From the NCBI GenBank assembly GCA_030537875.1, contig JAUNVC010000013.1, forward strand, positions 1 through 38,710: a stretch of DNA of 38,710 nt, read 5' to 3'. This stretch comes from Tissierellia bacterium. Its GTDB lineage: Bacteria > Bacillota > Clostridia > Tissierellales > Peptoniphilaceae. Positions 1 through 38,710 of this stretch are shown here, piece after piece (position 1 is the first letter of the stretch; each line of letters opens with the position of its first letter). A model generated the notes under the pieces. That model ran no database searches, was not told where the DNA came from, and worked only from the letters and a program-made list of their open reading frames with translations. A program made the position numbers and the translations under genes.

Positions 1-287
1 CTACCCGTCGTCGCCTTGGTAGGCCATTACCCCACCAACAAGCTGATAGGCCGCGAGTCCATCCCCTACCGATAAATCTTTCCACCCCAACCCATGCAGG
101 CCAGAGTCATATCCAGTATTAGCACCGGTTTCCCGGAGTTATCCCAAAGTAGAGGGCAGGTTACTCACGTGTTACTCACCCGTTCGCCACTAATCCACCA
201 ATGCAAGCATCAGCTTCATCGTTCGACTTGCATGTGTTAAGCACGCCGCCAGCGTTCGTCCTGAGCCAGGATCAAACTCTCAAGTAA
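1..287 (-). rRNA. rrs: 16S ribosomal RNA, 5' end only
   Basis: Read on the minus strand, this is the first ~287 nt of a 16S rRNA. The universal 27F site (AGAGTTTGATCCTGGCTCAG) lies at 280-261, which puts the mature 5' end near 287 by comparison with E. coli numbering. The gene runs off the left edge. The sequence type is odd: GTGCTTAACACATGC, GGATGGACTCGCGGCC and GACGACGGGTAG are Actinomycetota-type variants, while the leader and every protein in the window look like Bacillota. Identity as 16S is certain; whether it belongs to this genome is not. Confidence 0.95.
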
Positions 288-418
288 AAGTTTGTCCGAC
301 TCTTGCAGTTTAAGTGCTGCTTCACTTTCTTTTCGAATTTACGGGTTGTAAATTCATGACTTCTTTTCACATATTTCTTTGTTTAGGTTCAAGCCTCTCA
401 ATAAGAGGTTCACTATTC

Positions 419-447
419 AGTATACTACTTTCATTTCCTCTTGTCAA
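419..447 (-). promoter_or_regulatory. rrn promoter P2 (proximal)
   Basis: On the minus strand a perfect TTGACA (447-442) and TATACT (424-419) are separated by 17 nt. It lies about 130 nt upstream of the 16S 5' end. The leader just downstream holds a small hairpin (394-408, CCTCT/AGAGG). Confidence 0.85.
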
Positions 448-512
448 TAGGTAAATCGACTTTTTTGAAAATTCTTTTTCGCAACCGATGCTCTAATTGA
501 GATAACTTATTC

Positions 513-541
513 AGTATAGTCGATTTCAAATCCAATGTCAA
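513..541 (-). promoter_or_regulatory. rrn promoter P1 (distal)
   Basis: A second TTGACA (541-536), 17-nt spacer and TATACT (518-513). It shares the downstream bases GAATA with P2. Tandem sigma-A promoters 94 bp apart are typical of Bacillota rrn operons. Confidence 0.85.
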
Positions 542-582
542 GGGTTTTTTCAAAGTTTTTTCAATTTATTTTTTATTTTAAA

Positions 583-606
583 AAAAGGCTTGAAGTCAAG
601 CCTTTT
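583..606 (-). terminator. Terminator of the 140-aa membrane protein gene
   Basis: An inverted repeat (AAAAGGCTTGA with TCAAGCCTTTT) is followed by a T-run on the minus strand. It lies 50 nt past the stop at 656 and 42 nt before rrn P1, so it insulates the rRNA operon. Confidence 0.8.
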
Positions 607-655
607 CTCAGTTTCATATGCAACTTTTTCATCTTTTATTCTTTTCTTGGAACAT

Positions 656-1078
656 CTATACTGCTTTTTCTACCTCAGATGCATGGCTCTTTACTCCCAA
701 GAAAACGGCAAGGGGGTGGATTAGAATGGTGAGAGGTTGGTATGCAAAGATCAAGAGTTTGAACCATCTTTCTCCAAAGTTTTCCACGGTACGCACCACT
801 TCTTCCATGATTTCCTTCACACTTCCGTAGAGAGAGAAGAGATAGATAAAGTATGCAACTGCAAGGATCAAAGTAACCAAGGCCCAGATCTTTCCAATTT
901 TTCGAATCTGTTCTTTTTTAAATATGTCTCGGTGAAATACCAAGAGTGCCACGTTCAAAAGTCCTATCAAGGTGATGGGTATGAGTGCTTTTGCTCCTTT
1001 TGTAAGGAGGAATCCAAAGAGTAGTACACCAATCACTTGAATGATTAGAAGAATCAATCTTGTTTTTTGTTGTTTCAT
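656..1078 (-). CDS. Small integral membrane protein, unknown function (140 aa)
   Basis: Four hydrophobic stretches (about residues 8-24, 33-47, 64-85 and 110-127) separated by short Lys/Arg-rich loops suggest a small multi-pass membrane protein. I do not recognise a family. An in-frame start exists at 1207, but the ATG at 1078 has AGAAGG 7 nt upstream and begins MKQQKTRL, a normal inside-positive N-terminus. The residues between 1207 and 1078 overlap a non-coding repeat, so the shorter form is preferred. It has its own terminator (583-606) and a candidate extended -10 promoter at 1142-1147. Confidence 0.7.
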   Translation of the reverse strand: MKQQKTRLILLIIQVIGVLLFGFLLTKGAKALIPITLIGLLNVALLVFHRDIFKKEQIRKIGKIWALVTLILAVAYFIYLFSLYGSVKEIMEEVVRTVENFGERWFKLLIFAYQPLTILIHPLAVFLGVKSHASEVEKAV

Positions 1079-1113
1079 TGTAAACCTTCTTTCTTTTTGA
1101 AATACTTCTTTAT

Positions 1114-1224
1114 AACTCGTTTCATCTCTAAGCCCGTCTCCATTATACCAAATTTTATTCCCTAATACTATTCCATGGAAAGCGCCTTGCTCCCATACTT
1201 TTAACAATGCTCTATAAACGGAGG
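1114..1224. repeat. Intergenic repeat, left copy
   Basis: This aligns almost without gaps, at about 70% identity by eye, with 2611-2722 in the same orientation. The best-conserved core is the minus-strand GGAATAAA(A/G)TTTGGTATAATGGA, which holds an extended -10 (TGGTATAAT; -10 at 1147-1142). Each copy ends at a GGAGG that opens a hairpin. The two copies flank the lipoprotein gene at 1560-2339. Confidence 0.7.
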
Positions 1225-1527
1225 AAGTAGCGTATCGCTCTCACCTCCTTACGGCTTAAAGTTGCTTGACTCCAACCAAATCTTCGGCTAGCTCTCGTTG
1301 GTTTTTTCTCTCAGCTTAGGCCCTTTGAGATTGATGTTGTAGATGTATTCCAACATTTTCAATTCTCAAATCTCGAGTGCTGACCTGCTTTGCGTTTCTT
1401 GTTACAAGGTAGTTGGCTCAAAGGTATTCTCCTTTGTTTTCTTCTAACCAGCATTGTACAGAATTTCTGCGAGCCATTTTTATTTCAGTTTATTATGCAA
1501 CTCGCCATTGGTGTATTTTTCCTCAAC
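1225..1527. other. Structured non-coding stretch without a supported gene
   Basis: There is no ORF with a ribosome binding site on either strand. Inverted repeats are dense. 1220-1248 pairs GGAGG with CCTCC and has an inner AGCG/CGCT stem. 1272-1301 pairs CCAAC with GTTGG followed by six T on the plus strand. 1324-1370 is a ~16-bp stem opening with TTTGAGA/TCTCAAA. 1419-1436 pairs CAAAGG with CCTTTG followed by GTTTT. Together with the terminator at 1528-1560 this suggests a plus-strand structured RNA or a decayed element. I cannot assign a family. Confidence 0.4.
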
Positions 1528-1560
1528 AAAAACATCGGGTCGTATTGACTCGATGTTTTT
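1528..1560. terminator. Bidirectional terminator
   Basis: A stem ACATCGGGTC/GACTCGATGT with a 5-nt loop is flanked by five A on the left and six T on the right. It can end the lipoprotein transcript from the right and any plus-strand transcript from 1225-1527. Confidence 0.75.
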
Positions 1561-2339
1561 TATTGAAATACGGGAAGTGATGTTAGAATTTTGATAAAAT
1601 CATCTTGTGATAAATTTTCACTTTTAACACGATACCCTACATTATCCATCATAAATTCAGCAACGAAACATTCAGAATATCCAGCCGGCTCTTTCTTCCC
1701 ATCATAATAGGGAGCTTTGTAGAATCCTATTGTTAATTCCGTATTACTGATTTTAGATTTTTCTGATGTTTCATATGAATATAAAATATCAGATTCAGGT
1801 ATTTTGTTTTTCGAAACCTCAATATATAAATTTTTCCTTAGTGGATTATATTCGTCAGCAAAGGAATCACTATAAAACAATCCGAAATGATCATAAACCG
1901 GAGAATCTTCATCTCCTTCAAATGCAACAGTCCAATACATAGATTCATCTATATACTCTGAAATGAACGTACCACTATAAAAGTCTTCGCAAAGTTTCAA
2001 TGATTTCGGTACATAAGACGGATAAAATGAAGTACCTAAATATTCTGTAACTTGTTCTAAATCCCACCTTTCTGCCCGGGCGGTATCTGGATTAAAATAG
2101 GCTATATCATTTGTTGACGGAATACACTCATTAAAAAATAACCTTCCGTTTGCAACTTCGATTGTTTGTGTAAAAGTATTTGTTGACGTTACAGTATTAG
2201 AATCTTTGTTGCTATCTCGCACATTTTTATTTGATGTAGAATCGGCTTCTGTTGGAATTTTTTGAGTTGGTTCGTCTTTAATACAGCCACTAAGCAAGAA
2301 ACATAAGATCATTATAGAAATTAAAAATTTTTTAGTCAT
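1560..2339 (-). CDS. Lipoprotein of unknown function, weakly DUF4367-like C-terminus (259 aa)
   Basis: The N-terminus is a clear lipoprotein signal: MTKK, a hydrophobic core, then LSGC with the lipidated Cys at residue 19. A Ser/Thr/Asn-rich linker follows to about residue 60, then a globular acidic domain. The region from YVPKSLKL to the final SQDDFIKILTSL resembles the 'pro-x-gly' start and 'e-l-x-k-i-a-e-s-l' end of DUF4367 domains, as in the anti-sigma protein at 27651-28586; this is by-eye similarity only. The start is set by AAGGAG 9 nt before the ATG. The gene is more AT-rich than its neighbours and is flanked by the direct repeat pair, which hints at local rearrangement. Confidence 0.75.
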   Translation of the reverse strand: MTKKFLISIMILCFLLSGCIKDEPTQKIPTEADSTSNKNVRDSNKDSNTVTSTNTFTQTIEVANGRLFFNECIPSTNDIAYFNPDTARAERWDLEQVTEYLGTSFYPSYVPKSLKLCEDFYSGTFISEYIDESMYWTVAFEGDEDSPVYDHFGLFYSDSFADEYNPLRKNLYIEVSKNKIPESDILYSYETSEKSKISNTELTIGFYKAPYYDGKKEPAGYSECFVAEFMMDNVGYRVKSENLSQDDFIKILTSLPVFQ

Positions 2340-2610
2340 TTTCTATTCTCCTTACAAGTAGTATGAGAGGGCTGTTAAACCCTTATCACAAAGTATATAT
2401 TCACCCATCATTGCTTTCTATCTCATTTCTTCCAATGCAGGTAGTCGTTCTAAAATACATTCCAAATATCCTTCCCTTGAAACCTTTATATATCCCTGAC
2501 ATAATAAAATTCAATTCAGCATTTTCAAGGTTTTCTACTGCCAAATTACTACTTGTCATCAAGTCTTTCATCACACTATACCACTTTTACAGCTTATATT
2601 GAAATTTTTT
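2340..2610. other. AT-rich intergenic region, upstream of lipoprotein gene
   Basis: No supported ORF. Just upstream of the lipoprotein RBS is a short inverted repeat (AGGG...CCCT at about 2367-2383). A minus-strand TATACT lies near 2391-2396 but lacks a convincing -35. Otherwise I see nothing definite. Confidence 0.4.
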
Positions 2611-2722
2611 ATAGCCATTTTATCTCTACGTGTATATCCATTATACCAAACTTTATTCCATTATATTATTCTATGGCAAGTTCATGTTCCCTTACTCTTA
2701 AACAACACTTTATACATGGAGG
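2611..2722. repeat. Intergenic repeat, right copy
   Basis: This is the second copy of the element at 1114-1224, same orientation. The minus-strand TTTGGTATAATGGA core (-10 at 2645-2640) is fully conserved. The stop codons and substitutions differ between copies without a third-position bias, so it is not an obvious coding duplicate. It could supply a promoter for the lipoprotein gene about 300 nt downstream. Confidence 0.7.
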
Positions 2723-2745
2723 GAACCCATATCGGTTCCCTCCAT
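2716..2745. terminator. Strong hairpin at the edge of the right repeat
   Basis: A perfect 12-bp stem (ATGGAGGGAACC/GGTTCCCTCCAT) with a 6-nt loop. On the plus strand TTTTT follows 8 nt later; on the minus strand there is no T-run. It lies just past the stop of the gene at 2763-3797, so it may act as a weak terminator or RNA-stabilising hairpin. Confidence 0.5.
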
Positions 2746-2762
2746 AGTATATGCTTTTTAAT

Positions 2763-3797
2763 TTATGGTTCTAAAATAATGAATCGTTCTCCTGCAAAGG
2801 TAAGTTTTCCACCCAATAGGGGATGATAAAAAGCATCTCCATAGGTCAAAGGTTGAATCCATAGGGTATCGCTTGAGAGCGGCTTTTGATAGGTCATAGC
2901 AAAGGGATAGCTTTCCTTTGAAAGCTGAAGAGCGTTGAATTTGGATGGGCTTACTTCAATGACTTCGCTTGTTTCATCGGGTTGGAAGGTAAAAAGGTAC
3001 AAGTCATTTTTCATCGAGACATCACTTGCCAGGATTTCTAACGGCCCTTCCATATGCAAAGTGGGGAAAATTTCGAAGTCAAAATGTGTTTCGATTTCTT
3101 CCAAAGTTTTTTGATCCATTCTCTGCCATGAACACCTGGAGCTGGTTTCTTCTAGGCTATGATAGTACCCGTCGATGATACGCCAATAACTTTGGATCTC
3201 TGCCACGTGAAGCGGGAGTTCGCCTACCTCTTGCCTATCCACATGCACGTTCTCCGCTTTGGTATAGATCATAAACCGCAAGTTTCCCGCCTCCACGGCG
3301 TAGATGGTTTCCCCTTCTTTTAATGCGTTGGAGGCATCATCTCTCGTAACTTTTATGTCCTCAAAATAAAGGGGATACATTTCATAGGATGCCTTGAAGT
3401 TTTTTAGACCTTTCTCGGATATGAAATACGTCCTATCTTCATAGGCCTGTTTCATCTCTTGAATCATTTCTTCCCCGAGCGGTAGTTCCAAGGCTTCCAC
3501 CCCGTCCCTTACCTTTCCTACGAAATAAAACTTCTCCTTGACCAAATCCACAACGGAAATGAGTACCTCTTCCCCATGGGTTCTCGGTATTAAAACCAGT
3601 TGTTGCCGGGAATTGAATCCCACATCGGCAGTATACGAAATGGTACCATTATCCGTTCTCGCCTTCACTTGGGCTGTGGATTTTTCCCTGTTAAAATCAA
3701 GGCTCAGGGGCTTTTTCTCACAGGCCGTACAGAGCATGGCCAGAGTCATGGCCAATCCTAGCCATAGGATTTTTTTCAAATAAGATACCTTCATCAT
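2763..3797 (-). CDS. Putative lipoprotein, unknown function (344 aa)
   Basis: A lipoprotein signal peptide (hydrophobic segment then LCTAC, Cys about residue 26) predicts a membrane-anchored extracytoplasmic protein. The rest is globular with no motif I recognise. GGAGGG lies 4-8 nt before two adjacent ATG codons (3797 and 3794), and either may be used. A candidate promoter sits at 3852-3880. It is monocistronic between terminators and not obviously linked to the lysS operon upstream. Confidence 0.75.
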   Translation of the reverse strand: MMKVSYLKKILWLGLAMTLAMLCTACEKKPLSLDFNREKSTAQVKARTDNGTISYTADVGFNSRQQLVLIPRTHGEEVLISVVDLVKEKFYFVGKVRDGVEALELPLGEEMIQEMKQAYEDRTYFISEKGLKNFKASYEMYPLYFEDIKVTRDDASNALKEGETIYAVEAGNLRFMIYTKAENVHVDRQEVGELPLHVAEIQSYWRIIDGYYHSLEETSSRCSWQRMDQKTLEEIETHFDFEIFPTLHMEGPLEILASDVSMKNDLYLFTFQPDETSEVIEVSPSKFNALQLSKESYPFAMTYQKPLSSDTLWIQPLTYGDAFYHPLLGGKLTFAGERFIILEP

Positions 3798-3851
3798 AGA
3801 GCCCTCCTCTCAAGGTGTTTATACCTTCCTAACAATATCTTATGTAAACAT

Positions 3852-3878
3852 AGTATAGCATGCTAATTTTTTTTACAA
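3852..3878 (-). promoter_or_regulatory. Candidate promoter for the 344-aa lipoprotein gene
   Basis: Minus-strand TTGTAA, a short 15-nt spacer rich in A, and TATACT (3857-3852), 55 nt before the start codon. The -10 is good; the spacer is short. Confidence 0.4.
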
Positions 3879-3905
3879 CATATTCCAGGGTGGAGTATAT
3901 CTATC

Positions 3906-3928
3906 AAAAAAGCGATACAATGTATCGC
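3906..3928 (-). terminator. Second terminator downstream of lysS
   Basis: A GCGATACA/TGTATCGC stem is followed by six T on the minus strand. It lies about 210 nt past the lysS stop and just before the next gene's promoter, backing up the terminator at 4081-4115. Confidence 0.75.
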
Positions 3929-4080
3929 CAATTATCTTATCCTATCTTTTCATTTTTTCATTTGCATTTCTTCTTGTATCGAAAAGGATGATGAAGACCA
4001 GAGATTCATTTGACTTCGTCCCATTCCAACTGCATTGGATTTCTTATGCCAACGCAAGCAAAGGTGTTGACTATCTGGGC
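3929..4080. other. Intergenic stretch between two terminators
   Basis: The only open frame is a 28-codon minus-strand fragment ending near 4007, without a start site or ribosome binding site in a sensible place. I see no RNA gene. It may be a decayed coding remnant. Confidence 0.3.
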
Positions 4081-4115
4081 AAAAAATTGGAGCTAGTCTT
4101 TCTTTGACTAACTCC
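4081..4115 (-). terminator. Terminator of the tilS-to-lysS operon
   Basis: A ten-base stem (GGAGTTAGTC/GACTAGCTCC, one G-T pair) followed by AATTTTTT on the minus strand, 22 nt past the lysS stop. Confidence 0.8.
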
Positions 4116-4137
4116 ATCATTGGGTTTCCTGTTCTTT

Positions 4138-6057
4138 TTAATATAGTTTCGATCCCGCGGGTATCTTGGGATCTAACATAATTAACTGTAATCTCTCTTC
4201 ACCTTCTACCTCATGAATGGCGGAAATTATCATCCCTTCCGAATCGATTCCCATCATCGCTCTGGGGGGTAAATTACAGATAGCAAGGAGTGTTTTTCCC
4301 ATTAGTTCTTCTGCATTGTAATAGTCTTTGATACCGCTTAATATGGTCCGTTCTTTGTCAGAGCCATCATCTAGGGTGAATTTTAAGAGCTTCTTACTCT
4401 TAGGCACTTCTTCACAGTTAAGAACTTTCACGACTCTATAATCGGCCTTGGAAAAGGTTTCAAAGTCGATACAATCTTCAAATAACGGTTCCACCTTGAC
4501 CTTAGAAAAATCTATTTTCTCTATATCCATGGCACCTTGGTCTTTAGAATTGCTATGTTCTTCTTCCGCCCCTTCCTTCGTCGATGTTTTATCTCCAATG
4601 GGCTTCATAGTTGGGAAGAAGAGTACGTCGCGGATGGAAGTTTGTCCTGTGAGGAACATCACCAAGCGGTCCACTCCAATTCCAAGTCCTCCCGTGGGCG
4701 GTAGTCCCACTTCAATGGCGTTGAGGAAATCTTCGTCCATGGGATGGGCTTCGTCATCGCCCAAATTTTTGGCTTCAATTTGCTTTTCAAACCGTTCTCT
4801 TTGGTCAATGGGGTCATTGAGTTCGGAGAAGGCATTGGCAATCTCTGAAGCATTTATGAAAGCTTCAAACCGTTGGGTGTATCGTCCATCCTTGGGATCT
4901 CGTTTCGCCAAGGGGCTAGTTTCCACCGGGTGTTTGGTGACAAAGGTGGGTTGAATCAAATGTTCCTCAGCAAAGGTTTCAAAGAATTCTTGTAGGATAT
5001 CTCCTCTGGTATTTTGGGCCGGAGTGAGTTCCACATTCTTTTCCTTGGCAAGGGCAATGGCTTCTTCGTCGGTTTTGATGGTTTCAAAGTCAATGCCGGC
5101 GTATTCTTTTACTGCATCCACCATGGAAATTCGTCTCCAAGGCGGAGTCAAATCCAAGGTTACCCCATCATATTCGACAACTTGACTTCCCAGCACTTCC
5201 TGTGCCACGGTGCTAACCAAATTTTCGGTGAGCTCCATCATATCCTTGTAGTCTTGGTAGGCAGCATAAATTTCAATACTGGTAAATTCGGGGTTATGGC
5301 TATTATCCATGCCTTCGTTTCGGAACATTTTTCCCATTTCATAGACCTTGTCAAAGCCGCCCACCACCAGTCGTTTGAGATATAGCTCGTTGGCAATCCG
5401 TAGACTCATGGTGATGTCTAGAGTGTTATGGTGGGTTAGGAAAGGCCGTGCATTGGCACCACCGGCGATGGTGGTGAGAATGGGAGTTTCCACTTCCAAA
5501 AACCCTCTATCATCGAGGTATTTTCGAATTCCTTTTAGAATTTTATTTCGTTTGAGGAAGGCATCTTTGATATGGGGATTGACGATGAGATCCACGTATC
5601 TTTGGCGATAGCGAAGATCCATGTCTTTGAGTCCGTGGAATTTTTCCGGCAAGATCTGCAAAGATTTGGAGAGGATGACAAAGTCAAAGGCCTTGACGGA
5701 TATCTCTCCCATCTTGGTTTTAAACACTTCTCCACGGATTCCCACAATATCTCCCAGATCCAAGAGTTTGACTTCTTCAAATTGTTCTTTCAAGTTGTCC
5801 AGTCGTAGAAAGGATTGGATTTTTCCTGTGGAATCTTGCAAGTCCACAAATACCACTTTTCCGTGACCTCGCTTGCCCAAGATTCTTCCGGCAATGGCCA
5901 CTTCCTTTCCTTCGTATTCCTCAAAATGTTCTGTAATATCTTTGGCGAAATGGGTACGGTCATAGGTTTCAATGGCATAGGGATTTTTACCCATATCCTT
6001 TAAAGTTTGTAATTTTTCACGCCTCATCTGAAGCATTTCATTTTGTTCTCTATCCAT
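4138..6057 (-). CDS. lysS: Lysyl-tRNA synthetase, class II, with C-terminal tRNA-binding domain (639 aa)
   Basis: Charges tRNA-Lys with lysine. An N-terminal OB-fold (about 50-150) is followed by the class II core with motif 2 ([14 protein letters not shown], about 245-258) and motif 3 ([12 protein letters not shown], about 459-470). Bacterial LysRS normally stops near residue 490-500. Here an acidic linker (488-528) leads into a ~110-aa Trbp111/EMAP-II-like domain (about 531-639; [20 protein letters not shown], then [15 protein letters not shown]), the kind usually found at the end of MetRS. GGGGG precedes the ATG, which is 8 nt after the greA stop. It is the last gene of the operon, just before the rrn side as in Bacillus. 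Confidence 0.97.
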
Positions 6058-6065
6058 TACTCCCC

Positions 6066-6545
6066 CTATGATTTTCTAATGCTGACGATGGTGTAGCGAA
6101 TGACTCCATCGGGAGCATGCACTTCGATCTTGTCTTTTCTACGTTTGCCGAGAAGAGCACTTCCCAGAGGGCTTTCGTTGGAAATCTTTCCTGCCAGAGG
6201 ATCACTTTCTGCCGAACCGACAATGGTATAGGTTTCTTTGTCCTCAGTCCCCTCTTCAATGATGGTGACCACCGTTCCCACATTGACCTTTTCCGTGGTA
6301 ATGTCTTCGTCGTCGACAATTTTGGCATCACCCAAAATGGATTCCAATTTGGCGATGCGCTCTTCCACTTGGGCCTGTTCATTTTTGGCTTGATCATATT
6401 CAGCGTTTTCACTGAGATCACCGTAGCCCAAAGCTATCTTTATTCTTTCTGCCACCTCTCTACGGGTGACCGTCTTTAGGGTCTCCAGCTCTTCTTGGAG
6501 CTTCAATAGACCTTCTTTTGTTAAAAACACTTCTTTTTCAGCCAT
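6066..6545 (-). CDS. greA: Transcription elongation factor GreA (159 aa)
   Basis: Rescues backtracked RNA polymerase by stimulating transcript cleavage in the secondary channel. The N-terminal antiparallel coiled coil (about 1-75) keeps the acidic tip ([15 protein letters not shown]), and the C-terminal FKBP-like domain ends with typical [17 protein letters not shown]-type sequence. Length matches the family. AAGGGAAG precedes the ATG. It lies 13 nt after dusB and 8 nt before lysS, so the three are cotranscribed. Confidence 0.97.
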
Positions 6546-6558
6546 GTTTCTCTTCCCT

Positions 6559-7548
6559 TCAAATTATATTCGTCGTATTCGTCTTATTATAAACCGAACT
6601 TTCAACTTTGTCAAAGAGCCGGTCAAAGGCTTGTTGCATATCTTCTTTGCTACGTAGTTCTCCCAAGCTCTTTCGAATCTCTGTGGCCCTCTCTCGATGT
6701 TTCACATACTTGATGAGATGCTTTTTAAAATCATTGACCGCCCGTCTTTCGCCCTTTTCTTCCAATAAGAGATGAAAATGTCTCCGAACCACTTCTTCCA
6801 ATGGAGTATCTTCCACATTTTGCCCCATGGCCCTTGCAATTTGAGAAAAAATAAAGGGATTGCCAAGGGCTCCTCTGCCAATGGCAACGCCGTCGATTCT
6901 CCCACTTTCTAGCAAGGCGATGGCGTCTTCCGCCTTCTCAATATCTCCATTGCCAATGACGGGTATGGAAAGGCTTTCGCGAATGGCAAAGATCGTTTCC
7001 CAGTCAGCTTTCCCACTATAATACATATCTCTTGTTCTTCCATGGACCGTTAGAAAATCCACACCGGCATCTTCCATGGTCTTGGCAATATCGAGAGCTT
7101 TGGTGCTGTCTTTAAATCCCAACCGCATCTTGGCACTGACCGGCCGATTGCTGATTTTTTTGCAGGTGCGAATAATGGAATCAATTTTTTCCAAATCTTG
7201 CAAAAGAAAGCTCCCGTCTTTATTTTTCACAATTTTTGGCGCCGGGCATCCAAAGTTGATGTCCAACCACAAAAAATCTTGTCTTGGATTTAAGTGGGTT
7301 TCTATGGCTTTGACAAAAGCCTCTTCCTCGTGACCAAAAATCTGAATCCCCGTGGGTCCTTCGGTTCGAGAAATGGCCATGGTTTTCTTGTCATCATAGG
7401 ATAGGGCCTTCACACTGACCATCTCACTGACTGCCAAGGGCAGTCCCAAGGAAAAGGCAATGGTCCGAAAACTCCAATCCGTATATCCTGCCATGGGGGC
7501 AAGAAAAACGGGGATGTATTCCTTATCGAAGGGGAGTATTCTTCTCAT
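6559..7548 (-). CDS. dusB: tRNA-dihydrouridine synthase DusB (329 aa)
   Basis: FMN-dependent reductase that converts uridine to dihydrouridine in the tRNA D-loop. The TIM barrel starts with FLAPMAGYTDWSFR. The catalytic Cys is C101 in NFGCPAPK, K140 lies in SAKMRLGF, and the phosphate-binding TVHGRTRDMYYSG and IGNGDI...GVAIGRGALGNP motifs are present. A helical C-terminal domain follows. The ATG overlaps the 3' end of coaX by 26 nt and has only a weak ribosome binding site, which points to translational coupling. dusB beside greA/lysS is a conserved Bacillota arrangement. Confidence 0.95.
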   Translation of the reverse strand: MRRILPFDKEYIPVFLAPMAGYTDWSFRTIAFSLGLPLAVSEMVSVKALSYDDKKTMAISRTEGPTGIQIFGHEEEAFVKAIETHLNPRQDFLWLDINFGCPAPKIVKNKDGSFLLQDLEKIDSIIRTCKKISNRPVSAKMRLGFKDSTKALDIAKTMEDAGVDFLTVHGRTRDMYYSGKADWETIFAIRESLSIPVIGNGDIEKAEDAIALLESGRIDGVAIGRGALGNPFIFSQIARAMGQNVEDTPLEEVVRRHFHLLLEEKGERRAVNDFKKHLIKYVKHRERATEIRKSLGELRSKEDMQQAFDRLFDKVESSVYNKTNTTNII

Positions 7549-8299
7549 AGATCGTTTTCAATCCCCATAGGGTTAAGTCGGGTTCATAATATTCAATGGC
7601 CTTGGTATGATCTTTCAATACATTGGCCAATCCTCCCGTGGCGATGACAGGAGCATCTTCCATGGAAAGTTCCTCTTTTAAGTGACCCACAATATATTCC
7701 ATTTCACCAATCAAAGAGAACATAAGACCCGCACGAATGGCATCCACCGTATTGGTGTTTAGAAACTTTGGTGGGATTGTAAGTTCCACCCTTGGGAGTT
7801 TGGCGGTTCGCTGAAAAAGTGCCTCCGACGAAATCCCAATGCCGGGAGAAATGATCCCTCCCAAGTATTGCATCTTTTCATTGACCACACAATAGGTGGT
7901 GGCCGTTCCCAAGTCGATGATGATCAGAGGTGCTTTATGACGAGTGAGAGCACCCACCGCATTGACAATCCGATCCGCTCCCACTTCTTTGGGATCATCA
8001 TACAATATGCTAAGCCCCGTCTTCATTCCCGGCCCCACGACCAAGGTTTTTTTACCGATGAGGTGCTCCATGGCTTTTGCCATGGGTTTGGTACAGTTGG
8101 GTACCACGGACGATACAATCCCACCTTCGGCAGAAGTCACATCAAAACCTTTTTTTGCAAAAAGTTCTTCTATATAGTATTCCAATTCATCTTCTGTGCG
8201 TTTTGCATCGGATGCAATACGTATGGAAACACACAGTTTTTCCCCGTCAAATAACCCCATGACGGTATGGGTATTTCCTATATCAACGGTTAAAATCAT
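7523..8299 (-). CDS. coaX: Type III pantothenate kinase (258 aa)
   Basis: Phosphorylates pantothenate in the first step of coenzyme A synthesis. ASKHA-fold motifs are intact: DIGNTHTVMGLF at the N-terminus (phosphate loop), GADRIVNAVGA near 108, and DLGTATTYCVV near 128 followed by GGIISPGI. A longer reading frame reaches 8383, but MILTVDIGNT at 8299 is the family's usual start and has AAAGGAA 5 nt upstream. It overlaps the end of the putative pantothenate transporter gene by 17 nt, so uptake and phosphorylation of the vitamin are translationally linked. Confidence 0.95.
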   Translation of the reverse strand: MILTVDIGNTHTVMGLFDGEKLCVSIRIASDAKRTEDELEYYIEELFAKKGFDVTSAEGGIVSSVVPNCTKPMAKAMEHLIGKKTLVVGPGMKTGLSILYDDPKEVGADRIVNAVGALTRHKAPLIIIDLGTATTYCVVNEKMQYLGGIISPGIGISSEALFQRTAKLPRVELTIPPKFLNTNTVDAIRAGLMFSLIGEMEYIVGHLKEELSMEDAPVIATGGLANVLKDHTKAIEYYEPDLTLWGLKTIYEKNTPLR

Positions 8300-9020
8300 A
8301 TCGTTCCTTTCGTAGGGACATGGCCCCGGTAATGACAGCTCCCACAACGGCTTCGGGCAATCCATGGAAAATGGCAATTCCAAGGAGCGCTCCTTGGGCT
8401 TTTGCCGTATCGATTCCCAAGGCCAAACTATAGGGCTTTAAGTAGAAAAGATACATACATCCCACCACCAAGAGAGTGTTGGTCAAACTCCCCAAAAAAG
8501 CTGCCGTGCTCGCCGCTCCAAGAAGGGGATTTTTATTGTGGCTGAGCCACCAAAAACCAAGTAAGAAACCCACCATGATTAGAGGCAAGAATATGCTCCA
8601 AAAGCTAGGCTCTTGTATGGCTCGGTAGACACTAAAGATAGCGGCACATATCATGGCACCGAAGCCCACATGATAGAAGACACGTTGCCTTTTCTCTCCA
8701 AGTCCTTGGAGCAAAGCAAAGATTTCATAGGCTACCAAGGGGAAAAGAATGCGAGGGACCACACTGACCAAGGGATTTTGAAATATAAATGATATGGCGG
8801 TGGGACGAACAAAGGCATTTACTAAAGAGTAAATGCCGAAAAACGCGCCTAGGACGAGGCCCATTTTTCTACCGAAGCAAATGGCCGCAATAAGTACGGG
8901 AATATGCAAAGTGGTAGCATAAACGGGGCCAACGGGAATAAATCCTAACCGTGTCATTCCTAGAACCAGCATACTGCTGATTAGCACTGCGGATACAACC
9001 AGTTTTTTTGTCTTATTCAT
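8283..9020 (-). CDS. panT: ECF transporter S component, probably pantothenate-specific (245 aa)
   Basis: A very hydrophobic protein with about six to seven membrane helices. LGFIPVGPVYATTLHIPVLI and the AGALxG-like mid-section match ECF-type S components, the substrate-binding subunits that share an EcfAA'T energising module encoded elsewhere. The PanT assignment rests on this N-terminal motif and on the 17-nt overlap with coaX. Other vitamin specificities are not excluded by sequence alone. AAAGGAAGG precedes the ATG, and the gene starts 12 nt after ftsH. Confidence 0.85.
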   Translation of the reverse strand: MNKTKKLVVSAVLISSMLVLGMTRLGFIPVGPVYATTLHIPVLIAAICFGRKMGLVLGAFFGIYSLVNAFVRPTAISFIFQNPLVSVVPRILFPLVAYEIFALLQGLGEKRQRVFYHVGFGAMICAAIFSVYRAIQEPSFWSIFLPLIMVGFLLGFWWLSHNKNPLLGAASTAAFLGSLTNTLLVVGCMYLFYLKPYSLALGIDTAKAQGALLGIAIFHGLPEAVVGAVITGAMSLRKERYDFNR

Positions 9021-9032
9021 TTTGACCTTCCT

Positions 9033-10880
9033 TTAAAATAATTCGAGGGTATCATCCTTATAATCTTCAGGATTGTACTCTTCTTCAAAGAGAGCATCAA
9101 ACTCTCGTTTGTAAATGGTTTCTCTTTCCATAAGAGCCTCTGCCAATCGAATGAGGGCTTCTTTGTTTTCCTCCAAGAGATGGATAGCTTTCTGATAACA
9201 ATGGCTGATAATCTCTCGCATCTCTTCATCAATTTGCTTCAAGGTCTCTTCGGAAAATGTTTTGCTATGGCCCAAACTCTTTCCTAAGAAGAGGTGGGAT
9301 TCATCATCTGTGTAATTGAGCGTGCCTAGGGTCTTACTCATACCGTACTTGGCCACCATGGCATGGGCCAGCTTGGTGGCTCGTTCAATATCGTTGGATG
9401 CCCCGGTGGAAATATCTCCCAACATCAAATCTTCCGCAGCACGCCCCCCTAAGAGAACCACAATTTCACCCAAAATTTTCTCTTTGGTATGATAGTTGAG
9501 CTCCTCTTCGGGAACCATGTAGGTAAATCCTCCAGCCCGTCCCCGTGGCACAATGGTCACCATATGAACGGGATCACTCCCCTTGGTAAATCTGGAAACG
9601 ATGGCGTGACCAGCTTCGTGGAAACTCACAAGCCTTTTCTCCTCTGGAGTGATGAGCGTACTGGTCTTTTCCGGACCAGCAATCACCTTGATGCTCGCCT
9701 CCTCTATGGAGGTTCTTTGAATGACTTTGGCGTTTTGTCTGGCACTCAAGATCGCTGCTTCATTGACTAGATTTTCCAAATCGGCCGGGGTAAACCCAGG
9801 GGTTCTCTTGGCAATTTGTTTCAAATCCACATCCTCTGCCAAGGGTTTATCCTTGGTATGAATTTTTAAAATTTCATATCGACCACGGACATCGGGAAGT
9901 CCAATGGAGATGGTGCGGTCAAAACGTCCAGGACGAAGCAAAGCGTCATCCAATATGTCGGGGCGGTTGGTGGCAGCCATCATGATGATTCCTTCATTTT
10001 TTTCGAAACCATCCATTTCCACCAAGAGCTGGTTTAAGGTTTGCTCTCTTTCATCATGGCCTCCTCCGAGACCAGAACCTCTCTTCCGACCCACCGCATC
10101 AATTTCATCAATGAAGATGATACAGGGCGACTCTTTCTTGGCCCGTTTGAAAAGATCTCGTACCCGGCTTGCTCCAACTCCTACAAACATTTCCAAAAAC
10201 TCACTTCCGGAAATGGTAAAGAAAGGTACGCCGGCTTCTCCCGCCACGGCCTTTGAGATGTAGGTCTTTCCCGTTCCCGGAGGTCCCACCAATAGGACAC
10301 CCTTGGGAATTCTCGCACCGATGGCCGTAAACTTGGCAGGGTTTTTTAAGAAATCCACAATTTCGTATAATTCTGTTTTTTCTTCTTCCAAACCGGCCAC
10401 GTCCCGGAAAGTAATCACATCTCCCACAGCCTGAAAACGCTTAGCCTTATTCTTGGTAAATTCCTCGGCCTCTCTTGATTGGGTGCGGCCCACCTTGGTG
10501 AGGGTATTCATCATGAAGAAAAATAGACCCAGCATCAAAACATAGGGAAGAATGGTCTTCAAAAATCCCCCTTCATTGGTGCTTTTCGTTTGCAACTCTA
10601 TTTCGCCGGATTCCACCCTCGCCAATAAATACTTGGTATAAAATGTATCTTGCATCAGAGGAGAAACGATGAAGCGAAACCGCTGACCATCCAAATCTTC
10701 CAACATAATCCTCTCGCCGTCCAAAGTGACACTTTTCACCTGACCACTTTCAATCATGGCAATTCCTTGGGTGGTGGTAATATTCTCCGACCCATCCAAT
10801 CGTCCGGAAAAACGAAACAATCCGAATAGAATTGCCAAGACCAATATCCAATAGATCCAAATACTTTTTTTCATATTCAT
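9033..10880 (-). CDS. ftsH: ATP-dependent zinc metalloprotease FtsH (615 aa)
   Basis: Membrane-anchored AAA+ protease that degrades misfolded membrane and regulatory proteins. Two membrane segments (about 5-24 and 108-126) flank a small extracytoplasmic domain. The AAA module has Walker A GPPGTGKT (199-206), Walker B IIFIDE (254-259) and the second region of homology ending RPGRFDR. The zinc protease site HEAGH is at 421-425, with the third ligand in SNDIERAT near 497. Its start abuts the hpt stop codon. GGAGG lies 14 nt upstream of the first ATG, a rather long spacing; a second ATG at 10874 is less likely. Confidence 0.97.
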
Positions 10881-11417
10881 CTACTTATATATTTCCTCCT
10901 TCAGACTTGCCACATAGGGCAAGTTTCTATAGGACTCGCTATAATCCAGTCCATATCCCACAATGAAATCATTGGGTACCTCATATCCCACATAACGGAT
11001 TTTAACATCACAGGTTCTGGCTTCTTTTTTGTCCAAAAACGCCGCAATCTCCACCGAGTTTGCTCCCCTCCGTGAAAGACTATCCATCAAATAATTGAGT
11101 GTAGTTCCCGTATCTACAATATCTTCCACAATGAGCACATCTCGACCTTCCACACTAAAATCCAAATCCTTTAAAATACGAACCTCTCCGGTCGTGGCCG
11201 AATGGGTGCCATAACTTGAAACGGACATGAAGTCCATGAGAATGGGCAGATTGATTACACGAATTAAATCGGAAAGAAAAATGACAGACCCTTTTAAAAT
11301 ACCAATCACCATCAAATCTCGATCCATATAATCCTTTGTAATTCGAATCCCCATTTCTGCGACTCTCTTTTTTATATCTTCTTCAGAATATAAAACTTCT
11401 TTGATTGCCTGATTCAT
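10881..11417 (-). CDS. hpt: Hypoxanthine phosphoribosyltransferase (178 aa)
   Basis: Purine salvage enzyme that makes IMP or GMP from hypoxanthine or guanine and PRPP. The PRPP-binding signature VEDIVDTGTTL lies at 97-107, with the KGSVIFLSDL and DFMSVSSYG elements upstream. Length is normal. AGGAG precedes the ATG, which overlaps the tilS stop by 4 nt. The tilS-hpt-ftsH order is strongly conserved in Bacillota; in Bacillus HprT and TilS together influence ftsH expression. Confidence 0.96.
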   Translation of the reverse strand: MNQAIKEVLYSEEDIKKRVAEMGIRITKDYMDRDLMVIGILKGSVIFLSDLIRVINLPILMDFMSVSSYGTHSATTGEVRILKDLDFSVEGRDVLIVEDIVDTGTTLNYLMDSLSRRGANSVEIAAFLDKKEARTCDVKIRYVGYEVPNDFIVGYGLDYSESYRNLPYVASLKEEIYK

Positions 11418-12703
11418 TGCTCCTCCTTAATGTACAGAATATCCTTTGTATCGGCGGTGGGTCTAGCCCAATCGGCCACACCAACACCCTCCACAAAAAA
11501 TATGCCCTGGTTTGATTCCAATACTCTAAGATACTTTCTCAAAAACTTGGGAATTTTTTTATCCATAAATATCCGCGTCAGTTTCCTATTACACCCATTA
11601 TATTGTATCACATCTCCCGATTTTCTATGTCGAAGGGTATATTGATGGGTCACAGCTTTGGCATCCACTACGGCCACCACCCTATATCCCGCTTCCTCTT
11701 TCTTTGCGTCCACATGATAGGCAGTGGGTTTTTGTATATCATCCTTTAGAAAAATAAGCCTATCATAGCTTTTGATGACCCGGACATCGGAAAAGGAAAT
11801 CCATTTTTCTTCCCGTGCCTCCAACAAGTCATCAATGGCTTGGAGATGATACGAATACACGTCCTCTCTAGAACCTCGAAGGCGATCGATGATTCCCATA
11901 TAGAGGTGGGCTCTTTCCCTCGGAAAATATTCTAACATACTCGGGATGGGAATTTCCAGACCGTAGTCGGTCGTGGAAAATCTATCCAAAAATCCATCCA
12001 CCCAATCCTCGACCATCCTGCGAACTCTCTTCATATTGGAAAGATACACCTTCCAATGTTGATATAATTGAGGATCCAAGGCTTCCAAAACCGGTAGAAC
12101 CTCCTGTCGAATCCGTGATCTTTGATATTGGGAATCAAAATTGCTCTGATCTGTGCAGTAGGCAATTCCGTGGCTGGTAAGATAGGTCAAAATTTCTTCC
12201 TTTGTTGTCGAAAGAAGAGGGCGGAACAATTTCCCCTTTCTCCATTGCAATCCGGCCACTCCATGAAGTCCCGCTCCTCTTGCAAAATTCATAAGAACCG
12301 TCTCCATATCATCATCCAAATGATGGGCCGTACAAATGGTATCTATCTCCCTTTTCTTTGCTTCCTCAAAGAAAATCTCATAGCGTTGGATTCTTCCTTC
12401 TTCCTCTATCCCCCGGCGGCTCTTCTCTGCCAACTGGGTGATATCCCTTCGGTGGACGATGAGTTCCAAACCCCTTTTTTGGGCATAGGAACGGACAAAC
12501 GCCTCTTCCTCATCGGCCTCTTTTCTAAGACCATGGTGAAGATGCACCAAAAGAAGTTCCAATGGAATCTCTTCTCTGAGTTGGAGAAGCATCTCCGTCA
12601 AAAAGATAGAATCGCCCCCACCGGAACACCCAATCAGTACCTTTCCGCCTTCAGAAAGTACCGCATCATCTTTAAGTATAGAAAGAATCTTTTTCTTGAT
12701 CAT
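11414..12703 (-). CDS. tilS: tRNA(Ile)-lysidine synthase (429 aa)
   Basis: Converts the wobble cytidine of the AUA-reading tRNA-Ile to lysidine. The N-terminal PP-loop ATPase (GCSGGGDS, 25-32), the HHLDDDMET motif and the C-terminal domain (YTLRHRKSGDVI ... KIPKFLRKYLRVL) are all present. The ATG at 12703 is the only plausible start, yet no Shine-Dalgarno lies before it. Instead the U-run of a terminator hairpin (12704-12728) runs directly into the start codon. Expression must therefore come from read-through, or from initiation on an unusual leader. Confidence 0.95.
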   Translation of the reverse strand: MIKKKILSILKDDAVLSEGGKVLIGCSGGGDSIFLTEMLLQLREEIPLELLLVHLHHGLRKEADEEEAFVRSYAQKRGLELIVHRRDITQLAEKSRRGIEEEGRIQRYEIFFEEAKKREIDTICTAHHLDDDMETVLMNFARGAGLHGVAGLQWRKGKLFRPLLSTTKEEILTYLTSHGIAYCTDQSNFDSQYQRSRIRQEVLPVLEALDPQLYQHWKVYLSNMKRVRRMVEDWVDGFLDRFSTTDYGLEIPIPSMLEYFPRERAHLYMGIIDRLRGSREDVYSYHLQAIDDLLEAREEKWISFSDVRVIKSYDRLIFLKDDIQKPTAYHVDAKKEEAGYRVVAVVDAKAVTHQYTLRHRKSGDVIQYNGCNRKLTRIFMDKKIPKFLRKYLRVLESNQGIFFVEGVGVADWARPTADTKDILYIKEEQ

Positions 12704-12728
12704 AAAACAAAAACCGGATAGAATCCGG
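12704..12728 (-). terminator. Terminator/attenuator hairpin between S1 gene and tilS
   Basis: A six-base stem CCGGAT/ATCCGG with a 3-nt loop, then TTTTTGTTTT on the minus strand, ending exactly at the tilS ATG. It is 11 nt past the S1-protein stop. Confidence 0.75.
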
Positions 12729-12739
12729 CCCTCAATTGT

Positions 12740-13144
12740 TTAGCGCTTTGTACGAGATGAATTGCGTCTTCTGGAATTCCTCTGATTGATACTTTGTATC
12801 TTCTCGTTGGATTCCTTGATAAACTTCGCCATTTTATCTTCAAAGCTCTGTTCTCCTCGCTCCAAGGTTGCAGCCGACTGAAACACCTGTGGTTTCTTGG
12901 GTCGGTCTTCTCCCTCGGTCATCGCTTTTAACGACAATGCAATCTTCTTATCTTTCGCTTCGATTACCTTGAAACGCAGACTTTGATTTTTCTGCACGTA
13001 GGAACTAATATCCTCCACATAGTCATTGGAAAGCTCAGAAATATGACACAGAGCCGTAACTCCATCCTCCAACTCCACAAAACAACCAAAAGGGACGATA
13101 CTCGTCACCTTTCCCTCAACAACGTCTCCGGTTTTCAACGCCAT
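12740..13144 (-). CDS. S1 RNA-binding domain protein, YabR family (134 aa)
   Basis: A single S1 OB-fold at 1-75 (GDVVEGKVTSIVPFGCFVEL, HISELS, IALSLKAM), followed by an Arg/Lys/Ser-rich basic tail. This matches the YabR-like general-stress S1 proteins found next to tilS in Bacillota; the role is RNA or ribosome binding, details unknown. AAGGAGG lies 7 nt before the ATG, and a perfect sigma-A promoter is at 13174-13202. In spore formers spoIIE usually lies between this gene and tilS; it is absent here. Confidence 0.92.
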   Translation of the reverse strand: MALKTGDVVEGKVTSIVPFGCFVELEDGVTALCHISELSNDYVEDISSYVQKNQSLRFKVIEAKDKKIALSLKAMTEGEDRPKKPQVFQSAATLERGEQSFEDKMAKFIKESNEKIQSINQRNSRRRNSSRTKR

Positions 13145-13173
13145 GAATATCCTCCTTAAAAACTCTATACCTC

Positions 13174-13202
13174 AGTATAGTATATGACCGGCTACTTGTC
13201 AA
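13174..13202 (-). promoter_or_regulatory. Promoter of the S1-domain gene
   Basis: TTGACA (13202-13197), 17-nt spacer, TATACT (13179-13174) on the minus strand. The -35 box lies inside the last codons of rarA. Confidence 0.85.
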
Positions 13203-14514
13203 CATCTTTGTTCTGTTCTTTTAGCAAAGATAAAAAAGCTTCCATTTTCTTTTCATATCCCATGGGCTTGGATTGATAAAACTTCATGTCCTTGATGGCA
13301 TCTGGAAGATATTGCTGTGCCACGTAGCCCTTCTTCTCGTTATGGGGATAGAGATACCCCCCGCGTCCCATTTTTTCAGCTCCACGGAAATGGGTGTCCT
13401 GTAAATGGAGAGGAACCTCCAAACCGCCCCGCTCTCTCACAAAGGCCATGGCCCTATCAATCGCCACATAGGAAGCGTTGCTCTTTGGAGCACTGGCCAG
13501 ATACACGGCACATTGGGAGAGATTGATTCGAACCTCGGGCATCCCCAACACCGTCGCCGCATAGAAGGTGGAACTTGCCAAGGAAAGAGCCATGGGATCG
13601 GCATTTCCCACATCCTCCGACGCAAAGATAAGCATTCTTCGTGCGATGAAAAGCGGATCTTCTCCTGCCACCAGCATCTTGGCCAAATAAAATATGGTGG
13701 CGTCCACATCACTGCCTCTCATGGACTTTATGAAGGCGGAAATGGTATTATAGTGCTCCTCATCGTTGTCATAGTTTAAAGCAGCTTGCATGAAATTATC
13801 CCGGACATTTTCCACGGTCATGTGGATAGAATTTCCTTCACGAGCGCGAAGAGCCGACACCTCAAAACTATTGATACAGCGTCTTGCATCTCCCCCCGAC
13901 CGAGAAATGAGAAATTCCTTGGCCTCTGGATCTATTTCAATCTCCACTCCATGCTCTTTGCTATAGAGATCCACACATCGCTCCAGCAATTCTTCCAATG
14001 CATCATGATGGAGAGGCTTTACCTCTACCAAAATCATCCGTGAAAGAAGGGCCTTGTTGACACTAAAAAATGGATTTTCCGTGGTTGCTCCGAGAAGGAC
14101 CAACTCTCCCTCTTCCACATAGGGCAAGAGAAAATCCTGCTGACTCTTAGAAAAGCGATGAATTTCATCAATGAAAAGAACCGACCGTCCCCGATTCATC
14201 CGGAGATGTTCTCTGGCACTTTCCACCACCTCTCGCAAATCCTTGACCCCAGCTGCAACGGCACTGACCTTAAAAAAATTCATATTACAAGATTTGCTGA
14301 TGAGTTGAGCAAGGGTTGTCTTTCCCGTACCCGGTGGCCCATATAAAATCATGGATGGAAGTGTATTGGAAGAAAGGGCCTTATCAATGAGCCCTCCCTT
14401 TCGCAAGAGCTCTTCCTGTCCCAACACTTCCCCAAAGGTCTTTGGACGAAGGCGTTGGGCCAAGGGAGCGTGCTCTTCCTGTTGTTCCAAACGTCGATAT
14501 TCAAATAAATCCAT
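13192..14514 (-). CDS. rarA: Replication-associated recombination protein A, AAA+ ATPase (440 aa)
   Basis: RarA/MgsA family clamp-loader-like ATPase acting at stalled replication forks. Near the start is LAQRLRPKTFGEVLGQEEL. Walker A is [10 protein letters not shown] (58-67), and Walker B LFIDEIHRFSKSQQD and sensor 1 LLGATTENPFF follow. The family's C-terminal oligomerisation domain has HFRGAEKMGRGGYLYPHN-type motifs. Length is standard. AAAGGA precedes the ATG. A weak promoter with TATAAT at 14541-14536 lies in the intergenic region shared with the divergent DUF2089 gene. Confidence 0.96.
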   Translation of the reverse strand: MDLFEYRRLEQQEEHAPLAQRLRPKTFGEVLGQEELLRKGGLIDKALSSNTLPSMILYGPPGTGKTTLAQLISKSCNMNFFKVSAVAAGVKDLREVVESAREHLRMNRGRSVLFIDEIHRFSKSQQDFLLPYVEEGELVLLGATTENPFFSVNKALLSRMILVEVKPLHHDALEELLERCVDLYSKEHGVEIEIDPEAKEFLISRSGGDARRCINSFEVSALRAREGNSIHMTVENVRDNFMQAALNYDNDEEHYNTISAFIKSMRGSDVDATIFYLAKMLVAGEDPLFIARRMLIFASEDVGNADPMALSLASSTFYAATVLGMPEVRINLSQCAVYLASAPKSNASYVAIDRAMAFVRERGGLEVPLHLQDTHFRGAEKMGRGGYLYPHNEKKGYVAQQYLPDAIKDMKFYQSKPMGYEKKMEAFLSLLKEQNKDVDK

Positions 14515-14535
14515 GGTATCATCCTTTCTACGCTC

Positions 14536-14655
14536 ATTATATCATAGAGTGATGTTCTTGAATAGAGAGGCCATATATAAAATATCTATAAATTATTTTT
14601 AAATTTTATTAAATTTTCATAAAATATGTTTATTTTATCTAAAATGTGGTATAAT
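14536..14655. promoter_or_regulatory. Divergent promoter region rarA / DUF2089 gene
   Basis: Minus-strand TATAAT at 14541-14536 serves rarA. Plus-strand TGGTATAAT (-10 at 14650-14655) serves the DUF2089 gene 25 nt downstream. Neither has a strong -35. The ~70 bp between them is very AT-rich. Confidence 0.6.
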
Positions 14656-14679
14656 TAACATAAGAGAAAGGAGCGAATC

Positions 14680-15039
14680 ATGAAAATCAATAGTTTTGCA
14701 TGCCCCTATTGTAATGGAGCAATGGATATCACTGAAATTCAATGTACTCATTGTCACACTACCATTCGCGGCCATTTTGAAAGAAACGCCTTCAATCGGC
14801 TATCGGAAAAAGAATTGGAGTTGGCCTATCGTTTTATCGAACATGGCGGAAACCTTAAAGAATTGGAAAAAGTCTATAACATAAGCTATCCCACATTAAA
14901 AAATCGAATCAATGCCCTCATCGAAAGTCTTACTGGAAAGACTGTAGAAAATACCTATGATCCTTTGGAAACTCTCGATCTTTTGGAAAGTGGAGATTTG
15001 AATGTGGAGGAAGCTTTGAAACGTTTAAAAGGAGAATAG
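14680..15039 (+). CDS. DUF2089 family protein with zinc ribbon and HTH (119 aa)
   Basis: An N-terminal zinc ribbon (C9-x2-C12 and C23-x2-C26: CPYC, CTHC) is followed by a helix-turn-helix segment (about 42-85; LSEKELELAYRFIEHGGNLKELEKVYNISYPTLKNRINAL) resembling sigma-like or transposase-type HTH domains. DUF2089 proteins are inferred DNA-binding regulators. GAAAGGAG precedes the ATG. It ends one base before the DUF4097 gene, with which it forms a two-gene operon; it probably controls that operon. The short C-terminal segment (LDLLESGDLNVEEALKRL) mirrors the start of the next protein. Confidence 0.85.
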   Translation: MKINSFACPYCNGAMDITEIQCTHCHTTIRGHFERNAFNRLSEKELELAYRFIEHGGNLKELEKVYNISYPTLKNRINALIESLTGKTVENTYDPLETLDLLESGDLNVEEALKRLKGE

Positions 15040-15040
15040 T

Positions 15041-16039
15041 ATGTCTAGGGAAAAAGAAAGAATCTTAGAACTCTTGGAGAAAGGAAAAATCACTAGCGAC
15101 GAAGCTCTCAAACTTCTTGACGCCATTGGAGCCTCTGGTCCCAAGGAATCCAAAGAAACCATCGGAAATAGTATCTCCGATATTATCAAAAACTCCATTT
15201 CCTTTGCCTTGAAAAAAACCGGCGAAGTCATCGATGTTGCCACCAACTCTGGTGACAAGAATATGTATAAGCAAGACATTGACCAACCCGAAGACTTTCA
15301 AACCATGGAAATCAATTTGTCCGCCGGGGACATCACAGTGGTTCCCTCCGAGGGAAACACCATCGAAGTCTTTGCCAAATCCAATGCTAGTTTGACAGAG
15401 GAAGAAGTTGAAAATCTGCTGAGATTGGATCGAGAGGCGGGACATTTGAAAGTCAGTTCCAAGAAAATCAAACGAAATACATCGAAAAGCTATGGGCCCG
15501 TCAATATCAACATCAATAATTCCAACTCCATGGATATCATCGTAAAAATCCCCGAGTCCCTCACCTTGCAGAAGACGACCATCAACACCTCCTATGGAGA
15601 TGTGGAAGTTCGAGGAAATAGGATAGAAAACCTGCAAATCAACAGCTCCTATGGAGATATTGAGGTGAAGGGAACCACGGGAATCAAGTTGAATATCAAT
15701 ACCTCCTATGGAGATATCACCATGGGTTTTGTCAACTTTAAAACCATCTACGGCAATACGTCCATGGGAGATGCGGATCTCATCAACGTCAAGGGAGAAC
15801 CTGAAAAAATCTCTCTCTCCTCTTCCATGGGAGATATCTTGGCCGACCTCAGTGCCACAGAGACCAATCAGGAAGTCTTTGCCAACTACAAACCCTTTGT
15901 AGGCAGTGCTAAATTTACACCAAGATTTCGCGTCTTTGGAGATGGAAAACACGGAAGAAAAGCCCACTATAATAAACGTCATGAGGTGACCACCGATGTG
16001 ATTTGTAGCACATCCATGGGCGATGTCACCATCAAATAA
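15041..16039 (+). CDS. DUF4097 beta-repeat protein with N-terminal SHOCT-like segment (332 aa)
   Basis: Residues 1-30 (EKERILELLEKGKITSDEALKLLDAIG) are a short helical SHOCT-like motif. After a linker comes a long beta-helix-like DUF4097 domain (about 85-332) with repeated turns of the form SYGDVEVRG / SYGDIEVKG / SYGDITMG / SMGDADL / SMGDILADL / SMGDVTIK. No signal peptide is visible, so it is likely cytoplasmic or membrane-associated. The family is linked to envelope-stress modules of the Lia type, but its biochemical role is unknown. GGAG lies 6 nt before the ATG; a strong terminator follows at 16061-16113. Confidence 0.85.
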   Translation: MSREKERILELLEKGKITSDEALKLLDAIGASGPKESKETIGNSISDIIKNSISFALKKTGEVIDVATNSGDKNMYKQDIDQPEDFQTMEINLSAGDITVVPSEGNTIEVFAKSNASLTEEEVENLLRLDREAGHLKVSSKKIKRNTSKSYGPVNININNSNSMDIIVKIPESLTLQKTTINTSYGDVEVRGNRIENLQINSSYGDIEVKGTTGIKLNINTSYGDITMGFVNFKTIYGNTSMGDADLINVKGEPEKISLSSSMGDILADLSATETNQEVFANYKPFVGSAKFTPRFRVFGDGKHGRKAHYNKRHEVTTDVICSTSMGDVTIK

Positions 16040-16060
16040 AAGAACCCTAAAATTAAAAAA

Positions 16061-16113
16061 GGAACAGAGAATGGACCGACCCCAAAAGTTGGGCCAAACT
16101 CTGTTCTTTTTTT
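16061..16113. terminator. Bidirectional terminator
   Basis: The outer stem GAACAGAG/CTCTGTTC has an inner stem CCCAA/TTGGG. Seven T follow on the plus strand and six on the minus strand. It separates the convergent DUF4097 and SdpI-like genes. Confidence 0.85.
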
Positions 16114-16127
16114 GAATGAAGAGCGAT

Positions 16128-16466
16128 CTACTCTTCGGTCTTTATTTTTCTATGAACATAGACGGTGATAAGAAGTAGGCTCACGATAGAAATCGTGGAA
16201 TTAAGAAGCGAGTTCCATTCCATGGGGAGGGGACTCACCCATCTCACGAGGCTTACAAAGATTAATAATACCACTCCAACTTTCACACAACATTTCCCAC
16301 ATAGGATATTGGCTCTTCTCCAATTTTCCTTGCTTTTCATCGTAACAGTCGTCCTTATCCCTGATCTATTTTGTATTTCACCTTGGGCAATCTTCTTCCA
16401 CCATGGAAAGGAAATCACCATGAGAACCGGTAAGATATAATCCATCACTAGAAAAAAATATTTCAT
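16128..16466 (-). CDS. SdpI-like small membrane protein (112 aa)
   Basis: Three predicted membrane helices (about 5-22, 60-80 and 88-105) with a cytoplasmic loop IRTTVTMKSKENWRRANILCGK. This loop resembles the R-T-x-x-x-M-K-S-x-x-x-W motif of SdpI/YhfL proteins; SdpI itself gives immunity to the SdpC cannibalism toxin in Bacillus. No sdpC-like gene is in the window, so a general membrane role is equally possible. GGAGG lies 6 nt before the ATG. It starts 33 nt after ydbC and may be the last gene of the ftsEX operon. Confidence 0.65.
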   Translation of the reverse strand: MKYFFLVMDYILPVLMVISFPWWKKIAQGEIQNRSGIRTTVTMKSKENWRRANILCGKCCVKVGVVLLIFVSLVRWVSPLPMEWNSLLNSTISIVSLLLITVYVHRKIKTEE

Positions 16467-16499
16467 AGAAAACCTCCAAAAACTCCAACCTTTTTTCGT

Positions 16500-16721
16500 T
16501 TAAAGTTCTATTTCATCCATCAATTCTTTCAAGGCTTGAAACTCTTCCTTAGTGAGACTGATGCCTTTTCCCATACGACTGTGATCTGGACTCCAATTGC
16601 GGATATCAATTTTCCCCTCGGAGCCGTTCCAGCTGACCATGTTAATTTCCTTGGTCCATCCATTTTTGGAAGTGAAAAATACTCCCATTTCTTCTAAAAT
16701 TTCATAACTAAATTCTGCCAC
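16500..16721 (-). CDS. YdbC-like PC4-fold ssDNA-binding protein (73 aa)
   Basis: The whole protein is a PC4-type domain: YEILEEMGVFFTSKNGWTKEINMVSWNG, then KIDIRNWSPDHSRMGKGISLTKEE. This matches Bacillota YdbC, a single-stranded nucleic-acid-binding homologue of eukaryotic coactivator PC4. The start is a GTG at 16721 preceded by AAAGGAG; it overlaps the ctpA stop by one base (TAGTG), so translation is coupled. Confidence 0.9.
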   Translation of the reverse strand: MAEFSYEILEEMGVFFTSKNGWTKEINMVSWNGSEGKIDIRNWSPDHSRMGKGISLTKEEFQALKELMDEIEL

Positions 16722-17989
16722 TATTTCTCTCCTTTGATGACTTCGATTGCTTTTTGTAATTGATTGTCTTGATCCAATACGTCGGGACCAATTTGCTTCA
16801 CATCGTCGTTTAATTCCACCTTGATATCGGGTTCAATGCCCTTCTTATGAATATTTCTATCCTTGGGCGTAAAATATTCACTGACGGTAATTTTGAGCGC
16901 CTGTTTGTCGGGAAGATCAAAAATTCTCTGAACAATTCCCTTACCAAAAGTTGTGGTTCCAATGATTTTGGCTCTCTTTCGATCCTGCAAAGCTCCACTG
17001 ACAATCTCACTGGCGCTGGCCGTTCCTTCGTTGACAAGTACCACAAGGGGAATCTCCTCCTTGGCATTGTCCGAATAATAGTAATCCTTTTCTCCATTTT
17101 TGTACTTGGTATAGACGATGACGCCCTTGTCCAAGAACAAATCGGCCACATCGGCACACACATTCAGTAAACCTCCGGGATTTCCACGTAGATCCAAGAT
17201 CAAACGCTCCATTCCCTCTTTTTTCAGTCGCTTATAAACGGCCACAAAATCCTTATAGGTCGGTTGGTCAAATTCACTGATGGAAATATATCCCAACCCC
17301 TTTTCCAACATTCTTCCGTCCACCGTTTCTAGCTTGATGATTTCCCTCTTGATGACAAAATCCAAAATGTCGTTGGATTCTTTCCCCTTGCGGAGAATGG
17401 TCAATTGAACTTCTTTGCCCTCTTCACCACGCATTTTGTGTACCGCATCTTGCATCTGATCTGCGGTAAATTCCACACCATCGACTTTGAGAATTTTATC
17501 TCCGGTCTTGATACCTGCCTTGAAGGCGGGGGTATCTTTGATGGGTGCTACCACTGTAATCATGCCATCATCACCGGGGGTGACGATGATACCGACACCG
17601 CAGTATTTCCCTTCCGTGCTTTGGTAAAAATCCTTATATTCTTCCGCCGTCATAAAGACCGTATAGGGATCTTTCAAACTCTGTGCCACCCCGCGGAGAA
17701 CACCTTCATTGAGAAGATCATTGTCCACATCCTTATAATAATCTCCATGGATTCGTTTGACCATGACCTCCAAGGTACGCATGGTCTTCTTATCGAGAAA
17801 CTCTGTTTCTTTTTCTTTGGTGGCGGTTTTACCATCTCCCTTTTTCTCTTCGGGAGTTTTCTTTGCAATGGCATCGTGTTTCAAGGGGTTGGTACTCTCT
17901 CCTGCATTTTTTCCAATACTATAACTATAAAAGTTGGTTCCTATGAGGAGCAAAGCCAACAACACGATGACCCAAGTTCTTCTTTTCAT
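16721..17989 (-). CDS. ctpA: C-terminal processing peptidase, S41 family (422 aa)
   Basis: Membrane-anchored serine protease with a Ser-Lys dyad. One N-terminal membrane segment (5-25) precedes a charged linker to about 65, a PDZ domain (about 125-205; GVGIIVTP, FKAGIKTGDKILKVDG), and the S41 core with LDLRGNPGGLL (266-275), the nucleophile in EGTASASE (321-328) and the Lys in TTFGKGIVQ (K350). It starts one base after the M23 peptidase stop. The ftsE-ftsX-M23-ctp order is common in Bacillota and suggests a role in trimming cell-wall hydrolase regulators. Confidence 0.94.
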   Translation of the reverse strand: MKRRTWVIVLLALLLIGTNFYSYSIGKNAGESTNPLKHDAIAKKTPEEKKGDGKTATKEKETEFLDKKTMRTLEVMVKRIHGDYYKDVDNDLLNEGVLRGVAQSLKDPYTVFMTAEEYKDFYQSTEGKYCGVGIIVTPGDDGMITVVAPIKDTPAFKAGIKTGDKILKVDGVEFTADQMQDAVHKMRGEEGKEVQLTILRKGKESNDILDFVIKREIIKLETVDGRMLEKGLGYISISEFDQPTYKDFVAVYKRLKKEGMERLILDLRGNPGGLLNVCADVADLFLDKGVIVYTKYKNGEKDYYYSDNAKEEIPLVVLVNEGTASASEIVSGALQDRKRAKIIGTTTFGKGIVQRIFDLPDKQALKITVSEYFTPKDRNIHKKGIEPDIKVELNDDVKQIGPDVLDQDNQLQKAIEVIKGEK

Positions 17990-17990
17990 A

Positions 17991-19118
17991 TTATTTCACC
18001 CACTTTACTGGATTTGTAACTTTTCCGTTCTGACGAACTTCAAAGTGTAAGTGAGGCCCGGTGGATGCACCGGTGCTACCAATGTATCCAATAACCTGAC
18101 CTTTCGCTACTGTTTGCCCCACTTGACAGCCAATTTTACTCATATGGGCATAGGCTGTGGAAACGCCATTTCCGTGGGACACAACCACAATTTGTCCATA
18201 ACTTCCCATCCATTGCGCCACGGTCACCTTGCCACCTTCTGCAGCATGGATCGGTGTACCCATGGGAGCTGGAATATCAATGCCCAAGTGAAATTCTCTT
18301 CGTTTTGTAAATGGATTGAGCCGATATCCAAAGCCCGAGGATATCCTGTGATGATTTGGCAGAGGCCAACCCAATCGTCCACCCGTATAGGGGCCTTCCC
18401 GTTGGTCTGTGGCCGCCACCAAAGAATCCAAGTATCGGGCATCTCTTTGTTGTTGTTCAATCTCACGTTCCATAAGCTTGACATCTTGCTGGAGTTTGGC
18501 CATATATTGGGCTTTTTCGTTGCGGACCTGTTCGAGTGCCGCCTTGGCATCTTCCACCTCTTCTTTGATGGTAACCAAGTGGTTTTTCTCCTCTTCCAAA
18601 GACTGTTTCTGTCCTTCCAAATTCTGTTTTTCCTTGCCAATAAAGGCGATGAGTTCCTTGTCCTGCTTCAGTAGCATCTGATACATTCTACGATTGGATA
18701 GAAACTCATGGACATTTTTGGATTTGAGAAGCACAGAAATATATTTTGCGTTTCCGCTCATGTACATGGAACGAATTCTCTCTCCCAGCAATTTCTCCTT
18801 GGAAGCGATCCGTCGCTCCGTCTTTTCAATGGAACGAATCATCCCTTCAATGGAACCATTGACCTGTGCAATCTCTTGATTGTATTCATCAATGATGGCA
18901 TCTTGGCCTCGAATTTTGGCATCCAACATGATAATCTGGCTTTGCTCTGCTTCCATTTTCTTCTTATCATCTTGAATGGCCGATTTATTAGCCTTGATCT
19001 TTTCTTCAATTTGCTTTTTCTTTTTCTGATACTCTTCTTGACTGATGGCGCCAATCTCCGTCACACATATTCCCAGAAGCAACCATACCACAAGAAGAAG
19101 AGCTATGTTCCGTTTCAT
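17991..19118 (-). CDS. Coiled-coil M23 (LytM) peptidase, EnvC-like (375 aa)
   Basis: A secretion signal (1-24) is followed by a long coiled coil (about 25-235, rich in Glu/Lys/Gln) and a C-terminal LytM domain (about 255-370). The zinc ligands are present: H277 and D281 in FHLGIDIPAPMGTPI and H358 in GPHLHFEV, with H325 nearby. It should therefore be an active peptidoglycan endopeptidase, unlike E. coli EnvC. It directly follows ftsX, and FtsEX is known to activate such hydrolases through their coiled coil. The layout fits septal or elongation-phase wall cleavage. Confidence 0.93.
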   Translation of the reverse strand: MKRNIALLLVVWLLLGICVTEIGAISQEEYQKKKKQIEEKIKANKSAIQDDKKKMEAEQSQIIMLDAKIRGQDAIIDEYNQEIAQVNGSIEGMIRSIEKTERRIASKEKLLGERIRSMYMSGNAKYISVLLKSKNVHEFLSNRRMYQMLLKQDKELIAFIGKEKQNLEGQKQSLEEEKNHLVTIKEEVEDAKAALEQVRNEKAQYMAKLQQDVKLMEREIEQQQRDARYLDSLVAATDQREGPYTGGRLGWPLPNHHRISSGFGYRLNPFTKRREFHLGIDIPAPMGTPIHAAEGGKVTVAQWMGSYGQIVVVSHGNGVSTAYAHMSKIGCQVGQTVAKGQVIGYIGSTGASTGPHLHFEVRQNGKVTNPVKWVK

Positions 19119-19119
19119 A

Positions 19120-20019
19120 TCACACCTTCAAAAATTTCTTCAGAGAAATCAAGCTTCCCAAGGCTCCAATTCCCACTCCCAGCGTTAAAAAGATAATGGT
19201 CATATCTAAATAGAGAGATTGGGGTGCCACGAAGGCCGACCGTAAAAATTCACTCAAATTGGCACTGGCCACCGTATAGAAGTAATAATATCCTCCATAC
19301 ATAAGGGCCGAGGCCACAAAGGCAGCGATAAGTCCCAAGACAATTCCTTCAATGAAGAAGGGACCTTTGATGTATCCATTGGTGGCTCCCACCCATTTCA
19401 TGATGGAAATCTCAGCACGACGGGAATTGACCGCCAATTTAATCGTGTTGGAAATAAGAAAGATGGAAATGAAGGTTAAAAAGATGACCATGGCCAATCC
19501 ACCAATCTTAATATAGCTGGAAATGGCCAGCATCTGCTCGATTTCGGTGGCAAAGAATTGAGTTTCCATAACCCCCTTCATGCCCCGAATTTTTTCCTCT
19601 ACAATACGAGAATTACTAATATCATATACTCGTACAATAAACATATTGGGCAAGGGATTGTGCTCGTCATATCCATCAAGGATGTATGCATCCTCTCCAA
19701 AGCTTGCTTTCATTTCTTTCAGTCCCTGATCCTTGGACTTAAAATGAATACTCTTGATTCCGCCAATGGCTTCAATTTCTTTACCCAAGGACTTAATATC
19801 CTCCACCGACAAATCCAAATCCAAATATACATCAATTTGGTCTATGGTCTTATTGGTATCCACCGCAACCTTATTGATTGAAAGCACGAGAACCAGTACG
19901 ATTCCGAGAATGATCAATACAATGGAGATGGAAAGCACGCTCACAAAACTCATGGAGCGGTTCCTAGAAAGACCTTGAAACCCTTGCTTAAATATGTTGG
20001 TCAGAATTCTCAGGTTCAT
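19120..20019 (-). CDS. ftsX: Cell-division ABC transporter permease FtsX (299 aa)
   Basis: Four membrane segments (about 22-46, 172-192, 222-245 and 269-290) with a large extracytoplasmic loop (47-170) between the first two, the standard FtsX topology. The first helix follows the typical NRSMSFVSVLSISIVL. FtsX senses and activates peptidoglycan hydrolases outside the cell. Its start lies inside ftsE (32-nt overlap), so the subunits are coupled. Confidence 0.95.
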   Translation of the reverse strand: MNLRILTNIFKQGFQGLSRNRSMSFVSVLSISIVLIILGIVLVLVLSINKVAVDTNKTIDQIDVYLDLDLSVEDIKSLGKEIEAIGGIKSIHFKSKDQGLKEMKASFGEDAYILDGYDEHNPLPNMFIVRVYDISNSRIVEEKIRGMKGVMETQFFATEIEQMLAISSYIKIGGLAMVIFLTFISIFLISNTIKLAVNSRRAEISIMKWVGATNGYIKGPFFIEGIVLGLIAAFVASALMYGGYYYFYTVASANLSEFLRSAFVAPQSLYLDMTIIFLTLGVGIGALGSLISLKKFLKV

Positions 20020-20692
20020 CTTCCTCCACCTCCCCCGTATCTTTGATCAGCTTTCCGTGATCCAATAGAATAATCCGTCTTGGCAAAATCTTGACAATAT
20101 CCTTGGCGTGGGTGGCCATGAGAATGGTCGTGCCACGATTGTTGATATCCTCCAAAAGTTGCATAATCTCCAAAGAAGTTTCCATATCCAAATTCCCCGT
20201 GGGCTCATCGGCAATGAGAACCGGCGGTTCATTGATGATGGCACGGGCAATGGCGACTCTTTGCTTTTCTCCACCGGAAAGTTCCCGGGGAAAATTTTTC
20301 GCCTTATCGGTCAGTCCTACGAGACTCAAAATAATGGGTACCCGTCGACGGATTTCCTTATTTTTAACACCGAGAATTTCCAATGCAAAGGCCACATTTT
20401 CATAGACGGTTTTGTTCTCCAAAATCCGGAAATCTTGAAACACGGTACCGATATATCTACGAATGTAGGGCTTCCTTCGTTCAGAAACTTTTGTAATATC
20501 AATTCCATTTAAAAAAATCTTTCCCGAGGTGGGCTCAATCTCCTTCAACAGCAAACGGGTCACCGTTGACTTCCCGGCACCAGAATGCCCCATGAGATAG
20601 ACAAACTCCCCCTTACCGATGGAAAGATCCACATGATGGAGAGCGGCCTTGCCCTCCTCGTATTCTTTTACGATATCTTTTAAAACAATCAT
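19988..20692 (-). CDS. ftsE: Cell-division ABC transporter ATP-binding protein FtsE (234 aa)
   Basis: Walker A GHSGAGKST (36-44), Q-loop VFQDFRIL, signature LSGGEKQRVAIARA, Walker B VLIADEPTGNLD and H-loop MATHAKDIV are all intact. It powers FtsX. The first gene of its operon, it has AAGGAG before the ATG and a clear promoter at 20720-20748. The C-terminus carries a short acidic tail (EVEEDEPENSDQHI). Confidence 0.97.
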   Translation of the reverse strand: MIVLKDIVKEYEEGKAALHHVDLSIGKGEFVYLMGHSGAGKSTVTRLLLKEIEPTSGKIFLNGIDITKVSERRKPYIRRYIGTVFQDFRILENKTVYENVAFALEILGVKNKEIRRRVPIILSLVGLTDKAKNFPRELSGGEKQRVAIARAIINEPPVLIADEPTGNLDMETSLEIMQLLEDINNRGTTILMATHAKDIVKILPRRIILLDHGKLIKDTGEVEEDEPENSDQHI

Positions 20693-20719
20693 ATTGGTTA
20701 TCTCCTTTTAAGCTAACTT

Positions 20720-20748
20720 ATTATAACCTAAATGCTCTTTTTTTTCAA
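20720..20748 (-). promoter_or_regulatory. Promoter of the ftsE operon
   Basis: TTGAAA (20748-20743), 17-nt spacer, TATAAT (20725-20720), 28 nt before the ftsE start. Confidence 0.8.
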
Positions 20749-20758
20749 ATTTTACCCC

Positions 20759-20788
20759 TTGAGAGCCATGGCTTCCATGGTGTATACT
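20759..20788 (+). promoter_or_regulatory. Promoter of the 5-formyl-THF cyclo-ligase gene
   Basis: TTGAGA (20759-20764), 18-nt spacer, TATACT (20783-20788). It is divergent from the ftsE promoter, with -35 boxes 10 bp apart. The spacer contains an inverted repeat CCATGGCTTCCATGG. Confidence 0.65.
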
Positions 20789-20806
20789 AGAGGTAGAGGT
20801 GATACT

Positions 20807-21385
20807 ATGAAAAAGAAAGAACTGCGAAAAAAAATCCTTCACATGCGAGATCATATGGACCATGATGCCCGCTATCAAAATGACGAGAAAATTTTATTGC
20901 AACTACTTAATATGAAAGAATACCGCGATGCACAGACTCTCATGATTTTTGTGAGCTATAAATCTGAAGTAGACACCCATTGTCTCATCACCGAATCCTT
21001 GCGTCGTGGAAAACGGATCCTCATCCCCATTGTAAACAACTATGACAACACCCTTCTTTTGAGCCAGATTCAGAACATGGGCGAATTAGAAAAAGGAAGC
21101 TATGGAATTTTAGAACCCAAACCCGAATATGTACGCATACGGGAACCCAAATGTGTGGACTTTTGCTTGGTCCCCGGAGCCGTATTTGACAAAAACGGCT
21201 ATCGAATTGGCTATGGCGGAGGATACTATGACAAACTCCTTCCCCTCTTTCGTCCCGACACCTTAAAAATCGGGGTGGCCTATGACTTCCAAAAAGTAGA
21301 TACAGTGCCCACGGAGCCCCATGATCAAAAACTCGATGCACTCATCACAGAAAAAGAAGTCTATTGGTTTTCTTGTAAATCTTAA
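20807..21385 (+). CDS. 5-formyltetrahydrofolate cyclo-ligase (192 aa)
   Basis: Converts 5-formyl-THF to 5,10-methenyl-THF with ATP, recycling a dead-end folate. The family signature is near the C-terminus: GAVFDKNGYRIGYGGGYYDKLL, with the ATP-binding Gly-rich stretch and Tyr pair. The N-terminal KKELRKKILHMRD matches the usual start. A longer frame opens at 20732 but overlaps the promoters; the ATG at 20807 has AGAGGTG upstream and gives the normal family length. Confidence 0.93.
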   Translation: MKKKELRKKILHMRDHMDHDARYQNDEKILLQLLNMKEYRDAQTLMIFVSYKSEVDTHCLITESLRRGKRILIPIVNNYDNTLLLSQIQNMGELEKGSYGILEPKPEYVRIREPKCVDFCLVPGAVFDKNGYRIGYGGGYYDKLLPLFRPDTLKIGVAYDFQKVDTVPTEPHDQKLDALITEKEVYWFSCKS

Positions 21386-21401
21386 ATAGCTGGTGTATAA
21401 T
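21373..21401 (+). promoter_or_regulatory. Promoter of the CofE-like gene
   Basis: TTGTAA (21373-21378), 17-nt spacer, TATAAT (21396-21401). The -35 overlaps the last codons of the cyclo-ligase gene. Confidence 0.75.
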
Positions 21402-21442
21402 GTACAAGGACTTACACCCGAAAACAAAGGAAGGATGGTATT

Positions 21443-22633
21443 ATGTCAAGATTTATCGGAACAGTTGTGCGAGGTATTCGTACCAAAATCATTAAGGAAG
21501 GTGACCCCCTATCGGATATCGTATTGGAATCCGTCATGGATGCGATCACCAGTGAAAACATTGCCCTTCGCGACAGGGACATCATCGGCGTCACCGAAGC
21601 CGTGTTGGCCAGATCACAGGGCAACTATGCAACAACAGAAGAAATCGGAAAAGACATCGAGAAAAAGTTTGGAAAAGATCATATTGGAGTGATTTTCCCC
21701 ATACTCAGTAGAAACCGTTTTGCCAATTGTTTGAAGGGAATTGCAAAGGGAGCAAAGAAAATTACATTGATGCTCTCCTATCCAGCCGACGAGGTGGGAA
21801 ACCATCTTCTCACACTGGAACAATTAGACAAAGAACAAATCAATCCCTACAACTATACCCTCACCGAAAAAGAATACAGGGAAACATTTGGAATGAACTA
21901 CCACCCCTTCACCCATGTGGATTACGTGGAATATTATAGAGAAATTATCGAAGGAGAAGGAACGGAATGTGAAATCATCCTCTCCAATGATCCCCTCGAA
22001 ATTTTGAACTACACCAAGAAAGTTCTCGCCTGTGATATTCATAGCAGAAAAAGAACGAAAAAACTCCTTTCTGAAAAAGGATGCACCGTCTACTCCATCG
22101 ACGAAGTATTGGCCGAACCCATCGGCGACAGCGGTTGGAATGAAGAATACGGACTTTTGGGAGCAAACCGCTCCACAGAAGACAGCGTCAAGCTATTCCC
22201 TAGAGATTCCTTCGCCTTTGCCAAAGAGCTACAAGAAAAATTCCAACAAAGAACGGGCAAGCAAATCGAAGTTCTCATCTATGGCGATGGAGCCTTTAAA
22301 GATTCCATCGGACAAATTTGGGAATTAGCCGACCCAGTGGTAAGCCCCGGCTATACCGATGGATTGGTGGGACAGCCCAACGAATTAAAACTCAAATACT
22401 TGGCCGACAACGACTACAGTGATTTGGAAGGAGAAGAACTCCGTTCTGCCATCATTGAGCAAATTAAAAACAAACCGGAACAAGTACAGGAAGAAAATGC
22501 TCGTCTAGGAACCACACCGAGAAAACTCACAGACCTCATCGGAAGTCTATGCGATCTCACCAGCGGTTCTGGTGACAAAGGAACCCCCATCATACTCATT
22601 CAAGGGTACTTTGACAATTACGCTTGTGAATAA
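21443..22633 (+). CDS. F420-0:gamma-glutamyl ligase (CofE)-like protein (396 aa)
   Basis: The N-terminal half carries the CofE-type fold: VVRGIRTKIIKEGDPLSDIVLES, DRDIIGVTEAVLARSQG, then IFPILSRNRFANCLKGIAKGAKK, and later YGDGAFKDSIGQIWELADPVVSPGY. True CofE adds glutamates to coenzyme F420, but these longer (~395 aa) homologues occur in Bacillota that lack F420 synthesis. The substrate is therefore unknown; a gamma-glutamyl ligase acting on folate or another cofactor is possible given the neighbouring folate enzyme. It has its own promoter and a strong terminator. Confidence 0.8.
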   Translation: MSRFIGTVVRGIRTKIIKEGDPLSDIVLESVMDAITSENIALRDRDIIGVTEAVLARSQGNYATTEEIGKDIEKKFGKDHIGVIFPILSRNRFANCLKGIAKGAKKITLMLSYPADEVGNHLLTLEQLDKEQINPYNYTLTEKEYRETFGMNYHPFTHVDYVEYYREIIEGEGTECEIILSNDPLEILNYTKKVLACDIHSRKRTKKLLSEKGCTVYSIDEVLAEPIGDSGWNEEYGLLGANRSTEDSVKLFPRDSFAFAKELQEKFQQRTGKQIEVLIYGDGAFKDSIGQIWELADPVVSPGYTDGLVGQPNELKLKYLADNDYSDLEGEELRSAIIEQIKNKPEQVQEENARLGTTPRKLTDLIGSLCDLTSGSGDKGTPIILIQGYFDNYACE

Positions 22634-22655
22634 AGGATGAAAATCATCTGTCATA

Positions 22656-22687
22656 ACAAAAAAGATGGAAATATCCATCTTTTTTTG
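22656..22687. terminator. Bidirectional terminator
   Basis: GATGGA/TCCATC stem with a 4-nt loop, six A before it and seven T after it. It separates the convergent CofE-like gene and the ABC-2 permease gene. Confidence 0.9.
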
Positions 22688-22715
22688 TTGCCCAAAAGGG
22701 ATCTTCTCTCTTCTA

Positions 22716-23432
22716 TTATAGGTAGGTTTTTCTATGCCATAGATAAATCCATAGAAACAAAACCACGGAAAGCCCTAGCTGTATCCATTGGTGGGGCAAC
22801 ACCGCCATGTTTACCGGAAGGGGACGTAGTGTTCCAAAAATGAGAGGATACTCTCCCACGAACCTTCCCCAAGGACCATATTCCATCAGCCCATAGGCCA
22901 AAAACACTGCAATGGTCATGATTTTGTTTTTCAACAACATCATGAGCACTTGCGAAAGCAACAAACAAAAATTTAGAGTAATCATAATGGAAACAAAATT
23001 TGGAAGAAACTCCAATTGAAAGGGTGCAACCTCCGACTGGGTTCTTTCGAGAAAATGAAGTACCCCCTCATTGATCTGACCCAATGCAACAAATAAGAGA
23101 ACCATTACAACAACTCCCGTGACAAATAGCAACTTTCCATAGCGAAAAGTCCAAATCTCATTGGGACGAAGAGGCAACGTTCGGATATAGGAAATACTCT
23201 TTTCTCTATAATTTTCCTCGAACATGGAAGTGGCAAGAATCGCCACAAAAAACCCCCAAATCAAATGAAAAAATTGATGCATATCTCCACTGACTTTTAA
23301 AATCTCCGTCCGCGCATTGACCTGTGCATGATAAAAGATCCCCTTATACAATAGGAATATTGAAATTCCTAGAAACAGTACCATGGGAAAGAAAATGAGC
23401 TTGCCGTCGGTTTTTAAACTCCATCTACCCAT
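22716..23432 (-). CDS. ABC-2 type transporter permease (238 aa)
   Basis: About six hydrophobic helices (first at 10-31, last at 218-234). The cytoplasmic segment ENYREKSISYIRTLPLRPNEIW is typical of ABC-2 permeases with a coupling helix. It begins 8 nt inside the ATPase gene, with GAAGG before the ATG. It is the last gene of a three-gene transporter operon. Confidence 0.8.
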   Translation of the reverse strand: MGRWSLKTDGKLIFFPMVLFLGISIFLLYKGIFYHAQVNARTEILKVSGDMHQFFHLIWGFFVAILATSMFEENYREKSISYIRTLPLRPNEIWTFRYGKLLFVTGVVVMVLLFVALGQINEGVLHFLERTQSEVAPFQLEFLPNFVSIMITLNFCLLLSQVLMMLLKNKIMTIAVFLAYGLMEYGPWGRFVGEYPLIFGTLRPLPVNMAVLPHQWIQLGLSVVLFLWIYLWHRKTYL

Positions 23433-24297
23433 GATGCACCTTCAAATAATATTCCCACAAGTCTTCCAAGGTGGGTGTCACTTCTCTAAATGAAGTGGGC
23501 ACTGGCAGATTTTCTCCAATGGCAAAACGACGAATCCTGCCTTCCACCGTGTTTTTTGACTTGACCACCACCGCTTGACGAAAAAGCGCTTCTTCCTCTG
23601 GAGTCATCTCTTCTCCCACCCATTCATAGAGATGCCCATCTAGAGAATGGCGGAAATGACGAAAGCTACCATCAAAAGTCATTCTCCCGTTGGAAAGCAT
23701 CAGGACTTGATTGGCCAAAATATCCATATCATCTAAAATATGGGTGGAAATGAGAACAATTTTTCCCTCGAAAAGCTCTCCAATGATTTCATAAAATCTC
23801 GTTCTTTCCTTTGGATCCACCCCTGCCGTAGGTTCATCTAATATGACGACCTCCGGATTACCTATGAGAGCCGTGGCAATGCCAATCCTTCTCTGGGTTC
23901 CCAAAGAACAATCCTTAAATTTTTTATTGAGAAAACGCTCCACATTGGTTCTTCTTGCGACTCTTTGAATCTCATCCTTACAATTTCCTTGGGAGATTCC
24001 CTTGGCACGGGCTACAAATTCAAGGACGTCCTTCACTTTAAGAGAGGGATAAATGGAAAACTCCTGTGGAAGATAGGAAAACTTTTTCCTACGCAAACCA
24101 TCATCCAATTCCTTCCCATCCATAAAGATTTTATTCTTTGTAGGAATGGAACCCGTGAGAATTTTCATCAATGTGGACTTCCCACTTCCATTCTCCCCTA
24201 TCAACAGGGTCACCCCTTCTTCCAAATCAAATGCAAGATTGTGCAAAACCTTTTCTTTCTTTGAGTATCCATAACTCAAATTTTGAATTGATAACAT
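23425..24297 (-). CDS. ABC transporter ATP-binding protein (290 aa)
   Basis: Walker A GENGSGKST (34-42), Q-loop YLPQEFSIYP, Walker B VVILDEPTAGVD and H-loop LISTHILDD are intact. The signature is CSLGTQRRIGIA rather than LSGGQ, as often seen in ABC-2-type exporters. A ~70-aa C-terminal extension beyond the nucleotide-binding domain is present. GAGGT precedes the ATG, 7 nt after the stop of the large membrane subunit. Confidence 0.9.
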   Translation of the reverse strand: MLSIQNLSYGYSKKEKVLHNLAFDLEEGVTLLIGENGSGKSTLMKILTGSIPTKNKIFMDGKELDDGLRRKKFSYLPQEFSIYPSLKVKDVLEFVARAKGISQGNCKDEIQRVARRTNVERFLNKKFKDCSLGTQRRIGIATALIGNPEVVILDEPTAGVDPKERTRFYEIIGELFEGKIVLISTHILDDMDILANQVLMLSNGRMTFDGSFRHFRHSLDGHLYEWVGEEMTPEEEALFRQAVVVKSKNTVEGRIRRFAIGENLPVPTSFREVTPTLEDLWEYYLKVHHG

Positions 24298-24304
24298 ATT
24301 TACC

Positions 24305-25903
24305 TCACTTTCTTATGTCTTCAGGAGTACCCACATCGTAGATGGCATAGTCATCATATAAAATGCCATAGCCATATACCCCATAGTTCCCATAAATAAT
24401 AAATAGCTTCCTCGGTGCCGAACTTGGCGGAGCCTCATGTTCTGCCGTGAGGGCATTTAACACCTCGGTTCGCATAAATTCTTCATACAATCCATCATAA
24501 TCCTTAATCTGGTCATATTTCATCCTATAAATAATCGTCCCATCCTTTTCATATTGGGTCAGATACCCAGAGAAGATAGAACACGTCACAGCTTCTCCTT
24601 GGGCAGCATACACACCCTTTCCCACTTCCCTTATCTCTAAATTGGAGATGAGCGTATTGTGGGAATGCAAAATTAAATTGTAGTGCTTTTTAGACAGGTC
24701 TCCATCGCTCAATGGTAAAAAGGCAAATCGTGCAGGCAAAGCAGAAGACAACCGTGTAGAAAAAATATTAAGAGAACTCAAATCTGAAATATAATAAATG
24801 CGACCATGATAGGACACATCCAAAGTCATCCTCTCCCGATCTTCCCCCACATTTAGTATGAGATAATCGCCCTCTCGGCGAAAATAGTGATCCGAACCAT
24901 TGACCAAACACTCCTCCACAACAAAGGCCTTATCTAAACGAAGAATCACTTCCTCCGATAGGGGCGTCAATTCCATTTGACAATCTACCCTCATCTTCTC
25001 CCCCAAATGAATCTCTCCGGAATAGGATGAAACCGTGGCTGTAACGCCCTCCCCGGCGGTGTAGAGTTTTTGCACCGTATGGTATGAAACGGGATGAAGA
25101 CGAGTCCAAAGAACAACAGAACCCACCTCTAAGAAAAGGGTCACCATTACGAAGAAAAGAGCCGCCCTTTTGAACTTGGTCTTTAAAAACCAAAGAAACA
25201 GGATCACCAAAACCAATCCAATCAATACATAGGCAAACTTGGAAAGAAAATAAGCGTCCAAACGAGCACCCGTATAATCCAAATCAATCCCTCGCACAAA
25301 GGGCTTTTGCATACTCAAAAAACTCTCCACAATATGGTTTTCTCCTCGTAGAAAAGGTACTTTGGAAAAGAAATATTCATTGAGAAACGTGCAAAGAATC
25401 GTAACGGGAACAGCCAATACATAGGTAAAGGCACTCCGAATAAAATATGCAAAGAAAAATGCCATGGCGTGGGTAGATAAAATAATATTGCACCAACGAA
25501 TAACCATATAAAAATAGGCATAGAAATTAAACATCGCACCCGTACTTTCCATAAGAGAGCGGAGAATACCAAAAGCAAGTGGAATACAAAGCAAAAGCAA
25601 AGAAGAAAGCAAAATAGCCAGCATCTTACTAACCAGTATGGTGGCTGGACTGAAAAAACATATACTCTCAAGCTCCGATTCCTGTCGCATAAGATAAATG
25701 GCCATACAAAAAATAACGGCCATAATCACCACTTCCACATATTGATATAAATCAAACTCAATCACATAATTCATAAAAACAAAATCATTGTGACGCATGA
25801 TAAACATCATGGAAAGAAAACTCACGAGGATGAGAGCATAGCCCATCCAATAAAACCCACTCTTTAAAATTCGTTTCCAATGAAACCCTAACAAGCGAAA
25901 CAT
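24305..25903 (-). CDS. ABC transporter membrane subunit with large extracytoplasmic M1-N-domain-like region (532 aa)
   Basis: Residues 1-265 hold about seven membrane helices. Residues ~275-532 are soluble and probably outside the cell. That part (EKMRVDCQMELTPL, ILRLDKAFVVEECLVNG, ERMTLDVSYHGRIYY) has the beta-sandwich rhythm of M1-aminopeptidase N-terminal domains. No HEXXH zinc site is present, so it is not a protease. ABC-2 permeases fused to M1-like domains are known; their substrates are mostly unknown. GAGGAGG precedes the ATG. Just upstream lies a truncated copy of the soluble half (25921-26553). Confidence 0.75.
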   Translation of the reverse strand: MFRLLGFHWKRILKSGFYWMGYALILVSFLSMMFIMRHNDFVFMNYVIEFDLYQYVEVVIMAVIFCMAIYLMRQESELESICFFSPATILVSKMLAILLSSLLLLCIPLAFGILRSLMESTGAMFNFYAYFYMVIRWCNIILSTHAMAFFFAYFIRSAFTYVLAVPVTILCTFLNEYFFSKVPFLRGENHIVESFLSMQKPFVRGIDLDYTGARLDAYFLSKFAYVLIGLVLVILFLWFLKTKFKRAALFFVMVTLFLEVGSVVLWTRLHPVSYHTVQKLYTAGEGVTATVSSYSGEIHLGEKMRVDCQMELTPLSEEVILRLDKAFVVEECLVNGSDHYFRREGDYLILNVGEDRERMTLDVSYHGRIYYISDLSSLNIFSTRLSSALPARFAFLPLSDGDLSKKHYNLILHSHNTLISNLEIREVGKGVYAAQGEAVTCSIFSGYLTQYEKDGTIIYRMKYDQIKDYDGLYEEFMRTEVLNALTAEHEAPPSSAPRKLFIIYGNYGVYGYGILYDDYAIYDVGTPEDIRK

Positions 25904-25920
25904 ACTACCTCCTCAATAAA

Positions 25921-26553
25921 CTACTCCCCATAAAATCCTCCATAATCCATAAGCAGATACTCATCCATACGTAAAGGATATCCATAGGTTTCATAGTCTA
26001 CGTGCATCATAAAAACCTTACTACAAGGGAAATCTTCTCCCTCTTCCCTTTCATTGGTTAGCCCATTATAAACTCCGTGTTGAAACCCCCTCTCATAGAT
26101 CGCTTCATAATCGGTCAAGCCATTATACTTCATCCGAATGATGGTATGACCATTGGAGCGTTCCTCTACAAAATATCCAGAAAACAAAGCCACACTGATG
26201 GACTCTCCCGTGAGATGATATTGATTTTTCTCACCGCCCTCTACCTGTAGATTGGAAACCACCGTATTGTGACTCAAAACCGAAAGATCAAACTGCTTCT
26301 TGGTCATATCCCCATCCATCAAGGGCAAAAAAGCAAAACGGGGTGGCAGAGCCGAAGCCCATCTGGTGGTGAAAATATCAATACAGTGAATCCTACTCAT
26401 ATAATAGACTCGGCCTTCGTACTCCAGAGTAAGAACCATCTCCTTTCCAACTTCACCAACAGACACCGTGAAGAAATCCCCCATCCTCTCATAGAAAACC
26501 TCCACTCCATTGAGAATGACCCTATCTAAAACAAAGGATTGATCCAGTATGTA
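25921..26553 (-). pseudogene. 5'-truncated duplicate of the soluble domain of the upstream-type membrane subunit
   Basis: The reading frame is clearly paralogous to the last ~200 residues of the 532-aa protein: ASALPPRFAFLPLMDGDMTKKQ matches ASALPARFAFLPLSDGDLSKKH, and GRVYYMSRIHCIDIFTTR matches GRIYYISDLSSLNIFSTR. Homology continues in frame upstream of the first possible start (GTG at 26505) to 26553 (ILDQSFVLDRVILNG against LRLDKAFVVEECLVNG). It then stops abruptly at a GC-rich hairpin. The membrane half and a ribosome binding site are missing, so I call it a remnant of a tandem duplication. Expression from the GTG is possible but unsupported. Confidence 0.75.
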
Positions 26554-26575
26554 GTGGGGAGGTTGCCCTCCCCAC
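26554..26575. terminator. GC-rich hairpin at the duplication junction
   Basis: A perfect nine-base stem (GTGGGGAGG/CCTCCCCAC) with a 4-nt loop and no T-run on either side. It lies 11 nt past the stop of the 143-aa secreted protein gene and exactly where paralogy to the membrane subunit ends. Confidence 0.5.
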
Positions 26576-26585
26576 TAATATCAAT

Positions 26586-27017
26586 TTATTGTACAGAAAC
26601 TCTTCCTACAACACCATAAGAATCATTGCTTTCGACTCTTGCATAGTGTTTTTGGTCAGGGAACTTAGGAACAAACTGAGGTGAACTGTTCCAATCACCG
26701 TTTGAACCTGTCAAAGACACAGAAATCACTTTTTTATCTGGTAAAAGTGTTATATTCCTATATAAGGTGGCAGTCACTGTCTTAGTAGAGCTAGATTTAA
26801 TAGATACACTTAAGATGGTGCTTTCAGCTGTGAGGTCCCATAGATATCCTTCATCCTCTCCATCCCATGTGCCTCCGCCCATTGGAATCGAATAATCTGC
26901 ACTTTGATAATCTGTCCGCGGCATGAATCCCATTGCATCAACGGTGGGTATAAGAACACCCAGTACGATGATTGCTACAAGTAGTGTAGCAACAGTATTT
27001 TTCTTGAGAGTAAACAT
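26586..27017 (-). CDS. Small secreted protein, unknown function (143 aa)
   Basis: A signal peptide (MFTLKKN, hydrophobic core, cleavage near VDA at about 28) is followed by a ~115-aa beta-rich mature domain with MGGGTWDGEDEGYLWDL and many Ser/Thr/Val residues; no Cys. I recognise no family. The GGGTW motif recalls lactococcin-972-type bacteriocins, but the rest does not match. The ATG at 27017 has AAGGAGG 6 nt upstream; an ATG at 27038 lacks one. It lies between the sigma-controlled genes and the ABC transporter operon. Confidence 0.7.
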   Translation of the reverse strand: MFTLKKNTVATLLVAIIVLGVLIPTVDAMGFMPRTDYQSADYSIPMGGGTWDGEDEGYLWDLTAESTILSVSIKSSSTKTVTATLYRNITLLPDKKVISVSLTGSNGDWNSSPQFVPKFPDQKHYARVESNDSYGVVGRVSVQ

Positions 27018-27059
27018 AATTCCTCCTTTTAAGATCATTTGTGGAAAACCACTGTTCTT

Positions 27060-27176
27060 TCATATTCTGTTTTCTAGAATACAATCCCAAATTCTACCAC
27101 CACTCTTAACACATCTATGTGCTAAGAGCAATATGTCGCCGTTCTTATACCTCTGTGGATTTCTATAAAAAGCCAT
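27060..27176 (-). CDS. Candidate small protein (38 aa)
   Basis: A short open frame starts ATG at 27176 with a strong AGGGAGG 6 nt upstream. It begins 13 nt after the stop of the 129-aa secreted protein gene, so it could be translated from the same message. It is basic (about seven Arg/Lys among 38), has two Cys (about residues 22 and 32) and no signal peptide or membrane helix; it starts MAFYRNPQRYKNGD. The only support is the ribosome binding site and the operon-like spacing. Confidence 0.4.
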   Translation of the reverse strand: MAFYRNPQRYKNGDILLLAHRCVKSGGRIWDCILENRI

Positions 27177-27189
27177 TTCCAACCTCCCT

Positions 27190-27579
27190 TTACAGGGTAA
27201 GACGATTGGAAGTCTTTGATACTCTCTCACCATCTATATATAGAACGACATACACTCGGTACGTTTTTCCTGGAGTTCCAGAAACTGTTTCAGAAAAACT
27301 CAAGCCACCTGTATCATTGACAGACCATGAATCAACTTCTATCCATCCACCGCCATTTTTTCTTTGTAGATAAATGGTTCCTTGGATTGAAGCATTGTTA
27401 TTTATTGCGTTTACATAGGCTAATATATTTAACTTGCCGTATCTTTCGCTTAAAGTAACATCCAGTTGATCCAGATTTTCCCATCTTAGGTTTAATTCCT
27501 GTGTTCGCCTAAATGCAAAAACATTCTCCGGAAGAAAACAAAGGAATAAAACAAGAATTATACAAAGCTTCTTTTTTAT
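27190..27579 (-). CDS. Secreted protein with no standard start codon (about 129 aa, proposed AUA start)
   Basis: The frame is open from the stop TAA at 27190 up to 27618. It encodes a near-ideal signal peptide (KKKLCIILVLFLCFLPENVFA) and a mature ~105-aa beta-rich domain resembling a fibronectin-type or jelly-roll module (TIYLQRKNGGGWIEVDSWSV, then FSETVSGTPGKTYRVYVVLY). No ATG, GTG or TTG lies near the signal peptide. An ATA at 27579-27577 sits 7 nt after AAGGGGG, exactly where a start belongs. Either AUA is used or a mutated ATG has crippled the gene. The sigma-type promoter block at 27593-27629 lies 13 nt upstream. Confidence 0.6.
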   Translation of the reverse strand: MKKKLCIILVLFLCFLPENVFAFRRTQELNLRWENLDQLDVTLSERYGKLNILAYVNAINNNASIQGTIYLQRKNGGGWIEVDSWSVNDTGGLSFSETVSGTPGKTYRVYVVLYIDGERVSKTSNRLTL

Positions 27580-27592
27580 TTTATTACCCCCT

Positions 27593-27629
27593 TCACTTAT
27601 ATAACTAGAAAAATCTACCTAGGGGACAT
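27593..27629 (-). promoter_or_regulatory. ECF-sigma promoter block A (secreted protein gene)
   Basis: On the minus strand: ATGTCCCCTA (27629-27620), 13-nt spacer, AGTTATATAAGTGA (27606-27593). It is the same two elements at the same spacing as blocks B and C. The transcript would have a very short leader, with the ribosome binding site almost at its 5' end. Confidence 0.8.
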
Positions 27630-27650
27630 TTTTTTGAAAAATTATTGGAT

Positions 27651-28586
27651 TTATTTTTTTTGTACCGATTCCGCCATTTTCATTAGTTCTTCCATAGAAG
27701 CTTCACCATAGACATGACACATTACACCATCTTGTATCCACATAATATATCCTTTGTTTTTTTTCACCCATCGATACGCTTCTTCACCGTACATTTCAAA
27801 TGTTTCCACATCGGCCCCTCTTGTATCTAAGGCACTTGAAGTACCTTTTATTCTAACAAAGTGAATTCCAATAATTTGATTCTTAATATTTTTATACTCA
27901 TATACCACTATGAAGTTAGAGTTATTATCTATTGTTTTATACAATTCATATCCATCGGGAATATAGGTTGCTTCCAATTGATCAGGACGTAGAATTTCAT
28001 ATTCATAATCTCCCGATCGCATTCTTTTTTCCCACGCTTCTGAAAAATCAAAATCCGAATAGGTCTCTTTTCGTTCAATGATCCACGAGATAAGACCTCT
28101 CTTTCCAAAGGAACCCTCATTCAAAATGCCAGTCATCATCACTCCGAGTACAATAACAAAACAGGCCACTTTGGATAGGGGGGCAAAGGAAGGGAATGGG
28201 AGAATCTTCTTTTTGTTCCTGTTTGGGATTGGCTCAATTTGTAGTTCTTCCATTTGAAGTGCTTTTTTTACGGCTTTTTCCATGGATTGGGGGGCAATGG
28301 ATTTCCCTTCCAAGCCCAGGCTTGTCGCCAATACATATTCAGCGAAGAGAAGTTCTTTTTCTGGATCTTCCAAGGCTGTGATTTGTCGAATTTCCTCCCA
28401 GCTATGGGAAAAGCCGTAACGCAAATAGAGGATATGTTCATATTTCCACGGAAGATAGACCATCCTTTTTGCGAGGGTCTCTATTTGACTGTCTCCCAGT
28501 TCTATGAAAGAATCTATTCTCTCTGCCAATCTTTCCATATTCTCTTGTTTTAAAGTGTCAAGTAATTTCTTAAAAGATTCTTTCAT
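27651..28586 (-). CDS. Putative anti-sigma factor with DUF4367 extracytoplasmic domain (311 aa)
   Basis: The cytoplasmic part (1-130) includes a region resembling sigma region 4 (LPWKYEHILYLRYGFSHSWEEI). One membrane helix lies at about 134-152 (KVACFVIVLGVMMTGIL). The outer part ends in a DUF4367 domain (about 205-311: ATYIPDGYELYKTI, then GEASMEELMKMAESV). This layout, directly after an ECF sigma gene, is that of a membrane-bound anti-sigma factor. Its ATG has GGAG upstream and overlaps the sigma gene by 17 nt, so the two are made together. Confidence 0.8.
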   Translation of the reverse strand: MKESFKKLLDTLKQENMERLAERIDSFIELGDSQIETLAKRMVYLPWKYEHILYLRYGFSHSWEEIRQITALEDPEKELLFAEYVLATSLGLEGKSIAPQSMEKAVKKALQMEELQIEPIPNRNKKKILPFPSFAPLSKVACFVIVLGVMMTGILNEGSFGKRGLISWIIERKETYSDFDFSEAWEKRMRSGDYEYEILRPDQLEATYIPDGYELYKTIDNNSNFIVVYEYKNIKNQIIGIHFVRIKGTSSALDTRGADVETFEMYGEEAYRWVKKNKGYIMWIQDGVMCHVYGEASMEELMKMAESVQKK

Positions 28587-29100
28587 TGACTTTCTCCTCT
28601 ATACAGTTTCTGACTTTTTGTATGATTCTTTGATGGCGTTTTTTCATCGCTTCTTCTTTGACTTCCCAAAGGCTAGCCATATCTTTGATGAGCATTTGCT
28701 CAAAGAAACGCAAATGGAGCAACATTCTTTCTTCCTTGGAGAGTTGGAGCAAACATTCTTTGGCTTCTGGTAGGTATTCTCTTTCTTCTTCCATGAAACT
28801 GATTTCTTCGCCCAAAATATCCACTTCGTATGGTTGGACGATTTTCTGCTGATTGTAAAAATCCATGGTTTCGTTTTTGGCAATGACCATGCAATAGGCA
28901 TCTCTTTGATTTTCTGGTCGGGATAGGATTTTGTCCATATTTTCAGCGATTTTTATCATTGTGCTTCCAAGAACCTCTTCCGCATCGGGTTGGGATTTTA
29001 ATATGCGCATCGCCATTCTCAGCACTTTCTTTTCCAATCTCTGGAAGATTCCATCCATGAACTCTTTTTCTTCCGATGAAAGAACTCTATTCTTTTCCAT
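28570..29100 (-). CDS. ECF-type RNA polymerase sigma factor (176 aa)
   Basis: Region 2 spans about 15-90 (LEKKVLRMAMRILKSQPDAEEVLGSTMIKIAENMDKIL, then RDAYCMVIAKNETMDFYNQQ), and region 4 about 115-168 (LPEAKECLLQLSKEERMLLHLRFFEQMLIKDMASLWEVKEEAMKKRHQR). Regions 1 and 3 are absent, as in ECF (group IV) sigma factors. GGGAGG lies 10 nt before the ATG. A copy of the shared promoter block at 29152-29188 lies 51 nt upstream, which implies autoregulation. The anti-sigma gene follows with an overlap. Confidence 0.88.
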   Translation of the reverse strand: MEKNRVLSSEEKEFMDGIFQRLEKKVLRMAMRILKSQPDAEEVLGSTMIKIAENMDKILSRPENQRDAYCMVIAKNETMDFYNQQKIVQPYEVDILGEEISFMEEEREYLPEAKECLLQLSKEERMLLHLRFFEQMLIKDMASLWEVKEEAMKKRHQRIIQKVRNCIEEKVNERIF

Positions 29101-29151
29101 GTGAATTTGTCCTCCCTTTGGGACCGTTTTCTATATGGCGAATATATTCCT

Positions 29152-29188
29152 TCACTTATATAACTTGAAATTCCTCTTTAGGGGACAT
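29152..29188 (-). promoter_or_regulatory. ECF-sigma promoter block B (sigma factor gene)
   Basis: ATGTCCCCTA (29188-29179), 13-nt spacer, AGTTATATAAGTGA (29165-29152). Both elements are identical to those of blocks A and C. Confidence 0.8.
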
Positions 29189-29256
29189 GATAGGAATATG
29201 TTCCATATTATTTCTTTACTTCATTGCTTGTATTATACATGGTTTATACAAAAAAT

Positions 29257-29289
29257 AAAAGAGGATTCTTGACACGCCGCTCCTCTTTT
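29257..29289. terminator. Second terminator downstream of the 271-aa protein gene
   Basis: AAAAGAGGA/TCCTCTTTT stem with a 15-nt loop and T-runs on both strands. It insulates the sigma operon promoter from the gene to the right. Confidence 0.7.
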
Positions 29290-29334
29290 TCTCTCAAGGT
29301 CAAGCATTCTGGCTTTCTAGCATTTCTTTTCAAA

Positions 29335-29367
29335 CAAAAATAGTAGAAATTGTACAATTTCTACTAT
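29335..29367 (-). terminator. Palindromic terminator of the 271-aa protein gene
   Basis: A perfect 28-nt palindrome (29340-29367; each arm reads ATAGTAGAAATTGT/ACAATTTCTACTAT) is followed on the minus strand by five T. It lies 32 nt past the stop codon. Confidence 0.75.
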
Positions 29368-29398
29368 GTTTGATTTTACTGCATGGTCTATGTTGTAT

Positions 29399-30214
29399 CT
29401 AGTGGATGGCAGGTGTGTAAGACTTGAAACACTGCTCCAGTAAGGCTTTGCTTTTTGTGTATGCTTCTTCGGAATCTTCCAAAGCAAGGGACCATTCCAC
29501 TCCACTTTCTGCCAAGGCAAGAAGGTAGGTGTCTTCTACATAATCTAACACTATTAGTGGTACGGGATGCCGCGGGGTCTTCTCCAGCATCAGAGTATAT
29601 AGATGACCCGAGGCTCCGTCCGTTGCCTTTTCTTTGGTGAGAGCGTCATAAAAATCGATACGATCTTCTTTTTCTTCCCATTGGATGGCCTCTTTCATTT
29701 CTGCGGTCATGGAAAGAGTGAAACTGTGTTCTCCTAAGGTGAAGGTGACCAATTCTCCTTCATAATCTTTTGTCTCTCCATATGCACCAATGATGACGGT
29801 CTTATTTTCTCCGTCCCATGTCACTTCCATACCAAAGGCTTCGGCGACAAATCGTAGGGGAACATAGGTTCTCTCATCTTTCACAAAGGGGGGTATGTCC
29901 ATGAGTTTTTCTTTGCCATTGGCAATAAATTCCACTTTGGATAATTCCATATGAATGGCATCTTCTCCCTTTTCGATGTCAATACTTTGGTCTTCTTGAT
30001 TCCATTGGACTTCGTATCCAAAGCCTTCGCTTAGTGCACGCAATGGCACCAAAATTCTTTCCTTCTCCACCACATAATTTAAATCACGCATTTCTTTTCC
30101 TTGGACAAAGATGAGAATGTCCTGTTCCTGTCCTTCTTCTGCCACGACAATTTGGGTAAAACAAAGTCCCATCATCAGCACGGCAAGTAATATTGATACG
30201 CCTTTTTTATACAT
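29399..30214 (-). CDS. Secreted copper-amine-oxidase-N-domain (stalk) protein (271 aa)
   Basis: A signal peptide (1-26, ending VVAEE) is followed by two copies of the short motif typical of the 'copper amine oxidase N-terminal' domain: ERILVPLRALSEGFGYEVQWNQEDQ and ERTYVPLRFVAEAFGMEVTWDGENK, within about residues 30-125. These domains are wall- or surface-associated modules in Bacillota and have no oxidase activity. The C-terminal ~140 residues are of unknown function. ATG at 30214 has GGAGG 5 nt upstream; the ATG one codon earlier is too close. Promoter block C lies 73 nt upstream, so it is a likely sigma target. Confidence 0.85.
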   Translation of the reverse strand: MYKKGVSILLAVLMMGLCFTQIVVAEEGQEQDILIFVQGKEMRDLNYVVEKERILVPLRALSEGFGYEVQWNQEDQSIDIEKGEDAIHMELSKVEFIANGKEKLMDIPPFVKDERTYVPLRFVAEAFGMEVTWDGENKTVIIGAYGETKDYEGELVTFTLGEHSFTLSMTAEMKEAIQWEEKEDRIDFYDALTKEKATDGASGHLYTLMLEKTPRHPVPLIVLDYVEDTYLLALAESGVEWSLALEDSEEAYTKSKALLEQCFKSYTPAIH

Positions 30215-30287
30215 CATATCCTCCTTATCATTTTTGTTTGCGTTCCGATTTTCGCACCTTTTCCTGTTCTTTTTTTATCCCTACCCC

Positions 30288-30324
30288 TCACTTATATAAC
30301 TAGAAAAATCCACTTAGGGGACAT
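30288..30324 (-). promoter_or_regulatory. ECF-sigma promoter block C (stalk-domain protein gene)
   Basis: ATGTCCCCTA (30324-30315), 13-nt spacer, AGTTATATAAGTGA (30301-30288). The spacer is also nearly identical to that of block A. Confidence 0.8.
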
Positions 30325-30411
30325 AGTCTTCTAATTCTATCCCATGAGGTCCATCTACATATAGTATACATATTGTATCAAAAAAAGCAAGTGTTTTCCT
30401 CAATGCTTTAC

Positions 30412-30439
30412 TTGATTTAAATGGCGATTCATGTACAAT
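30412..30439 (+). promoter_or_regulatory. Candidate promoter of the interrupted ABC exporter
   Basis: TTGATT (30412-30417), 16-nt spacer, TACAAT (30434-30439). A strong AGAAGGAGG ribosome binding site follows before the ATG at 30468. Confidence 0.5.
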
Positions 30440-30467
30440 ATATATAAGATTAGAAGGAGGAATTGAA

Positions 30468-32090
30468 ATGATTGATTCAAATTTACGTTTCTTCCTATGG
30501 AAGAGAAACAAATCTTGAACCCTTCTTTCCATTGGGTTGATTTTGGCCAGCAATGGGGTGTGGTTTGCCAATACATTCTTAAATATTGCCATGACAAATG
30601 CGGCCATAGAAAAGAATCTCCGCGCATTCTTACGGTATTTATTGTATTCTATCCTTGCCATGGCCATTCTAAACTTGGTCCAATACATAAACAACTTAGT
30701 GCAAGCCCGGATGATGGAGAATATTTCCAATGATCTTCGTCGGTCCTATTCTTTAAGTTTATATGAGAAGGATTTGCAAGATCCTCTTTTAAGAGATGTG
30801 GGTGGTTCCATTTCCAAGTTTACCCAAGACACTTTCTATATTACAGAAAAAGGAATGAATACATATTTTATTTTCATCAATGGTCTGATTTCCATCGCCA
30901 TGAGTCTTATCGCAGCCGTATGCATCCATTGGTCTTATATCATCATTTTCCCAGTGACCATGGTCATGTCCCTCATTGTGCCAAAAATCTTTTCGCCCAA
31001 GTTTCAGAAAGAATCACAAATCCTCGCCGAATATCGTTCCCTTTTTGTGGAACAAATCAAAGATGTGGTTGGTGGGCTATCTATCTTTAAGAGAAACAAT
31101 GGGTCCCTTGCCTATGGAGGGCATATGACTTCAGCTTCGGAAACTTTGTAAGATCATATGTTTACCTATCGAAAAAAGACAGCATTCTATCAAACAATCA
31201 TCACTCTCTTTTCTATTTTTTCTCAAGTACTCTATGTGCTTGCTACCCTCATTCTCATTTACAAAGAATATGTGACGGTGGGATCCATTGTCGGCGTGTT
31301 GGGTATTTCCCAATCCGTGTATACTTCAATAAACCAAGTCTTTGGATCCATCTCCATCCTCGCTGGAATAACTCCCATTTTCCAACGTCTTTTGCCCAAC
31401 GGGTTTTTACAAGAAAGGCCTTTTCAAGAAAAAGAAAGTCTCTCCATCGCATCCATTGAACTAAAAGATCTTTCTGTTTCCTATGGAGATAAAAAGATTT
31501 TGGAGCATTTTTCCATGGAGTTTGTTGGGGGGAAAAAATATGCTGTCATTGGTTCTTCTGGTTCTGGAAAGAGTACTCTTCTTAAAGTCCTTCTCAAGGA
31601 AAAGTCCTTCGACGGTGGAGAGGTCCGTATCAACGGCAGACCCATGGAAGAGATTCCCGCTCATGTGATTTATTCTTCCATTGGCTTTGTGGCCCAAGAT
31701 CCCTATGTGTTCAATCTTTCCATTCGTGAAAATATCACCCTGGGCGAAGATTTTTCCGAAGAAAAAATCCGAGCCGCCATCCAGCGAGCGGAGCTAGAAT
31801 CTTTCATTGCGTCTCTACCCAATGGACTTGATACGGTCATTGAACACAATGGAGCCAATATCTCCGGAGGACAAAAGCAGAGAATTGTTTTGGCTCGAGA
31901 ATATGTGCGGGGTAAGAATTTCCTTTTGATGGACGAGGGAACGGGATCTTTGGATAACAAAACCAAGATGGCCATTGAGCACCACCTCCTCTCCGATCCA
32001 GACCTCACCCTCATCTATGTTCTCCATCCAAGAACCAAGGAGGAACTAACCGTCTTTGACCAAGTCATCGAGTTGGGACCACAAAAATAA
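30468..32090 (+). pseudogene. ABC exporter (fused TMD-NBD) interrupted by two in-frame stop codons
   Basis: One frame runs from the ATG at 30468 (AAGGAGG upstream) to 32090, about 540 codons, the normal length of a half-size exporter. It is broken by TGA at 30516-30518 (codon 17) and TAA at 31149-31151 (codon 228) without any frameshift. The membrane domain has about six helices. The nucleotide-binding domain is complete: Walker A GSSGSGKST, Q-loop GFVAQDPYVF, signature ISGGQKQRIVLAREY, and a degenerate Walker B LLMDEGTGSLD. No ribosome binding site precedes the internal ATG at 31158. Most likely a young pseudogene; stop-codon read-through or sequence error are the alternatives. Confidence 0.8.
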
Positions 32091-32108
32091 GGGCCTAGGC
32101 CCTTATTT
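32085..32108. terminator. Bidirectional terminator between ABC pseudogene and thiI
   Basis: A perfect palindrome centred at 32096/32097 (AAATAAGGGCCT and its complement), with a T-run on the minus side. It overlaps the thiI stop codon. Confidence 0.75.
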
Positions 32109-33266
32109 AATTTGTGTATATTCTTGATTCTGGAACACTTCTTCTTCCAATTCGAGGAAGGGAATTTTTCTTTCCTCTTCTTCCACCTTTGCCAAGACGG
32201 GTCTTGTCTTGGGATGTTTTGACACAAAGACTGTACAACAATCTTCGTAGGGTAAGATGGAGGTTTCAAAGGTTCCAAACGCTCTTGCCAATTCCACAAT
32301 TTCGGTTTTGTCGAAGCAAAGCAGGGGGCGCAAAATCATCATATCGGTCACAGGATCGACCACCGACATACCTTCCAAAGTTTGGGATGCCACCTGTCCT
32401 AGATTTTCTCCGGTGACAAGGGCCGTCCTATCATCGGCTCGGGCAATGCGTTCTGCCAAGCGAATCATGGATCGTCTTTGCAAGAGGGTGGTGTATGTTT
32501 CATCACAATGTTTCCCAATGGCTTCTTGTACCGGGAGCAAGTTTAAGGAATAAAATCTGGCGCTGGTGCCATATTCTGCCACCAATTTGGCCAAGTCTTT
32601 GGTCTTTTCCAAGGCTCTTCGACTGGTGAAGGGGTGGCTATGGAAGTGAAGAAAGTCCACATCAAGTCCCCGTTTCATAGCGAGAAGTGCCGCCACAGGA
32701 GAATCTATTCCTCCAGAGAGTAGACAAAGAACCCGACCATTGGAGCCCACAGGCATACCTCCCAGTCCCCGTATCCGAGACCCGGACACATAGGCTTTTT
32801 GTTTAATATCCACTCGGATAATCCGATCCGGATGATGGACATCCACTTTCACTTGGGGAAATTTCCGTAAAATATGGCCCCCCACCCTCTGGCTAATTTC
32901 CGGAGATTGGAAGGGAAAGGATTTATCCGACCGTTTACTTTCCACCTTGAAGGTTTGAAATTCCCGTTCTGAAAGTTCCTCTTCCATGACTTTTTCCGCT
33001 GTGGCAAGGATGGCATCCATGTCTTTTGTTGTTTCTCTTTGCAGGGAAATATAGACGATACCAAAGACTTTTTGCAGGCGACGTTTCATCTCCTCCAATT
33101 CTTCTCCATAGATCATGATTTTGGATTGGTCTTTTTTCATTTCAAACTCTATGCCCTTTAGCATCTCTCGGATATTTCTTTCCAATTTTGTTTCAAAATA
33201 CCGACGATTGTCTTTTTTGAGGGCAATCTCCCCATAACTCAAGCTCAAACAGGCTTTACACTCCAC
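32103..33266 (-). CDS. thiI: tRNA 4-thiouridine/thiazole sulfurtransferase ThiI (387 aa)
   Basis: Adenylates and thiolates U8 of tRNA and can feed sulfur to thiamin synthesis. An N-terminal ferredoxin-like plus THUMP region (about 1-155; YGEIALKKDNRRYF) precedes the PP-loop SGGIDS (184-189) and GENLGQVASQTLEGM. There is no C-terminal rhodanese domain, as is normal outside enterobacteria. The start is a GTG at 33266 with GGGAGG 5 nt upstream; a longer ATG frame from 33299 lacks one. It overlaps the cysteine desulfurase gene by 11 nt, which supplies its sulfur. Confidence 0.95.
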   Translation of the reverse strand: MECKACLSLSYGEIALKKDNRRYFETKLERNIREMLKGIEFEMKKDQSKIMIYGEELEEMKRRLQKVFGIVYISLQRETTKDMDAILATAEKVMEEELSEREFQTFKVESKRSDKSFPFQSPEISQRVGGHILRKFPQVKVDVHHPDRIIRVDIKQKAYVSGSRIRGLGGMPVGSNGRVLCLLSGGIDSPVAALLAMKRGLDVDFLHFHSHPFTSRRALEKTKDLAKLVAEYGTSARFYSLNLLPVQEAIGKHCDETYTTLLQRRSMIRLAERIARADDRTALVTGENLGQVASQTLEGMSVVDPVTDMMILRPLLCFDKTEIVELARAFGTFETSILPYEDCCTVFVSKHPKTRPVLAKVEEEERKIPFLELEEEVFQNQEYTQIK

Positions 33267-34395
33267 GGAATCCTCCCATTCTTTGTTGCAATTCTTCAAC
33301 GGTGGCTCGAATTTCTCGGGCCGCCCTTCTTATGTCCTCTTCGCTTTGTGTGCTATCAAAGGAAAGGCGGATGGTCCCCATGGCCTCTCGATCGCTCAAT
33401 CCGATGGCCTGCAAGGTTCTTGACGCCTTATGACCTGTGCTACTGCAAGCGGACTTTGTGTTGACATAAATTTTCTTTTGATCCAGCATATGAACCAGCA
33501 CTTCCCCCTTGAGGTCTGTAAAAGAAAGACTCAAGATATGGGGGATGCTTTCCGGAAATTGGTTCACTTTCATCCCTTTTAGTTCTTTCAATTCTTCCAA
33601 ACATATGTTTCGTAGGCTCTCCACATGGGCCAGCTTTTGATCCATGTCTTTGATGCAATGTCGGAGCGCTTCTTCCATGGCAACGATTCCCCCCACATTT
33701 TGGGTGCCAGAACGAAGTCCATTCTCTTGCCCACCGCCCAAAATAAGGGGATGGAGATGAAGATTTCGCACATAGAGAAGGCCTGTTCCCTTGAGTCCAT
33801 GAAATTTATGGGCACTGAGGGCGTATCCATCTACGGCCAAAGATTGTAAATCTACGGGTATTTTGCCACCGGCCTGCACTCCATCAGAAAAGAATAGAAT
33901 GTCCGACCTCCTTGCCTTCACTGCTCGGCATATATCTGCAATGGGATTTTTCACTCCAATTTCATTGTTCACGTGCATCAGTGCCACCAATAGGGTATCC
34001 TCTTGGATGGCCTCCAAAACCGCCTCTTTGGTGATGATTCCATGTTCCGGTTGGAGATAGGTGACTCTACCTCCCTCTGCTTCATAGGCTTTCAGTACTT
34101 GATGGACCGCCGCATGCTCATAGGCAGAGGTGATTACATGGCCCTCTCTTCTTAATACGCTTCTCAGAAAAGTATTGATTCCTTCCGTGGCACCAGAGGT
34201 GAAGATGATGTCTCCCTCACGGCCATGGAGCAAGTTCTTGATACTATCTCTTACTTCCTTTAATTCAAAAAAAACATCTTCTCCGAATTCGTGTAAAGAA
34301 GAAGGATTCGCCCATAACTCTAGTTGCATCCGTTTGTACGCTTCCAACACCTCCGGTAGGGGTTGTGTTGTGGCTGCATTGTCTAAATAAATCAA
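33256..34395 (-). CDS. Cysteine desulfurase, NifS/IscS-like (379 aa)
   Basis: PLP enzyme that takes sulfur from cysteine. The N-terminus IYLDNAATT, the ATEGIN motif, the PLP lysine K197 in SAHKFHGLKG and the active-site Cys C317 in TKSACSSTGH are present. The start is a TTG at 34395 with AAGGAGG 6 nt upstream. The ATG at 34416 lies at the predicted transcription start and has no ribosome binding site. Overlap with thiI indicates a dedicated desulfurase (NifZ/IscS-like) for tRNA thiolation. Confidence 0.94.
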   Translation of the reverse strand: MIYLDNAATTQPLPEVLEAYKRMQLELWANPSSLHEFGEDVFFELKEVRDSIKNLLHGREGDIIFTSGATEGINTFLRSVLRREGHVITSAYEHAAVHQVLKAYEAEGGRVTYLQPEHGIITKEAVLEAIQEDTLLVALMHVNNEIGVKNPIADICRAVKARRSDILFFSDGVQAGGKIPVDLQSLAVDGYALSAHKFHGLKGTGLLYVRNLHLHPLILGGGQENGLRSGTQNVGGIVAMEEALRHCIKDMDQKLAHVESLRNICLEELKELKGMKVNQFPESIPHILSLSFTDLKGEVLVHMLDQKKIYVNTKSACSSTGHKASRTLQAIGLSDREAMGTIRLSFDSTQSEEDIRRAAREIRATVEELQQRMGGFRGV

Positions 34396-34423
34396 GTTCT
34401 TCCTCCTTTCACTCATTTTTAGC

Positions 34424-34452
34424 ATTATACCAAAAAAAAGCAAAGAATACAA
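34424..34452 (-). promoter_or_regulatory. Promoter of the desulfurase-thiI operon
   Basis: TTGTAT (34452-34447), 17-nt spacer, TATAAT (34429-34424). The -35 and spacer lie within the terminator of the upstream ABC gene. Confidence 0.75.
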
Positions 34453-34471
34453 TGATTCTCGTATTCTTTGC
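34432..34471 (-). terminator. Terminator of the ABC exporter pair
   Basis: An eleven-base perfect stem (GCAAAGAATAC/GTATTCTTTGC) followed by eight T on the minus strand, directly after the exporter gene stop at 34478. Confidence 0.9.
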
Positions 34472-34477
34472 AAAGAT

Positions 34478-36136
34478 TTATCCTTGTATTTCTAGAATAT
34501 TGTCGGATTCTTCCATAAACTGTTCCATATGAGTGATGAGAAGAACGGTTTTTCGTAAGGGATGATCTTCCATAGTAATTTCTTTCAATGCCCTCAACAC
34601 AATGGCGTTATATGTTTCATCTAGCGCAGAGGAAAATTCATCTAGGAGGAGAATGGGGGCCGTACTATAGAGAGCCCTTGCAAAGGAAACCACCTGTCTT
34701 TGTCCACCAGAAAGCCCTCGACCTTCCTCTCCTGCCGATGTAAACAATCCCTCGGGCAACTCTTTTTCCAGTCGTGTCAATCCGCTGATTTCTTTTACCT
34801 TTTCGAATCGTGGATTGTCTTTGGGACTATCTCCCAAGAGGACATTTTCCAAGATGGAACGGTTGAGCAGTCTTGCTTCCTGCTCCACATAGGTAAACAT
34901 GCTAAGCCATTCTGCCGTAGAGAGTGCATCTTGATCCTTGCCAAAAGCAGTGATGATTCCCTCGTCCTTTTCTTCCAATCCAAGAATTATTTTCATCAGG
35001 GTACTTTTCCCACAGCCTATAGGACCACGTAATACATGGTATTTGTATGGTTTAAGGATTCCCGAAGCATCCTTTACTCCTTGTCCATTGGGAAAAATTT
35101 TTGTCACATGGTCAAAGGTTATGGCCATGGATTTTTCTTTGGAATCTAGTTTTGTTTTGCAAATCTTTTTTTGTTCCATGTCCATCAAGGTGAAGATTCG
35201 GTCCATGGAGGCGAGAGAAACTTGGGTTTCGCTCAAAACTTCCGAGAGTCTTTCCACCCCAGATAGCGCATAGGCAATCACAGGAGGAATGAGAGTTACC
35301 ATGGTTAAGTTAAGGATTCCCGATGTGTAGAGGGCCACCCCATAGAGAATGGAAAAGACAAAAAGTATGAGATTCATTCCACGACTAAAGAATTGCTTGA
35401 TTCGAACAAAGGAAAATTTCTTCCGCATAATCTCGGTAACGGTTTCAATTTGTTTTCCATAGATAGCCTCTTCTCTTTCTTCCAGCGAAAACACTTTCAC
35501 TGTTTCCATGGAAGAAAACCAAAATCCCACACGATGTAGGATGCCCTCTTTTGCGTCTTGTTGCCTTCTTCCTAAGATTTTCAGTCGAGGCAATATATAC
35601 AATGTGTAGATAAGAGGAAGTCCCGAAGTGAATATGCCAACGACCCCCACCCAAGGATGGATATAAAAAAGGACAACCAAACTCCCCACCAGTTGGAAGA
35701 AGGGCATAAAATATTGGGCCGCATAATAGGTCAATAAGTTCCCCACATAGGAGCAGTCATTGGAGAGGATAGCCATCACGTTGCTCACTCCCTCCTCTCC
35801 CTTGATTTTTCCGAAGGAGCGATCCAAGGTTGATGAAAATACATCTTCTTGAAGGCGATTGGTAATGTACACATTCATATATTCAAAAAGCATGACACCA
35901 ATACTTATGAACAGTATCAAAGCCACGTACCCAAGAAGAAAGGTTCCCATCAGCCCCAGTATTTCTGCGGCATCTTCATACAGCACTAGATCCATGGTTT
36001 GTTTTTGTACAAAGGTGAGGTAGAGGAAGAAAAGGGCATCTTGCGCCGAATAAAAGAGAATACCTGGAAAATAAAACCACCAATACCTCAAGGGATATAC
36101 AAAAATTCTCTTCCAATAAGACGGTCTATCTTGCAT
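34478..36136 (-). CDS. ABC exporter subunit, fused membrane and ATPase domains (552 aa)
   Basis: Six membrane helices (about 20-300) precede a nucleotide-binding domain with Walker A GPIGCGKST, signature GLSGGQRQVVSFARA, Walker B ILLLDEFSSALD (Phe where Pro is usual) and H-loop LITHME. The ATG at 36136 has AAGGAGGG upstream; an earlier frame start at 36208 lies inside the partner gene and lacks one. It overlaps the partner's stop by 11 nt, suggesting a heterodimeric exporter. Substrate unknown; peptides or drugs are typical. Confidence 0.88.
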   Translation of the reverse strand: MQDRPSYWKRIFVYPLRYWWFYFPGILFYSAQDALFFLYLTFVQKQTMDLVLYEDAAEILGLMGTFLLGYVALILFISIGVMLFEYMNVYITNRLQEDVFSSTLDRSFGKIKGEEGVSNVMAILSNDCSYVGNLLTYYAAQYFMPFFQLVGSLVVLFYIHPWVGVVGIFTSGLPLIYTLYILPRLKILGRRQQDAKEGILHRVGFWFSSMETVKVFSLEEREEAIYGKQIETVTEIMRKKFSFVRIKQFFSRGMNLILFVFSILYGVALYTSGILNLTMVTLIPPVIAYALSGVERLSEVLSETQVSLASMDRIFTLMDMEQKKICKTKLDSKEKSMAITFDHVTKIFPNGQGVKDASGILKPYKYHVLRGPIGCGKSTLMKIILGLEEKDEGIITAFGKDQDALSTAEWLSMFTYVEQEARLLNRSILENVLLGDSPKDNPRFEKVKEISGLTRLEKELPEGLFTSAGEEGRGLSGGQRQVVSFARALYSTAPILLLDEFSSALDETYNAIVLRALKEITMEDHPLRKTVLLITHMEQFMEESDNILEIQG

Positions 36137-37789
36137 ATTGTCCCTCCTTGATGTCTTCCATAACCCATCGACGAGCATTGGGAAACTGCTTGATGATGTC
36201 TCCGTCATGGGTAATCATAAATAGAGTTGCTCCGCTTTCCTTTTGGTATCGTACAATATCTTGGATGATTGCTTTCTTAGTATTGGTATCCACATTGGCC
36301 GTAGGTTCGTCCAAAAGAAGCACTTCTCCCCCGTGGACCATGGCCCTCGCAATGGATAGGCATTTCTTCTGTCCACCAGAAAAGAGAGAAACATCTACAT
36401 CATCTCCCCGCACATCCTTAGGAAATACTTTGGCCATGGAAAGGCTTTCAAACCAATCCGCCACTTCTTGGATAGATTTTTCTTGGTTTCCAAGGGCGAT
36501 ATTTTCATATAAAGTACCGGCAAAGGGAACCGGGTCTTGCTCCGCCACTGCAATGGCTCTTCGTAGACCTTCATATAGAGATTTCCCCTCTTTAATTTGG
36601 ATTCGCAAAGTTCCTTTGGATGGTATATATAGTCCCTTTAGCAATCGGGTCAGAGTGGTCTTACCGGATCCATTTCCGCCGGTCAAGAGATAGGTCTGTC
36701 CTTTGACGAGGGCCAGATCAATATCTTGCAAGACGTTCACCTCATCATTATATCCAAAGGAAACCTTCTCCATCTCCAGTACATGAAGCGATTCTTTGAC
36801 CTTTCGTTTCAAGTGATCGGACTGGTCCATGGTTATTTTCCCCATGGGTGCATTCCAAATAGCCCGTATCCGTTGAAGAGCTGCTTTGGAGGCCTGCATG
36901 GCTGCAAACCCTTGGGCGATACCTGCCACGATTCCAGTCATGGGAAGTGCCAAAGTAATGACGGTAATAAATTGTCCCAAAGTCAATATTCCCGTAAAAG
37001 TCAAATGAGCCGGATATAATAGAATAAACACAACGGGTAACACTGAAAAATATAGATGATGGACATGATTCCACCGACTTTTGTAAAGAAACGCTTGAAG
37101 GCCTGCTCCAATTTTTTTAGTGATCGTCCATATTCTTGCAATGCCCATGATTCTTTTCCCTCAATTTGCAACAGCACCATATGATGCAATAAATCAGACA
37201 GGTTTTGCGCCGTTGCTCCCACTTGCTCAAATAGTGCCACCCTTCCCTTTTGCAACTGCTTAGATAAGAGGTTCTGCATGAGAATAGTGAGTCCGAGAAG
37301 GGGCAATAGATAGAGGGCGATGGTATAGTGTAGGAAAAAGAGAGTCCCAAGATTGGCTAGCACCCTTAATAATAAGGAAGAGATCTGCCACAAATTAAAG
37401 GTCATCAACTGGTATGCCTTTTCTTCCTCATCTGCAAACCGGGTCAATATATCTCCCCGCTTTTGATGCACAAACCATCCCATGGAGCTGTGTAAAAATT
37501 TCTTTGCCGTGAATCTCTGATACCGGTCAAATAAGAGGACACTGAATCTACGCCTGCCATCCTCCTGTAAAAATTGCACCAAAAATAGCCCAAAAAAGAT
37601 GGCCAATAGGTGAAGTAGCTTGGCAGCAATATCTTCTCCTTGAAACAAACCATTGGTAAACTTTCCCAGCACAAATGCAAAGGAAATGGTAAAAATTACT
37701 TCCAAAATTTGCAAAAGGGCAAGTCCAATCATAGCCCCGTATTTTTCCCCCTTCCGCAAAGGCAAAAGGGCATCTATAAAATCTCTCAT
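36126..37789 (-). pseudogene. ABC exporter subunit disrupted by a single-base frameshift
   Basis: The first 262-codon frame (37789 to 37001) encodes the start of a membrane domain. The second frame (open from 37148 to 36126) encodes the last helices and a full nucleotide-binding domain (Walker A GGNGSGKTT, FSGGQKKCLSIARA, VLLLDEPTANVD, MITHDGD). Joining them at the T5 run at 37050-37046 by adding one T gives a smooth helix (SIIYIFSVLPVVFILLY), so a one-base deletion there is likely. A T7/A7 run at 37112-37118 is the other candidate. AGGAG lies 7 nt before the ATG. It may be a sequence error, since the partner gene is intact. Confidence 0.8.
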
Positions 37790-37820
37790 CTTTTTCTCCT
37801 AAAAATAAGAATAAATAGTA

Positions 37821-38624
37821 CTACTCTTCTAATATTTGTAAAACTAACTTAGGTAAGAAATATTTATTAATAGCAAACATATCATAATGCGAATCTCCTT
37901 CAAAAAGGTACATTTCTATATTTTCAAATTTCTTTCTTACAAGATATTCATATGCTACCAAGGATTCAGCATAAGGAATGATGTAATCATTCATTGAATG
38001 TACTATAGTAAATCTCAAATCATCATTTTTCATAATTGCATTCTGAACGATTTTTATAGATTTAGAACTTATAATAAACTCTTTCATCATATTAGTTTTA
38101 ATTCTTTTCTTCATGTTTTTAATTGAAAATAAAGGAGAAATTAAAACAACATTGCTCCATAAAAACTGATGGTTTATAGCTGACAAGAAAGCTAAATAAG
38201 CACCATAACTCTCACCTATTAGAATATTTTTTTTAGATTTAATTGATTTAGAGAATTTATAAATCTCTTCTAATGAAATATCAATTCTATTAGTAAAATT
38301 ACCATTATCTAGAATATTACCTTTGTTTTCAGAAGTATAGTCCAGGTAATACAAATCTCCAATTGTGGCTAGTTCCGAAATCAAATGGTTGTATCTTGGT
38401 AAATAATTAACCTTTGGACCTCCATGCAAATAAATCATACTAATGTCTTTTTCATGTACTGTCCTCGAAATTTTTCGATATACCATTGGTCTATTCAACA
38501 TTTTAAAAGTTCTTAGAGAAATCTTCCCTTTTAAGGCTCCTTTTGAATATAGTTTTTCTACATTGAATAAATTAAAAACAGAAACTTTGGAAATAAAGTA
38601 TTCTTCCATTTCAGAACAAAGCAA
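37821..38624 (-). CDS. S9-type peptidase/alpha-beta hydrolase, probably 5'-truncated (267 aa)
   Basis: Alpha/beta-hydrolase core: oxyanion motif YLHGGP (about 70), nucleophile elbow GESYG (about 137-141), acid in HSMNDYIIPY and catalytic His in GDSHYD. The HGGP and spacing resemble prolyl-oligopeptidase (S9) enzymes, which carry an N-terminal beta-propeller. Residues 1-60 here look like the end of such a propeller. The frame stays open upstream to about 38657, where an IS256-like end begins. The only starts are TTG (38624) and ATG (38609), neither with a ribosome binding site. Base composition is far more AT-rich than neighbours, suggesting transfer. Confidence 0.65.
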   Translation of the reverse strand: MLCSEMEEYFISKVSVFNLFNVEKLYSKGALKGKISLRTFKMLNRPMVYRKISRTVHEKDISMIYLHGGPKVNYLPRYNHLISELATIGDLYYLDYTSENKGNILDNGNFTNRIDISLEEIYKFSKSIKSKKNILIGESYGAYLAFLSAINHQFLWSNVVLISPLFSIKNMKKRIKTNMMKEFIISSKSIKIVQNAIMKNDDLRFTIVHSMNDYIIPYAESLVAYEYLVRKKFENIEMYLFEGDSHYDMFAINKYFLPKLVLQILEE

Positions 38625-38655
38625 AAAATAAATATAATTATCCTTTGCAAAAGTC

Positions 38656-38710
38656 CCGGTAGTGTCAAATAAATTGTGTAACCTAGTGTAAGATTAAGTA
38701 AATATTTTCT
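38656..38710. mobile_element. Possible terminus of an IS256-family insertion sequence
   Basis: Starting at 38658, GGTAGTGTCAAATAAATTGT followed by GTAA resembles the outer inverted repeats of IS256-type elements in Bacillota. The element would extend beyond the right edge. No transposase is visible, so this rests on motif resemblance and on the abrupt loss of the hydrolase gene at this point. Confidence 0.4.

Follow-up and report, generated by a model that had tools for sequence, protein, structure and literature searches.

Three identical 37-bp blocks lie on the minus strand of the window, the whole 38,710-nucleotide stretch of Tissierellia DNA analysed here, and the question they raise is which protein reads them. 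ECF sigma factors serve as orthogonal switches, and the change of their −35 specificity is understood only in part. The best overall explanation, and a highly likely one, is that the three blocks are promoters recognized by the ECF sigma factor whose gene lies among them.

The three blocks and their predicted products

The initial annotation had proposed an autoregulated ECF regulon with secreted outputs, and all three blocks, of the form ATGTCCCCTA-N13-AGTTATATAAGTGA, are recovered with 0 mismatches. One (29152..29188, minus strand) stands upstream of the sigma gene, 51 nt from its ATG; the next (27593..27629, minus strand) occupies the intergenic region between the anti-sigma gene and sm, a position kept in relatives; and the third (30288..30324, minus strand) lies upstream of a Cu_amine_oxidN1 gene, 70 nt from its ATG. 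Gene order and targets are as first described: the blocks precede the ECF sigma gene, the gene of a small secreted protein, and a stalk-domain gene. The reading as bipartite promoters with secreted outputs is supported. Flanks differ between the blocks upstream of the sigma and Cu_amine_oxidN1 genes. In its spacer, the first copy resembles the third.

None of 100 dinucleotide-shuffled versions of the window contains the 37-bp block, even at a tolerance of 3 mismatches. Across the window's own genome (1,185,696 bases or 1.19 Mb, 71.57% complete), a search for the core TGTCCCCTA-N13-AGTTATATAA that tolerates up to three mismatches hits these three places only, against 1 match for a backward-read control. 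The absence of further copies, initially judged by eye, thus extends to this genome, and the motif search that had been suggested as a check shows no scatter at unrelated sites. No such promoter was found at the second sigma–anti-sigma–sm set of the same genome (L234). A shorter core, TGTCCCCT-N14-AGTTATA, adds no window site at 3 mismatches; shuffles of it give a mean of 0.99 matches, with at least three in 9 of 100.

The ECF sigma factor (28570..29100, minus strand; 176 aa) consists of sigma2 and sigma4 only, the two-domain architecture of ECF (group 4) proteins. It matches Pfam Sigma70_r2 (E 2e-6; 28 bits, above the cut-off of 24), Pfam r4_2 (E 1.8e-5; 24.7 bits, slightly below the cut-off of 25.7), and NCBIfam TIGR02937 (E 1.5e-15, above cut-off). 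A phmmer search of the PDB with the single sequence gives no match at E 0.01; the sigma profile gives 32, with SigW the best. In the helix alignment the recognition helix reads EEAMKKRHQR with the triplet K153-K154-R155, and 18 residues run from R158 of this helix to the C-terminus.

As in other ECF (group 4) systems, a predicted membrane anti-sigma factor is encoded next door (27651..28586, minus strand; 311 aa). The overlap with the sigma gene noted earlier measures 17 bp. The protein has a single hydrophobic stretch (about 28116-28172, by eye) and a DUF4367 domain (about 27663-27974; PF14285, E 3.1e-16), which is matched by 13/13 members of alignment A6, the window's included. DUF4179 is matched by only 1/13 (E 0.0063), the window protein matching DUF4367 instead. 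An extra sigma4-like domain spans residues about 32-90 (28317..28493, minus strand), as found by HHalign and a PDB profile. Against sigma4 of 24 other ECFs its HHalign probability is 95.1, with 60 shuffles reaching at most 2.1, and against the clade's own sigma it is 87.5; the PDB profile matches SigW sigma4 at E 0.0021. A profile of 70 other DUF4367 anti-sigmas has no likeness to this domain. As an inhibitory design, a sigma4-like domain inside an anti-sigma factor would be unusual.

The gene for the small secreted protein, sm (27190..27579, minus strand; 129 codons), encodes a signal peptide by eye and begins at an apparent ATA start codon, 7 nt after AAGGGGG. The ORF list does not show this gene whole because no ATG, GTG, or TTG stands near its beginning. 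The family extends to 51/391 class genomes at E up to 1e-7; the promoter offers a handle on this widespread small secreted protein family. Pfam has no match to the window sm and six close sm proteins, and at usual cut-offs sm belongs to none of the families in Pfam, NCBIfam, or the PDB. The idea of a bacteriocin cassette led nowhere and is still a guess, because the ABC ATPase of the L234 set scores 171.5 bits against its best match, TIGR03608, far below the cut-off of 254.85. In line after sm is a second small secreted protein (26586..27038, minus strand; 150 aa) that matches neither Pfam nor NCBIfam at E up to 1 and possibly shares the sm transcript. The remaining target (29399..30217, minus strand) is secreted and preceded by the motif as originally noted, and its "stalk" domain can now be specified as Cu_amine_oxidN1 (PF07833, E 1.5e-33); as a target it is found in the window alone.

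The motif beside its module in relatives

Relatives share a module made up of the sigma factor, the DUF4367 anti-sigma factor, TGTCCC-N17-GTTATATA, and sm, and the motif stays by it even where sigma identity is only about 26-40%. The exact pattern is rare, with 17 places in 15/391 class genomes. This 14-letter pattern is not enriched across the class overall (17 places, where the backward-read control gives 15), and one mismatch in the 15 module-bearing genomes gives 45 sites against 30 for the control; the case for the motif rests on its position beside the module. The 15 module-bearing genomes hold 20 exact sites, spread over 12 of them, and all 20 adjoin a sigma gene, an anti-sigma gene, sm, or an sm relic (two relics, in G021, were judged by eye). 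That the motif is a common genomic word was rejected on its rarity in its own genome and in class genomes.

In Alkaliphilus, Tissierella, Sedimentibacter, Anaerotignum, and others, the site falls 2-37 nt past the anti-sigma stop, ahead of sm. Where no sm match is left (L094 and L097), the copy at that place is degenerate. Judged on the loci with available upstream DNA, the motif stands immediately ahead of the sigma gene in just three cases: the window, G021 (L066), and G042 (L069), the last with TGTCAC. At L095 the distance is 1 kb, and at the other loci the motif is between anti-sigma and sm. The proposed self-activation may therefore apply to the window and two family relatives and is not general, since most loci read lack the motif directly before the sigma gene.

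The association has exceptions. Sigmas with the same helix and no TGTCCC-type motif at the module occur at L067/L102, L101, and L104, and Butyrivibrio and Oscillospiraceae sigmas with an identical or similar helix have no TGTCCC site there. The Butyrivibrio genomes of L103 and L104 each carry one exact short-form site away from the module; the L101 genome has none. L068 has sm and only the variant TGTCCT, and at L164 an exact site is accompanied by neither anti-sigma nor sm.

Covariation of the −35 with the recognition helix

The window −35 has CCC where a typical ECF promoter has AAC, and its −10, like that of G021, is AGTTATA; the 18 TGTCCC sites tabulated outside these two all read CGTTATA, with the C that completes the usual ECF CGT. 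Over 48 sigma/sm pairs, covariation links −35 base 4 to the second residue in the sigma4 helix triplet. With residue groups picked after earlier results had been seen, base 4 is C in 32/38 pairs with K/Q at this residue and in 0/10 with others (Fisher 1.2e-6); taking one pair per 45%-identity cluster, the counts are 17/18 and 0/4 (6.8e-4). When 168 sigma columns are scanned without residue groups over the 22 cluster representatives, K154 comes out on top for base 4, and K153 takes first rank at base 6 and third at base 5. Exceptions at base 4 are five RQY/RQR sigmas with TGTTGC, plus L261. Those at base 5 fall on two sides: one has the same five sigmas together with L237 and L259 (RKR with TGTCCC); the other has L248, L261, L288, L196, and L297. 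The promoter rule finds no promoter for 19/67 sigma-linked sm genes, L175 among them because its spacer is 16.

Promoter and sigma factor thus change together in related bacteria. Because both middle −35 positions vary and track two neighboring helix residues, they yield a directly testable code, in which a first triplet residue K/T would specify C at base 5 and R would specify A; a second residue K/Q would specify C at base 4, V/I/T A, and M T. At the matching helix position SigW has K170, which in its crystal structure makes contacts to G′ at −31 and to T′ at −32; A-34 is contacted by T171 (PMC6713349). SigW (K-T-R, TGAAAC) fits the base-4 rule and fails the base-5 rule. For SigE, the structure shows the middle A-A of the −35 without a hydrogen bond to sigma4, and none is given there for SigW (PMC6713349).

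Module conservation and this covariation make it very probable that the motif serves the module's sigma as an ECF promoter. At rest, the membrane-anchored DUF4367 anti-sigma would hold the sigma factor until some cell-surface signal inactivates it. RNA polymerase with the ECF sigma would then start at TGTCCC(−35)-N17-GTTATATAA(−10), with the sigma4 lysines K153-K154 presumably reading the CC. The expected outcome is more sigma and anti-sigma in the window lineage, together with sm and the stalk-domain protein; small secreted proteins are very probably what the switch turns on. Its description as an envelope-stress switch is a guess from protein class. It is possible, though we lean against it, that the anti-sigma captured sigma region 4 as a decoy or clamp by mimicry and that ECF −35 specificity evolves through a two-residue code.

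Sigma-A promoters alike by chance, with TATATA as the −10, are a very unlikely source of the blocks. TATATA does resemble a sigma-A −10, and local duplication could give copies in one genome, the first and third spacers being alike; however, no TTGACA-like hexamer is seen by eye 16-18 nt away, and the −35 bases follow an ECF recognition helix. Furthermore, TGTCCC and GTTATA recur with a single spacing at 25 tabulated sites across genera, partly by construction because the sites were gathered by that pattern (L175 has spacing 16), and 24/25 sit beside a sigma, anti-sigma, sm, or relic.

Just as improbable are operators for a DNA-binding regulator other than sigma. Such a protein might account for the spacer and downstream letters (TTTTTTCCTCCTTGTGC, GGTAAGAACC) that are also conserved inside one clade, but the window's spacer letters are unlike those of other clades, the motif is asymmetric with ECF geometry, and for base 4 the top covarying sigma column falls within the recognition helix; a non-systematic look at the loci read turned up no further regulator gene in common. 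Less probable still is a repeat family, with motif and sm carried by an element that is mobile or has been duplicated. It draws on duplicated and decayed sm–motif copies in G021 and G065, nearby transposase-like ORFs, and the patchiness of sm (27/249 genomes of the order), yet the window motif also precedes the sigma gene and an unrelated gene with different flanks, and one scan of viral contigs with one sm query found no relative. Mobility is, moreover, compatible with the promoter reading.

Comparison with known ECF systems

In the open-licence literature as searched, nothing links DUF4367 to a sigma factor with an anti-sigma, TGTCCC with an ECF sigma factor returns only papers off-topic by title, and DUF6147 returns no paper. 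The CC-type −35, the sm output, and the anti-sigma with an extra sigma4-like domain are new as far as searched. The sm family has remote profile similarity to DUF6147 (PF19644) secreted proteins (L195, E 1.1e-4; L191, E 0.023), and its highest-scoring distant member reaches 22.8 of 24 bits, which leaves it outside the family at the Pfam cut-off.

A −35 with AAC and a −10 with CGT are typical of ECF promoters and not exclusive (PMC3426412). The −35 initially flagged as unusual does depart from AAC, but TGTC-type elements have a precedent in ECF41, whose promoter is TGTCACA-n16-CGTC; for SigJ and Ecf41Bli the −35 starts TGTC, the spacer is 16 ± 1, and the −10 is CGTC (PMC3426412). TGTCAC variants within the module family come near this motif. 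ECF41 proteins carry a large C-terminal regulatory extension, absent from the 176-aa window sigma, and lack an obvious anti-sigma neighbor (PMC3426412). With a DUF4367 neighbor and TGTCCC rather than TGTCACA, the window sigma differs from ECF41 here too. It likewise differs from ECF30/SigV-RsiV, in which the anti-sigma has DUF4179 rather than DUF4367.

The SigW/RsiW and SigV/RsiV pairs of Bacillus similarly combine an ECF sigma with a single-span anti-sigma (PMC6713349, PMC6066255). The window anti-sigma differs from RsiW and RsiV in ending in DUF4367 and containing a sigma4-like domain. By our own reading, the window sigma4 helix aligns to that of SigW gap-free, K-K-R against K-T-R, and the corresponding −35 elements are TGTCCC in the window and TGAAAC for SigW (PMC6713349).

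The probable promoter copies and gene set of the window

The three 37-bp minus-strand blocks (27593-27629, 29152-29188, and 30288-30324) that the initial annotation read as identical bipartite promoters are exact and lie where it placed them, the third upstream of the secreted protein that it called a stalk-domain protein and that carries Cu_amine_oxidN1. The motif occurred in none of 100 shuffled windows with three mismatches allowed, and the genome-wide search that had been proposed returned no further copies of the core (up to three mismatches) in 1.19 Mb; the genome is 71.57% complete, so additional copies may sit in the absent fraction. The sigma gene (28570-29100) encodes a protein with Sigma70_r2 and TIGR02937 above their cut-offs and r4_2 just under the Pfam cut-off (24.7 of 25.7 bits). 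It is indeed overlapped by the anti-sigma gene (27651-28586), in which DUF4367 was found. Downstream of the 27593 copy lies a secreted 129-codon frame without a standard start codon at its beginning (small secreted protein, sm; 27190-27579, minus strand). The apparent start is ATA, 7 nt after a good ribosome-binding site, and aligned close relatives have ATG.

A 194-residue ORF (25921-26505) resembles, by eye, a duplicated C-terminal part of the adjoining 532-residue membrane protein (24305-25903), and an in-frame stop near 31149 divides the ABC transporter gene that diverges from the third promoter (30470-32090) into two ORFs. The genome also harbors a second set (L234; contig C65, 47500-55500) comprising an ECF sigma factor with an RKRYER helix, a short DUF4367 anti-sigma, an sm-like protein, a further secreted protein, and an ABC transporter whose permease is FtsX-like; a promoter of the window type was looked for there and not found. 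Genes for a secreted protein and an ABC transporter likewise trail the window set.

Distribution of the module and of its probable promoter

A search with the window motif and sigma protein covered 101 genomes, 100 of them relatives and one the window's own; the motif adjoins sigma relatives of 30-39% identity in G021, with four copies, and in G065, with three. The loci read define a module in the order sigma, DUF4367 anti-sigma, TGTCCC-N17-GTTATATA, and sm, with the motif 2-37 nt downstream of the anti-sigma stop, that is present in Alkaliphilus, Tissierella, Sedimentibacter, Anaerotignum, and others. A genome scan yielded 44 loci, all profile-scanned for sigma, anti-sigma, sm, and motif; gene order was read in the 18 clostridial loci (L090-L107), among the genes listed. 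Neither sm nor motif was detected by profile scan in the other 26 (L108-L133, from other phyla except L132). Sigma and anti-sigma occur with no sm match and no motif in L067/L102, L101, and L103-L106, and a degenerate motif copy is found in L094 and L097, both lacking an sm match; L107 contributes nothing on the motif because its sequence ends soon after sigma. L095 has an exact motif 1 kb upstream of sigma, beside an apparent sm remnant, L068 has sm with the motif only as the variant TGTCCT, and in L069 (G042, apparently Neofamilia massiliensis) TGTCAC replaces TGTCCC upstream of both sigma and sm. The sm gene is duplicated or decayed in L066, L063, L064, L095, and L163 with the promoter still recognizable, which suggests fast turnover.

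In one clade (L091-L093, L098, L162, L165, and similar loci), conservation extends beyond the −35 and −10 elements to a TTTTTTCCTCCTTGTGC-like spacer, and GGTAAGAACC lies downstream of the −10. In G021, two further genes, for an ECF sigma paralog and a lipoprotein (L160 and L161), each lie downstream of TGTCAC-N17-GTTATATA; they probably represent another ECF regulon with a different −35 in the same genome.

Across the class, the exact motif occurs at 17 places in 15 of 391 genomes (backward-read control, 15): three in the window, three adjacent to anti-sigma or sm, one close to a partial match to sigma, and 10 with no module gene within about 1.5 kb. Fifteen genomes picked for holding the module contain 20 exact sites (in 12 of them), every one next to sigma, anti-sigma, sm, or a relic of sm. 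Their 25 one-mismatch sites include four module sites and two of the second ECF set of G021, and the remaining 19 resemble background; the backward-read control yielded 30 sites versus 45 for exact and one-mismatch motifs together.

Remotely related to DUF6147, the sm-like proteins are encoded by 27 of 249 genomes in the order (E up to 1e-5) and, in the class, by 51 of 391 (E up to 1e-7); a phylum sample that partly shares genomes with the class set has them in 44 of 398 (E up to 1e-9). A sigma gene lies upstream on the same strand at 67 of 110 non-identical sm loci with the N-terminus covered, and 48 of these 67 are assigned a promoter under a fixed rule, which demands TG, then T or A, at −35 bases 1-3, favors C at base 6, and is blind to bases 4 and 5 and to the sigma helix. 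The −35 classes are TGTCCC, TGTCAC, TGTAAC, TGTCCA, TGTTAC, TGTTGC, and others, and the −10 is often CGTTATA.

Covariation of the −35 with the sigma4 recognition helix

The strongest evidence that the sigma factor reads the window motif is covariation between −35 bases and the helix triplet K153-K154-R155, with residue groups defined after the data had been looked at. In 48 pairs, base 4 is C in 32 of 38 with K or Q at the second residue and 0 of 10 otherwise (Fisher, 1.2e-6; exceptions, five TGTTGC pairs and L261). Base 5 is A in 16 of 23 with R at the first residue and 5 of 25 otherwise (6.4e-4), the exceptions being the same five TGTTGC pairs, L237, and L259 on one side and L248, L261, L288, L196, and L297 on the other. 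With each of the 22 clusters at 45% identity reduced to a single pair, which handles sigma kinship by clustering alone and no tree, the counts are 17/18 versus 0/4 (6.8e-4) and 7/9 versus 2/13 (5.9e-3), respectively. A group-free scan of 168 alignable sigma columns in the 22 representatives puts K154 at the top for base 4 and K153 at the top for base 6; for base 5, K153 is third after two columns outside the helix. In SigW, K170 is reported to contact G′ at −31 and T′ at −32, and T171 to contact A−34 (PMC6713349). By our own reading of the two helices, these residues pair with K153 and K154, and agreement with the structure is fair. SigW (first residue K, base 5 A) breaks the base-5 rule.

A sigma4-like segment in the anti-sigma and relation to known systems

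Within their first 100 residues, the anti-sigmas of the clade contain a stretch resembling sigma region 4 (28317-28493 in the window), with an HHalign value of 87.5% for the sigma profile of the clade itself. For sigma4 of 24 further ECFs the value is 95.1%, where 60 column shuffles gave at most 2.1%. A PDB profile search placed SigW sigma4 on top at an E of only 0.0021, and Pfam sigma4 was matched in two members of a 13-sequence alignment (best E 0.14). When 94 non-identical DUF4367 anti-sigmas were split at 200 bits by their score with the profile of the clade itself, the 24 above were longer (median 327 versus 240 residues) and again matched sigma4 (93.2%). The other 70, as a single profile, showed no such likeness (0.2%), although by eye no fewer than five (L101, L103 twice, L104, and L105) have the same segment. 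To our knowledge, a sigma4-like part inside an anti-sigma has not been described. PhyR is a known case of sigma mimicry, though as an anti-anti-sigma. The known class I anti-sigma domain is reported as a four-helix unit binding sigma4 and sigma2 (PMC7406223).

The module would most likely work as a standard ECF switch that uses a promoter type of its own. The autoregulation initially proposed, a putative positive feedback onto sigma, is supported only in the window lineage and two family relatives; the putative stalk-protein target is seen only in the window. By analogy with RsiV, for which a signal-peptidase route is known (PMC6066255), this route is one possible way of release. The open-licence literature searched yielded no account of the module, the CC-type −35, helix covariation in this sigma family, or the sigma4-like anti-sigma, and the sigma group may already be numbered in the main ECF classification. 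For C. difficile, the promoter consensus of its three ECF sigmas was described in 2020 as still to be identified (PMC7438776). The −35 reported for ECF41 is already TGTC (PMC3426412), so the window promoter counts as a variant rather than as something new in kind.
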